From an uncultured Opitutaceae bacterium (GTDB lineage Bacteria; Verrucomicrobiota; Verrucomicrobiia; Opitutales; Opitutaceae), in NCBI GenBank assembly GCA_903952145.1, contig CAJBES010000096.1, forward strand, positions 1 to 64,000: a stretch of DNA of 64,000 nt, read 5' to 3'. The notes under the pieces are model-generated. The model made no database searches and was not told the origin of the DNA. It saw only the letters and a program-made list of their open reading frames with translations. A program made the translations under genes and the position numbers. Below, piece after piece: positions 1-64,000 of the stretch. Within the stretch, counting starts at the first letter, position 1. Each line of letters begins with the position of its first letter.

Positions 1-813
1 GCGGCGCAGACGCGGGCGGCAAGCGCGGCGCAGACGAATTCCCAGTTCGACCGCGTGCTGCAGGAATTCGGGCAACCAGCCGTGTTGCAGCCTGAGGTGG
101 ACCTGCGGCCGCGGTTCCGCGAACTTGAATTGTATGCCAAGAACCAGGGGCGGCGGCCGAGTTGTGCCGTCTTTGCCGTGGTGAGTGCCCTGGAATTCAT
201 TCATGCGGAGAACACGGGATTGGCGGAAAAATTTTCCGAGGAATATCTCATCTGGGCCACGCAGCGGTCCATCCAGCGCACGGATCGCAACCCCGGCGAG
301 AGTCTGATCGGTGATGATGCGGACACAGGGTTTGCGCTCACGGAGGTCGTGACGGCGTTGCGCAGCTACGGCATTCCCCGCGAGCGCAGCATGCCCAACA
401 CCATGGGTCGCGCCATCGCTGCCGTGGCCGAGCCCACGCCGCAGATCATCGCGGAAGCCCGCGCCCGCACCCGGGTGGCGGTGCAACTGGTGCCGGGACG
501 CGACCAGGCCACGCAGCTCAACAACATTGTGCACGCGCTCAATGCCGGTCTGCCGGTGACGATTGGCACGGCCTGGCCCCGTTTTTTCAACATGCGGGCC
601 GCCCTGCTGAATTCGCAGGAGCCGAGCTACAGTCATGCCGTCACCCTGGTGGGCTACCTCTGTCCGTCGGGCCGGCTGGAGGATGCGACCTTCATCTTCA
701 AAAATTCATGGGGAGCTAATTGGGGTGCGAACGGCTACGGCTTCGCCACCTTTGCCTACCTCGTGAAACACCTGCACACCGCGGTGCTGCTGGAAATCAG
801 ATTGCGCGACTAG
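1..813 (+). CDS. C1-family (papain-like) cysteine peptidase domain protein, 5' end outside window
   Basis: Frame open to the left edge; GRRPSCAVFAVVSALEFIHAEN (Cys region), SYSHAVTLVGY (His region) and FIFKNSWGANWGANGYGF (Asn region) are C1 peptidase hallmarks. Confidence 0.85.
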   Translation, partial: AAQTRAASAAQTNSQFDRVLQEFGQPAVLQPEVDLRPRFRELELYAKNQGRRPSCAVFAVVSALEFIHAENTGLAEKFSEEYLIWATQRSIQRTDRNPGESLIGDDADTGFALTEVVTALRSYGIPRERSMPNTMGRAIAAVAEPTPQIIAEARARTRVAVQLVPGRDQATQLNNIVHALNAGLPVTIGTAWPRFFNMRAALLNSQEPSYSHAVTLVGYLCPSGRLEDATFIFKNSWGANWGANGYGFATFAYLVKHLHTAVLLEIRLRD

Positions 814-820
814 GCCAGCT

Positions 821-1729
821 TCATTGGACGCTGAGATGCGTCGCGAAGAACTCATGGATGCGGGCCTGCACCGCGGGTGTTTCAAACGCAGCACCGCCGT
901 GCCCGGCACCTGGCAGGACCAGCAGGGATGCCTCCACCCCAGCGGCGCGCAACGCCGCGCACAGGGCTTCACTTTGCCCAAGCGGCACCAGCGGATCCTG
1001 ATCACCGTGGAGGATAAAAAAAGGGGCGTCGTCCCGTGAGACGAAGGCGAGCGGGCTCGCCTGCCGTTGGACCTCGGCGGAGGGAGTTTCGCCGAGCAGA
1101 TCCAAAATAGTCTTGGTTTCCTTGGCCAAGGGACTCGTCGGAGGAACCGTTTTCGCATGGGCCAGCAAAGTGGGCATGTCGGTCGGCCCAAACCAGTCAC
1201 ACACGGCCTGGATCCGGCTCTGACCCCCATGCCCGGTTCCTTCCAATTCAGCCACGCGATCCGTGGTGCCTAGCAGCGCCGCGAGATTGCCGCCCGCAGA
1301 CTCGCCCCACACGCCGATGCGCGTGGGGTCGAGATTGAATTCGGCGGCATGCGCGCGCAGAAAGCGGATGGCGGCCTTGCAGTCCTGGATTTGGGCCGGG
1401 AAGGGCGCCTCCTGCAGCAGGCGGTAGTTGAGACTCGCGGTCGCGAAGCCATGGGCGCTGAGAAATGCCGACTTGTTCTTAGCCTTGTCGCCACCCCGCC
1501 AACTCCCGCCGTGAATCCAGACCACCAGGGGTAGCGGTACAAGGGTGGGCGCGGGAAGATACAGGTCGAGTGAGCGCGCCTTGCCACCCCCCGTCGTGTA
1601 TTCGAGATCACGAATGATCCGAGTGCCTGATGCCGCCACTACAGGGACATCGGCTGGTTGGACCAGCGGGGTGTCGGCCGCAGCGGTGCCAAGAGGGATG
1701 ATCAGGAGCAGGCAGGATAGGACTCGCAT
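821..1729 (-). CDS. Secreted alpha/beta hydrolase (BD-FAE/esterase-like)
   Basis: Signal peptide MRVLSCLLLIIPLGTAAA; oxyanion HGGSWRGG; nucleophile GVWGESAGGN; FILHGDQDPLVP; GAGHGG. Start chosen at internal Met of ORF 821..1792. Confidence 0.85.
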   Translation of the reverse strand: MRVLSCLLLIIPLGTAAADTPLVQPADVPVVAASGTRIIRDLEYTTGGGKARSLDLYLPAPTLVPLPLVVWIHGGSWRGGDKAKNKSAFLSAHGFATASLNYRLLQEAPFPAQIQDCKAAIRFLRAHAAEFNLDPTRIGVWGESAGGNLAALLGTTDRVAELEGTGHGGQSRIQAVCDWFGPTDMPTLLAHAKTVPPTSPLAKETKTILDLLGETPSAEVQRQASPLAFVSRDDAPFFILHGDQDPLVPLGQSEALCAALRAAGVEASLLVLPGAGHGGAAFETPAVQARIHEFFATHLSVQ

Positions 1730-2006
1730 GGAAAACTGGGAAAATCTGGTTGGGACGAGGCACGCCCAGAGCAATGACGCCCGGCCCTGCACGGGTGCAA
1801 CCGGCCGATGTCAATGGTGAGTTTTTTGAGCATCAGCTGAACCCCTGACTCCACCGCCAGAAACTGTCAACGAGGTGAGCAGCCGTTCATCAACGCACCG
1901 GCGAAACCAAGGATCAGCAGGGTTGCGTTCTATTTGGCTGGAGCGACGACGGGCATGATCTATTGGTTGGGCCAACCCAACCGGTCATGTCTGCCCGTGC
2001 TCTCCC

Positions 2007-2708
2007 GTGTCCCGCATGAAGCCCAAACCGTGGAAACAGGCGGCGTGGGCAGGCTTTGCACTCAGTGCCGGATTTGCCCTCCATGATGAGTGGAAACTAC
2101 CGGAGCTCTGCTGGAGCTTCTGGCTGACGGGCCTCTTTTACTGCTGGGCGTTTGTACTGGTCGGTGGACTCCGCATCCTGCTGATTCCCGCCGAAACCAT
2201 CCCGGTGCGCATCAGGCAATGGCCGGCGCTTGCCACCGTGCCGGTCGCAGCGTGGCGGGGGGCCATCGGCCTGCTCGCCGTCGGCATCGCGCTCGTGATG
2301 TTCCACCTCTACGCTTGGCTCTTCGGATTTTACGGTCTGTTCCTGTCAGTTTTCGCGGAGATGGAGCCGCAGGTGCTGTTTGGCCGGAACGGCTTCATCA
2401 ATTCGGACTTTTTCACCCCCGTGGCGCATTTGCTCGAACGTTACTGGCCCATGGTGCTGGGTGCGATTGCGACTGACATCCATCTGGCGATGACGGGCAG
2501 TCCCTGGCGGGTGCCCTTCAAACCATTTTCCCTGCAACTGGTCCTGATTCACTTGATGGTGCTGGGTGTGCCTTTTGTTTCGCTCATTTTTTGGTGGCTC
2601 ATGGGCGAGCGTTACCACGCGCCGGCCGTTGTGCTGGTCCTCGCACTCTTCTATTTCTTCCCGCGCCAGGAGAGTCCCAAGCCCAGGACAGAAGGGTGCC
2701 CGCCATGA
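2007..2708 (+). CDS. Multi-pass membrane protein of unknown function
   Basis: Several hydrophobic helices; ends in a 4-nt ATGA overlap with the next CDS. Confidence 0.6.
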   Translation: MSRMKPKPWKQAAWAGFALSAGFALHDEWKLPELCWSFWLTGLFYCWAFVLVGGLRILLIPAETIPVRIRQWPALATVPVAAWRGAIGLLAVGIALVMFHLYAWLFGFYGLFLSVFAEMEPQVLFGRNGFINSDFFTPVAHLLERYWPMVLGAIATDIHLAMTGSPWRVPFKPFSLQLVLIHLMVLGVPFVSLIFWWLMGERYHAPAVVLVLALFYFFPRQESPKPRTEGCPP

Positions 2709-3646
2709 TCGGACGGTTTGTAAAATCAGACCGCAACCCGATCTTGCCCGCAATCCCGGGCACTTGGATGGAATCGCAGACGGCGAATCCGGACCTGTTG
2801 CTGGTCGGCAACACCTACCATCTTTATTTCCGTGGCCAACAGGGAGGGCACGACCGCATCGGGGTGGCGACGATCCCCCGGGAGCAATTTGATGGCGCAA
2901 CCTGGAATCTCCGGATGCAACCCGTCCTTGATGTCGGAGCGTCAGGCGACTGGGATGAGCAGCATGTCTTGGATCCCGCCACGGTGCTGGTTAACGGGGT
3001 GATCCACCTGTATTATTCCGCAGTGAGCAAGCGGTGCCATCGCAGCATCTGCCTGGCCACGTCGACCGACGGCATTCACTTCGAAAAATTCCCCGGTAAC
3101 CCGGTGGTCATCGGCGGCGGACCAGAAGTCGTCTGGCGGGAGGGCCGCTTTCATCTCTACTACTGGAAATCTGTGCCCGGCACGACTGGCTTCCAATTGC
3201 ATCTGTCGGTTTCAGAGGACGGATATGCTTTCCGGGAATACCAAGCGGCGCCGGTCCTGTCCGTCGGGGCGCTAGGCGAGTGGGACAGTTACACGGTCGA
3301 GACCCCGCGGATCTTCGAGGAGGGCGGGCGCTACTGCATGTTCTACTGCGGTTCGGACCGATTCAGTGATTATCCGGCCTATGCCGGACTGGCGACCTCC
3401 ACGGACCTGATCCATTGGCAGAAAGACGCAAGGAATCCCCTCTTTTCCCGTGGCCACGAAGGGGATTGGGATGAAGGGGCGATCTGGTTCACCACGGTGG
3501 AAAAGATTGGTGACCGATATTACCTCTGGTATGAGGGTTACGGCGGCGGGGACTCGCGCAACAAGGAATACGGCAGTTACCTGCTGGGGGGGAAATCACA
3601 GATCGGCCTGGCCATAAGTGAAGAAGGTCGGCCCTGGTCTGTCTGA
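2705..3646 (+). CDS. Five-bladed beta-propeller glycosidase-like protein (GH43/GH117/GH130 superfamily)
   Basis: Repeated blade motifs YHLYFRG / IHLYYSA / FHLYYWK / YCMFYCG / YYLWYEG and STDGIHFEKFPGNPV, STDLIHWQKDARNPLF; ATGA overlap with upstream ORF sets the start. Confidence 0.75.
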   Translation: MIGRFVKSDRNPILPAIPGTWMESQTANPDLLLVGNTYHLYFRGQQGGHDRIGVATIPREQFDGATWNLRMQPVLDVGASGDWDEQHVLDPATVLVNGVIHLYYSAVSKRCHRSICLATSTDGIHFEKFPGNPVVIGGGPEVVWREGRFHLYYWKSVPGTTGFQLHLSVSEDGYAFREYQAAPVLSVGALGEWDSYTVETPRIFEEGGRYCMFYCGSDRFSDYPAYAGLATSTDLIHWQKDARNPLFSRGHEGDWDEGAIWFTTVEKIGDRYYLWYEGYGGGDSRNKEYGSYLLGGKSQIGLAISEEGRPWSV

Positions 3647-3745
3647 TTTTGGCCCGCGAACACAAAGCAGCATGACTCCCGGCGGAAGCCGCCCGGCAAA
3701 ACCGGCATTGTCACCCCGCACCGGCTCGGCCAGTGCTACTGAAAC

Positions 3746-5056
3746 ATGTCCACGGTCCTCGGGCTCGATATCGGTTCTTCCTCGGTTATTGCCGGCATTC
3801 TGCATGGCACCAAGATTGTCGTTGAGGCGCCGCGCGCGTTCTTCCGCTCACGCTGTGAAGGCCCGAAGGTCGAGGTTGATCCCGAGGAATTGTTGCGCGC
3901 GATGCGCACAGCGATTGCCGGACTGGGCGGACGGGCGAAGCAGGCTGACGCGATTCATCTCGCCGTCATGTGCCCGGCCTGGGTGGCACTCGATCGCAAC
4001 GGCCGGGCGCTCACCCCGATTGTGACCCATCAGGACCGCCGCAGCGTCGCCAACGCGCGGGCGTTGGAGGCGAAACTCGGCCCGGCCCGGCACCTGCGGA
4101 TTTGCGGCAACCGGCCGTTTCCCGGCGGGATCAGTTCCACCACGTGGAGTTGGTTTCTTGAGCACCAGCCGCAGCGATTGCGCAAGGCCGACCTCGTGGG
4201 GCACCTCAACACTTTTCTGCACCGGCGGATGACGGGGGCGCGGGTTACGGATCCTTCGAACGCTTCGTTTACCGGACTGTATCGCACGCTCAAACTTGAC
4301 GGGTGGAGCGAAGAGTTGTGCGCCAACCTGGGCGTGAGCCCGACATTGCTGCCCGAGGTCCGCGAAGCGGATCGCATTGGCGGCGGCATCACGCCGGCAG
4401 CCGCGCGGGCGTTTGGTCTGCGCGCCGGCACGCCGATGATCGTAGGCCTGATGGATGGCAGCGCCGGGATGTTGCTGGCGGGGGCGCAAGTCGGGCAGCT
4501 TTTCAATGTGTGCGGCTCGACCGACGTGCTCGCGCTTTGCACGGACCGGCCGAAGCCGCACAAGCGCCTGCTCACGCGAGCGCTGGGCTTGCAGGGCAAA
4601 TGGCTGCAGGTGAGCACCCTGGCGGCGGCGGCCTCGGCGATTTACTGGGTGCGTGACCAGTGCTTCCCAGGCATGCCGCTCAATGAATTTCAGGATGAAT
4701 TCCACCGGTTGAGCCGGGTTGGGCCGGAGGCCGCCGGCAGCGTGCGGTTCGAGCCTTACCTGGCCGGTGAACGCACCAGCCTCGAGCAGCGGCAGGGCGC
4801 GTTTACGGGCCTGACCCTGGCCAGCACGCGAACACAGATGCTGGCTGCGGTGATCGAGGGTCTCACCCGCGCTAGCGCCGCGCGCCTCCCGTTGCTCGCC
4901 CACTGCGGCACCAACCTGCTGCACACCGTGGCGGTTTCGGGGGGCTCCGACCGGCTCGACCAGTTGCTGCATCGCGACTGGCCCGGCCGATGGAAATTCC
5001 GTGCCGTGACGGATGCCACGATGCGCGGGCTTGGCACATTTACCGCCCGCCCATAG
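3746..5056 (+). CDS. FGGY-family carbohydrate kinase
   Basis: N-terminal GLDIGSSSV phosphate-binding motif, HLNTFLHRRMTG, GTPMIVGLMDGSAGML, GQLFNVCGSTDVLAL, VAVSGGSDR. Confidence 0.85.
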   Translation: MSTVLGLDIGSSSVIAGILHGTKIVVEAPRAFFRSRCEGPKVEVDPEELLRAMRTAIAGLGGRAKQADAIHLAVMCPAWVALDRNGRALTPIVTHQDRRSVANARALEAKLGPARHLRICGNRPFPGGISSTTWSWFLEHQPQRLRKADLVGHLNTFLHRRMTGARVTDPSNASFTGLYRTLKLDGWSEELCANLGVSPTLLPEVREADRIGGGITPAAARAFGLRAGTPMIVGLMDGSAGMLLAGAQVGQLFNVCGSTDVLALCTDRPKPHKRLLTRALGLQGKWLQVSTLAAAASAIYWVRDQCFPGMPLNEFQDEFHRLSRVGPEAAGSVRFEPYLAGERTSLEQRQGAFTGLTLASTRTQMLAAVIEGLTRASAARLPLLAHCGTNLLHTVAVSGGSDRLDQLLHRDWPGRWKFRAVTDATMRGLGTFTARP

Positions 5057-5199
5057 GGAGCCAGAGCTCCGCTGCCTGCTGATTTCGACCGGATGGCATC
5101 ATTTGAGCATGCATCACCGCCGACCCCAACCGTGGGCATTACGAACAGTGAACCATCGGGCATTGAATCGAGGTCAGGGGCGGCCAATATGTCGCCCAC

Positions 5200-6300
5200 A
5201 TGAATGTCTCCGGCCGACCCACTCGCACAATTTGGCCGTCCGCAGACGGCATGGCGGTTGAGATTATCGATCAGACCCGGCTTCCGCATGCCTTTGTCGT
5301 GGTGCGACTCGAAACGCTCGACGACGCAGCACAGGCAATCCGCGCCATGCTGGTCCGCGGGGCCCCGCTGATCGGGGCCACGGCGGCATGGGGCCTGTGG
5401 CTCGCGATGCGGACCGAAGCCTCGGATTTGGGTCTTGGGCGTGCACACGCCACACTGCTGGCCACACGCCCCACGGCCGTGAACCTGCGCTGGGCGCTTG
5501 ATCGGGTGCGGGCGCAGTTGGTGGGGCTGCCACCGGCCGAGCGCGCAGCGGCCAGCCGGAAGCTTGCGACCGCCATCTGCGACGAGGATGTTGCCATCAA
5601 CCGCGGCATCGCGGCCGCAGGGCTGCCGCTGATCCGCGCGGTGGCGGGGCGAAAGCCGCCCGGCACACCGGTCAACATTCTCACGCATTGCAACGCCGGG
5701 TGGCTCGCCACGGTGGATATCGGCACCGCCACGGCGCCGATCTATGCGGCTCATGATGCGGGCGTGCCCGTGCATGTGTGGGTGGACGAGACCCGACCGC
5801 GCAACCAAGGGGCGAGCCTCACCGCCTGGGAATTGCTTAATCACGGCGTGCCCCACACCGTCATTGCGGACAATGCAGGCGGTCACCTCATGCAGCGGGG
5901 CGAGGTTGATCTTGTCATTGTCGGCACCGATCGCACCACGGCCACGGGGGACGTGTGCAACAAGATCGGGACCTACCTCAAGGCGCTCGCGGCGCACGAC
6001 AATGCCGTGCCGTGCTATGTTGCCGTGCCGTCCCCAAGCATTGACTGGACACTGCGGGACGGCCTGCGCGAAATTCCCATTGAAGAACGTGGCGCGCGCG
6101 AACTGTCGCATCTGACCGGCCGGCTTGCCGACGGCTCCATTGCCATGGTTGCACTCCTGCCCGAGGGCAGTCCGGTGGCGAATCCTGCCTTTGACGTCAC
6201 GCCGGCGCGGTTGATCACCGGCCTGATCACCGAACGTGGTATTTGCCATGCCAGCGCCGACGGGCTCAGGGTGCTGTTCCCTGAAAAAGCTCCGGTCTGA
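5200..6300 (+). CDS. mtnA: S-methyl-5-thioribose-1-phosphate isomerase
   Basis: [16 protein letters not shown], catalytic [41 protein letters not shown], characteristic of MtnA/eIF2B-like isomerases. Confidence 0.9.
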
Positions 6301-6648
6301 ACGTCCGCCGAGGCAGGCCGTGGGAGGACGCGCAAAACCCGGCGCAGGTTTTTGCGGGTAGTGTCCTGAGGCGACGGTCGCCGCCGGGCTTTGCTCCAAG
6401 TGGAAACAGTGCCGCCCGGAAGAGGGTAAAGGCCATCGACATGAGCTCGATGCGTTGGTCGGGCGGGCCGGGTTGAACCGGCAGCTGCGGGAGAGAAAGA
6501 AGCCAGTTGTTGCGGGGTCAGCCGGGTTCAGGCAGCGGCAAAATAGTGCGGTGATGCGGCGGAAAACGGGCAGGCTAGACGTTCATCCAGCCACACGGGC
6601 GCTTGCCCTTGGTGGTGCAGGACGCAGGCTGCTGGCGCCAGAAATCCC

Positions 6649-6813
6649 ATGAAACCTTCCACACAGGAACAGCGGCGGCGGATGTGCACTCGCAAACGCA
6701 AATACCGCACGCAGGGGGATGCGCTCGACGCGGCATTGCTGGCGGGGGTGGAGCACGGACGCCTGGCCTACCTGTGCCCGCTCTGCCGCCAATGGCACCT
6801 CGCTTCGGGCTGA
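6649..6813 (+). CDS. Small zinc-ribbon-like protein (54 aa; below the ORF-track cutoff)
   Basis: My translation: MKPSTQEQRRRMCTRKRKYRTQGDALDAALLAGVEHGRLAYLCPLCRQWHLASG*; CxxC followed by WH resembles short KRxYxT..ALxAA..YxCPxCxxWHL proteins. Confidence 0.5.
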   Translation: MKPSTQEQRRRMCTRKRKYRTQGDALDAALLAGVEHGRLAYLCPLCRQWHLASG

Positions 6814-6834
6814 GGCGTCGCCGGCCCCGGGCTG

Positions 6835-7059
6835 TCAGAGCTTGCGGTATTTCGCGGGCGGAATCTTGAAGCGATGGCCGGAGTCGAGGTCCGTGAAGAT
6901 GTGCCAGTGCTCGTCATGGGTATCATGCACGGCGACATCGATCAAGTGGCCGGCTTCGTAGGTGTATTCTTCCATGGCGAAGCCGTGGTCCTCATGGAGG
7001 ATGGCTTCGCCCAGTTCGCCGCTATGCGGTTCGGTAATCTCTATTTTCCAAGTCATCAT
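6835..7059 (-). CDS. Hypothetical small acidic, His-containing protein (74 aa)
   Basis: Complete ORF 52 nt downstream of the EF-G-like gene on the same strand. Confidence 0.55.
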   Translation of the reverse strand: MMTWKIEITEPHSGELGEAILHEDHGFAMEEYTYEAGHLIDVAVHDTHDEHWHIFTDLDSGHRFKIPPAKYRKL

Positions 7060-7111
7060 GGGTGTTCAAATTAGGGGTTGAGGGATGAATTGTGGTTGAG
7101 AAGTGGCGGGA

Positions 7112-9202
7112 TCACTTGGCGGCGACGGCTTCGCGGCGGGCCTTGAACTCGGCGAGCAGACGTGGGGCCAGTTCGGCGGGCAACTCGGCGTAGTGACTGA
7201 AGCTCTCGGTGTGGCGGCCGCGGCCGCTGGTGAGCGAACGCACGATGGTGCTATAGTGATAGAGCTCCTTTTGCGGCACCTGCGCGCGGATGATCTGAAA
7301 GTGCCCCTCGGTCTCGACGCCGAGAATCTGGCCGCGGCGCGACGATAGGTCGCCCATGATGGTGCCCACGTATTCCTCCGGCACGGTCACCGCAATGACA
7401 TGGATGGGCTCCAAGAGGCAGGAACCGGCGGCCTGACAGGCTTCTCTGAAAGCGTGGAACCCGGCGACTTGGAACGCGATGTCCTTGGAGTCTACCGGAT
7501 GCATCTTGCCGTCGTAGAAATCGACCTTCACGTCGGTGACGCGCGTGCCTGCGAGTTGGCCTTCCTTGCACGCAGTCTGCACGCCCTTCTCGACGGATGG
7601 CACAAAGACGCGGTCAACGTTGGTGCCAACCAGGGACTGCTTAAAGACGACGCCGCTGTCGCGCGGGCCGGGCTCGATACGCAGCCAGACCTCGGCGAAC
7701 TGGCCCGCGCCGCCAGTCTGCTTCTTGTGGCGGTAGCGCGATTCGCCGCGACCGCGAATGGTCTCCCGGTAGGGGACCCCGGGCTCTTCAAGCGTCATGA
7801 CGACGCCAAACCGACGCTGCAGCCGCTCAACAATGACTTGAAGGTGGATCTCACCTTGGCCGGACACGATGGTCTGGTGCAACTCGTCGTCCACGCGATA
7901 GTGGAAGGTCGGGTCCTCCTGGTGGAGGGTGGCAAGACCCACGGCAAGCTTGTCCTCGTCGCCGCGTGAACGGAGCCGGAGGGATCCATGGATATTGGGG
8001 GCGGGATACTCAACCTTGGGCAGCACGACTGGGAAGCGGGGGCTGCTGAGGGTGTCGCCGGTGTGGGTGCCGCGGAGTTTAACTACAGAACCGAGGTCGC
8101 CGGCGCTGAGTTGCTGCACGGGAATGCGCTCGTGGCCGTTGAGGAGGTAAAGCTGGCCGAGCCTTTCCGTGACATCGCGGGTGACATTGCGGAGCTCACT
8201 GCCACTGCGGAGTGTGCCGGAGTAGACGCGGAAGAGCGAAAGCTCCCCGACGCCCGGTTCGTTCATCGTTTTGAAAACATACGCCACAGGTTCAGCCTGT
8301 AACAGGGCCACGGAAACCGGCGCTCCGGCCGGATCGTGGGCCGGCACCTCGGCACGGTCGAGCGGTGACGAGCCGTATTTCGCGATGATATCCATGAGGC
8401 GGGCGACGCCGACATTAGTTTCGGCGGAGACGGCAAAGAGCGGCACGAGGACCTGCTTCTGGATGGCCAAGTGCAGGCCGGCGCGGAACTCGGTCTCGGC
8501 CAGGATGCCTTTTTCGAAAAACCGCTCCATGAGCGTGTCGTCGGACTCCGCGACAAACTCGATGAGCTGGCGATGGAATTGCTGGACGAGTTCGGCATCC
8601 GCACCCGTCGCGGGCGCCTCGGTGTAGCGTCCGTCGCCGCCGGGCTTGTAGGTGACGACCTCGTTGCGCATCACATCCAGCACGCGGCTGAAGCCCGGGC
8701 CGGCGTCGAGCGGGATGGCCAGGGGGAGGACGTTATTACCGAAGTGCGCGCGGATATCGGCGAGCAGGGTGTTGAAATCGGTGTTCGGTTTATCGAGTGC
8801 GTTTACGACCAACATTTTTGGCAGGCCGAAGCGCGTGGCGTAGTCCCATACGGCATCGGTGCCGACCCCGAGACCGTGGGCGGCGTTGATGACGATCAGG
8901 GCAAAGTCGCCGACGCGCAGGGCGCCCAGCCCCTCACTGATGAAGTCCACGTAGCCAGGGGTGTCGAGGAGGTTGAATTTGCGGTTCTGCCACTCGAGAT
9001 TGAGCAGGGAGGCGTGCACTGAAATTTGGTGCTCATGCTCGCTCGCATGGTAATCCGAGACGGTGGTGCCGGCGGTAATGGAGCCCATGCGGCCGATGCG
9101 GCCGGCACAGGCCAGCATGGCCTCGGTGAGCATGGTTTTGCCGCAGGACGCGTGGCCAAGAACGGCAAAATTTCTCAGGTCTGAAGGGGAGTATTCTTTC
9201 AT
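7112..9202 (-). CDS. Elongation factor G-like translational GTPase
   Basis: P-loop GHASCGKT, LLDTPGYVDF (G3), NALDKPN (G4), EF-G domains II-V incl. GQGEIHLQVIVERLQRRFGV and ILGVETEGHFQIIRAQVPQKELYHYSTIVRSLTSGRG. Confidence 0.9.
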   Translation of the reverse strand: MKEYSPSDLRNFAVLGHASCGKTMLTEAMLACAGRIGRMGSITAGTTVSDYHASEHEHQISVHASLLNLEWQNRKFNLLDTPGYVDFISEGLGALRVGDFALIVINAAHGLGVGTDAVWDYATRFGLPKMLVVNALDKPNTDFNTLLADIRAHFGNNVLPLAIPLDAGPGFSRVLDVMRNEVVTYKPGGDGRYTEAPATGADAELVQQFHRQLIEFVAESDDTLMERFFEKGILAETEFRAGLHLAIQKQVLVPLFAVSAETNVGVARLMDIIAKYGSSPLDRAEVPAHDPAGAPVSVALLQAEPVAYVFKTMNEPGVGELSLFRVYSGTLRSGSELRNVTRDVTERLGQLYLLNGHERIPVQQLSAGDLGSVVKLRGTHTGDTLSSPRFPVVLPKVEYPAPNIHGSLRLRSRGDEDKLAVGLATLHQEDPTFHYRVDDELHQTIVSGQGEIHLQVIVERLQRRFGVVMTLEEPGVPYRETIRGRGESRYRHKKQTGGAGQFAEVWLRIEPGPRDSGVVFKQSLVGTNVDRVFVPSVEKGVQTACKEGQLAGTRVTDVKVDFYDGKMHPVDSKDIAFQVAGFHAFREACQAAGSCLLEPIHVIAVTVPEEYVGTIMGDLSSRRGQILGVETEGHFQIIRAQVPQKELYHYSTIVRSLTSGRGRHTESFSHYAELPAELAPRLLAEFKARREAVAAK

Positions 9203-9401
9203 AAACCAATGAGGATTGTGGGTGGAGAAAGGGGTGCACCGTTGTGCCTATTGCCAACTGCAGCCTAACGAATAGCGTCGTCGTTGCCTCCGCGTCTTTT
9301 GTGAGGAACCCCGCGGATTTTGCGAACGATATCTCCACATATTGTGGACGGGGGTGGATGGCAGTAAGCCATGAGTGTGGGGTTAATGGGGTTTTCGGCG
9401 G

Positions 9402-9500
9402 CCCCTCGACTAAGCGCACGCCTTCAATCAGCCCGTGGATTTGTTCGTGGTCATTGAGCCGACGCCAGCTTTTTTTGCATTTGTCGGCAAGTTTGCCCAT
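9402..9500 (-). pseudogene. Possible remnant of a transposase C-terminus (IS256/mutator-like)
   Basis: MGKLADKCKKSWRRLNDHEQIHGLIEGVRLVEG inside otherwise unrecognisable sequence resembles the C-terminal KxWRRLNGxxxxxxLIxGVxFxDG segment of mutator-type transposases. Confidence 0.35.
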
Positions 9501-9624
9501 TCTGGCCAGCGTGGCTGCTCGGCAGTTGACGCAGACGAGGGGTGTGGGCCGGGGCGATGATGCCCCGGCTTCATGCCTGTTGGGCCGGATACGCCCACAG
9601 CTGGCTCCGCTTTGATTTGGGCAT

Positions 9625-9680
9625 GTAGGAGTGAGCTGGCTCGCGATGGCCGGCCGCCGCGGGCAAGCTCGCTCGCGTAA
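9625..9680. repeat. REP/REPIN-like inverted repeat pair
   Basis: GTAGGAGTGAGCTGGCTCGCGATGG...GGGCAAGCTCGCTCGCG: two inverted REP-like arms, the first headed by GTAG. Confidence 0.6.
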
Positions 9681-10088
9681 AATCCACCAGACAGGCTTTG
9701 TCTCCCATGCCCCGGGGCTGGCCAAAGATCTTTATTAGCAGGGTGAGTCTGTTGCTCGGCCTGACTTACTTGGTTCTGATATGGTGCTTGCCGGTGGCGC
9801 GTGGTTTAAGCGGACACCGCGAAAATCCTGTCAACCTCCCCCTGTGCCCACTTGGCGGCCCATTTTGCCGCGCACCAGCCTAAAATGAGCCGCTTCGTGC
9901 CCCCCATTGTCCCAACCCACGGCCTCTCTGCTCGAATCAGTGCTTTTCTGCCACAGCTTGCCAGGGAGGGTGGTGGCAGTCCGGCAGCAATTGGCCGTTT
10001 CCACGTCAATAATTGCGCATTATTCCCCATAATCTGAGCAGCTTGCAGGATTGCCCCGCACCGGCGTTGTTGCAGCATAGGCACACCT

Positions 10089-11390
10089 ATGAGGAATTTA
10101 CTACCTGACTATAAAAATATGGCGGTGTCAGCGACGGAGGCGGTGGCGCACATCCGGAGCGGAACCAATATTTTCATCCATGGAGCTGCAGCCACCCCGA
10201 CGCCATTGATCGAGGCCCTGGCCGCCCGGCGTGATCTGGAGGGAGTGAGGCTCTATCATTTGCACACCAACGGTCCCGCACCCTTCGCGGAAAAGGGCCG
10301 CGACAAGGAGTTCCGCTCCGTTTCGCTGTTCACCGGCGCGCCACTCCGCGCCGCGGTGCAAGAGGGTCGGGCCGATTTTGTGCCCATCTTCCTGTCCGAC
10401 ATCCCCGGGCTCTTTCTGTCCGGTGCAGTGAAGCTCGATGTTGCTGTCCTCCAGCTCTCACCGCCGGATGCACATGGCTACTGCACCCTCGGCACATCGG
10501 TTGACGCCGCTAAGGCCGCCGCCGAAACCGCCCGCGTGGTGATTGCGGAAATCAACGAGCAGATGCCGCGCACCCACGGCAACAACCTCATTCCCTTCAG
10601 CCAGATCGACGCCTTCATCACCACCAATCGGCCGCTGCTGGGGCATCACATCGAGGCTGAGTCCGAAGTTGAGGCACGCATCGGCGAATTGATTGCCGAC
10701 CTGGTGGAAGACGGCTCCACCCTGCAGATGGGCATCGGGGGCATCCCTGATGCGGCCCTGGCCCGCATGAAGGGCAAGCAGGATCTCGGCATCCACACCG
10801 AGATGTTCTCTGACCGGATCGTGGATCTGGTCGAAGCCGGAGCCATCTCCAACCGCTTCAAAAAAGTCGGGCAGGGCCGGATCATCACCAGTTTCATCAA
10901 CGGCTCGCAGCGGCTGTTCGATTTTGTGAACGACAACCCGCTGGTGAGTTTCTATCCTTGCGACTGGACCAACGACACCTCGGTTATCCGCAAGAATCCG
11001 AAGGTGGTCGCCATCAATTCTGCCATCCAGATCGATCTCACCGGACAGGTGTGCGCCGACTCGATCGGCTACCGGGTGTTTTCCGGTATCGGCGGCCAGA
11101 TGGACTTCATCCGGGGCGCGGCGCTTTCGCCCGGAGGCAAACCCATCATCGCGCTGCCGTCACGGGCGATGGGCGGCAAGGTATCACGCATTGTGTCCTC
11201 GCTGGCCCCTGGAGCTGGCGTGGTCACGACTCGCGGCCATGTGCATTGGGTCATCACGGAATACGGCGCGGTGAACCTGCACGGGATGAGTCTGCGGGAG
11301 CGGGGTGAAGCACTCATCTCAATTGCTCACCCAGACTTCCAGGCTGACCTGCGACGTGAATTGGCCGAAACCAGAAATATACACATTTGA
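10089..11390 (+). CDS. Acetyl-CoA hydrolase/transferase family protein (4-hydroxybutyrate CoA-transferase-like)
   Basis: IFIHGAAATPTPLIEAL, DGSTLQMGIGGIPDAAL, HTEMFSDRIVDL, SGIGGQMDFIRGAALSPGGKPIIALPS, VHWVITEYGAVNLHG. Confidence 0.88.
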   Translation: MRNLLPDYKNMAVSATEAVAHIRSGTNIFIHGAAATPTPLIEALAARRDLEGVRLYHLHTNGPAPFAEKGRDKEFRSVSLFTGAPLRAAVQEGRADFVPIFLSDIPGLFLSGAVKLDVAVLQLSPPDAHGYCTLGTSVDAAKAAAETARVVIAEINEQMPRTHGNNLIPFSQIDAFITTNRPLLGHHIEAESEVEARIGELIADLVEDGSTLQMGIGGIPDAALARMKGKQDLGIHTEMFSDRIVDLVEAGAISNRFKKVGQGRIITSFINGSQRLFDFVNDNPLVSFYPCDWTNDTSVIRKNPKVVAINSAIQIDLTGQVCADSIGYRVFSGIGGQMDFIRGAALSPGGKPIIALPSRAMGGKVSRIVSSLAPGAGVVTTRGHVHWVITEYGAVNLHGMSLRERGEALISIAHPDFQADLRRELAETRNIHI

Positions 11391-11404
11391 TACAGGGCTA
11401 TAGA

Positions 11405-12421
11405 GGGTCAGGCCTCTACTTCTTAATTAATTAATTGCTTACGGTGAAGTGTTGACCGTCACTCCTTACCCGTGGCACGCAAACCACGGGTTCAGTTTGA
11501 AGGCGCGATCTATCATGTGATAAATCGCGGCAATTACCGGTGCGATATCTTTGAATCGGCCGGTGCGGCACAGGCGTTTGAGCAGTGTCTGTTTGAGGCC
11601 TGTGCGCAGGCGGGATGGGAACTGCACGCCTATGCCATCATGCGGAACCACTACCACCTCGCGCTAGAGACACCGCGGGCCAATCTGGTGGAGGGGATGC
11701 ACTGGCTGCAGAGCACATTTGCGACCCGGTTCAATCGTTTCCGTGACGAGCGCGGGCATCTTTTCCAGAGCCGCTACCAGGCCATTCTTGTGGAGCCGGG
11801 ACTACATCTGGCCCGGGTCGTAAACTATATCCATCTGAACCCCGTTCGCGCGGGCATCGTGCGGCAGGAGCAGTTGGCGCAATTCCGATGGGGCAGTTAC
11901 CGTCGCTTTGTACGCGACGACCGACCGCTGTTTCTCGTGTGTGAAAACTGGCTGAGAGAACTGGGTGGTCTGCAGGACAATCCTGATGGATGGCGCCAGT
12001 ATCAGGAGCATTTGAACTGGTTGTCAGCGGATTTGGATGAACAACGGCGACAGGCTTTTGACGCGATGTCGCAGGGCTGGGCGATTGGCGGTGATACCTG
12101 GCGCAAGGCCTTGGCCAAAGAGTATGTGACCACGGTGACACCGAGTGTTTTGCGGGGAGCTGAAACAATTGAACTCAAGGAGGCGGTGTGGGCACAGGCT
12201 CTGGCCCAGTTGCTGGAGGCGGAGAAAAAAACCAAAGCCGACCTCAAGGCAGACAGCCTTGCTGCCGAATGGAAAATTAGCCTGGCGATGAAATTGCGTG
12301 AAACCACCACCGCAACAAATGCATGGATCGCTGAGGCATTGGTAATGGGCAAAGCCAGCTCATTGAGCGTTTACATGAGTAGGCAGAGGGCGCATAAAAT
12401 TAAGAAATAGAGGCCTGACCC
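11405..12421. mobile_element. RAYT element bounded by 24-nt near-perfect inverted repeats
   Basis: 11405-11428 gggtcaggcctctacttcttaatt; 12398-12421 aattaagaaatagaggcctgaccc (reverse complement gggtcaggcctctatttcttaatt, 1 mismatch). Confidence 0.8.
11472..12410 (+). CDS. REP-associated tyrosine transposase (TnpA_REP / Y1 HUH family)
   Basis: ARKPRVQFEGAIYHVINRGNYRCDIFES start, HUH motif RNHYHLALETP, FQSRYQAILVE, Tyr motif YIHLNPVRAGIV. Confidence 0.93.
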   Translation: MARKPRVQFEGAIYHVINRGNYRCDIFESAGAAQAFEQCLFEACAQAGWELHAYAIMRNHYHLALETPRANLVEGMHWLQSTFATRFNRFRDERGHLFQSRYQAILVEPGLHLARVVNYIHLNPVRAGIVRQEQLAQFRWGSYRRFVRDDRPLFLVCENWLRELGGLQDNPDGWRQYQEHLNWLSADLDEQRRQAFDAMSQGWAIGGDTWRKALAKEYVTTVTPSVLRGAETIELKEAVWAQALAQLLEAEKKTKADLKADSLAAEWKISLAMKLRETTTATNAWIAEALVMGKASSLSVYMSRQRAHKIKK

Positions 12422-12427
12422 CATCCT

Positions 12428-14221
12428 ATGAAAGTGTATGTGGTCGCTGTATTGCTGATGATCGCCGGGGTGGGGGCGTATCACAACACATTGTCCGTGC
12501 CGTTGATGTTTGATGACAAGCCGGCGATCCTGAGCAACCCGACGATTCGACAACTGGGCACGGCTTTATCCCCGCCTGTGGATGGAAGCAGCGTCACAGG
12601 CCGGCCCGTGGTGAACCTGTCTTTTGCCCTCAACCATGGCCTCAGCGGCGAGGCCGTGTGGAGTTACCATGCGCTCAACCTGCTGATTCACGTCAGCGCC
12701 GGTCTGGCCCTGTTTGGCATCATGCGGCGCACCTTGATGCGTCCGGTGTTCTCAGAGCGGGTGCGAACCGCCGCCCTGCCGCTGGCTGGGACCATGGCCA
12801 TGCTCTGGCTCGTGCATCCGCTGCAGACGGAATCAGTCACAGCCATTGTCCAACGCACGGAGTCCCTGGCGGGCTTATTCTTCCTGCTGACGCTATATGG
12901 CTTTGTCCGCTGCAGGCTTTCGTCCGCCAGCGCCAGGTGGTGGGCTGGGGGTTCACTCGCGACTTGTCTCCTAGGCATGGCCACCAAGGAAATCATGGTT
13001 ACGGCTCCGCTGCTGGTGCTGCTTTATGATCGCACCTTTTGGGCCGGATCATTTCGCCAGGCTTGGCAGGTGCACTGGCGCTACTACCTCGGCCTCGGTT
13101 GCACCTGGCTGCTCCTCGGCTGGTTGGTATTCAGTGCAGGAGGAACCCGTGGAGCCGCCGCCGGCCTCGGTCTCGGGGTCACGCCATGGACGTATGTCCT
13201 GACGCAATGCCGCGCCCTCCTGCTCTACTTGAAACTCGCCTTATGGCCGCATCCGCTGGTGTTTGACTACGGGACGGAAGTCATCCGGGATCCCAACGCC
13301 GTCTGGGTGCAAGGAGTGGCGCTGCTCCTGCTCGCGGGCGCCACCCTCACGGCCTTGTGGCGGCGCCCGCCGTTGGGATTTTTGGGCGCCTGGTTCTTTG
13401 TGATTCTCGCCCCGAGTTCCAGCGTTATGCCACTGGTCAGTCAGACCATCGCTGAACACCGCATGTATTTGCCGCTCGCGGCGGTCATCGCGTTGGTGGT
13501 GGTGGCGGCTTACGCCCTGCTCGGTCGGGCGGCATTCGGGGCGGCGCTTGTGGTCGGGCTGGGGTTGGTCCTGCTGACGCTGGAGCGCAATCTTGACTAC
13601 CGCAGCGAGCTGGCGCTCTGGACCGACACGGTGGCCAAGGTTCCGGACAACGCCCGCGCCCGCATCAATCTTGCCGAAATGCTGATTGAGGCCGGCCGGC
13701 CGGCCGCAGCGCTTGAACAAGCGGCCGCGGCGGTGCGACTGCGGCCCAATTATGCGGAGGCCCAGACCAACCTTGGCATCGCGCTCGCCCAGTTGGGTCG
13801 ACCAGCCGATGCGCTCGGCCCTTGCCGCCGGGCGGTGGAATTGCGGCCCGACTACGCCCGGGGCCGCAGCAATTTTGGCAGTGTCCTCGCGGCACTCGGT
13901 CGCTGGCCCGAAGCGATTGAGCAGTTCGAGGCAGCATTGCAGCTGGCCCCGCCCACAGGCGATGCGATCCCCATCCGGGGCAATTTGGCCAAGGCCCTGT
14001 TGCAAACGGGTCGTCTGCCGGAAGCCATCGCGCAGTTCACGACCGTGCTTGAGACTGCGCCCGGCGCGGTGGAGATGCACTACAATCTGGCCGTCGCCCT
14101 CGGCCTGAGCGGTCGGTTTGACGAAGCGGTGGCGCAGTTTGAAACCGTGTTGCGGCTGCAACCCGGACACGCCCGGGCGCGAGGTGCACTCGAGGCCGCG
14201 CACGCGGTCAGGCAGCAATAA
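12428..14221 (+). CDS. Membrane protein with C-terminal TPR repeats (TMTC-like architecture)
   Basis: Multiple TM helices, then repeated NARARINLAEMLIEAGRPAAALEQ..., NYAEAQTNLGIALAQLGRPADAL..., DYARGRSNFGSVLAALGRWPEAIEQFEAAL TPR units. Confidence 0.85.
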   Translation: MKVYVVAVLLMIAGVGAYHNTLSVPLMFDDKPAILSNPTIRQLGTALSPPVDGSSVTGRPVVNLSFALNHGLSGEAVWSYHALNLLIHVSAGLALFGIMRRTLMRPVFSERVRTAALPLAGTMAMLWLVHPLQTESVTAIVQRTESLAGLFFLLTLYGFVRCRLSSASARWWAGGSLATCLLGMATKEIMVTAPLLVLLYDRTFWAGSFRQAWQVHWRYYLGLGCTWLLLGWLVFSAGGTRGAAAGLGLGVTPWTYVLTQCRALLLYLKLALWPHPLVFDYGTEVIRDPNAVWVQGVALLLLAGATLTALWRRPPLGFLGAWFFVILAPSSSVMPLVSQTIAEHRMYLPLAAVIALVVVAAYALLGRAAFGAALVVGLGLVLLTLERNLDYRSELALWTDTVAKVPDNARARINLAEMLIEAGRPAAALEQAAAAVRLRPNYAEAQTNLGIALAQLGRPADALGPCRRAVELRPDYARGRSNFGSVLAALGRWPEAIEQFEAALQLAPPTGDAIPIRGNLAKALLQTGRLPEAIAQFTTVLETAPGAVEMHYNLAVALGLSGRFDEAVAQFETVLRLQPGHARARGALEAAHAVRQQ

Positions 14222-14249
14222 CCAGACGGGTGGGTGGGTGGCAAGATAG

Positions 14250-16858
<2,609 letters not shown>

Positions 16859-16912
16859 GGGAGGCGGCCCGCAGCGTGAGTGCCGGCGACCGGCCGCGCG
16901 TTGCCGGGCTGC

Positions 16913-17779
16913 TCAGCCTTTTTCCGCTCCCGAAGTGCCGAAGACCAGCGCCGGTTCGCCCGGGTGGGCGTTTTCCCCAAGGAACATCCGGGTGAACGAC
17001 CGCTGCACCGTGAACCCATGCCGGACGATGAGCTCACGCCCACTGGTATTAACATCGGGCACATCGAGAAACACCCGCCGGCCGGGCACATGGTGGAAAA
17101 ACGCCTGCAGCAGCCGGTCCGCGGTCTGGGTGTCGCGCGCGGTCCACGGGCCGAGTTGAAGAGCTGAGTCGCCTTCGCGTGCGACAAGGCTGCCGGCCAG
17201 CTGCGAGCCGTCGTGGAGGGCGAAGCAGAGTTCGGGGTTGCGTCCGGCCAGGTCGGCGAGCACCGCGGGCCGGGCCGCTCCCAGCGCCCGGGCGTCGAGC
17301 GCGGCGATTTCGTCGCTGGCCGCTTCGGCCAGGGCCGTGACGCCTTCGGGTCGGGCGATCCCCGCGGGGGCGGCTCCCTCGTAGCGGGTGACTTCGTATT
17401 CGTCGCGAAAACCCAGCGGCACGTAGACGGCTTTGCCCATGGGTGTGGCGTCAAGCTTGATGGTGGCAATGCCGCGCTCTTGCAGGTAACGCAGGCAGGC
17501 CTGCAGCAGGGCCGTGCCGATGCCCATGCGCCTGTAATCCGGATGCACGAGCACCATGCCGATCCAGCCGATGCGGCCGGCGTAGCCGATGGCCACGGCG
17601 GTGCCGGCGGGCCGGCCGCCGGCCTCGGCGACAAAGCAACCCTCCGGTTCAAAGCCCAGATAACCCTGCCAGTCTCGGGGCGTCTGGTTCCAGCGCGCGC
17701 AGGCGCGCACTTCGTCCGCAAACGGAATGTCGGCCGGCGTCATCTGGCGCACGATCACGGCGGGCAAGGCGTCGGTCAT
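16913..17779 (-). CDS. GNAT family N-acetyltransferase
   Basis: IGMVLVHPDYRRMGIGTALLQACLRYLQERG acetyl-CoA-binding motif; second GNAT-like half; 4-nt overlap with the upstream creatininase gene. Confidence 0.85.
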   Translation of the reverse strand: MTDALPAVIVRQMTPADIPFADEVRACARWNQTPRDWQGYLGFEPEGCFVAEAGGRPAGTAVAIGYAGRIGWIGMVLVHPDYRRMGIGTALLQACLRYLQERGIATIKLDATPMGKAVYVPLGFRDEYEVTRYEGAAPAGIARPEGVTALAEAASDEIAALDARALGAARPAVLADLAGRNPELCFALHDGSQLAGSLVAREGDSALQLGPWTARDTQTADRLLQAFFHHVPGRRVFLDVPDVNTSGRELIVRHGFTVQRSFTRMFLGENAHPGEPALVFGTSGAEKG

Positions 17780-18504
17780 GATGCCGCCCCGGCGGTTTCG
17801 ACCTGCTGGATGAAACGCAGCGCGGTTTTGATCAGCAACGCCATGGCGCGGCGGCCCTTCTCGGCGGTGGCCTCCTCCGGCCAGCCCCAATGGCCCGTGC
17901 GCGTGATCTCCGTTATATCATAGTAATCGAGCAGGAACTGCGGCGGAAATTTCTCGGGTTCGGTCCCGGGCGGAGGCGCGACCAGCGGCCGCACCGAGTC
18001 GGGATACAGGTGCAGCATGAGCGAGGTTTCGTATTCTCCGCCATGCACGTCGCCGCTCTGGTGTTCGAAGACGGTTGCGTAGTCGGCAGGGGAGATCTCC
18101 GGTTGGATCAGGATGGAACGGAAGTCCGCATGGTCGCGGTTGAGCTGGCGGATGGTGGGCTTGAGGATCCAGTTGCCGCCGTGGAAATTGGCCAGCACGA
18201 GCCGCGTGAAACCCGAATGGCGCAGGGACTGGATGATGTCGCGCACGACCAGTGCGAGCGTGTCGGCGCGCAGGTAGACCGTGCCCTTGGCGCGGCTGTG
18301 CTCGATGGACGAGGTGATGGCGAGCGGCGGCAGGAGGTAGGCGTCGAGGTGCGCGGCGAGTTCCTTGGCGACTGCCGTCGCGAGCATCATGTCGGTGCCG
18401 ACGGGCAGGTGGCGCCCGTGCTGCTCGATGGCGCCGACTGGCAGGACGGCGGTGCTGACGTTGGTGTCGGCGATCTCGTAGCGCGTGTGCAGATGGGTGA
18501 GCAT
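17776..18504 (-). CDS. Creatininase family protein
   Basis: AVLPVGAIEQHGRHLPVGTDMMLA, LANFHGGN, SGDVHGGEYETSLMLHL. Confidence 0.9.
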   Translation of the reverse strand: MLTHLHTRYEIADTNVSTAVLPVGAIEQHGRHLPVGTDMMLATAVAKELAAHLDAYLLPPLAITSSIEHSRAKGTVYLRADTLALVVRDIIQSLRHSGFTRLVLANFHGGNWILKPTIRQLNRDHADFRSILIQPEISPADYATVFEHQSGDVHGGEYETSLMLHLYPDSVRPLVAPPPGTEPEKFPPQFLLDYYDITEITRTGHWGWPEEATAEKGRRAMALLIKTALRFIQQVETAGAAS

Positions 18505-18616
18505 GGAGGTGAACGTGGCGGAGGCGTGATCAGCGGATGGGAACGGTGCGGCCGTCTAGCATGGAAGTTGGGTTTGCCAACGCAACCCATCGTGACTGTC
18601 ACTGGCATCTTTCCCG

Positions 18617-20755
18617 ATGACCCCTTCCCTGCCGTTTTCCAAAGCAATTCCCGTCTGGCCCGCCCCGCTGGCCGGGCGCATGAATGTCTGGGTGAGCTTC
18701 CACGCCCGGATGGAGCTGGCCCGCCGGACCGCCGGCACGCTGCGGGTGGCGGCGGCCCAGGCCTACCGCGTGTGGGTCAACGGCCGACTCGCCGGGCGTG
18801 GTCCGGCGCGCACGGCGCACGGTCATGCGCGCGTGGACGAGTGGCCGCTGACGGGCGGCGTCTCCGACGGGCTGGAGATTATCATCGAGGTCATGGGCTA
18901 CGGCGTGCCGACCTTCTGCTCGACGCACGAGCCGGCGTTCCTGTGCGCCGAACTGGTGGCGGGCAAAAAGGTGCTCGCATGGACGGCGCCGCGCGGCGGC
19001 GGGTTCGTGGCGGAGCATCGCTGCGAGCGCGTGCAGAAGGTCGAGCGCTACAGTTACCAGCGTGCCTTCGTTGAGTGCTACCGCTTTGGCGTGCACGGGA
19101 CCCTCTGGCAAATGCCGGGCTACAACCCCGGGAAACCGGCGGCGCTCGCGTGCGTGGCGCACCGGCGCAGCTGGCTGGAGCGCGGCGTGGCGCGGCCCGA
19201 CCTGTCGGAGCTGAAGCCGCGGCCGGTGGCGGTGCGGGGCCGGGCTGCCTTTAGCGCGGCCCGGGCGCGGCGGGCCCGGGCACACCGCTTCATCGACGAC
19301 GTGCCCAAGATCTCTGCGGGCTTCCCCCCGGGGCAGGTGGAGTGGTCGCTGCACCGCGAGCTGTCGGGTGGCAGATTCACCGCAACGCACCGGGTGCGGC
19401 TCCACACCGCGCGTCCGGCTGCCCTGGCCGCGGGGCAATGGTTGCGCGTGGATTTCGGTGCGGTGCACACGGGCTTCCCGGCATTGCGGGTGCGCGCACG
19501 GCGGGCGACCCGCCTGCTGCTGGTGTTCGACGAGATCCTGGTGGAGGGACAGCTCGTCCACGATCGTTCCGCCTGCGTGAACGCAGTGGGACTCGATCTC
19601 GCGGCGGGCGCGGAGCTGAACTTCGAGGCGTTCGAGCCCTACACCTTCCAGCATCTGCAGGTGCTGGTCGTGACGGGTGCGGCGGAGGTGGCGGACGTGA
19701 GACTGCGCAATTTCATCAACGCGGAAACCGTGCGGCCGGCCCCCGCGGGGCTGCCACCGGCGGCGGCGCGGGTACGCGCGGCGGCCCTCGCGTCGTTCCG
19801 GCAGAACGCACTCGATCTTTTCATGGACTGCCCATCACGCGAGCGTGCGGGCTGGCTCTGCGACAGCCTGTTCACGGCGCGGGCCGAGTGGCACTTCTGC
19901 GGCGATAATCCCATCGAGCGCGCCTTCTTGGAGAACTACCTGCGCCCGGCGCAATTCGCCGGCCTGCCACGCGGCATGGTGCCGATGTGCTACCCGGCGG
20001 AGGCGTTGCAGAACCAGTTCATCCCGAACTGGGCGATGTTCCTCGTCGTGCAGCTCGACGAGGCGCGGCGCACGCGCCGCCTGCCGGTGGCGTGGCAGCC
20101 GTTGATCGCACGCCGCGTGCGCGGATTGCTGGCATATTTCCGTCGTTTTGAAAACGAGCTCGGCCTGCTCGAGAAGCTGGAGGGCTGGGTGTTTGTCGAA
20201 TGGTCGAAGGCCAACGCGTTCGTGCAGGACGTGAATTTTCCGACCAACATGCTGTATGCCGCCACGCTCCGCGCGGCCGCCCGGCTGCTACGTGAGCCGA
20301 AGCTGGCGGCCAGGGCGGCGCGGATCGAGTCCGCGATCCGCGTGCTGGCCTGGCGCGACGGGCGTTTCTCCGACCACGCCGTGCGCAGTGCGGACGGGAA
20401 GCTGGCGGTGGCGGACGACGCGAGCGAGGTCTGCCAATACTACGCGTTCACCTTCGGCCTGGCGTCGCCGCAACGGGAGGCTGCGCTCTGGCGCCGGCTT
20501 GTGCGCGGTGACTATGGCGGGCTGCATCCGGCGAACGCCTTTGTCGGCAAACTGCTGCGGCTGGAGCTGCTCATCGCCCACGGCGAGCCGGCGGCGGCGC
20601 ACCGGGAGCTGATGCGCAATTTCGCACCGATGGCGCGCAGGACCGGTACGCTCTGGGAGCACCTGGATGTCAGTGCGAGCTGCAACCACGGTTTCACCTC
20701 CTACATCGCCGTGCTGATTGACCGGCTTCAGCAGGCGCAGCGGGACCGCCACTAA
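18617..20755 (+). CDS. Alpha-L-rhamnosidase-like glycosidase (GH78-like six-hairpin)
   Basis: MDCPSRERAGWLCDSLFTARA matches the GH78 DCPxRExxGWxGD region; FPTNMLYAATLRAAARL; C-terminal SASCNHGFTSYIA. Confidence 0.78.
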   Translation: MTPSLPFSKAIPVWPAPLAGRMNVWVSFHARMELARRTAGTLRVAAAQAYRVWVNGRLAGRGPARTAHGHARVDEWPLTGGVSDGLEIIIEVMGYGVPTFCSTHEPAFLCAELVAGKKVLAWTAPRGGGFVAEHRCERVQKVERYSYQRAFVECYRFGVHGTLWQMPGYNPGKPAALACVAHRRSWLERGVARPDLSELKPRPVAVRGRAAFSAARARRARAHRFIDDVPKISAGFPPGQVEWSLHRELSGGRFTATHRVRLHTARPAALAAGQWLRVDFGAVHTGFPALRVRARRATRLLLVFDEILVEGQLVHDRSACVNAVGLDLAAGAELNFEAFEPYTFQHLQVLVVTGAAEVADVRLRNFINAETVRPAPAGLPPAAARVRAAALASFRQNALDLFMDCPSRERAGWLCDSLFTARAEWHFCGDNPIERAFLENYLRPAQFAGLPRGMVPMCYPAEALQNQFIPNWAMFLVVQLDEARRTRRLPVAWQPLIARRVRGLLAYFRRFENELGLLEKLEGWVFVEWSKANAFVQDVNFPTNMLYAATLRAAARLLREPKLAARAARIESAIRVLAWRDGRFSDHAVRSADGKLAVADDASEVCQYYAFTFGLASPQREAALWRRLVRGDYGGLHPANAFVGKLLRLELLIAHGEPAAAHRELMRNFAPMARRTGTLWEHLDVSASCNHGFTSYIAVLIDRLQQAQRDRH

Positions 20756-21256
20756 CCGGGCGCCCCGCCGTGCCGCAGAAAAATTGTGGATGCAGTGCGG
20801 ATCGGCCCGCGTGCATGACACAGTGCGGACGTCCCAGCCGTTGGACCCTGGTGACAGGGGCGTCGGGACAACGACGCGCAGACCGTGGCCATGCAGATCA
20901 GCAGGGGTGACCGTTGATGTGTCGCTTGGTCCCAATGCGACTCGCCGCCAAGCGCGCCATGTCATTGACGACGAGAAATTCTACACGGAGCAGGACCATT
21001 GTTGGCCATGTGCGGTGAAAAGGAGATAAGCAATCATGGTATTAATGATAAGAAATAGAGATAATGGGCAAACGTCGGGCTCGGACTGTCTGGAACGTGC
21101 TCTTGGAGGCTGCGCAGTAGGCCCGAAAGGAGGTAGTGGCGTTTTATTTACGCTCTTGAAACTGAATAATCCCGCAAGACGCACAAATAATGAACCGGTT
21201 GGCCAGCGCAAGCTTGCCTCTCGTAGGTATCGCACCTAAACCGATATCACTGATCG

Positions 21257-21799
21257 ATGACCACAGTTCATTATTTTCCAAAAGGTCGCGGTTGGTTGTC
21301 GCCAAAACGGTCGACCAAGGGGGTCCGGTGCGGTTTCACGCTCGTGGAGATCATGGTTGTTGTGGTTATCATAAGCCTGCTCGCGATGATGAGCATACCC
21401 AGCTTTCAGAGGATTCAGCGGCGGTCGCGTTCGTCCGCCATTGCCAGCGATTTTCGCACATTTGCCACGGTCTTCAACACCTACGCCCAGGAGCATGGCA
21501 CCTGGCCGGCCGATACGGATCCTGGCGTAGTGCCTGAAGGATTGGAAGGTCAGCTTAACAGCACTGCCTGGGCCAGGATCTCGCCCATGGGCGGTCGCTA
21601 CAACTGGGAGCAGGACCAACTCCACGCCGGTGTGCGCTACAAGGCCGCCATTGCCATTTCTGCAACCAGCGATGCCCCCATGCGGGTCGATGCCGACCAA
21701 TTGCGCGATATCGATGTCGTCATCGATGACGGCATCCTCACCACCGGCAGCTTCCGCACGGGTGCCAACGGAGACCCGATTTTTATCATCGAACGCTGA
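21257..21799 (+). CDS. Type II secretion/type IV pilin-like pseudopilin
   Basis: Prepilin cleavage/N-methylation motif CGFTLVEIMVVVVIISLLAMMSIPSFQRIQRRSR. Exact start uncertain. Confidence 0.85.
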   Translation: MTTVHYFPKGRGWLSPKRSTKGVRCGFTLVEIMVVVVIISLLAMMSIPSFQRIQRRSRSSAIASDFRTFATVFNTYAQEHGTWPADTDPGVVPEGLEGQLNSTAWARISPMGGRYNWEQDQLHAGVRYKAAIAISATSDAPMRVDADQLRDIDVVIDDGILTTGSFRTGANGDPIFIIER

Positions 21800-22581
21800 T
21801 GCCCACCACGATCTACAAGCTCAATCTCCGCCACCTCTCTCCCGATGCCCGGGAGATCGGGGTGCGTCATGCGGACTGCGAACTGCCGGACGTGGATGCC
21901 GGCCGCCTGCGCGAAATCCTGCAGGCCATGACGAAAGCCGTGGCCCGGCAATCCGCCTCCGACCCCGCTGCGCCCGAGATCCGCATCACGAGCCCCCGCG
22001 GCGTCTTCATGGTCAAGTCCGCCGACGGCCGGCTCCGCCTGCATAGTTGGAACCTCAAAACAGGCACGCGCGAAATGGACGTGGACGAGATCCTTGCCAG
22101 CGTTGGTGACCACGCGCCGACGGAGCATCCGGCAGCAAAGGCTGCACCGCAGAGGGACCACACCATGGGCCGGGAATCGGCCCTCAGCGCCATCCCCGGT
22201 TGGATCAAGATCAGCGTGCTCGTCATCCTCTTCGCCGGCATCAACGCCGTCTCCGGTTGGATGCTCATGCGGTCGCCGCCGGACCTGCTGCCGCCGCACG
22301 AACTGCTCTCGGCGGTCGCGACCGAAAGGCTGCTCGCAACGGTGGCGGGTGAATTTGAGACCGGGCCAAAGCCGGGCGACCGCTGGATGACCATTGTGCG
22401 CACGGGCAACCTCCGCGTCGTCAAATACGGCCCGAAGCCGGACGAGGTGCTGCTCACGGTGCAGGCAGCCACGGCCAACGGCCAGGAAGTCCTGATCACG
22501 AGCGCCCGCTCGATGATTGAGATCAAGGATGCCGATACGCTGGTGCTTTTTGGCGATACCTACCGGCGCATCAAGCTCTGA
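21799..22581 (+). CDS. Hypothetical single-TM protein, translationally coupled to the pseudopilin
   Basis: TGATG stop/start overlap; one TM segment (IKISVLVILFAGINAVSGWMLM). Confidence 0.65.
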   Translation: MPTTIYKLNLRHLSPDAREIGVRHADCELPDVDAGRLREILQAMTKAVARQSASDPAAPEIRITSPRGVFMVKSADGRLRLHSWNLKTGTREMDVDEILASVGDHAPTEHPAAKAAPQRDHTMGRESALSAIPGWIKISVLVILFAGINAVSGWMLMRSPPDLLPPHELLSAVATERLLATVAGEFETGPKPGDRWMTIVRTGNLRVVKYGPKPDEVLLTVQAATANGQEVLITSARSMIEIKDADTLVLFGDTYRRIKL

Positions 22582-22622
22582 GCATGGGTCGGGCCGAGTG
22601 AGTTTGGTGGCGCCCGGGAACT

Positions 22623-23528
22623 GTGGCGTATCCCCAGATGCGAATGACCTTTGTCACGTTGCTTGGCTTCGGGCTGCTGTTGGCAGTGGCGGGCACCGCC
22701 GGGGAAGACCATGACCGGGAAATCAAACAATGGCGGAGCGAGCGGGTGAGCCGGCTGACAGCGCCCGACGGCTGGCTGTCACTGATCGGATTGCATTTTC
22801 TCGACCCGGGCGAAAGCACCGTGGGCAGCGCCCCGGACAACCAGGTGGTGCTGGCCGGAGGCCCGGCGCATGTCGGCGTGGTGACCGTTGCGGCAAGCGG
22901 TGCAGTGCGACTGCTGGTCACACCCGGCGTGGCGGTGATGGTCAACGGTGAAGCGGTGCTCTCCGCCGACTTGGGCGATGGCCGGAGCAGCCGGCTGGTG
23001 ACGGCGGTCTGTGGCACGGTGAGTTTCCATGTGATAGACCGGGGTGGGAAAAAGGCGCTCCGGGTGAAAGACAGCGGGGCGGAGCGGCGCAGCAGGTTTG
23101 CCGGTATCGACAATTTCCCGACGGATCCGCAGTGGCGGATCGAGGCGGACTGGGTGGCTTTTGACCGGCCGCATGAGGTGCCGATCAAAAATATCCTTGG
23201 CCAGGAATCAAAGGCGTTGGTGCTCGGTCAGGCGGTCTTCACCCGCGAGGGCCGCACCATCACGCTGCTGCCGATCCAGGAAGCACCGGATGAGCCGCTG
23301 TTTTTTATCATCTCGGATCTGACGAGCGGCGGGGCAACCTATGGGGCGGCGCGCTTTCTCTACGCAGATCCGCCGACCGCAGGAAAGGTGATGCTCGACT
23401 TCAACCGCGCGATCAACCCGCCGTGCGCGTTCACCCCTTTCGCCACCTGTCCGCTGCCCCCGAAGGAGAATCAAATGCCCATCGCAGTGACCGCGGGGGA
23501 GAAAAACTACCGCGGCGCACACGAGTGA
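22623..23528 (+). CDS. DUF1684 domain-containing protein
   Basis: RLTAPDGWLSLIGLHFLDPGESTVGS and LDFNRAINPPCAFTPFATCPLPPKENQMPIAVTAGEK are DUF1684 hallmarks. Confidence 0.9.
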   Translation: MAYPQMRMTFVTLLGFGLLLAVAGTAGEDHDREIKQWRSERVSRLTAPDGWLSLIGLHFLDPGESTVGSAPDNQVVLAGGPAHVGVVTVAASGAVRLLVTPGVAVMVNGEAVLSADLGDGRSSRLVTAVCGTVSFHVIDRGGKKALRVKDSGAERRSRFAGIDNFPTDPQWRIEADWVAFDRPHEVPIKNILGQESKALVLGQAVFTREGRTITLLPIQEAPDEPLFFIISDLTSGGATYGAARFLYADPPTAGKVMLDFNRAINPPCAFTPFATCPLPPKENQMPIAVTAGEKNYRGAHE

Positions 23529-23601
23529 CGCTGCCGGGTCTTGCCAGCCCCGGGGACCGGCGCGCCTGGCAACAGCGGGAGCAAGCCGGCTCCCGCACGA
23601 T

Positions 23602-23895
23602 TCAGCCGACGAGCAGTGTCTGGTAACCGGCGTTTCGTTCGATGAACCGCGCGACGTAGGAGCACTGCGGGACGATGCGAAGGCCTTTTGCACGGGCAGT
23701 CTCCAGTGCTGCGCGCACGAGCAGTTCAGCCACGCCACGTCCGCGCAGCTCCGGCGGCACGAAAGTGCGCGTGAGGGTCATGCGGTCGCCTTCGAGCGTG
23801 TAATCGACGACGGCGAGATGGCCGTCGACCTCGGTCTCGTAGCGGCCCGAGGCAGGATTATGGCGAACCTCGGGGTTGGATGGGGTGGATGACAT
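23602..23895 (-). CDS. GNAT family N-acetyltransferase (short YjdJ/GCN5-like type)
   Basis: LTRTFVPPELRGRGVAELLVRAALETARAKGLRIVPQCSYVARFIERN. Confidence 0.88.
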   Translation of the reverse strand: MSSTPSNPEVRHNPASGRYETEVDGHLAVVDYTLEGDRMTLTRTFVPPELRGRGVAELLVRAALETARAKGLRIVPQCSYVARFIERNAGYQTLLVG

Positions 23896-23902
23896 GAGGC
23901 AA

Positions 23903-25009
23903 TTATGCGTCGAGCAGGTTCAGGGGCAGATGAGGGGGAAGCGCGACGGGCCGGGCTGGGGCCGAGGTCAGGCGCACATGGCGGCCGCTCGTGGAGGATT
24001 TTTCGAATGCGGCCATCACCTCGATCACGTGGTGGGCGAGTTCGCCACTGCAGCGGTGCCGGCGCCGGCGGCGGAGCAGGGAGTAGGCCATGTCCGCCAC
24101 GCCCGTGCCGCGCCGGCGCTGATCGGAATGGGTGAGGGGCATCTCATGGTAATTTTTGTCGGCGCCGCGGCGCACCCGCACCGGACCGCTGAAGCTGTTG
24201 GGATCCGGCACAAGCATCGTGCCCTCGCTGCCGTAGATGACGATGCACGGCTGGTCGGGAACCGGCCAGGTATCGAAGCTCATGATGACGGTGGCCACGG
24301 TGCCATCGGCAAAATCCAGCGTGCCGGAATAGTGGGTCGGCACCCCGACCTTCACTTTTTTCCCGGCCAGCGGCTGGCTGGTGATGAGCCGGTGGGAGAA
24401 CGAGGCCTTGGTGCTGCCACTGACCCGCCGCACGGGGCCGAGCAGATTGACGAGCGCGGTGATGTAATACGGCCCCATGTCGAACATTGGTCCGCCGCCG
24501 CGCTGGTAGTAAAACTCCGGCGCGGGATGCCATGATTCATGGCCGCGGCACAACATGTGGGCCGTGGCAGCCAGCGGCCGGCCGATGACGCCGTCATCGA
24601 GCAGCTGGCGGGCGGTCTGGATGCCGCCGCCGAGAAAGGTGTCGGGCGCGCTGCCGACCAGAAGTTTGCGCCGGCGGGCGAGTGCAAGCACCCGGCGGCT
24701 CTCGCGCCCATCGAGGGCGAAGGGCTTTTCTGTGTAGGCGTGCTTGCCGGCCCGCAAAATGCGCTCGTTGAGCGGGGCGTGCGCCTGCGGGATGGTCAGA
24801 TTGATGATGATTTCGATTTCCGGATCGGCGAGCAACTCGTCGACGGAGCAGGCGCGCACCCCGTGTTTTTCCGCCTTGGCTTGGGCGCGGGCCGGATCGA
24901 GGTCCGCACAGGCGGTGAGCTGGAGGATATCGTAGCGAGGGCAACCGGCGAAGTAGGCCTCGCTGATGTTACCGCAACCGATGAGGGCAACTTTGACTTG
25001 ACGGGGCAT
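23903..25009 (-). CDS. Gfo/Idh/MocA family oxidoreductase
   Basis: VALIGCGNISEAY Rossmann motif, KHAYTEKPFALDGRESRRVL, GGGPMFDMGPYYITALVNLLGPV. Confidence 0.92.
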   Translation of the reverse strand: MPRQVKVALIGCGNISEAYFAGCPRYDILQLTACADLDPARAQAKAEKHGVRACSVDELLADPEIEIIINLTIPQAHAPLNERILRAGKHAYTEKPFALDGRESRRVLALARRRKLLVGSAPDTFLGGGIQTARQLLDDGVIGRPLAATAHMLCRGHESWHPAPEFYYQRGGGPMFDMGPYYITALVNLLGPVRRVSGSTKASFSHRLITSQPLAGKKVKVGVPTHYSGTLDFADGTVATVIMSFDTWPVPDQPCIVIYGSEGTMLVPDPNSFSGPVRVRRGADKNYHEMPLTHSDQRRRGTGVADMAYSLLRRRRRHRCSGELAHHVIEVMAAFEKSSTSGRHVRLTSAPARPVALPPHLPLNLLDA

Positions 25010-25047
25010 GGCGGAGGAGGTGGGGGCAGGTGAAAGGGCCGGTTAGT

Positions 25048-25707
25048 TTATACTGAGGGTGGCTTGCCGTGGTGGGCGGCGTGAGCGGCGTAGGCGGTGG
25101 TGTCGGCCAGCATGGCCTCGATGGTCGTGACGAGCGGTTCGATCCGCACGAGGCCGGAGAACACGGCCTTGTCCCCGATCCCATCGGTCAGCACGAAGGC
25201 CGGCCGCTGGTTGATTTGATGGGCAAAAAACTCCGCGGTGCTGGCGGCCAACCGGGCCTTCACGGCGGCGGACTCGGCCCGGGCGCGCAGCTTGCGGGCG
25301 TCGAGCTTCACCGCCGTGGTGCCGATGGCGACCGCTTCGGCCATCGCACCAACCCGGCGCCCTTCGCGCAGGGCGGCGTGCGCCAGGGCGAGTCGGAGGC
25401 GGTCGTCCCACACGCCAAAATCCTTGCCGGCCTCGGCAACGAGATCGGGCGCCTCGTAATGGCCCTGCAGCTTCGGGTCGACCCAGCCGGAGTTGAGCAT
25501 GCAAGGGGCGTGCATGACGGTGCCGCCGCTGCGCCGGTAGAACCAGTCACATTGCGCCCGCGAAACGGGAAAGTCCCCCGGATTCACCAAGGCGATCTTC
25601 CAATCGAACTCCACGCGGCCGGCGTAGCGGTTTTTCAGCTCGGCCCACACCGGTTCGGTGTAAAAACACCAGGACGAAAGAATCTCAAGGTAGTAGGTGA
25701 CTTTCAT
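25048..25707 (-). CDS. DsbA family/thioredoxin-fold oxidoreductase-like protein
   Basis: YYLEILSSWCFYTEPVW N-terminus and FWxxFWD-like helical insertion; FAHQINQRPAFVL. Confidence 0.65.
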   Translation of the reverse strand: MKVTYYLEILSSWCFYTEPVWAELKNRYAGRVEFDWKIALVNPGDFPVSRAQCDWFYRRSGGTVMHAPCMLNSGWVDPKLQGHYEAPDLVAEAGKDFGVWDDRLRLALAHAALREGRRVGAMAEAVAIGTTAVKLDARKLRARAESAAVKARLAASTAEFFAHQINQRPAFVLTDGIGDKAVFSGLVRIEPLVTTIEAMLADTTAYAAHAAHHGKPPSV

Positions 25708-25770
25708 GCGTGATGTGGGAATGAAGTTACGACCGCCGGCAGCGGTGCTTGTGGCGCAGGAGGCTGCGGG

Positions 25771-26520
25771 TCATTTTTTGCCGCCGAAGAGTTTTTTGAT
25801 GCCTTCGCTGGTTTTCTTGGCGGCATCGCCGGCAGCTTCCACCGCCGTCGCGCCCACGGTGCCACCAACCTTGGCAGCGGCCTTGGCTGTGGCCCCGACG
25901 ATGCTGCTGAGCACGTTTTTCATGACCGCACCGACGAGTTGGTCGGGGGTGATGCCGCCTTCCTTGACCCCGAGGTTGTCGAAGGCGATGGGTGGTAGGG
26001 GCAGGGGAATAGCCGCTGGGCCCACGCCGAGCTTGGCGGTGCCGTTGGTCAGGCGGAATTTCTTCACGACAAACTTGATGGGTTGGCCCGATTTGGACTT
26101 GGGTTCCTCGCCGCCCTTGCCGGTGAACTCCTCGATGTTCTTGAGCAGGTCCTTGATGTTACTTGAGACGATTTTCGTTTCGTAGAGGAACTCCGGCTGA
26201 TCGATGATGAGTTCATTGATCACGATGTGGTCGCCCATGACCGAGAAGGGCTCCACGTCGAGGTGGATCTTCCCGAGGTAGAAGGCATTCGCATCGCTCC
26301 AGCCCTTGGGGTTGCCCACGGCCAGGCCGGACAGGTTGCCCGAACCGGTCAGGGGAGAAATATGCGCGCCGGCCAGCACGACCTTGGTTTGGGTGAGCTT
26401 GGGTCCGAAGGAGTTGACTCCGGCCTTGACGATGGAACCGAGGAAGAAAGTGAGCCCGATGTAAACCACCACGGCCAGGCCGACGATGATGGCGAGGGAG
26501 AGGCGAAGTTTTTTGTTCAT
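25771..26520 (-). CDS. AsmA-like membrane-anchored protein
   Basis: N-terminal TM then [33 protein letters not shown]...[30 protein letters not shown]. Confidence 0.65.
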
Positions 26521-26635
26521 GGATGATGCGGCTGAGTCTAGGCCGCGGGCGGGTCGCGGCAAGCGGACAGAAGCGGGATTTTCGCTTGTCACGACCGCGC
26601 CCGCCCAGACGCTCTGCCCAACCTTTCACCGCGCA

Positions 26636-28483
26636 ATGGCCCAAGCCTATACCGAAGCCAGCATCAAGACCCTCAGTTCGCTCGAACACATCCGCCTCCG
26701 CCCCGGCATGTATATCGGCCGGCTGGGCAACGGCATGCACGCCGAGGACGGCATCTACGTCCTGCTCAAGGAGACCATCGACAACTCCATCGACGAATTC
26801 ACCATGGGTGCCGGCCGCCGGATCGAGGTTGAGCTCACCGATCGCACCCTGCGCGTGCGCGACTACGGCCGCGGCATCCCGCTGGGCAAGCTCCTGGACT
26901 GCGTTTCCATCATCAACACCGGCGCCAAATACGATTCGGAGGCGTTCCAAAAGGCGGTCGGCCTGAATGGCGTGGGCCAGAAGGCGGTCAACGCCCTCTC
27001 GTTCACCTACCGCGCCCAGGCCATCCGCGACGGCGAGACCAAGGTGGTCGAGTTTGAGCGCGGGAAACTGAAATCCCAGTCGCGCGTCACCAAGACCGGT
27101 GAGCGTAACGGCACGCTTATCGAATTCATCCCGGACACCATCCTGTTCGGTGCCGATTTCAGGTTCCGCCCCGAGTTCATCGAGGACATGCTGTGGAAAT
27201 ACGCCTTCCTCAACCGCGGCCTCACCCTGACGTTCAACGGCAAGTCGTTCAAATCGGAGAACGGCCTCAAGGACCTGCTCACCAAGGAGCTCAGCGGCGA
27301 GCCGCTCTATCCCATCATCCACCTTGAAGGGGAGGACATCGAGGTGGCCTTCACCCACGGCAACCACTACGGCGAGGAATATTGGTCGTTCGTCAACGGC
27401 CAGCACACCACCATGGGCGGCACGCACCTTGCCGCCTTCCGCGAGACGCTGGTCGGGACGATCCGCAATCACTTCAAGAAGGACTTCGACGCCGCCGACA
27501 TCCGCCAGTCCATCGACGCCGCCATCGCCGTCCGCGTGCAGGAGCCGATCTTCGAGTCCCAGACCAAGACCAAGCTCGGCTCCACCGAGGTCGGCCCCAA
27601 GGGCCCGTCGCTGAAGGAATTTGTCGGCAAGTTCATGCAGCAGTCCCTGGACACCTGGCTACACAAGAACCGGGAGACCGCCGAGATCATCCGGCGCAAG
27701 ATTGAGGAGAATGAACACGAGCGGAAGGAACTCGCCGGCATCCGCAACATTGCCCGGGAGCGCGCCAAGAAGGCCTCGCTGCACAACCGCAAGCTCCGCG
27801 ACTGCCGCCTCCACCTCGGCGACCGCAGCGAGCGCGCCGAGGAGAGCACGCTCTTCATCGTGGAGGGCGATTCCGCCGCCGGCTCCCTCACCGCCACGCG
27901 CGATGTGCAGACGCAGGCCGTGTTCGCCCTCAAGGGCAAACCGCTCAATACCTACGGCCTGTCGAAGAAGATCATTTACGAGAACGAGGAGTTCCACCTC
28001 CTCCAGGCGGCGTTGAACATCGAGGACGGCCTCGACGGCCTCCGCTACAACCGGATCGTCATCGCAACCGACGCCGATGTGGACGGCATGCACATCCGCC
28101 TGTTGCTGCTCTCGTTCTTCCTCCAGTTTTTCCCCGACATCATCCGCAACAACCACCTCTTCATCCTTGAGACCCCGCTTTTCCGCGTGCGCAACAGGCG
28201 GGAGACGGTCTACTGCTACTCCGAGCCGGAGAAGCAGGCGGCGGTGAAGCAGCTGGGTGCCAGCCACGAGATCACGCGCTTCAAGGGCCTCGGCGAGATC
28301 TCGGCGGGCGAGTTCAAGGACTTCATCGGCGAGAATATCCGGCTGGAGCCGGTCAACCTGCACCATCTCACCAGTAGCGACGAACTGCTGGCTTTTTACA
28401 TGGGCAAAAACACACCCGAGCGGCAGGACTTCATCATCGCCAATCTCAAGATCGAGCAGGACCTGATCGAGGCGGAACGATGA
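26636..28483 (+). CDS. Type IIA DNA topoisomerase subunit B (ParE/GyrB-like)
   Basis: [17 protein letters not shown] ATPase [10 protein letters not shown] and [29 protein letters not shown] and [12 protein letters not shown]. Confidence 0.92.
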
Positions 28484-28574
28484 GGCGCAGCGGTGGGGGT
28501 TCCGACCTGGCCGCCGCCTTATCCGCATTGCGCCAACCGGGTTTCAGGTTTAAACAATCAAAGGCACCCCACGC

Positions 28575-30875
28575 ATGATCCACGGCAAAAAACCAGACCA
28601 CGACCACCCGGCCACCGCCGTTTCACCGGGCGACACGCACCGCCTCCGCTCCGGCTTGCTGGACCGGCTCCTGCGTCTGCTGCCCCTCGGCATCGGCCGG
28701 CGGAAGCCGAAACATTTTCGCGACATGCTCATGGTGGTGTGGCGCAACCGCGACAATCTGGGCTACGCGTGGAAAGTGCTCACCCGCGGCGTGTGTGACG
28801 GCTGCGCGTTGGGCGTGGCCGGGTTGAATGACTGGACCATGACCGACAAGCACCTGTGCATCACGCGCCTGAACCTGCTCCGGCTGAACACCGTCGGGGC
28901 CCTGGACCCGGCGCGGCTTGCCGATGTCAGCAAGCTGGCCGGGCTCAACAATGCCGCCCTGCGCGAATTCGGCCGTCTGCCCTGCCCCCTGGTGCGCCGC
29001 CGCGGCGAACGCGGTTTCACGCGCGTGACCTGGGCCGAGGTGCATACGCGGCTCGGCGCCCGGCTGCGGACCGTGGACCCGCAGCGGCTGGCTTTTTTCA
29101 TCACCGCGCGCGGCGTGACCAACGAGGTCTATTACATGGCCCAGAAGGCGGCGCGTTTCCTTGGCACCAACCACGTCGACAACGCCGCGCGCCTCTGCCA
29201 TGCGCCCTCGACCGCCGCGATGAAGGAGATGATCGGCGCGGCCGCTTCGACCTGCAGCTACATCGACTGGTATGACGCCAAGGTGATTGTCTTCTTCGGG
29301 GCCAATCCGGCCAACGATCAGCCCGTCACCACCAAATACCTGCTGCACGCCAAGCGCCGCGGCACGAAGGTCATTCTCGTCAACCCCTACCTTGAGCCCG
29401 GCATGCAGCGCTACTGGGTGCCGTCGGATGTCAGGAGCGCTATTTTTGGCAGCAACCTGACCGATCATTGGTTTCCCGTGGCGCAGGGCGGCGACATCGC
29501 ATTTCTCTACGGCACCTTGAAGATACTCTTCGCCACCGGCCAGGTGGACCAGGGTTTCATCGACGCCCACACCACCGGCTTTGCCGCACTCCGGCAACAG
29601 GTCGCGGCACTGGACTGGCCGGCACTCGAAGCCGGGAGCGGCCTGCCCCGCGCCAGCATGGAGGAATTTGCCGCCCTCATCGGCGGCGCCCGCGATGGCA
29701 TCCTCATCTGGAGCATGGGCATCACGCAGCAACCGGCCGGATCCGATGGCGTGCGCATGATCATGAATCTCGCGCTGGCTCGTGGTTGGATCGGGCGGGA
29801 TGCCTGCGGCGTGGTGCCGATCCGCGGCCATTCCTCCGTGCAGGGCGGCGCCGAGATGGGCTGCTATTCCACGGCGCTGCCAGGCGGCAAACCCATCACG
29901 GTCGAAAACGCCGCCGCGCTCGAGCAACACTACCAGTTTCCCATCCCGCATTATGTGGGCTACACGACCCCGGAAATGGTCGAGGCCGCCCATCGGGGGA
30001 AGTTGGACATCTTCTACTGCGCGGGCGGCAACCTCCTCCGCACCATGCCCGACCCGGACTATGTCCGCGAGGCGCTGGCGCGCGTGCCCGTGCGCGTGCA
30101 CCAGGACATCATCCTCACCGACCAGATGTTCATCGAGCCGGGCGAGGAGGTCTGGCTGCTCCCCGCGAAGACCCGCTACGAACAGGATGACGGCGGCACC
30201 GAGACCAGCACGGAGCGCCGCGTGATGTTCAGCCCCGAACTGCCGCGCCAGGTCGGCGAAGCCTGCGCCGAGTGGAAGATCTTCCGCGATCTTGCCGCGG
30301 CCGCATGGCCTGAGCGCGCCGCCCTCCTCGGCGCCGCCGACGGCTGGGCCCTGCGCGAGGAAATCGCCCGCGTGGTGCCGTTCTATGATGGCGTGCAGCA
30401 TCTCCGGGACACCGGTGACGCCTTCCAATACGGGGGCCGGCATCTCTGCGCCGGCGGCATTTTTCCGCTGCCGGACGGTCGCGCCGTCTTCACCGCCCCC
30501 GCGCTGCCGGCCGCGGTGTCCGACGACGGTACGTTCCATGTGAGCACCCGGCGCGGCAAGCAGTTCAACACGCTCATCTACGCTGAGGTCGACCCGCTCA
30601 ACGGCGCCGGCCGTGATGCCGTGCTCATCAACGCCGACGATGCCGCCGCGCACCACCTGATGCAGGGCGATCGCGTCGAGCTGGTCAATTCGCTCGGTCG
30701 TTTCACCGGTCGCGTCTTCGTCGCCCCCATCGCCCCGGGCAACCTGCAAATCCACTGGCCGGAGGGCAATCACCTGCTGCCGCGCCACGCGCGTGAACCG
30801 GCGAGCGACACGCCCGACTACAACACCCGCGTGCGGCTCGAGCCCGTGCGGTCCGGCGCCACCGTGTCCGCATGA
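28575..30875 (+). CDS. YdeP/FdhF-type molybdopterin oxidoreductase alpha subunit
   Basis: TRGVCDGCALGVAGLNDWTMTDKHLC, IVFFGANPANDQPVTTKYL, molybdopterin-binding C-terminus RRGKQFNTLIYAEVDPLNGAGRDAVLINADDAA. Confidence 0.9.
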   Translation: MIHGKKPDHDHPATAVSPGDTHRLRSGLLDRLLRLLPLGIGRRKPKHFRDMLMVVWRNRDNLGYAWKVLTRGVCDGCALGVAGLNDWTMTDKHLCITRLNLLRLNTVGALDPARLADVSKLAGLNNAALREFGRLPCPLVRRRGERGFTRVTWAEVHTRLGARLRTVDPQRLAFFITARGVTNEVYYMAQKAARFLGTNHVDNAARLCHAPSTAAMKEMIGAAASTCSYIDWYDAKVIVFFGANPANDQPVTTKYLLHAKRRGTKVILVNPYLEPGMQRYWVPSDVRSAIFGSNLTDHWFPVAQGGDIAFLYGTLKILFATGQVDQGFIDAHTTGFAALRQQVAALDWPALEAGSGLPRASMEEFAALIGGARDGILIWSMGITQQPAGSDGVRMIMNLALARGWIGRDACGVVPIRGHSSVQGGAEMGCYSTALPGGKPITVENAAALEQHYQFPIPHYVGYTTPEMVEAAHRGKLDIFYCAGGNLLRTMPDPDYVREALARVPVRVHQDIILTDQMFIEPGEEVWLLPAKTRYEQDDGGTETSTERRVMFSPELPRQVGEACAEWKIFRDLAAAAWPERAALLGAADGWALREEIARVVPFYDGVQHLRDTGDAFQYGGRHLCAGGIFPLPDGRAVFTAPALPAAVSDDGTFHVSTRRGKQFNTLIYAEVDPLNGAGRDAVLINADDAAAHHLMQGDRVELVNSLGRFTGRVFVAPIAPGNLQIHWPEGNHLLPRHAREPASDTPDYNTRVRLEPVRSGATVSA

Positions 30876-31777
30876 GCTCCGCACCGGGCAAAGTCTCCGT
30901 GCGTCGCTGGCAGGCCGGCGCCAGTTCGACGGATTCGGATACCGTCGCCATCGAGGAGCCGCTCGAGCTGCGGGTCGCCGGCCGCAGCGTGGCCGTGGTC
31001 ATGCGCACGCCGGGGCACGATCGCGAGCTGGCGGCCGGCTTCCTGCTCACCGAGGGGGTAATCCGCCACGCCGACGATGTGATCGATATTCTGCCCTGCC
31101 GCGATCAGGCCGGCGGCGCCTCGGGCAATGTCATCAACGCCGTCCTTGGTCTGGCTGCGCCGGTGGACTTCGACCGCCTCACGCGCCACGTCTTCAGTTC
31201 CTCCAGTTGCGGCGTGTGCGGCAAGGCCACGCTTGACGCCGTGCTCCAGACCTTTCCGCCTGTGTCGCCAGGGCCGGTCTTCGATCCGGCGAGGCTTGCG
31301 GAACTGCCCGCGCGGCTGCGCGCGGCCCAGCCCGTCTTTGCCCGCACCGGCGGACTCCACGGCTGCGCCCTTTTCAACCAGACGGGCGAGCTCGAATTCG
31401 TGCGCGAAGATGTCGGCCGGCATAACGCGCTGGACAAGGTGCTCGGCCGCGCCCTGCTCGACCGCCGCCTGCCGCTGTCCGCCCACGGTCTGTTGTTGAG
31501 CGGCCGCATCTCGTTTGAACTCGTGCAAAAGGCCCTCGCGGCCGGGGTGCCGCTCGTCGCGGGCATCGGCGCACCCTCGAGTCTCGCCATCGAGTGCGCC
31601 GTGCGTGGCAGGCTGACGCTGGTGGGATTTTTGCGCGCCGACCGGATGAATATCTATTGCGGCGAAGCCCGCCTCCACCTTGGCGATCCGACATCGTCGG
31701 CAACGGCCGCAGCGGGCAGGACGTCGGTGAAGCCTGATTCCTGTGATCGCACGCCGAGACGCAATGACGCGGAGTAA
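30872..31777 (+). CDS. fdhD: Formate dehydrogenase accessory sulfurtransferase FdhD
   Basis: SSSSCGVCGKATLDAVL, VREDVGRHNALDKVLG, SGRISFELVQKALAAGVPLVAGIGAPSSLAIE; ATGA overlap with the molybdoenzyme. Confidence 0.95.
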   Translation: MSSAPGKVSVRRWQAGASSTDSDTVAIEEPLELRVAGRSVAVVMRTPGHDRELAAGFLLTEGVIRHADDVIDILPCRDQAGGASGNVINAVLGLAAPVDFDRLTRHVFSSSSCGVCGKATLDAVLQTFPPVSPGPVFDPARLAELPARLRAAQPVFARTGGLHGCALFNQTGELEFVREDVGRHNALDKVLGRALLDRRLPLSAHGLLLSGRISFELVQKALAAGVPLVAGIGAPSSLAIECAVRGRLTLVGFLRADRMNIYCGEARLHLGDPTSSATAAAGRTSVKPDSCDRTPRRNDAE

Positions 31778-31872
31778 ACCAGTATGATAGCATTCTCCGC
31801 GACTTCGCGCCTCTGCGTGAGACATTTCTTCCAAAACAATCCCTCGTCATTTTCCGCGTCTCTGCGTGAGAC
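31750..31872. repeat. Three copies of a cacgcagagacgc-type intergenic repeat
   Basis: 31750-31774 acgccgagacgcaatgacgcggag; 31795-31822 ctccgcgacttcgcgcctctgcgtgaga (inverted); 31851-31872 tttccgcgtctctgcgtgagac (inverted). Confidence 0.6.
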
Positions 31873-31887
31873 CAATTCCTTTCCGCA

Positions 31888-34065
31888 ATGGCCAAGAAGA
31901 AATCCTCCAATAACAACGACCAGTCCGAACTGCCGCTCGGCGGCGACGATACACCGGTGAACGCAAAACCTGAAACCGGAAACCTGAAACCGGAGGTATC
32001 CGAAACCTCAGGTCCCAAGTCTCAGATCTCTGGTCTCTCCGGCGTTGCGGCCGCGACCGAGGCTCCGCCACCCAAGCGCAAGAAGGGCGAGAAAGTGCAG
32101 GACGACCCGGCTCCGCTCGCGCAGAGCTACCGCAACTGGTTCCTCGACTACGCCTCCTACGTCATCCTCGACCGCGCCGTCCCGCATATCGACGACGGAC
32201 TGAAGCCCGTTCAGCGCCGTGTCCTTCACACCCTCTGGGACATGGACGACGGCCGCTTCCACAAGGTCGCCAACGTCGTCGGCGCCACGATGAAGCTCCA
32301 CCCGCACGGCGACGCCTCCATCGGTGCCGCGCTCGTGTCCATCGGCCAGCGCGCCTGGCTCATCGAGCCGCAGGGCAACTACGGCAACATGCTTACCGGT
32401 GACGAGGCCGCCGCGCCCCGTTACATCGAGGCCCGCCTGACCGCCTTCGCCAAGGACGTCCTCTTCAACCCGAAGACCACCACCTGGCAGCTCAGCTACG
32501 ACGGGCGCAACAAGGAGCCCATCACCCTCCCCGCCAAGTTTCCCATCGTCCTTCTCGAGGGCGCCGACGGCATCGCGGTCGGCCTTTCGACCAAGATCCT
32601 CCCGCACAACTTCAACGACCTCTGCCGCGCGGCCATCAACCACCTCCAGGGGAAAACCTTCCGCATCCTCCCCGACTTCCCCACCGGCGGCACCGCCGAC
32701 TTCGCGGAATACAACGACGGCGAGCGCGGCGGCAAGGTGAAGGTCCGCGCCAAGATCGAGGAGCGCTCCAAATACCTCCTCGCCATCACCGAACTCCCCT
32801 ACGGCGTCACCACCGAGAGCCTCATCGAGTCCATCCTCGCCGCCAACGCCAAGGGCAAGATCAAGGTCAAGCACGTCGACGACAACACCGCCGACAAGGT
32901 CGAGATCCTCGTCCACCTCCCGCAGGGCTCCGAGCCCGACAAGGTCATCCAGCAGCTCTACGTCTTCACCAGCTGCCAGGTGCAGCTCAACCCCGCCGCC
33001 TGCGTCATCGTCCGCGACCCCAAGACCGGCGACGACAAGCCGCACTTCCTCGGTGTCCGCGACATCCTCAAGACCAGCGCCGAGGCCACCCGCGAGCTCC
33101 TCAAGCTCGAACTCGAGATCAAGCTCGGCGAACTCGAGCAGCAGTGGCACTGGGATTCCCTCGAGCGCATCTTCATCGAGGAGCGCATCTACCGCCTCAT
33201 CGAAAAATCCAAGACCTGGGAAAGTGTCCTCGCCGAGATCCGCGGCGGCCTGAAACCATTCCTCAAGCAGCTCAAGCGCGACGTGACCGACGAGGACATC
33301 ACGCGCCTCACCGAGATCCGCATCAAGCGCATCTCCGCCTACAACCGCTTCCAGGCCGACGAGGCCATGAAGAAGATCGAGGAGGGCATCAAGGAGACGA
33401 AGGCCAACCTCAGGAGACTCACCGAATATGCCGTCGCCTGGTTCGAGATGCTGCAGGAGAAATACGGCAAGGGCCGGAAGCGCCTCACCAGCTACGACGA
33501 GATCGAGCAGATCGACGCCTCGGAGGTGGTCTCGGCCAACCAGCGCCTCTACGTCAACCGCGAGGACGGCTTCATCGGACTAAACTGGCGCCAGCACACC
33601 TTTGTGTCGGAGTGCAGCATCCTCGACAGTGCGCTCTGCATCATGGCCGACGGCTCGCTCAAGGTCTCCAAGGTGGCCGACAAGATATTCATGGGCCGCG
33701 AGATCATCCACTGCGCCGTGTGGCCGAAGGAGGGCGACGCCAACTTCTACACGATGATCTACCAGGACAAGGCGACCGGGAAGGCCTTCGCCAAGAAATT
33801 CCAGATCGGCGGGTTGTCCCGCGACAAACTCTATCCGCTGGTGAAGAGCGAAGGCTCGCGCGTGGTATTTTTTGAGGTCAGCGCGAAGGAGAAGGACATG
33901 CCCAAGACGGTCCATGTTTCACTCGACGGTCGCGGCAAGGCGCGCATCCGCGAGTTCGATTTCGATCTGACCCGCGTCCCAGTCAGCACCCGCACGGCCA
34001 AGGGACTGACGGTAACGAAGTGGAACATCAAGGACGTGAAGCGCAACGACCTCGCCCTGGGGTAG
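31888..34065 (+). CDS. Type IIA DNA topoisomerase subunit A (ParC/GyrA-like)
   Basis: FLDYASYVILDRAVPHIDDGLKPVQRRVLHTLWDM, HPHGDASIGAALV, catalytic AAAPRYIEARLT, IAVGLSTKILPHNF. Confidence 0.92.
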   Translation: MAKKKSSNNNDQSELPLGGDDTPVNAKPETGNLKPEVSETSGPKSQISGLSGVAAATEAPPPKRKKGEKVQDDPAPLAQSYRNWFLDYASYVILDRAVPHIDDGLKPVQRRVLHTLWDMDDGRFHKVANVVGATMKLHPHGDASIGAALVSIGQRAWLIEPQGNYGNMLTGDEAAAPRYIEARLTAFAKDVLFNPKTTTWQLSYDGRNKEPITLPAKFPIVLLEGADGIAVGLSTKILPHNFNDLCRAAINHLQGKTFRILPDFPTGGTADFAEYNDGERGGKVKVRAKIEERSKYLLAITELPYGVTTESLIESILAANAKGKIKVKHVDDNTADKVEILVHLPQGSEPDKVIQQLYVFTSCQVQLNPAACVIVRDPKTGDDKPHFLGVRDILKTSAEATRELLKLELEIKLGELEQQWHWDSLERIFIEERIYRLIEKSKTWESVLAEIRGGLKPFLKQLKRDVTDEDITRLTEIRIKRISAYNRFQADEAMKKIEEGIKETKANLRRLTEYAVAWFEMLQEKYGKGRKRLTSYDEIEQIDASEVVSANQRLYVNREDGFIGLNWRQHTFVSECSILDSALCIMADGSLKVSKVADKIFMGREIIHCAVWPKEGDANFYTMIYQDKATGKAFAKKFQIGGLSRDKLYPLVKSEGSRVVFFEVSAKEKDMPKTVHVSLDGRGKARIREFDFDLTRVPVSTRTAKGLTVTKWNIKDVKRNDLALG

Positions 34066-34092
34066 GGCGCGTTATCCTTAACGCGCCGTTTA
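34066..34092 (+). terminator. Hairpin after parC-like gene; also REP-like
   Basis: GGCGCGTTA-tcct-TAACGCGCC perfect 9-bp stem followed by gttt; preceded by GTAG overlapping the stop codon. Confidence 0.5.
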
Positions 34093-34118
34093 CCTGTCAG
34101 TGATCTGTGTTCATCAAG

Positions 34119-34145
34119 GTAGGGCGCAACCGCCGGGTGCGCCGG
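34119..34145. repeat. REP-like hairpin with GTAG head
   Basis: GTAG GGCGCA-aCCgccGGg-TGCGCC. Confidence 0.5.
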
Positions 34146-34315
34146 TTGCTCACGCAGAGCCGCCGGGCGGCAGAGGCGCTGAGAGAATTGGCCACAAAAG
34201 GCTCAAAAAACGCAAAAGGGCAGGGCGGAGCCAACGTGCCACCGCAGCTCGGTCCAGAGTCAAAACCTGACGACCATAGATCGCCATGCCTGCGGTGAGC
34301 TTGTCGAACCCGTCG

Positions 34316-34463
34316 CATGGGCTCGATGGCCGCTCCGGTGCCCGCGTCCGCAAAATCGACTTCAACCTCACCCCAGTCCCAGTTTCCGCCTGCACCGCCA
34401 AGGTCCTCACCGGCACCATGTGGTCGATCAAAGAAGAGAAGTGAAACGACCTCGCTTTAAATG
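34316..34463 (+). pseudogene. Decayed duplicate of the parC-like 3' end
   Basis: LDGRSGARVRKIDFNLTPVPVSACTAKVLTGTMWSIKEEK*NDLALN aligns without gaps to LDGRGKARIREFDFDLTRVPVSTRTAKGLTVTKWNIKDVKRNDLALG (30/47 identical by my count) at a constant 400-bp offset; in-frame TGA replaces Arg. Confidence 0.8.
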
Positions 34464-34582
34464 AATCCTACGGCTTGTGACTTTTCATTCCAATGCATTG
34501 TAAGTCTTTTCAGTAAGATGCAGATACAGAAGCCCGCTCGGCACCGATTCCAGGTTGGAGTTATTGCGGCGGCTGGTCTACT

Positions 34583-35207
34583 GTGAGGCTTGCCATGAAT
34601 TTTTGCCGAGCCATTGCCCTCGGTGTGGTCGGCCTGCTCCTTGCGGGTGACTGCTTCGGATGGCAGCATGACGTGACCCTCCGGGGGGGCGCGTTTGCCA
34701 AGGTCAGAACCGCGGCCAACGGCCTCCTGATCGGCCGGATTGAGGCCGATAGCATCGTGCATGACCGCCCATGCCAAAAGGGCTGGCTGCATCTCCATCC
34801 CAACGGCGTGGCTTCGGCGTTCACCGCCGCGCGGGAGATCAGACTCGCGCGTGCCGCGATTCCCGCCGGCACCTGGGTGCGGCAGAACCCGGACGGCGTG
34901 GTCACGGTCTGCGCCTTTCTACAGGACACCGAGGTTCAGGGCCACCGGTGTCGTGGCACCGGCGGTCCCAAGGGGGTGCAGGTGTCGTTTTATCCTGATG
35001 GCGCACTCAAGCAGTTCTTCCCGCCGCAGCCCGACCACCATCAACGGGGTGCCCTGCGCCACGGGTTTGGTCCGCGGCTGGATCGAGCTGCACGAAAACG
35101 GCCGGCTCAAATCCTGCCGCCTCGCCGATGACCTCGTGCGCGACAGCCGGAAACTGCGCAAGGGCACACGGATCACGCTCACGCCCGACGGGAAGATCGA
35201 GTCCTGA
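34583..35207 (+). pseudogene. Frameshifted secreted protein with internal repeats
   Basis: Signal-peptide ORF 34583..35131 loses similarity near 35030; continuation (TTINGVPCATGLVRGWIELHENGRLKSC...) is in the frame of ORF 34740..35207. Confidence 0.7.
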
Positions 35208-35306
35208 TAAGACCGCCAGAAGCCATCCTATCCGCTGGTTGCTGCCGCCGGTTCCTAGCTTGCCTCCCGGGTTGTCTTTCCCGGCGGGACCGCTCTAATC
35301 TCCGGC

Positions 35307-36002
35307 ATGTGCAAACGTGTTCTCTGCGTGCCGCTGGCCCTCGGCGTCGCCTTGGTCCTCGCCGGTTGCTCCACCACCTTGAGTCCGTCGCCGGCGTCCA
35401 CCGCCGTCCCCGAGCCGACCAACCTCACCGTGCGCAAGCAGCAGGTGGCGGGTTATGTGAATTCCGGAGAATACGGCCGGGAAATCGCCCGGGTCGCGCT
35501 GGAAGCCAACAAATTCCTGACCAAGCAGGCACCGCGGCTCGCCGCCGAGGGCAAAAAAATCGCCGTGGTGTTCGACATCGATGACACGACTTTGACCAAC
35601 TATCCGCACATCCTGGCCAACGATTTCGGCTCCTCGTCGAAAATTTGGGCGGCATGGGTCGCCGAGGGCCGGGCCCACGCGATCATCCCGGTGCAGACGG
35701 TCTACGACACCGCCTTGCGCCTGAAACTGGCGGTGTTTTTCATCACGGGACGCACGGAGAGCGAGCGGCTCAGCACGGAAAAAAACCTGCGCGATGTCGG
35801 CTATGAAGCCTGGACCGGCATCTACTGCCAGCCCGACGACTACAAGGGCACGACCCGGGCTTTCAAGACGGGGGTGCGCCGGAAACTGGTCGCCGAGGGC
35901 CATGTGATTCTGGCCAACATCGGCGACCAAGCCAGCGACCTTGAGGGCGGGCGGGCGGAGCGGACCTTCAAGCTCCCCAATCCCTTCTATCTGACCGAGT
36001 GA
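35307..36002 (+). CDS. HAD-superfamily (subfamily IIIB) acid phosphatase-like lipoprotein
   Basis: Lipobox LAGC; VVFDIDDTTLTNYPHI; AVFFITGRTESERLSTEKNL; ILANIGDQASDLEGG. Confidence 0.88.
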   Translation: MCKRVLCVPLALGVALVLAGCSTTLSPSPASTAVPEPTNLTVRKQQVAGYVNSGEYGREIARVALEANKFLTKQAPRLAAEGKKIAVVFDIDDTTLTNYPHILANDFGSSSKIWAAWVAEGRAHAIIPVQTVYDTALRLKLAVFFITGRTESERLSTEKNLRDVGYEAWTGIYCQPDDYKGTTRAFKTGVRRKLVAEGHVILANIGDQASDLEGGRAERTFKLPNPFYLTE

Positions 36003-36070
36003 GGGCGGGGCCCCGAACTATTTACATGCCTGGGTTTTGAATGCCGGCAGGCCTTCGCTGGTGGACGGCC

Positions 36071-36090
36071 GTAGCGCCTGCAAGCAGGCG
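36071..36090. repeat. REP-like hairpin with GTAG head
   Basis: GTAG CGCCTGC-aa-GCAGGCG. Confidence 0.5.
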
Positions 36091-36260
36091 GTCTGCGCAA
36101 GAGCAAATAATCAGGGCGATCGGTATAACCTGCCCATCACGAAATGTCTGTTTGGGTTGAAACGTTGGCATAAACGCAGACGAAAAGGCGGCGCGCACTG
36201 TCCCCAAGACGCTTTTAGCGGGAGGCGGCCGGGAAAGCCCGATGGCGTTGTCGCGCAGGC

Positions 36261-36290
36261 AAAAAAAAGCCGCACTGGAACAGTGCGGCT
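36261..36290 (-). terminator. Rho-independent terminator of the downstream-coordinate minus-strand gene
   Basis: Minus strand AGCCGCACTG-ttc-CAGTGCGGCT followed by TTTTTTT; perfect 10-bp stem. Confidence 0.85.
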
Positions 36291-36317
36291 GCAAGATGAC
36301 GGGCGGCGCGGCCGGAC

Positions 36318-37130
36318 TTACCGTGCCGGTTGCTGGGCCTGAATCTCGGTGAGGCGTTTCTCAATAACACCCATTTTGGCGACGAGATCCTGCGCAATCT
36401 TTTCCTTGTCGCGTTTTTCCACGATGTTGAAATTGGCCACGTCCTTCACGACATTGGCGGGCAGGGTGAGCAGTCGCGTCAGCAGGCCCTGATCCTTCAG
36501 CGAGCTGATATAGAGCGCGGTGATCTCATGGGACAGCACGATGGAATCTTGGGCGATCGCCTGGGTGGCCTGCAGGTTGTTGTTCAACTTCTGGTTCTTC
36601 GCCAGTTCCGAGGTCAGGACGGTGCCGACCTGGTCGGAAATCTTCTGGCTGTAGGTGGCGATGGATTCGCGGGTGAGATTCTGGTCCTTGGACATCTCCG
36701 TGAGGATGGGCTGGATTTTTTCCGCCATGCGGCTGGAAACCTTGTCCACCTGTTCGTTCTGCATCTGCTCGGCCTCCTCGGGTGTCTTCGGGAGGGCATT
36801 GTAAGGCATCACCTTTTTGGCGACGGCCTCGGCGAGCTGGTTGATCTTCTCCGCGTTGAGTTTGGTGACCTCTTCGTCGGTCATGAAGACATCGGCAGCC
36901 CGCTTGGAAATGGCGTCCTTGAGCAGCTTGTCCACGGCCTCGATCTGCCGGCGGTTGTCCTCGGCGGCGACCTTGAGGGCATCGTTTTGTTCGCGCAGCG
37001 GCGCAAGTTCCGCCTGCTGCTTGACGGACATTTCCGAGACGGTCCGCTGGTGGATCCAGAAGGCGGAAGCCACGACAAGGATCACCGTGAGCAGAATGGT
37101 GGGAAGCTGGTCTTTAAGTTTTTGCCACAT
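36318..37130 (-). CDS. TM-anchored coiled-coil protein of unknown function
   Basis: N-terminal TM (TILLTVILVVASAFWI) then long charged heptad-rich region; own terminator. Confidence 0.7.
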   Translation of the reverse strand: MWQKLKDQLPTILLTVILVVASAFWIHQRTVSEMSVKQQAELAPLREQNDALKVAAEDNRRQIEAVDKLLKDAISKRAADVFMTDEEVTKLNAEKINQLAEAVAKKVMPYNALPKTPEEAEQMQNEQVDKVSSRMAEKIQPILTEMSKDQNLTRESIATYSQKISDQVGTVLTSELAKNQKLNNNLQATQAIAQDSIVLSHEITALYISSLKDQGLLTRLLTLPANVVKDVANFNIVEKRDKEKIAQDLVAKMGVIEKRLTEIQAQQPAR

Positions 37131-37254
37131 GACGTGTATGGGGTTGAAGCGGTTAACAGATATGCAGGGTAACAGGAGAAGAGGGGAAAAAGCAACGCTG
37201 CGCTCGGACGGCTTTTCGATTTGAGATTGCCCGGACGCGGGGCAGGTTGGGCGC

Positions 37255-37575
37255 GTGAGCCTCAACCGCTGTGAGCAAATGATTCATGACTATCTCCAAG
37301 GGCATCCCGACGAGAGACAACACTGGCGGGAGAAAGTTCGCACAATCGTGAAGAGCAATGCCGACGCCCAGGCCGCGGTGGACCGGCTGCAGGGGGAGTT
37401 GTGGGCCTATTTGGTCGAGCGCAGCGCCGTCGTGGAGCCGTTTCGCGGCGCGGCCCAGCGGGAGGGGCTGCACCGCACCAGCACGCGCAATCTCGCCGAA
37501 TACCTGATCCGATTTTGGACAGAGCCACGGCCCAAGCGCCGGACTCCGGCGGAGAAATCAGCAGATTTATTTTGA
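37255..37575 (+). CDS. Conserved hypothetical protein (106 aa)
   Basis: Well-formed ORF followed by strong hairpins. Confidence 0.55.
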   Translation: MSLNRCEQMIHDYLQGHPDERQHWREKVRTIVKSNADAQAAVDRLQGELWAYLVERSAVVEPFRGAAQREGLHRTSTRNLAEYLIRFWTEPRPKRRTPAEKSADLF

Positions 37576-37658
37576 AACCTTTGGCGAGCGCACGCGTCCT
37601 AGACGGTATGCCCGTTTCTCCTCCGCTTAGCGGGGGAGCTTGGGGTAAGTAAGCAATA

Positions 37659-37694
37659 GCGGGCCGTCTAGGGGTAGACGGCCCGCTTCCTTTT
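37659..37694 (+). terminator. Strong intrinsic terminator
   Basis: GCGGGCCGTCTA-gggg-TAGACGGCCCGC perfect 12-bp stem followed by TTCCTTTT. Confidence 0.8.
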
Positions 37695-37822
37695 ACGGCG
37701 GTGACGGCCGGGGGGGCGAAAGCGGCACGGAGGTCACGGACAGGTGACATTAGAGGGATTTCTCAACTCCATTATTTACAAACGCCACGGTTCGTGCATG
37801 GTTACTAACAAGATATCCACCG

Positions 37823-39364
37823 ATGGAAAACCTGCGCGGGGCGACTGCCCCAAATTCGCGGATGCGGATCACGGCCAAGGTGAAGACCTTCGTGCTCGAC
37901 ACGAACGTTTTGCTGCACGATCCGCAATCGATCTTCAAATTCGAGGAAAACAACCTCGCCATTCCGGTGGAGGTCTTGGAGGAGCTCGATGCCATCAAGG
38001 GCGAGCAGTCCACGGAACGCGGCCGCAACGCCCGCCGGGTCCATCGGATCCTGCAGGAACTGTTGCCCGATTCCCGCGCGATGCATGAGGGTGTGGAATT
38101 GCCGAACGGCGGCACGCTCTCCATTATCATCAATCCCTATCTGATTGATCCAGCACGCAATTCCCCGGCCATGGTGCGGTTGCGGGCGATCCTGCCCGAC
38201 CTGACTAAAAAAGACAATCGTATCATCGCCGCCGCGCTCTTTGTGCAGGAACAGTTTCCGCCCCCGACGATTCTGGTCACGAAGGATGTGAATGTGCAGC
38301 TCAAGGCCCGGGCCGTCGGTCTGGAGTCCGAGGACTATCTCAATGACAAGGTGCCGGAAGTCGACGACGAGGCCAGTTACCGTGAGATTTCCCTCAGCAT
38401 TTACGAACTGCAGCGCTTCTGCTCCGAGGGCGCTTTTGAGATCGAAGGCTCAGCTGCCAAGCCACTCTATCTCAACGAATACCTCCTGCTCCGCTCCGAC
38501 GAGGGCAAGACCATGCCGGCCCGCTATTTTGGCGACGGCGTTGTTCGCCGGCTCAAGCTGCCCGATTTTGTGAAGGCCCCCGGCGGCATCCCCATTCGCG
38601 CCCGCAACCTCGAGCAGCAGTTTTTCATGGATGCGCTGCTGGACGACAGCATCAACATGCTGACCTGCTTCGGCAAGGCCGGCACCGGCAAGACCCTGCT
38701 CTCCATCAGCTGCGCGTTGCACCAGACGCACGATGACCAGTCGCGCTACGACGGGGTCTCGATCTCCCGTCCCGTGATGGCCCTGGGCAAGGACATCGGT
38801 TTTCTCCCCGGCACCCTGGAAGAGAAGATGAAGCCCTGGCTGCAGCCTTATTACGACGCCCTGGAGGTGCTCATACCCTCCAAACCGCCGAAGGAGCCGC
38901 AGTTCACCGCGAAGAAGGTCTCCAAGAAAAAGCACAAGAAGCGGGACGAGCAGTTTTACGCACAGATGACTGCGCCGCAACCGAGCCATGCCAGCCACAA
39001 CGGCAGCCATGGCCATGCCCCTCCCGCCAAGCCCTACGAGCGGCTGCTCAAAACCGGTCAGGTTGAGATCGAGGCGCTGGCCTTCATCCGCGGCCGCTCG
39101 ATCGCCCGGCGTTTCTTCATCCTCGACGAGGCGCAGCAGCTCACGCCGCACGAGGTGAAGACCGTCATCACCCGTATTTCCGAGGGCTCGAAAATTGTGC
39201 TCATCGGGGATCCTGCCCAGATCGACAATCCCTATGTGGATTCCCGCAGCAACGGATTGGTCTATTGCCACAACCGGATGAAGGGCCAGGCGATCGCCGC
39301 GCATGTGAAGCTGATGAAAGGCGAGCGTTCCAGGCTGGCTGAACTTGCCGCGGATCTGCTCTGA
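37823..39364 (+). CDS. phoH: PhoH family protein (PIN domain + PhoH ATPase)
   Basis: PIN: TFVLDTNVLLHDPQSIFKFEENNLAIPVEVLEELD; PhoH: CFGKAGTGKTLLSISCAL, FILDEAQQLTPHEVKTVITRISEGSKIVLIGDPAQIDNPYVDSRSNGLVY. Confidence 0.93.
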   Translation: MENLRGATAPNSRMRITAKVKTFVLDTNVLLHDPQSIFKFEENNLAIPVEVLEELDAIKGEQSTERGRNARRVHRILQELLPDSRAMHEGVELPNGGTLSIIINPYLIDPARNSPAMVRLRAILPDLTKKDNRIIAAALFVQEQFPPPTILVTKDVNVQLKARAVGLESEDYLNDKVPEVDDEASYREISLSIYELQRFCSEGAFEIEGSAAKPLYLNEYLLLRSDEGKTMPARYFGDGVVRRLKLPDFVKAPGGIPIRARNLEQQFFMDALLDDSINMLTCFGKAGTGKTLLSISCALHQTHDDQSRYDGVSISRPVMALGKDIGFLPGTLEEKMKPWLQPYYDALEVLIPSKPPKEPQFTAKKVSKKKHKKRDEQFYAQMTAPQPSHASHNGSHGHAPPAKPYERLLKTGQVEIEALAFIRGRSIARRFFILDEAQQLTPHEVKTVITRISEGSKIVLIGDPAQIDNPYVDSRSNGLVYCHNRMKGQAIAAHVKLMKGERSRLAELAADLL

Positions 39365-39460
39365 GATGGCAGCAGGCAGGCTAGTGCAGTTGAACCCACG
39401 GGACGGTGGACGGACTGGCCGCGCTCAGTGAAAGCACGGTGTGCGACCTGTGCGCCCGAT

Positions 39461-40069
39461 TTACCACCAGCCGACCAGGAACCCCTGTGCGGCCTTGATG
39501 GCGATGACGCCGAGGTTCTTGGCCGCATGGGCCGCGAAACAGGGCAGGAGCGAGCGGCCGGGATTCCAACGCGCGAAACGCACGGTGTAAAACCACAGTG
39601 AGCCAAGGAAGACCGCGCCGGTGCTGAACCAGCCCTTGAGGCCGGTGGTCCAGACGAGGCCGCCGTCCCATTGCCACAGGAATGGGTGCAGTGCTGCGAA
39701 AAGCAGTGACGCCACGAGGATGCCGGCCCAGCGCACGACGCAGCCGCGATGGGTGATGACCAGATAGCCGCGGAAGATGAGCTCCTCGATGACAGCAGCC
39801 GCGAGCGTGTAGATTCCGAAGAGCACGGTGATGTGCGACTGCTCTCCGGCGATCCCGAGGCGGATCTCCCCCCAAGTTTCGAACAGCAGCAGCAAGAGGG
39901 CTCCTGCCACGGCCAATATTATCGCCCGGGATCCGGCCGGAACTGCGCCAGGCAGTGCCCGCGGGTGGGGCCGTCCGGCCGCCGCGGCGCGGCCATCGTC
40001 ACGCCAAAGCTTTGCCACATAAACCGTGGCGGCGATCATGAACAGGAGCAGGAGCGGTTGGTCGTTCAT
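39461..40069 (-). CDS. CPBP family intramembrane metalloprotease
   Basis: AAVIEELIFRGYLVI and LLFAALHPFLWQWD motifs in a multi-TM protein. Confidence 0.85.
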   Translation of the reverse strand: MNDQPLLLLFMIAATVYVAKLWRDDGRAAAAGRPHPRALPGAVPAGSRAIILAVAGALLLLLFETWGEIRLGIAGEQSHITVLFGIYTLAAAVIEELIFRGYLVITHRGCVVRWAGILVASLLFAALHPFLWQWDGGLVWTTGLKGWFSTGAVFLGSLWFYTVRFARWNPGRSLLPCFAAHAAKNLGVIAIKAAQGFLVGWW

Positions 40070-40260
40070 CTGGTTATAATTGGTTCACTCCAAGCTGTGT
40101 CATCGAACTTGGCCTACACCACGGGCATGGGCCCGCCAGGCGGATCAGGCTGACTTGAAGCATCTGACGGGGACGCGGGATTTGGGTCGGGGGAAGTGTG
40201 AGTGCGGGCCACCATGGCGGCAGTGCAATTGGCTCCGCTGCTCGCAACCCGGCCCCTTGG

Positions 40261-40797
40261 TCAACCGCTTTCGGCCTCCCGGGCCAGCAACCAGAGCAGA
40301 TCGGCGAGCCGGTTTACAAAACGGTGCAGCGTGGGCCGAATGCTGCGGCCGTGGGCGGGGAGGGCGACGAGACGGCGCTCGGCGCGGCGGGCGGTGACGC
40401 GCGCGATTTCCAAGGCGGCGGCCCGGGCATTGGCCCCGGGCGTGGCCCAACCGTCGAACTTCAGGCTCTTGGCCTCAAGCGCGGCGATGGCATCGTCGAT
40501 CCGGGCGGTATCAGCGTCTGTGAGTTTGGCAAACTTGGAGGCCGCATAGCGCGCGGCGTCGGCCTCGGCGCAGGCCAGCTCGCCCATCAGCGCGATGAGA
40601 TTTTGCTGCAGGGCGCCGATCAGAGTCAGGATCGAAATATCGGCCGGACCGAAATGCGGCCGCACGGCACCGAGGGCGACGTTGAGTTCGTCAAAGGTGC
40701 CCACGGCCTCGATCTGCGGGTGGTCCTTGGGCACGCGCTGGCCGTAGAGCAGTCCCGTGGTGCCGCCGTCGCCAGTGCGGGTCGCGATGGAGCTCAT
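40261..40797 (-). CDS. PduO-type ATP:cob(I)alamin adenosyltransferase
   Basis: MSSIATRTGDGGTTGLLYGQRVPKDHPQIEAVGTFDELNVALG ... ARVTARRAERRLVAL ... FVNRLADLLWLLAR. Confidence 0.93.
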   Translation of the reverse strand: MSSIATRTGDGGTTGLLYGQRVPKDHPQIEAVGTFDELNVALGAVRPHFGPADISILTLIGALQQNLIALMGELACAEADAARYAASKFAKLTDADTARIDDAIAALEAKSLKFDGWATPGANARAAALEIARVTARRAERRLVALPAHGRSIRPTLHRFVNRLADLLWLLAREAESG

Positions 40798-41366
40798 GGG
40801 GCCTTGGTCTTTTCGCGGGTGCATTGCGCCAGTTCCTTAACGGCCTGGTCCACGGAGGTGCGGACTTTTTTCCCCATGCGGTCGATGAAGAGAGTGCCCT
40901 TCAGGTGGTCAAACTCGTGCTGGATGCAGCGCGCCAGCAGGCCGTCGCACGCCAACACATGCGGGATGCCGCATTCGTCCTGGAACTTCACCGTGATGGC
41001 GTCGGGGCGGATGATATCGCCGCGGATACCGGGGAAGGAGAGACAGCCTTCTTCGAAAATATATTCATCGGTGTCCGGTCGCACCGTGAGCACCGGGTTG
41101 ATGAGCGTCAGGGGCATGAAGAGCTCAAGCGGGGGTTTGGCCCCGTCGAGTTCCCAGATGAAATCCATTTCAGCGGCGCGCAGGTCCACCACGAAGAGTT
41201 GCAGGGCGCGGCCGACTTGCTGGGCGGCGAGGCCGATGCCGTGCGCCGCCTGCATGGTGGCGATCATGTTGGCGGCGAACTGGGTGAGCCCGGCGTCGAA
41301 GGCGGTGATTTTTGCGCCTTTCTTGCGCAAAATCGGGTCGTTGTAGTGAACAATCGGCAGGGACAT
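40794..41366 (-). CDS. def: Peptide deformylase
   Basis: GIGLAAQQVG, EEGCLSFPGI, QHEFDHLKGTLFIDRM. Confidence 0.95.
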   Translation of the reverse strand: MSLPIVHYNDPILRKKGAKITAFDAGLTQFAANMIATMQAAHGIGLAAQQVGRALQLFVVDLRAAEMDFIWELDGAKPPLELFMPLTLINPVLTVRPDTDEYIFEEGCLSFPGIRGDIIRPDAITVKFQDECGIPHVLACDGLLARCIQHEFDHLKGTLFIDRMGKKVRTSVDQAVKELAQCTREKTKAP

Positions 41367-41431
41367 CGGTCGGTAAGGCAGGCAAACGTGGATTTGCCTC
41401 CGCGCGTCCGCAATTCAATATTCCTATTTCA

Positions 41432-43090
41432 ATGAGCGCCGCCTCCCGTCCCCGCCGTGCCCGTCGCGCCCTGCTAAGTGCAGGGGCGGGGCTGTTGCTG
41501 GCGGCAGCGGCCTGGATGCTGCCGGTGAATATGAATTCGGTGCCGCCGGCGCTGCTGGGTGCGGCCGGTGCCGGCACCCCATCGGTGACGGAACTCGGCC
41601 GGCAATTGGTGGCGGCGGAAAAGATCGGCCCAGCGGAGCTTGTGCTGACGGCGGCGCAGACGATCGGAGCGCCCGGGGCCTCCGCGCTGGCCGCAGACGT
41701 GGCCGCGCTGGCGGCGCAACAGGCGGAGCTGGTGGCGTGGGGCGGCTGGGATCCCTTCCTCGACCCGCTGTTCAAGCTGCGTGACCGCACAACCCCGGCG
41801 GTGAGTACGCCCGTGCTGACCTTTCTGCTGCCTGAGCAGGCCCGCAGTGTGTTGCGCGGTTACTTGGAAAACTCGCGCTCGTTCGGCGTGCAGGCGCTGC
41901 TGAAGACCCGGCCGCTTACCGCGACCGGCCGCTTCGTGCCGGCGCTGCAGCCGGGCGGCCAGCCGCTCGATGCGGTCATACTGCTCACGGCCCTGCTCTA
42001 CCAGGGGGAGCATCTTTCAGCCGCGCTGCAACGCGAACTGCGCGCACTGGCGGAGACGGCGGTGGCCAACCGCCAGCTCGGGGAGCTTGAGCCGTTTTTC
42101 ATGGACCTGCTTTCGCTGGGCCGGCGCTTGAATTGGGTGCAACTCAGTGAGTTGCTGCGTCGCACCCAGGACGCGAAGACCGTGGGCGAATTTGCCCACC
42201 TTGCGCGCGTCGCGCCGGACCAGCTCGCCCTGATCTATACGGCGGCGCTGGCCTCGGATTCGGCCGATCGCGTCGCGGCCTACCTCATCCAATACGGCAC
42301 CACCGGCCTCGGGGACCTGCGGCTGGCGCTGACGCACGGGCAGGGCGCGGTGCGGCTGCTCTTGCTGCGGCAGGTGCCGGTCAACCGCGAGGCGGGTCCG
42401 ACCATCGGGGGCACCGCGACGCTCGCATTGTTGCACCCGCAGGCAACCCTCTGGCTGAAATACCTCGCCTACCTGCTGGGCGCCTACCTGGTTTTCCGCG
42501 GCCTCGACCGTTGGCTCATCCCGCCGGCCGAGCGCGTTGCGCTGGCCCTGCCGCGGGCCAAGAGCGGCGTGCTGGCCTGCCTCTTCGCCGCCCTGCTGGT
42601 GCTCGCCACCGAGCCCTTCCTGCTGAAGGCCGCGCCCCCCTCCGAATTCAAGGCCCGGCTCGTGCTGCCGGTGCTGGTGAACACCGCCGAATCTCCAACT
42701 CCCGCAACCAACCAGACTCCTCCCCACATGGACACTTCCACCATCCTCTCCATCGGCTTCTTTGCCGCGCTCCAGATCGCGATGTATCTCATCTGCCTCG
42801 CCAAGATCCGCGAGGTCGCCCTCCAACCCGTGCCACCCCTCGTGAAACTCAAGCTCATGGAGAACGAGGAGAACCTCTTCGATGGCGGGCTCTATGTAGG
42901 CATCGGCGGCACGGCCGCCGCGCTGGTGATGCAGGTGCTCGGCTTTATCGAGCCCAACCTGCTCGCGGCGTATTCCTCCAACCTCTTTGGCATCACCTGC
43001 GTCGCGCTGGTGAAGATCCGCCACGTGCGTCCCTACAAGTGCCGGCTGATCCTCGACAGTCTGGCCGAGTCCGAACCCGCCACCCGATGA
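41432..43090 (+). CDS. Multi-TM hypothetical protein (possible two-domain fusion)
   Basis: Long ORF, TM helices at N-, mid- and C-terminal regions; Pro/Thr-rich linker before MDTSTILSIGFFAALQIAMYLICL. Confidence 0.7.
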   Translation: MSAASRPRRARRALLSAGAGLLLAAAAWMLPVNMNSVPPALLGAAGAGTPSVTELGRQLVAAEKIGPAELVLTAAQTIGAPGASALAADVAALAAQQAELVAWGGWDPFLDPLFKLRDRTTPAVSTPVLTFLLPEQARSVLRGYLENSRSFGVQALLKTRPLTATGRFVPALQPGGQPLDAVILLTALLYQGEHLSAALQRELRALAETAVANRQLGELEPFFMDLLSLGRRLNWVQLSELLRRTQDAKTVGEFAHLARVAPDQLALIYTAALASDSADRVAAYLIQYGTTGLGDLRLALTHGQGAVRLLLLRQVPVNREAGPTIGGTATLALLHPQATLWLKYLAYLLGAYLVFRGLDRWLIPPAERVALALPRAKSGVLACLFAALLVLATEPFLLKAAPPSEFKARLVLPVLVNTAESPTPATNQTPPHMDTSTILSIGFFAALQIAMYLICLAKIREVALQPVPPLVKLKLMENEENLFDGGLYVGIGGTAAALVMQVLGFIEPNLLAAYSSNLFGITCVALVKIRHVRPYKCRLILDSLAESEPATR

Positions 43091-44478
43091 ACAAGACGCT
43101 TCTGCTCATCATCTGTGATTTTCTGCTGCTCAACCTGCTCGCTTTGACCCGGTGGGAAATCGCGGAGCCGGCGTCCGGGAAACAACCGCCGGTGCCCAAG
43201 CTGGCGGCCAATGCCACCACCAAGGACCAGGATCTGGTCGCGGTGATGCAGGCCGCTTTGACGGACGAGCGCGGCACGCGCGACTCGCTGGCGGAGAAAC
43301 TCACCACCACTGAATCCACGCTGGCCGAGCGGGAGCAGAATCTCGCGCAATTACAGACGGATAAAACCCGGCTGGCGACAACGCTGACCGATACACGGCG
43401 CGCGGCCGAGGTGCTCACCCGGCAGGTCACCGCCGCCACGCAGGACGCGACGATGACCAAGGAGCAACTCGTGCGCCTGCAACGCGAGCTGGACGAAAAA
43501 CGCGCCGAGGCGCAGCGCCAGGCCGGGGCCATCGCCAGCCTGGAGCAGCAGCAGGGCGAGGCCCGCCAGAAGATCGAGGGCCTGTCCGTGGCGGTGAAGG
43601 TGGCGGAGCAGGAAAAGGTCATGCTCAAGGAGACTGCCGAGGTCTTCCGGCTGCAGGCCGCCGCGGAGCGGGCCGAGCGCGAGAAAGTGCAGGCCACGAC
43701 GGTGCAACTGGCGCAGGGCGTCGGCGATCTCGCGGAACAATCCGGGGCGCTCACGCGGGAGATCCGCGACCACCGGCCGGTCAACGCCAATGTGCTGTTC
43801 AACGATTTCCTCCACAACCGGGTCAGCACGGCTTTCACGGCCCACCGCAAATCCTTTCTCGGTCCGATCACGCGCACGAAGGAGGCGCGCACCGTGTTCA
43901 TCACCGACGGGGCGCAGATCTATGCCCTCCTGCACATCGATGACACCCCATTCTCCCTGCACGAAAACGGTGCGGATTGGGAGAAGCTGACGGCGGAGTT
44001 CTCGCGGCCGCCCAACTACCGCACGGCGGCGGAGCGGCTGGACTTTCTCGCGCTCGACCCGCGCGTGGTGGTGCTGCCAGTGAGTGCCGAGCAGGCGGCG
44101 GCCCTGGGGGTCAAGGTCTACCAGACCGCGCTGGAGCCGTTCAAATTTTCCGAGGCGGTGCTCATCAGCGGCGGTGGCACCGGCTACGGCTCGGTGACCT
44201 TCAAGCTTGATGCCGCGCAGCCCGGCTATGTGAGCGTGGACAACCGGCTCGTGACGCGGCTGTTTGGCGAATTTGCGCCGTCGCGCGGCGATCTGGTTTT
44301 CAGCAAAACCGGTGAGTTGCTCGGCATCATGGTCAGCAGCGGCTACTGCGTGATCGTGAACAACGTGCTCCCGACGAAAAGCCTCCGCACGGGTGATGAC
44401 GTGAAAGCCCAGCAAACCGGCCAAATCCTCGACGAGCTCGCCGCGCGCTACCGCAGCCTGCCCTTCAAGGTGCAGTGA
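43087..44478 (+). CDS. TM-anchored coiled-coil protein with C-terminal degenerate trypsin-like domain
   Basis: MNKTLLLIICDFLLLNLLALTRW anchor, long coiled coil, C-terminal SRGDLVFSKTGELLGIMVSSGYCVIV; ATGA overlap with upstream gene. Confidence 0.72.
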   Translation: MNKTLLLIICDFLLLNLLALTRWEIAEPASGKQPPVPKLAANATTKDQDLVAVMQAALTDERGTRDSLAEKLTTTESTLAEREQNLAQLQTDKTRLATTLTDTRRAAEVLTRQVTAATQDATMTKEQLVRLQRELDEKRAEAQRQAGAIASLEQQQGEARQKIEGLSVAVKVAEQEKVMLKETAEVFRLQAAAERAEREKVQATTVQLAQGVGDLAEQSGALTREIRDHRPVNANVLFNDFLHNRVSTAFTAHRKSFLGPITRTKEARTVFITDGAQIYALLHIDDTPFSLHENGADWEKLTAEFSRPPNYRTAAERLDFLALDPRVVVLPVSAEQAAALGVKVYQTALEPFKFSEAVLISGGGTGYGSVTFKLDAAQPGYVSVDNRLVTRLFGEFAPSRGDLVFSKTGELLGIMVSSGYCVIVNNVLPTKSLRTGDDVKAQQTGQILDELAARYRSLPFKVQ

Positions 44479-44560
44479 GCGGCGGACTGCGCGGTGCGGC
44501 CCGGCCCCGAGGTCCGGGATTGTCATCGGAGGCGGGACGTCGGAAGGTGGCGGCTAATCC

Positions 44561-45757
44561 ATGGCAGCGCGGAAACCTAACATCTTGTGGATCGTGACCA
44601 CGCAGTGGCGGGCGCAGGCGTGCGGCTATGCGGGGGATGCGAATGCACGCACGCCGGCACTGGATGAACTGGCGGCGCAGAGTGTGAACCATGCGCAGGC
44701 GGTGACGCCGCATCCCTTCGGTCCCTTCGCGCGGGCGGCGATGCTCACCGGGGTGCCCTCGCCACAGAACGGGGTGTGCGACTATTTCGATCCGTTGCCG
44801 GACGGGGCGCGCACGATCGCGCATGAGCTGGAGGGGCGCGGCTATGCGACGGCGTTTTTCGGCAAGTGGCATCTGGCGCGCCGCGATCCGGCGGCGCCAC
44901 CGGTCGGAGAGGCTCACGCGCGCATGATCGTGCCCCCCGCGGCCCGCGGCGGATTTGGTTTATGGGAGGGATTCGAGGGCGGGTTTTTGCTGAACGACCC
45001 GTGGCTGCAGGGCACGCGCCTGTCGGAACCGGTGGCGGTGCGCGGCTACCAAAGCGACGTGCTCTGCGAACGCGCGGCGGGGTGGATGGCGGATGCGGGC
45101 AACCGGCAACCGGAGCACTGGTTTTGCATGGTGAGCCTGGAGGCGCCACATCCGCCCTATGACGCACCGGCGGCGGGCGTGGCGCGGCGGGCGGTGGAGC
45201 TGGCGGCCAATGTGCCGGTCGCGGCCACCGGGCAGGCGCGGCGTGAACTGGCGGGTTATTATGCGCACATCGCGGCGACAGACCGCGCCATCGGGCGGCT
45301 CGTGGCGCAAGCGGACGGTGACACCATCGTCGTCTTCACCAGCGTGCACGGCGACATGCACGGTGCGCACGGGCTTTTCCGCAAGGGCTGGCCGCATGAG
45401 GAAAGTGTGCGTGTGCCGTTGCTGGTGCGTCACCCCCGGGAGCTGCCGCGGCGGGACGATGCGCCGGTTTCACTGCTCGACTTGCAGGCAATGACGCTGG
45501 CGTGGGCGGAAGGAAACCTCTGGCGTTGCGCACGGGCGGCGGCAGCGATTTCGATGCCGAGTGTGGTGCGGTGGCCGCACCAGTGCGACCGCGTGTGGCA
45601 TGGCTGGCGCACACCAGGGCGCAAGCTCGTGCTGGGCGATGACGGCGCGACCTGGCTGTTTTTCGATCTGGAGGCGGATCCGCTGGAGAGGCACAATCTG
45701 GCGACGGATCCGGCGAGGGCGGGGGAGTTGGCAACGCTGAGGCGCAGGCTGGGCTGA
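44561..45757 (+). CDS. Sulfatase-fold protein with non-canonical active site
   Basis: KPNILWIVTTQWRAQACGYAGDANARTPALDELAAQS..., PFGPFARAAMLTGVPSPQNGV, GYATAFFGKWHLARR, VVFTSVHGDMHGAHGLFRKGW, SVRVPLLVRHP. Confidence 0.88.
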   Translation: MAARKPNILWIVTTQWRAQACGYAGDANARTPALDELAAQSVNHAQAVTPHPFGPFARAAMLTGVPSPQNGVCDYFDPLPDGARTIAHELEGRGYATAFFGKWHLARRDPAAPPVGEAHARMIVPPAARGGFGLWEGFEGGFLLNDPWLQGTRLSEPVAVRGYQSDVLCERAAGWMADAGNRQPEHWFCMVSLEAPHPPYDAPAAGVARRAVELAANVPVAATGQARRELAGYYAHIAATDRAIGRLVAQADGDTIVVFTSVHGDMHGAHGLFRKGWPHEESVRVPLLVRHPRELPRRDDAPVSLLDLQAMTLAWAEGNLWRCARAAAAISMPSVVRWPHQCDRVWHGWRTPGRKLVLGDDGATWLFFDLEADPLERHNLATDPARAGELATLRRRLG

Positions 45758-45879
45758 ATCACGCACAAGCCCGCTCCTCCAAAATCGGTCCGCGGGACTG
45801 CATCCTGAAGGACACCAAGCGGCCTTCGGAAAGGCGGACCTGCCACACGCTTACTTCCTCCGGCCGCAGAAAATTGCGC

Positions 45880-49833
<3,954 letters not shown>

Positions 49834-49914
49834 TAAGGTATTTACCCTAGAAATGAGGAGTTTTTGGCGCGGAGCAATCTTGTTTCCGGGAAAGAGTTGC
49901 GCTCTGGAAAGAGG

Positions 49915-52686
49915 TCACGGTGCGGTGAAGGGCGGAGTGGCTAGGAGGTTGGGCGCAACCGGCTGGTCTTTGGCGGGGGGAGTAAAAATGGAACGGAGGA
50001 AATTCGTCGGGCCGATGACGAAGGTCCACTCGGGCTTGTTGAGTTGCCCGGTGAGTTTCACCTCGAGCACGCCCGAGAGCGGGATGAGGACGAGGCCGAC
50101 CACGCTTTTGAGAATGAAGGTGCTTTCCAAAAACGGGAAGACGCGCGCGTGGAAATCGAGCTCCTTGCGGGTGAGCAAGTAGGAGCCGCGGGCGGTGACG
50201 GCGGCGTCGGGCCCGGTGAGATTCACATGAGGAAAGACGAGTGAGTCGCGTTCGACCTTGAAGTCGGTCTGCAAGGTGTCGAAACGGAGGGCGGTGAAAT
50301 TGAGCAGCTCGGAGAGGAGACCGAGGAGCCGGACCCGACCGAGACCCTGGCCCCTGAGGTCGGCGCGGCCGGTCCCAACGAAACTGCGGGGATCGGCGGT
50401 GTCACCCTCGGCGCTGACATCCAGCGCCATGCGCACCTGGGCGGTGCGCTCGATGTAGGCGCTGTTCGCGGCGGGGGGGGCGCCGCGGCGCAGGGCGAAG
50501 AAAGCCTCCACTGCGGTGGCCGCGTCACGCAGGGAAGCCTCGCGGAGCGACAGCGTGAAACCCAGCCGCCGGCGGTCCTCGGGCCCGGTGAGGCGGATGC
50601 TGCCGGTGACCGTGCCGCCGGCGAAACCGGCCTCAAGCGGCGAGATACGCAGTTCGTCGTCGTCAAGCACGGCGTTGAAGTCGAGATGCTGCAGGGGGAA
50701 ATCGTGGAAGGAGAAGGCGCCGGAGCCGCGGCCCTCGATGTGGATCCGGCGGTGCGCGCCCTGCGGGGCGGCGGGGCCGTCGATGCGGCCGCGGGCCCGC
50801 ACGCTGGGCGGGGCGGCAAAGACGAAGGGCTGGAGCATCACGCGCACTTCCGGGCTGACCAGACCTGCGGCGGCGGGCAGTTCAAGGGTGGAATCAAAAT
50901 CAAACGTCAGACTCTCCAAGGCGGATCCCACCGGGGCCACGCGCCGCGTGAAATTGCCGCGCGCTGCGCCGCCACCACGGGTCGCAAACGCCTCGAGCAC
51001 ATCGTAGAAGTGCGGCCGGATGAACAGGCGCGCAATGACGTGGTCGAGCGCGATGCTGTTGATGACGGGCTGCACGCAGTCCGCAAAAACAAAGACAGTC
51101 GTTTCCGGCCCATGCCCCAACCGCCCGCGGATGTCCACATCCGCCACGGGCGCGGCCTGGGTAAAGTCAAAATGCTCCCAGAACTTCGGCCACCACTCGC
51201 GGAACCAGCCACTGATAACGGGCGGGTGCAGCCGGCCCGATAGGAGGAAGCGGAATTCGCGCGAAGCAAACACCTGCTCGAAGCTGCCGCGCGCGAAATT
51301 ATCGCCGATGAACGCGACGGCCTCGGTGGCGAGGAAACGTCGCCCGTCAAACTCGATGTGACCGGCGAAGGCGTCCATCGGCACATGGTAGGCCGTGGCA
51401 TCAGCGCCGGCGATGTAGCCGGCGAGGCGGGCGAATTTCCAGCCGGGGGTGAAGCTGACCTCAAGGTCGAAGCTGGGGGCGGACCTGAAATCGATGAACG
51501 AGCGGAGGCCAAGCCCGAGCCGCTGGCCGAGCGGCACGAGCAAGCCGGGGGCGAAGCGGCCGGCGGCACGGAAACGGGCGCTCTGCTCCGCGGCATTGAA
51601 CGTGCCTGCCAGCACAAGGGGCTCGCCGAGCACACGCGTGGTGAGCTCGGCCTGGAGCGCGGGGAGCGGGCCGGCGGCTCTCAGTGCGCAGGGGCCGGTG
51701 ACGAGGCCGGGGGCGGAAACGCCGGTCGCCGTGACCTCGGCCTGCAGGAAATCAAACCGGCGCAGGTCGGGTTGCAGGCGGCCGCGGATGAGGGCACGCA
51801 CACCGGTGGCACCCGACTCCGGGGCAAGCTTCACCGAGCCGGCGGTGACGTGGAGACTGGCGATGCTGGGAGTGTCGCCGAACAACGGCAGGCGCGTGGC
51901 GACGCGCACCCGGGCGGCTTCGAGCGGCAGCGGCGCGACAAGTTTCAGGCTGGCGGCGAGCAGTTCGACCTCGACGAGGGCGCCGTGCGTGGCGGAGGGA
52001 GTGAGCACGAGGTCCACGGTGGGTGCTTCAAGGACGACGAGCCGGTTGGAGAGCTCGATGAAATGGCGGCAGATGGCGGGATAATTGCGCGCCAGCAGTG
52101 CGGGGAGGGACAGCAACTCGCCGCGGTCACGGTGCAGGGGTGTGGTTTGAAAGGCGCCACGCGCCGTGACCTTGAGCGTCGACAGCCGGCCGGCGAGTTG
52201 CGGGAGGGTGAAAACGCGCGGGCCGGGCACAAGCGTGAAGTCGAGATCGTGCAGCAGCGGCTCGCTGCGCCCGGTGGGCGAGAGCATCGCAGGCACCTGG
52301 AGACTGGCGCCGGACACCTGCAGTTCACGCGGTTCGAACCGGCCCAGCAGGAGCGCCCAGAGATCGAGGGTGATGTAAACCGAATGCGCGGTGACCACGG
52401 GATCGGTGAAGGCGGGGAGCGTGAGCCGGACCTGTTCGATGAGCACGTGGCCGGCGGGATCGAAGCTGGCGCGGCCGAACTCCACCCGCGCACCGGAGAC
52501 TGCGAGCCGCTCCTCAAGACTGCGGAGCACGAAGCCGGGGAGCGCAAGTTCGCGGGAGCTGGCAATGAAGATTTGAAAGGCAAGCAGGATGGCCAGCGCG
52601 AGCCAGAGGGACCACAGGCAGAACGAGGCGAGGCAGGCGGTGCAAAAGCGCGTGCCCTGCCAGCAGAGTTTCAGCCAAGGTTGCAT
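49915..52686 (-). CDS. Large AsmA-like protein (923 aa)
   Basis: N-terminal TM followed by long repetitive beta-rich sequence; C-terminal FKVERDSLVFPHVNLTGPDAAVTARGSYLLTRKELDFHARVFPFLESTF typical of AsmA-like C-termini. Confidence 0.7.
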   Translation of the reverse strand: MQPWLKLCWQGTRFCTACLASFCLWSLWLALAILLAFQIFIASSRELALPGFVLRSLEERLAVSGARVEFGRASFDPAGHVLIEQVRLTLPAFTDPVVTAHSVYITLDLWALLLGRFEPRELQVSGASLQVPAMLSPTGRSEPLLHDLDFTLVPGPRVFTLPQLAGRLSTLKVTARGAFQTTPLHRDRGELLSLPALLARNYPAICRHFIELSNRLVVLEAPTVDLVLTPSATHGALVEVELLAASLKLVAPLPLEAARVRVATRLPLFGDTPSIASLHVTAGSVKLAPESGATGVRALIRGRLQPDLRRFDFLQAEVTATGVSAPGLVTGPCALRAAGPLPALQAELTTRVLGEPLVLAGTFNAAEQSARFRAAGRFAPGLLVPLGQRLGLGLRSFIDFRSAPSFDLEVSFTPGWKFARLAGYIAGADATAYHVPMDAFAGHIEFDGRRFLATEAVAFIGDNFARGSFEQVFASREFRFLLSGRLHPPVISGWFREWWPKFWEHFDFTQAAPVADVDIRGRLGHGPETTVFVFADCVQPVINSIALDHVIARLFIRPHFYDVLEAFATRGGGAARGNFTRRVAPVGSALESLTFDFDSTLELPAAAGLVSPEVRVMLQPFVFAAPPSVRARGRIDGPAAPQGAHRRIHIEGRGSGAFSFHDFPLQHLDFNAVLDDDELRISPLEAGFAGGTVTGSIRLTGPEDRRRLGFTLSLREASLRDAATAVEAFFALRRGAPPAANSAYIERTAQVRMALDVSAEGDTADPRSFVGTGRADLRGQGLGRVRLLGLLSELLNFTALRFDTLQTDFKVERDSLVFPHVNLTGPDAAVTARGSYLLTRKELDFHARVFPFLESTFILKSVVGLVLIPLSGVLEVKLTGQLNKPEWTFVIGPTNFLRSIFTPPAKDQPVAPNLLATPPFTAP

Positions 52687-52704
52687 GGCGAGGCCGGCGG
52701 CGCG

Positions 52705-54645
52705 TCAGACTTTGGGGGTGGCTGCGGCGGGCGGCGGGGTGACCGTCGCAGGCGGCGGGGGAGGACCGGGATCGCGCTTCGCGTAAGTGACGTTCCAGAG
52801 GGCATCGAGCAGCGGTTGCTCAAGTTCGAAGAGGGCGGCGTATTTTTCCGAGCCGGCGATCTGCAGGTTGCCACCAACGCGCTCGGTGAAGAGCAGGGTT
52901 TCGGTTTCGGTCTGCTCGCCAGTGCCGGCCGGGAGGGCCACGGTAAGCTCGAGGCGATAGCGCCAGGGGCGCTCCTCGCCGCCGGCGGGAACCTTGTCGG
53001 CGAACCCGTCTTGGACAAAGCGCCGGGCGCGGAGTGTGCGCAGCTGCGCGGCGAGGGCGTGCAGCGGTGTGCCGGCAGGTTCGTTCACGAGGGCTTGATC
53101 AGCGACGACGGTGCCGTCCTGCAGATCGGTGATTTTCAGGACGGTGAGGCGGGCGGCGGTGGGGAACTCGCGGAGGAGGCGCTCGCGGTAGGCGAGGGGC
53201 GAGACGGCGGTTGCGGCGAGGATGGCGGGGTCCACGGCGTAGATGAAGCGCTCGTCGGCGAGACGGGCGTAGGCGCGGCCGTCTCGCGGGGTGGTGACAC
53301 CGATCTGAAGCCGAAGCGTGCTGGTGGTGTTACGGGCGGCGAGAGTGAGTGTGACCTCGCGCTCGGGCTGGTTGAAGCCCCAGTTCTCCAAGTCAGCGTC
53401 GGCCGGGGCGTCGCTTTGGAATTTCAGTGCGGCGAGGCGGGAGAGCTGGTCGATGAGGCGCTGCACGGTGCCGAGGTCGGCGGGCTGGGTCGGCGGGCCC
53501 TGGGTGGCGTCGCGCCGGGCGATCTGCCAGGGGGCCTCACCGCCGGTGGCGCTGTCGAGGCGTTGCAGGACGAACTCAGGCTGGTTGGGAGCGGCCAGGG
53601 TGAGGCCGGTGACGGCGGTGGGGTCAAAATCAAGGATGCGGGTTTCGCGGAGGACTTCCTGGGCGTTGCGCAGTGCGTCGAGAAGGTTGGCGGGGATGGC
53701 GACAGTGAAGACGGCGGACTTGCCTTCGATGGCGGCGGTGAACTCGATGTCGGGTCGTGAGTTGGCGTCGGCGCCGCTGCCGCTGGCAGCTTCAGCGATC
53801 GCGGTGGTGCCAAGTTCGGCCCCGAGGATGAGGGTCTCACGGCGGTTGTTGCCCTCCAGGGTGATGCGGAGGGTGTGAGCGGCGCCGGGGAGGGGCTCAC
53901 TGTTCGCTGCGGTGAAGGCGCGGACGCGGAGCGTATTGAGGGCATTGATGGCGAGTTCGGTGGCGGTCTTGTTGGCGCGGGCGATGATGGGCGCTTCGAA
54001 GGTCCACCGGCTGGCCTCACGGCGGAGCCGCACGCGGAGGTTGGCGGAATTCTGGAGGGTGAGGGAGCGGGCCTCGAAGACGGGGATGGTGAAGAGTGTG
54101 TCGGCGCGCAGTTCCTCGGCCTTGAGGGCGAGGCTGCGGGCGAGGCTTTGGCTGACCACATGCACCCGGGTGCCATCGGGCGAGAGCACATAGAGGCGGT
54201 TGCCGACCTTGGTTTCGTCGCCGAGGCGGAGGGTGACGGGAGCGGCGGCACCATCGCCGGAGGTGAAAGTGACACTGAGCCGAGGTGCGGCGAGGCCGTA
54301 GTCGGTGAGCGACTGGCCGTTTTTCTCCAGATCGCGGACGGTGAAACTGGTCTCATGCTCAAGGAACTGGAGTTCGTTGACGATGCGGCTGACCGCATGC
54401 GGGTTGGCGGGCCAGTCGATGGGCTCGGTGAGAGACCAGCTGTCACCGGTGCGCCGGAGGCTGAGGGCGGGGAGGCCGGGGCCGGCGATGAGCAAAGTGC
54501 GGAGGTCGGCGGTCTCGGGGCCGAGGACGCGGCGGCGGGCCTCAAGGGAGGCGCGCTCGGTGCGCCAGCCGCGCTCGAACATGAAGATGAAGAAGAAGAG
54601 CGCGACGTTGAGAAAGACGAGGACGAGTGTGACTTTGGTGCGCAT
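52705..54645 (-). CDS. DUF4340 domain-containing protein
   Basis: TM anchor, LTEPIDWPANPHAVSRIVNELQFLEHETSF..., repeated DUF4340-like units; adjacent to the GldG-like gene. Confidence 0.82.
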   Translation of the reverse strand: MRTKVTLVLVFLNVALFFFIFMFERGWRTERASLEARRRVLGPETADLRTLLIAGPGLPALSLRRTGDSWSLTEPIDWPANPHAVSRIVNELQFLEHETSFTVRDLEKNGQSLTDYGLAAPRLSVTFTSGDGAAAPVTLRLGDETKVGNRLYVLSPDGTRVHVVSQSLARSLALKAEELRADTLFTIPVFEARSLTLQNSANLRVRLRREASRWTFEAPIIARANKTATELAINALNTLRVRAFTAANSEPLPGAAHTLRITLEGNNRRETLILGAELGTTAIAEAASGSGADANSRPDIEFTAAIEGKSAVFTVAIPANLLDALRNAQEVLRETRILDFDPTAVTGLTLAAPNQPEFVLQRLDSATGGEAPWQIARRDATQGPPTQPADLGTVQRLIDQLSRLAALKFQSDAPADADLENWGFNQPEREVTLTLAARNTTSTLRLQIGVTTPRDGRAYARLADERFIYAVDPAILAATAVSPLAYRERLLREFPTAARLTVLKITDLQDGTVVADQALVNEPAGTPLHALAAQLRTLRARRFVQDGFADKVPAGGEERPWRYRLELTVALPAGTGEQTETETLLFTERVGGNLQIAGSEKYAALFELEQPLLDALWNVTYAKRDPGPPPPPATVTPPPAAATPKV

Positions 54646-54656
54646 GGCAGGGGGGG

Positions 54657-56147
54657 TCAGTTGCGGCGGGACCAGTAGACGAAGAGGCCGAGGAACGCGG
54701 CGATGCCGGGCAGGGCGACCATGAGACTGTAGCGGAGCTGGGTGAGTTCGCGCTGGTTGAGCGAGAGCTGGAAACGCTCGATCGGACGGGCAGGGATTTT
54801 GAGCTGGGTGTCGCGCTCGACGGCCCAGTTCACGGCATTGAGGAAGAGCGTGAGGTTGCCCTCGCTGGCGAGGCGCTGGTTGACGACGAGGTCGCCGGTG
54901 CCGAAGGCGATGAGGCGGCCGGTGCGCACACTGAAGGGGAGGTTATCGCGCATCTGGACGCGTTCGGAGGCGACGATGACCCCGAGCCGGTTAGCGGGGG
55001 CCATGTTGGGCAGGCCTTTGAGGTCCACCCCGGGGGTGTATTCGGGCACGCGGCGCTGGCGGTAGGAGGCCTCGCCCCAGGCGGTGGGGTAGGTGGCGGC
55101 GAGGACGGTGGCGAGCAGGCCGTTGCCGGAGGCCCGGCCGGGATCGGGGCGGACGCTGCGGCAGAGGCCGACGCGCAGGGTCATGCGGTAGTCGAGGAGA
55201 GTCTGGGTAACGGGATGCGGGGAGAAGTTGCGCAGGATGAAGTCGCCGTTGTCGGAAAAACTCTCGGGATTGGTGTCGTAAATGGCGACATCGTCGACGA
55301 GCACGCCCCAGTCATAAAGCAGATCGTCAAGCCCGTGGGGCACTTCGGGGGCGAGCAGGAGGATCATGCGGCCGGCACGGGTGGCGAGGTATTGGCGGAG
55401 GAGCTCCTGCTCACTGGCGTCGTAGCGGCCCTGGGGCGCGGCGGCGATGATGAGGGCGGCGTCCTCGGGAATCTTGCGCGCCGTGCTGAGCTGGAGGAGG
55501 TCGATGTCGAAGTTGCGGAGCTTGAGCTGGTCGTTGAGGGCGGAGAGGCCGCGGGCGGGGTCCACATCATCAGGGCGGAGTTCGCCATGGCCGGTGAGAA
55601 AGTAGATTTTTTTGCGCTCCGGGCTGGAGACATCGAGGATGGCGGCGGTCATCGTCTGCTCCCCGAGGAAGGCCTTTTTTTCGAGGGCCTCGACGCGATA
55701 GAGTTCGTCGAGGGTGACGACGCGGCGCTTGTCGGCGCAGGTGAGGAGAATGACGTTGGGCTGCTCGAGGCCGAGCTGGTCGGCGTCGCGGCGGCGCTGG
55801 TAGACGTCGATATATTCGACGGTGATGCGGGCGGGACGGCCCTCGGTGGCGTAGGCGTATTCGCGGAGGAGGCCGTTGAGATCGCGCCAGGCCTGGGCGA
55901 CCTCGGAGTTCTCGGCGTCCTCGGTGAAGGTGGCGATGATGCGGACGGGGAGCTGGAGGTTGCGGAGATAGGAGATGGTTTCGGGCGAGAGGGAATGGCG
56001 GCGGTGCTGGGTGAGGTCGAAACGCCAGGCGTAGTTGCGGGCGAGGTAATTCAGTCCGCCGAAGAAGGAGAGAAACAGGATGGCCTGGAGCACGAGGTTG
56101 ACCGTGCGGAGCCAGCGGGCGGTGCGGAAGCTGTCGGACGCGTGCAT
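54657..56147 (-). CDS. GldG-like ABC-associated auxiliary protein
   Basis: LARNYAWRFDLTQHRRHSLSPETISYLRNLQLPVRIIATF, YFLTGHGE, C-terminal TM; follows permease gene. Confidence 0.88.
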   Translation of the reverse strand: MHASDSFRTARWLRTVNLVLQAILFLSFFGGLNYLARNYAWRFDLTQHRRHSLSPETISYLRNLQLPVRIIATFTEDAENSEVAQAWRDLNGLLREYAYATEGRPARITVEYIDVYQRRRDADQLGLEQPNVILLTCADKRRVVTLDELYRVEALEKKAFLGEQTMTAAILDVSSPERKKIYFLTGHGELRPDDVDPARGLSALNDQLKLRNFDIDLLQLSTARKIPEDAALIIAAAPQGRYDASEQELLRQYLATRAGRMILLLAPEVPHGLDDLLYDWGVLVDDVAIYDTNPESFSDNGDFILRNFSPHPVTQTLLDYRMTLRVGLCRSVRPDPGRASGNGLLATVLAATYPTAWGEASYRQRRVPEYTPGVDLKGLPNMAPANRLGVIVASERVQMRDNLPFSVRTGRLIAFGTGDLVVNQRLASEGNLTLFLNAVNWAVERDTQLKIPARPIERFQLSLNQRELTQLRYSLMVALPGIAAFLGLFVYWSRRN

Positions 56148-56153
56148 GGCGGA

Positions 56154-56915
56154 TCAGCTGTGCAGGAGCTTGGCCTCGACGCCGAGGATGCTAAAGATGA
56201 GCGCGAGCACGGTGCTGCTGAAATAGAAGAGGAGCTGGCGCGTGTCCACGACCCCGCGGGTGAAGTCTTCGTAATGCCGGAAGATCTGCGCATACTCGAC
56301 CGCAGCCTTGACGGATTGGAGCACCTCGCGGTCGAGCCATTGGGAGTCCTGAAGGAAGCGGCCGCCGATGATGAGGGCGAAGAGCATCGTGAAGCAGAGG
56401 ATGCCGGCGACGGCCTGGTTGCGCGAGAGCGAGCTGGCGAAGACCCCGACGGCGATGAAGAGCAGGCCGGAGACGGCGACAAAGAGATAGCCGCCAAGGA
56501 GCGGGCCGGAGTCGAGGAAGCGCGCGTCACTGGCGAAACGATGGAGGATCCAGAAAAATCCGCCGGTGGCGCTCCAGAGGGTGAGATAAAGGCAGTAGGC
56601 CGCGGCGTATTTGCCGAGCACCACTTCGGTGGTGGTGACGGGGGTCGTGAGCAGAGTTTCGATGGTCCCGAGACGGCGCTCCTCGGCGAGGCATTTCATC
56701 GTGAGGAGCGGCACCATGAAGAAGACGGGCAGCCAGAAGAGCTGGAAGAAGACGTGGGCGGGCGAGTTTTCCTGCGGGGCCCGGCTGTAGCTTTCGAGGA
56801 TGCCGGTAAAAATGAAGCCCATGAACACGAGGAAGGCGGTTGCGGCAATGTAGGTGCTCGGGCTGACGAGCAGCATGCGGAGCTCGTGGCTGAGGAGGGT
56901 GAAGAAATGGCGCAT
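56154..56915 (-). CDS. ABC-2 type transporter permease (GldF-like)
   Basis: MRHFFTLLSHELRMLLVSPSTYIAATAFLVFMGF..., LTMKCLAEERRLGTIETLLTTPVTTTEVVLGKYAA. Confidence 0.9.
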   Translation of the reverse strand: MRHFFTLLSHELRMLLVSPSTYIAATAFLVFMGFIFTGILESYSRAPQENSPAHVFFQLFWLPVFFMVPLLTMKCLAEERRLGTIETLLTTPVTTTEVVLGKYAAAYCLYLTLWSATGGFFWILHRFASDARFLDSGPLLGGYLFVAVSGLLFIAVGVFASSLSRNQAVAGILCFTMLFALIIGGRFLQDSQWLDREVLQSVKAAVEYAQIFRHYEDFTRGVVDTRQLLFYFSSTVLALIFSILGVEAKLLHS

Positions 56916-56919
56916 GGCT

Positions 56920-57909
56920 TCAGTTTTTCCGTGGCGGGTCGGAGCGCACATCCCAGCTGCGGCGCGTGGCTGCGAGGAATACATCCTCGAGGGTGGGGTG
57001 GGCGCGGCTGAGGGCGCGCACGCGGAGGCCCGCGTCGGCGAGGACGCGGAGGAGGGGCTCACCGAGCGCAGTGTCGCTGGCGGTGGTCAGGGTGAGGGTG
57101 ACAAAACCGAGGGGGTCCGGCTCGCTGGTGTCGGCCAGTCGCAGGGAGGGCTCGACGACGGCGAGCAAGGCGGGAAGCGTGGTGAGGTCGCCGGCCACCT
57201 CGGCCTGGTAGGAGGAGCGGCCGAGGATCTCGCGCCGGAGATCGGCGGGGGTGCCTTGGGCAACGACGCGGCCCTGGTTGATGATGAGCACGCGGTCGCA
57301 GGTCATCTCGATCTCGGGGAGGATGTGGGAGGAGATGATGACGGTCATGCGGCCGCGGAGGCTGGCGATGAGATCGCGGACAATGAGGATCTGGTGGGGA
57401 TCGAGGCCGATGGTGGGCTCGTCCATGATGATGACGGGCGGCTCGGCCAGGATGGATTCGGCGATGCCGACGCGCTGGCGGAAACCCTTGGAGAGTTTGC
57501 CGATGATCTTGTGCCGGACGCGCTTGAGGTCGCAGAGCTCGAGGACCTCGTCGATACGCGGGCCGAGCTTGCCACGGGGAATCTCCTTCAGGCGCCCGCG
57601 AAAGTAGAAATACTCGGAGACGCGCATGTCCTCGGGCAGCGGGTTGTTCTCGGGCATGTAACCGATGAGGCGTTTGACGGCGTCAGGCTGCGAGGCCACC
57701 GGGTGGCCGCAGATCGCCACATGACCGGAGGTGGCCGGCAGGTAGCCGGTGAGGATGCGCATGGTGGTGGACTTGCCAGCGCCGTTGGGGCCGAGGAAGC
57801 CGAGGATCTCGCCGCGCGCGAGGCGGAAGCTAATGTCGTTCACGGCCATCACCCCGGCGTAGTTCTTGACGAGGTGGGAGACTTCGATGGCGGGCGGGGC
57901 GTCGGGCAT
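56920..57909 (-). CDS. ABC transporter ATP-binding protein (GldA-like)
   Basis: Walker A GPNGAGKST, LSKGFRQRVGIAESIL signature, VIIMDEPTIGLDPHQI. Confidence 0.95.
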   Translation of the reverse strand: MPDAPPAIEVSHLVKNYAGVMAVNDISFRLARGEILGFLGPNGAGKSTTMRILTGYLPATSGHVAICGHPVASQPDAVKRLIGYMPENNPLPEDMRVSEYFYFRGRLKEIPRGKLGPRIDEVLELCDLKRVRHKIIGKLSKGFRQRVGIAESILAEPPVIIMDEPTIGLDPHQILIVRDLIASLRGRMTVIISSHILPEIEMTCDRVLIINQGRVVAQGTPADLRREILGRSSYQAEVAGDLTTLPALLAVVEPSLRLADTSEPDPLGFVTLTLTTASDTALGEPLLRVLADAGLRVRALSRAHPTLEDVFLAATRRSWDVRSDPPRKN

Positions 57910-57945
57910 GCGATGAGGTTTACTGTGGCGCAACCGGGGCCGGGC

Positions 57946-58935
57946 TCAACCTGCTTTCTCAAGCGTGACCTCGCCAGCGGTGAAGCGGTGGGTGCGGCCG
58001 CGTTCGTCGCGGATGAGGAGCGAGCCGGCATCGTCGATCCCGCGGGCTGTGCCGGTGATGCGACGCGTGCCTTGGAGCACCGTGACCGGCCGGCCGCGGA
58101 GGATGTCGTGCCGGTGCCACAGGTCGGCAATCTTGTCGAGGTGGTCGCCCGCGATAAATTGGCCGTAGGCGAGGAGGACGCGACCGATGAGGGCAGCCGT
58201 AAAACGGTTGAGGTCGAGCGGGGCGCCGGTCTGGGCGGCGAGCGAGGTGGCGTGGCGGGCGAGTTCGCCCGGCCAGGCGGAGGCGGCGCTGTTGACGTTG
58301 AGGCCCAGACCGAAGACGAGATCGCGCACCTGGTCGGCGTCGATCCGGGCCTCGGTGAGCATGCCGCCGGCCTTGCGGCCGTCGAAGAGGAGGTCGTTGG
58401 GCCACTTGAGCCCGGGGCGGACGCCGCAGAAGTTGGCGATAAGTTCGCAGAGGCTGGCTCCCATCCAGAGGGTGAAGGTGGCAAGGCGGGCCGGAGTGAG
58501 GCGGGGGCGGAAGGCGAAGCTGGCGTAGAGGTTGCCGTTGACCTCGCTGTGCCAGACGCGCCCGAGGCGGCCGCGGCCGCATGTCTGTCGTTGTGCGAGA
58601 ACGACAAAAGGGGCGGGTTGGCCGGCAGCCAGCAGGCGGACGGCCTCGTCGTTGGTGCTGTCCACGGAGTTGAGCAGGGTAAGCGGGACATCGCGCTCCC
58701 GGGACTGCAGATGGGCCTCGATGAAGGTGGCATGCAGGGTGGCGGGCCGGCCGGCGAGACGGTAGCCACGGGATTTGACAGCCTCGAAGACGAAACCCTG
58801 ACCGCGCAGCCTCTCCATGTGCTGCCAGACCGCGACGCGACTGACCCCAAGCTTCCGGGCCAGCGCGGCGCCGGAGACGAAGCCGGGTTCGGCAGCGAGA
58901 GCTTCGCGGAGAATGACGAGATTGGAGGAGGGCAT
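57946..58935 (-). CDS. birA: Biotin--[acetyl-CoA-carboxylase] ligase
   Basis: N-terminal HTH (GAALARKLGVSRVAVWQHMERLRGQGF), AQRQTCGRGRLGRVWHSEVNGNLYASFAF, KWPNDLLFDGRKAGGMLTEA. Confidence 0.92.
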   Translation of the reverse strand: MPSSNLVILREALAAEPGFVSGAALARKLGVSRVAVWQHMERLRGQGFVFEAVKSRGYRLAGRPATLHATFIEAHLQSRERDVPLTLLNSVDSTNDEAVRLLAAGQPAPFVVLAQRQTCGRGRLGRVWHSEVNGNLYASFAFRPRLTPARLATFTLWMGASLCELIANFCGVRPGLKWPNDLLFDGRKAGGMLTEARIDADQVRDLVFGLGLNVNSAASAWPGELARHATSLAAQTGAPLDLNRFTAALIGRVLLAYGQFIAGDHLDKIADLWHRHDILRGRPVTVLQGTRRITGTARGIDDAGSLLIRDERGRTHRFTAGEVTLEKAG

Positions 58936-59250
58936 GCGGGCGGCGATGACGACAGTGCAACTAGAAGGGCGGCGGCCATGCCGGTGCAAATGTCATTTGA
59001 GATATTTCAGACCGAGGCGGCGGCCGGCTGGTTCCCTGCGGGGATGAGTGCGGCGTCGGCAGCCGGGTGGCCGCCGTTCCGTTGGTGAGGGGCAAGGGGG
59101 CTCCTGCCCAGCTGGGAAGCACTGCGGGCAGGCGGGTGGCATTGATTGGATCCGCCGGCCCCGGGCAGCCCCGAAGATCCATCTTTTGTCCGGTTTGGCG
59201 CAACGCGTGTTGCCACAGGCGTGGAGGCGCTTATGCAGGAGTGCATGCCC

Positions 59251-60351
59251 ATGTCCTCCCGTGAACGCGTGCTGGCCGTATTGCGCGGCCAACGGCCCGA
59301 CTGCGTGCCGTGGTTTGGTGATCTCGACTATCTGGCCACCGCGCTGATCGGGCGCGGGCAGCGGCCGAAGGGATTCAAGCAAAGTGCCGCCTACCTCGAC
59401 TGGCACCGCGAGCTGCGCCTCGGCTTTTACCTGCAGGGTTATTTTCCAATCCGGACGATGGTCGAAAACTGCCGCGTGACAGAGCGACAAGAGGGGCGCG
59501 ACCGGATTCGTCGCATCGAGACACCACACGGCACGCTACAGGAGCGGTGGACGTGGCTGCCGGAATCGTTTACGGAGGGGCCGGTCGAGCACCTGCTGAA
59601 AAGCGCGGCGGACCTGCCGGCCTACCGGCACTGGCATGCCCATACCCGCTACGAACCGGACTATGCCTTCGGTGAAGACCGCGGGCGGCAGATCGGCGAC
59701 AGCGGCCTGCACCTCGCCTACCTGCCGAAGAGTCCGTTCATGCAACTCGTGGCGCTGGACGCCGGCATCATCGCGACGGTGGACATGCTGGACGACGCCC
59801 CAGAGCTGTTGGCGGAGACACTGGAGGTGGTGGGCCGTTCGCACGACGCGGCGGCGGCGCTGGCCGTGGCCGGCCCCGCGGAGGTGCTGATGATTCCGGA
59901 GAACCTTTCCTCTGAGAGCGTGGGACCGGTGCTGTTCGAGAAGTTCATGCGGCCTTACCAGGAGAAGTGGACGGCGCGCATCCGGGCGGCGGGCAAGTTC
60001 TCGTGCATGCACCTCGACGGCACGCTGCGGGGTTTGTTGCGGCAGGAGTGCACGGTGGGCTTTGACTTCATCGAGAGTCTCACCCCGGCGCCGGTCGGCG
60101 ACCTCGCGGTGGAGGACTGGGCGGGCTTCTGCGGGGACACGCCGACGGTGTTCTGGGGCGGCATTCCCGGGGCGTATTTTTCACCGACGGTGAGCGACGC
60201 GGAGTTCGAACGGCACACCCGTGCCGTGCTGGCGGTGATGCGGACGGAACCGCGCTATGTGCTGGGGGTGGCGGACCAAGTGCCACCGGACGGACTGGAA
60301 AGCCGGTTGCGGCGCGTGGCGGAGCTGGTGGAGGAATGCGGCGCTTATTAG
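59251..60351 (+). CDS. Uroporphyrinogen decarboxylase (URO-D) superfamily protein
   Basis: MSSRERVLAVLRGQRPDCVPWFGDLDYLA, FSCMHLDGTLRGLLRQ, GFDFIESLTPAPVGDLAVEDW; start ambiguous (59233 or 59251). Confidence 0.8.
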   Translation: MSSRERVLAVLRGQRPDCVPWFGDLDYLATALIGRGQRPKGFKQSAAYLDWHRELRLGFYLQGYFPIRTMVENCRVTERQEGRDRIRRIETPHGTLQERWTWLPESFTEGPVEHLLKSAADLPAYRHWHAHTRYEPDYAFGEDRGRQIGDSGLHLAYLPKSPFMQLVALDAGIIATVDMLDDAPELLAETLEVVGRSHDAAAALAVAGPAEVLMIPENLSSESVGPVLFEKFMRPYQEKWTARIRAAGKFSCMHLDGTLRGLLRQECTVGFDFIESLTPAPVGDLAVEDWAGFCGDTPTVFWGGIPGAYFSPTVSDAEFERHTRAVLAVMRTEPRYVLGVADQVPPDGLESRLRRVAELVEECGAY

Positions 60352-60371
60352 CCGGTCGCAGGCAGCGCTAG

Positions 60372-60953
60372 CTACTTCGGTTTTTGGTAACCGAAGCCGT
60401 CGGTGCGGATATAGGTGCGGTCCGTCTCGCGACCAATGGCCTCGCTTTGCCCGGTGCCGAGCGCCTTGAGGTCGGCGGCAATGGCTTTGAGGCCGGCGAT
60501 GTTTTCAAGGCGCTCGTCCTCGGCGTAGAGCATGAGGGCATAGGCTTCCGGGCTCATGCCGATAAGCGGAAGGGTGAAGCGGTTGAGCGCCCTGCCTGTC
60601 TCGGAGAAGTAGCGTTTCAGGGCGAGTTCGCCGAGGCCCTTGGTCGTGTTGATATCGCGTGAGCGGAAGACGGGGGGTCTTTTTTCGCGCACGACGTAGT
60701 CGGGCAGGCGGATGATCTGGTTGCGGGGCTTGTCGATGTCGCGCTGGTCGGTCAGGTCCTCCTCAGCCTCGGGTGCGACCGGCTTGGGCGGAGCATATTT
60801 GGGCATCTCGGCGGCAAGGGCGGCGGCGACAGCCGCGGAGACCGCGCGGGTGCGCCTGGGGGTTTCGGCCGGCGTGGTCGTGGCAGACTGCGCGGGCAGG
60901 TCGGAGGTGGTCAGGGTGAACAGGACAAGGACGAGCGGAGCGCGGAGGACCAT
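60372..60953 (-). CDS. Hypothetical secreted protein
   Basis: Signal peptide MVLRAPLVLVLFTLTTSDLPAQS; no recognised domain. Confidence 0.55.
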   Translation of the reverse strand: MVLRAPLVLVLFTLTTSDLPAQSATTTPAETPRRTRAVSAAVAAALAAEMPKYAPPKPVAPEAEEDLTDQRDIDKPRNQIIRLPDYVVREKRPPVFRSRDINTTKGLGELALKRYFSETGRALNRFTLPLIGMSPEAYALMLYAEDERLENIAGLKAIAADLKALGTGQSEAIGRETDRTYIRTDGFGYQKPK

Positions 60954-61049
60954 GGAACAGATGGAAAGTTGCCGAGGGCGGGAGTTCCGTGCAATCCGCG
61001 AAAGATGCAAAAGAAGCATGCCACGGTAGCAGAGGGGACCGGTTGGTCC

Positions 61050-61607
61050 TCAGGTTGGGGGCGGGGCGCCGGGTTTCACAAAGCGGCCCAGCACGAGGCC
61101 GGCGACGGCAAAAGCGAGCACGCCGTAGAGCAGGTTCACGAGATGCCAGGCCCACGGGTGGTGCCACCAAATGGGATCGTTGCACTCCAGCAGCAGGCCG
61201 CCGAGCAGACCAACCCAGGCGCAGGTCACGATGCAGCAGGTGTAGCCCTTGAGGACGGGAGCGATTTTTTGAAGCAGGATGGCGAGCAACAGGGCCACGA
61301 CAAAATAGTGGATGTAACCCTTGACGAACACCCCCGGCTCCATCTCCGCGTGGCTCTCGGCCACAAATTGAACGAGGACGCTTGGGCCGGTCTGAGTGAG
61401 TTCGGTCATGGTTTCGCGGTCAAGATGCGGCCCGGGCAAGAGATAGGTGCCGGTGACAGGGAAGAGAGGCCCCAGCATGGCGAGGGCGACGCGGTCGTCG
61501 GTTGCCTGCCTGAGCACTTTGTAGGGGAAGGGGCTCATCCAGAAGATGGCTCCGAACACGAACATGGCCAGCGCGGCGAGCGCCGGTGCGATCACATAAT
61601 TTTTCAT
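61050..61607 (-). CDS. Hypothetical multi-TM membrane protein
   Basis: Four hydrophobic segments; good ORF. Confidence 0.65.
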   Translation of the reverse strand: MKNYVIAPALAALAMFVFGAIFWMSPFPYKVLRQATDDRVALAMLGPLFPVTGTYLLPGPHLDRETMTELTQTGPSVLVQFVAESHAEMEPGVFVKGYIHYFVVALLLAILLQKIAPVLKGYTCCIVTCAWVGLLGGLLLECNDPIWWHHPWAWHLVNLLYGVLAFAVAGLVLGRFVKPGAPPPT

Positions 61608-61679
61608 GGGGTATGGTGGGTTTGGCGGCAGAGCCGCGGAGTTTCTGACGCCTGAAACCTGCAGGCCAGACCGGTGGAT

Positions 61680-62954
61680 TCAACCCCGCACTTGGCCGGT
61701 GCCGGTGACGGTGAACTTGTAACTGCAGAGTTCACGCAGACCCATCGGGCCGCGGGCGTGGAGGCGGTCAGTCGAGATGCCGATCTCGGCCCCGAAACCA
61801 AACTCGAAGCCGTCGTTGAAGCGGGTGCTGGCGTTCGCCATGACGACGGCGGAGTCCACACCGGCCTGAAAGCGGCGTGCGGCGGCCCCGTCGCGCGTGA
61901 TGATGGCGTCGGTGTGGCCGGAGCTGTCGCGGTTGATGGTGGCGATGGCTTCGTCGAGGGAGTCCACGACGCGCACGGCCATGATCAGGTCGAGAAACTC
62001 CGCGGTGAAATCGGCGGGCTGGGCGGGGGTCGCGGCGCGGCCGGCCTGGGCGAGAATGGCGGCTGCACGGGGGTCGCAACGCAGTTGCACGCCCTTGGCG
62101 GCGAGCGCGGCCGCGACCCGGGGCAGCAGAGTGTTGGCGACGGCCGCATGCACGAGGAGTTGCTCGGCGGCATTGCAAACACCGGGGCGCTGGGTCTTGG
62201 CGTTGACGGTGATGCTTTCCGCGAGCGCGGGATCGGCGTCGCGGTCGAGGTAGACAAAGCATACGCCGGTGTAGTGCTTGATGACCGGGATGGTGCTGTT
62301 TTCCGCCACGAAACGGATGAGTCCCGCGCCGCCGCGCGGGATGAGGCAATGAATAAGCGTGTCGAGCTTGATGAGGGTGGTGAGTGCGGCGCGGTCGGTC
62401 GTGGGGATGAGCTGCACGGCGGCCTCCGGCAAGCCCGTCGCGCCGAGGGCCCGCGTGATGAGTGCGGCCAACGCAGTGTTGGTGTGGAAACACTCCTTGC
62501 CGCCGCGCAGGATCGCGGCATTGCCGCTCTTCAGGCAGAGCGCGGCACATTCCACGGTGACGTTGGGCCGGGCCTCGTAGATGATGCCGATGACGCCGAT
62601 GGGCACGCGCACCCGGCGGATGCGCAGGCCGTTCGGCCGCACGGTCTCCTCCAGCAGTTCCCCCACCGGATCGGGCAGGGTGACAACCGAGCGGACAGAT
62701 TGGGCGAGCTGTTGCAGCCGGGCCCCGTTGAGTTCGAGGCGATCGCGCCCCGCCGGGTTCAGGGCCAGGGCCTCAGGACTGAGCAGGTCCCGTTGGTTGG
62801 CCTCCAGCAGTTCAAAATGAGAGGCGTCGATCAGTGCGGCGAGTTTCTCCAGTGCAGCATCCTTCTTTTCCGTCGGCGCGATGGCGAGGCTGTGCGACGC
62901 GGCGCGGGCCCGCTGGGCGATCGCGGTGACGAGTTGGGTGAGGTCGGCGGACAT
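61680..62954 (-). CDS. proA: Gamma-glutamyl phosphate reductase
   Basis: IGVIGIIYEARPNVTVECAALCLKSGNAAILRGGKECFHTN, LIPRGGAGLIRFV, GVCNAAEQLLVH, NASTRFNDGFEFGFGAEIGISTDRLHARGPMGLREL. Confidence 0.95.
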   Translation of the reverse strand: MSADLTQLVTAIAQRARAASHSLAIAPTEKKDAALEKLAALIDASHFELLEANQRDLLSPEALALNPAGRDRLELNGARLQQLAQSVRSVVTLPDPVGELLEETVRPNGLRIRRVRVPIGVIGIIYEARPNVTVECAALCLKSGNAAILRGGKECFHTNTALAALITRALGATGLPEAAVQLIPTTDRAALTTLIKLDTLIHCLIPRGGAGLIRFVAENSTIPVIKHYTGVCFVYLDRDADPALAESITVNAKTQRPGVCNAAEQLLVHAAVANTLLPRVAAALAAKGVQLRCDPRAAAILAQAGRAATPAQPADFTAEFLDLIMAVRVVDSLDEAIATINRDSSGHTDAIITRDGAAARRFQAGVDSAVVMANASTRFNDGFEFGFGAEIGISTDRLHARGPMGLRELCSYKFTVTGTGQVRG

Positions 62955-63132
62955 GGCAGGCATGAATCTCGCGCAAAGGCGCGAAGGCGCAAAGGCAAAA
63001 TGTGGCACCCACAGATGGCATATGGAAATCAGGAAACGGGAACAGCCCTGATAAAGTGTCAAGTGGCAGCGCCGTGCCGGGCGGCCTGTCGCAAGCTGCC
63101 ACCGCGCCGCACGAACGTCACCAACCGCGCGC

Positions 63133-63161
63133 GCCAACCGGGCCATTAATTCCCGGTTGGC
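63133..63161. terminator. Terminator-like hairpin between GH27 and proA
   Basis: GCCAACCGGG-ccattaatt-CCCGGTTGGC perfect 10-bp stem; no long U-tract on the minus strand. Confidence 0.45.
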
Positions 63162-63188
63162 AGATTTTCGCGGACCCAAGCTTACTCC

Positions 63189-64000
63189 TCAAGGCGTGGC
63201 GGTAAACAGCTTGGCCCCATGCGACTCCAGGGCGACGGAGAACTTCTCCCGGCGTCCAGCCAAGTCGCATCTGGCCCACAGGTCCCGGATGTTCACTCCA
63301 CCGGGCAGCCCGTAGGCGGCAAAATCCAGCTCCGGCGACTTGCCCGGTGCATCTGACAGGTTGAAGAACGCTACGGCGTATCCACCGGTGGAGAGCGGTT
63401 TGATCTGGATGGGCCAGGCCGCATCCTGGTTCACGGTGATGGACGGCTTGCCCAATGGGTCCTGGTTTACGGCGATGACCTCCTCATTGCAGAGAAGACT
63501 CAGGGTGAACGCATCCAACTCGTCCGGGATGCAGTCGATCAACAGGGGGCTGGGCCGAATGGCCCAACAGGTGAAGCAGGCGATCAACTCGTTTTCGCTG
63601 AGACGCATTCCATCCCGCGGCAGGATGGCCGTCATGTCCAGGTCGAACCAGTGGCCGGACCCGATCACCGGATTCCATGCCTCGTTACCGAAGCCGTTTT
63701 TCACCACGGAGTCCCAAGTGGGGCTCGTATCCGTGTTGGAGCGCCACTGCTGGCATAACCGCGCCACTTCCCTGGCGTCCTGCAGGGCGACCCTGGTGGT
63801 GACGCAATACACGATGTCGCGCGGAGACTGCCGCAGGGCGCGGCTCATCCGCCCGGCCAGATCCATGTCAGTGAAAGACCAGTCGTATTTGAAGTAGTCG
63901 ATGCCCCAGGCCGCCCACTGCGCCGCATCCTCGGCTTCATGGTGGGTCAGACCGATATATTTGCCGGCATAGGGGATGCGGGCGGGGAAGTTGGTGTCGA
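63189..64000 (-). CDS. GH27-like alpha-galactosidase, 5' end outside window
   Basis: WAAWGIDYFKYDWSFTDMD (KYD nucleophile region), WFDLDMTAI, CFTCWAIRPSPLLI, NEEVIAVNQDPLGK; open to the right edge. Confidence 0.88.
   Translation of the reverse strand, partial: DTNFPARIPYAGKYIGLTHHEAEDAAQWAAWGIDYFKYDWSFTDMDLAGRMSRALRQSPRDIVYCVTTRVALQDAREVARLCQQWRSNTDTSPTWDSVVKNGFGNEAWNPVIGSGHWFDLDMTAILPRDGMRLSENELIACFTCWAIRPSPLLIDCIPDELDAFTLSLLCNEEVIAVNQDPLGKPSITVNQDAAWPIQIKPLSTGGYAVAFFNLSDAPGKSPELDFAAYGLPGGVNIRDLWARCDLAGRREKFSVALESHGAKLFTATP

Follow-up and report, generated by a model that had tools for sequence, protein, structure and literature searches.

The window, the whole stretch of 64,000 nucleotides that was analysed, comes from an uncultured member of the Opitutaceae and carries a gene for a sulfatase-like protein that we call the pseudo-sulfatase (Table 1). 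The order of genes at the locus is PhoH, (cobalamin adenosyltransferase), peptide deformylase, A592, B655, pseudo-sulfatase, (histidine kinase), AsmA-like, DUF4340 and two same-strand genes. Neighbours in relatives were located in tblastn searches that used the genes of the window as queries, length-based calling being unreliable here (GC-rich shadow ORFs). The upstream or the downstream part of this order also occurs at 8 of the 9 loci of a more diverged sister group described below, and the locus is an ancestral syntenic place of the gene. The adjacent genes A592 and B655 (41432..44478, +) are kept together beside peptide deformylase across the family; B655 is hydrophobic at its N-terminus and contains a long stretch resembling a coiled coil. 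The histidine kinase, which tblastn did not find beside the pseudo-sulfatase gene at the sister-group loci, sits between that gene and the AsmA-like gene in many relatives, as if inserted later. The neighbours were considered as operon partners, but this found no support: the distance to B655 is not constant, the kinase was not found at the sister-group genes, and neither A592 nor B655 has a known domain. The neighbourhood is conserved as chromosomal synteny.

Table 1. Features of the pseudo-sulfatase locus, with positions in the window
Feature	Position	Strand	Remarks
Peptide deformylase, syntenic marker upstream	40794..41366	-	
A592, conserved syntenic neighbour	41432..43090	+	No Pfam match
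B655, conserved syntenic neighbour directly upstream	43087..44478	+	On the strand of the pseudo-sulfatase gene; no Pfam match
Pseudo-sulfatase gene	44561..45757	+	398 aa, ATG start; predicted S1-sulfatase (alkaline phosphatase superfamily) fold; no signal peptide
Thr14 in TTQ, replaces metal-ligand Asp	44600..44602	+	Thr in 98/98 orthologues; Asp in 11/11 active-type homologues
Gly54, replaces formylglycine Cys/Ser of [CS]-x-P-x-R	44720..44722	+	Gly 97/98, Ala 1; Cys in 11/11 active-type homologues
Arg58, anion-pocket Arg kept	44732..44734	+	98/98
Lys102 of GKW, kept	44864..44866	+	98/98; adjoining His104 variable
His197 of PHPPY, kept	45149..45151	+	98/98
Val262, replaces metal-ligand Asp of SDHG	45344..45346	+	Val 93, Ala 4, Met 1; never Asp
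His263, second residue of D-H/N metal motif, kept	45347..45349	+	98/98
Lys275, anion-pocket Lys kept	45383..45385	+	98/98
Hybrid histidine kinase (CHASE, PAS, HisKA, receiver), convergent	45880..49833	-	Here in many, not all, relatives
AsmA/YhdP-like protein, syntenic marker downstream	49915..52686	-	

The sulfatase layout in an otherwise intact reading frame, noted in the original prediction, is borne out by a match to PF00884 (Pfam Sulfatase; E=2e-33) over residues 6-316 of the 398-aa product. Several NCBIfam sulfatase models match below their curated cut-offs, the top one being PRK13759 at 147 bits. An AlphaFold2 model built with 59 orthologues reached a mean pLDDT of 92.8 and a pTM of 0.94, and in a Foldseek search of the PDB its 50 best matches were sulfatases, headed by 6j66 and 2qzu (query-length TM-score 0.83). 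The protein is thus predicted to keep an intact S1-sulfatase fold, and the structural comparison that had been proposed as a check confirms the layout at this level; residue equivalence is based on sequence-profile alignment together with the overall fold match. Neither a signal peptide nor a transmembrane segment was found in the protein, in which no 19-residue stretch exceeds a Kyte-Doolittle mean of 0.95. The chain opens directly with the first strand, and in most orthologues TTQ starts at about residue 12. Given the lack of such segments and the position of TTQ, we infer that the pseudo-sulfatase is cytosolic.

The active-site motifs of the window protein are NILWIVTTQWRA (with T14), PHPFGPFAR (G54 and F56), GKWHLARR (K102 and H104) and TSVHGDMHGAHG (V262 and H263). 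Profile alignment to solved sulfatases pairs Thr14 with the metal-ligand Asp, Gly54 with the formylglycine Cys/Ser (a Ser in 2qzu; in 6ptk the Ala introduced by the C84A mutation) and Val262 with the Asp of (S)DHG, while Gln15, Arg58, Lys102, His197, His263 and Lys275 each align with their normal counterpart. Among 4058 FGly-sulfatases, conservation is 96% for the first Asp and 99% for the Asp of D-N/H-G (PMC5066984). The replacements read in the original prediction, TTQ for TDQ/DDQ, Gly for Cys/Ser in GPFAR and SVHG for DHG, all fall in these columns and recur across 98 distinct orthologues from many assemblies, over which the conservation counts were taken (Table 1). The kept residues Q15, R58, K102, H197, H263 and K275 are each present in 98/98. 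At least 98% conservation is reached by 8 of the 10 active-site columns vs 91 of all 398 (hypergeometric P=1.7e-4). The Lys and His of GKWHLARR had also been described as kept; this is true of both in the window protein and of Lys102 throughout, but His104 is not fixed family-wide. Its column reads H in 70 orthologues, G in 26 and Q in 2, with about 8 parsimony changes on the tree, so that the residue has been lost repeatedly; Gln stands there in 6 of the 9 sister-group sequences.

The sister group comprises nine more diverged Opitutaceae sequences (46-51% identity) with the same losses. The 11 active-type homologues (28-36% identity), on the other hand, keep the Asp of xDQ, the Cys of the C-x-P-x-R region, GKWH and DHG. 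Four positions are newly fixed in the pseudo-sulfatase clade: Y75, D77, Q164 and E194 (E or D throughout). Glu194, three residues before His197, is a gained invariant acid where active-type homologues have Gly or Gln, and D77 is another where they mostly have Val. H267 was considered as a new metal ligand of the clade and dropped, as two active-type proteins, L114 (in G003) and L115 (in G081), have it too. These two keep the Cys, show no evident signal peptide and already read HGDMHGSHG; among active proteins they may stand closest to the pseudo-sulfatase.

All 47 altered sequences in the tree form one clade (support 100/100) against the 11 active-type outgroups; the tree was midpoint-rooted for drawing and its bootstrap is not fully settled. 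The phylogeny suggested as a check in the original prediction thus finds a whole clade sharing TTQ, G-x-x-A-R and S-V-H-G. Because all altered sequences fall in this one supported clade, the altered state needs only one origin, in the Opitutaceae lineage. The three active-site changes are real, but rather than independent, as first described, they are better regarded as fixed together on one stem branch.

Orthologues were found in 60 of the 61 Opitutaceae genomes examined, mostly at 50-77% identity (one fragment reaches 90%). G003, which is 94% complete and belongs to the same genus as the window, lacks an orthologue and has only an active-type homologue. Distribution beyond the phylum rests on a single scan of a GTDB-species genome collection, in which the best 80 of 262 loci came from records named Opitutaceae, Opitutae/Opitutia or unspecified Verrucomicrobia. 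Within the phylum, a DNA pattern for HGDMHGxxGxx(R)K matched 37/37 family genomes and 0/351 genomes outside the family. One family genome, G416, has two matches to this pattern (C13:199245-199283, L139, and C17:153365-153403), of the HGDMHGSQG and HGDMHGSHG types. Another, G037, has two sister-type copies (L172 and L174), each with its own AsmA-like/DUF4340 neighbourhood; given 7% contamination, these may represent two strains in one bin. The gene is otherwise single-copy and vertically inherited. Median dN/dS is 0.24 over 3453 pairs, with a maximum of about 0.50 (Nei-Gojobori; rough, as many dS values are high), which points to purifying selection on the gene. No phage carriage was found in IMG/VR and no match in PADLOC that would suggest a defence role, and the one PHROG match is to a family with no assigned function.

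Four family genomes (G014, G019, G025 and G048; 94-100% complete) have the pseudo-sulfatase as their sole PF00884 protein, and no homologue of the formylglycine maturase FGE was found in G048. On these grounds, the protein needs neither an active sulfatase nor its maturation enzyme. Two other PF00884 proteins are encoded in the window's own genome, one an LtaS-like membrane protein and the other of the Thr type; both lack C/S-x-P-x-R. The soluble one, L002 (G000:C31:1492-2418), reads TTPGYSSMFTG at the nucleophile motif and is apparently a Thr-type member rather than a formylglycine sulfatase.

Since formylglycine and the acidic metal ligands are absent, the pseudo-sulfatase should be unable to hydrolyse sulfate esters by the sulfatase mechanism, and it very probably does a job other than cutting sulfate. 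The non-sulfatase function originally proposed is in keeping with columns lost clade-wide, and purifying selection and family-wide conservation argue that the function is a real one. We lean towards a family of sulfatase-fold pseudoenzymes that arose once and binds a specific anionic ligand in the cytosol as a regulator or carrier. In this scenario, the kept pocket of Arg58, Lys102, His197, His263 and Lys275, reshaped by Tyr75, Asp77, Gln164 and Glu194, would hold a specific sulfated or phosphorylated small molecule, and the ligand-bound protein would serve as a ligand-dependent regulator or carrier.

The main rival, which we consider possible but on balance unlikely, is that the protein is still an enzyme but one of a new kind, acting as a hydrolase, transferase or isomerase that does not depend on formylglycine and uses E194, D77, H51 and T14, perhaps with a shifted metal bound by H263/D265/H267/H270. 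The cleft is conserved as strictly as in an enzyme, and the strict conservation of many of its residues would fit one, as would the new invariant acids E194 and D77. However, H267 is not new to the clade, the formylglycine position offers no candidate nucleophile (G54 is fixed), and His104 is dispensable. About as unlikely is a formylglycine-free, possibly metal-free cleft chemistry (E194, D77, H51 or T14) acting on an Opitutaceae-specific metabolite; if true, the alkaline phosphatase fold would have been repurposed into neither a classic enzyme nor an empty relic. Pseudoenzymes often serve as scaffolds or adaptors, and a protein-protein role via the surface, with the pocket merely a structural relic, would suit the single-copy, vertical inheritance, which resembles that of a housekeeping component. 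We regard it as rather improbable, because the pocket is among the most conserved parts of the protein and a relic would not need that.

The other explanations carry little weight beside a ligand-binding pseudoenzyme. A decoy or heteromeric subunit that modulates an active sulfatase paralogue could be imagined in those Opitutaceae that have numerous sulfatase-like proteins, FGly motifs among them, but the genomes with no other PF00884 protein and the missing FGE largely refute this as a family-wide function, and in the window's own genome the only further members are one LtaS-like and one Thr-type protein; it is very improbable. That errors of alignment or sequencing have disguised an ordinary active sulfatase is scarcely credible, even though active sulfatases are the top matches to the protein in both sequence and structure. 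The same letters recur in the 98 distinct orthologues, which refutes it at the sequence level, and none of them has another Cys/Ser or Asp in the lost columns; such substitute residues were what the original prediction had named as a refutation of a pseudo-sulfatase. The least credible explanation is a decaying pseudogene: catalytic residues are indeed lost, but it is refuted by the intact frame, the low dN/dS and the near-universal presence in the family.

A literature search of open-licence papers found no published description of such a pseudo-sulfatase family. If our reading is right, annotation pipelines are likely to label the Opitutaceae protein a sulfatase via PF00884 although the known mechanism would be impossible, and sulfatase counts would be inflated in a phylum studied for the turnover of sulfated glycans. 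A near-universal gene limited to the Opitutaceae, with a repurposed anion pocket, would also offer a tractable case of an enzyme becoming something else, given its single origin, the active-type relatives within the family and the genomes in which it is the sole PF00884 member.

Among known systems, YejM/PbgA (LapC) provides the functional precedent: its periplasmic domain, sulfatase-like in fold but lacking the Cys/Ser of sulfatases, serves as a regulator (PMC7773988). YejM is membrane-anchored, periplasmic and related to LtaS and EptA, whereas the pseudo-sulfatase is predicted to be cytosolic and of the S1 lineage. The N-terminal transmembrane domain of the YejM/PbgA-LtaS-EptA proteins is missing from the pseudo-sulfatase; YejM keeps a Thr nucleophile and the metal-site Asp, whereas the pseudo-sulfatase has Gly54 at the nucleophile and lacks that Asp. 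YejM is also a caution: once judged inactive on similar grounds, it was later reported to be a Mg-dependent phosphatase (PMC7576196), and the inactivity that we deduce from sequence is likewise a verdict that an assay could contest. Other PF00884-like proteins without a formylglycine precursor exist, namely those of the Thr type (PMC5066984). These (TxNxE and similar; LtaS, EptA) share this lack with the pseudo-sulfatase but carry Thr at the position where it has Gly.

The closest comparison is with the S1 sulfatases (YidJ of Bacteroides, 2qzu; chondroitin 4-O-endosulfatase, 6j66; PRK13759), with which the pseudo-sulfatase has in common the full-length fold, the equivalents of Q15, R58, K102, H197, H263 and K275, and a similar C-terminal D-x-x-x-DP-x-E-x-x-N element. 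Unlike them, it lacks the Cys/Ser precursor and the Asp at both main metal-ligand positions, its His104 is variable, and with about 400 aa and no signal peptide it is shorter than the S1 enzymes (440-500 aa or more). Of the features that define an S1 formylglycine sulfatase, the fold (PF00884) and the pocket Arg, Lys, His and Lys (R58, K102, H197 and K275) are present, while [CS]-x-P-x-R, the N-terminal metal Asp and the Asp of D-N/H-G were looked for and are absent. Because it lacks these three, the pseudo-sulfatase does not belong to the formylglycine sulfatases by their defining features; having a homologous fold, lost catalytic residues and conservation under selection, as a pseudoenzyme should, it is best described as a lineage-wide pseudoenzyme family derived from them.
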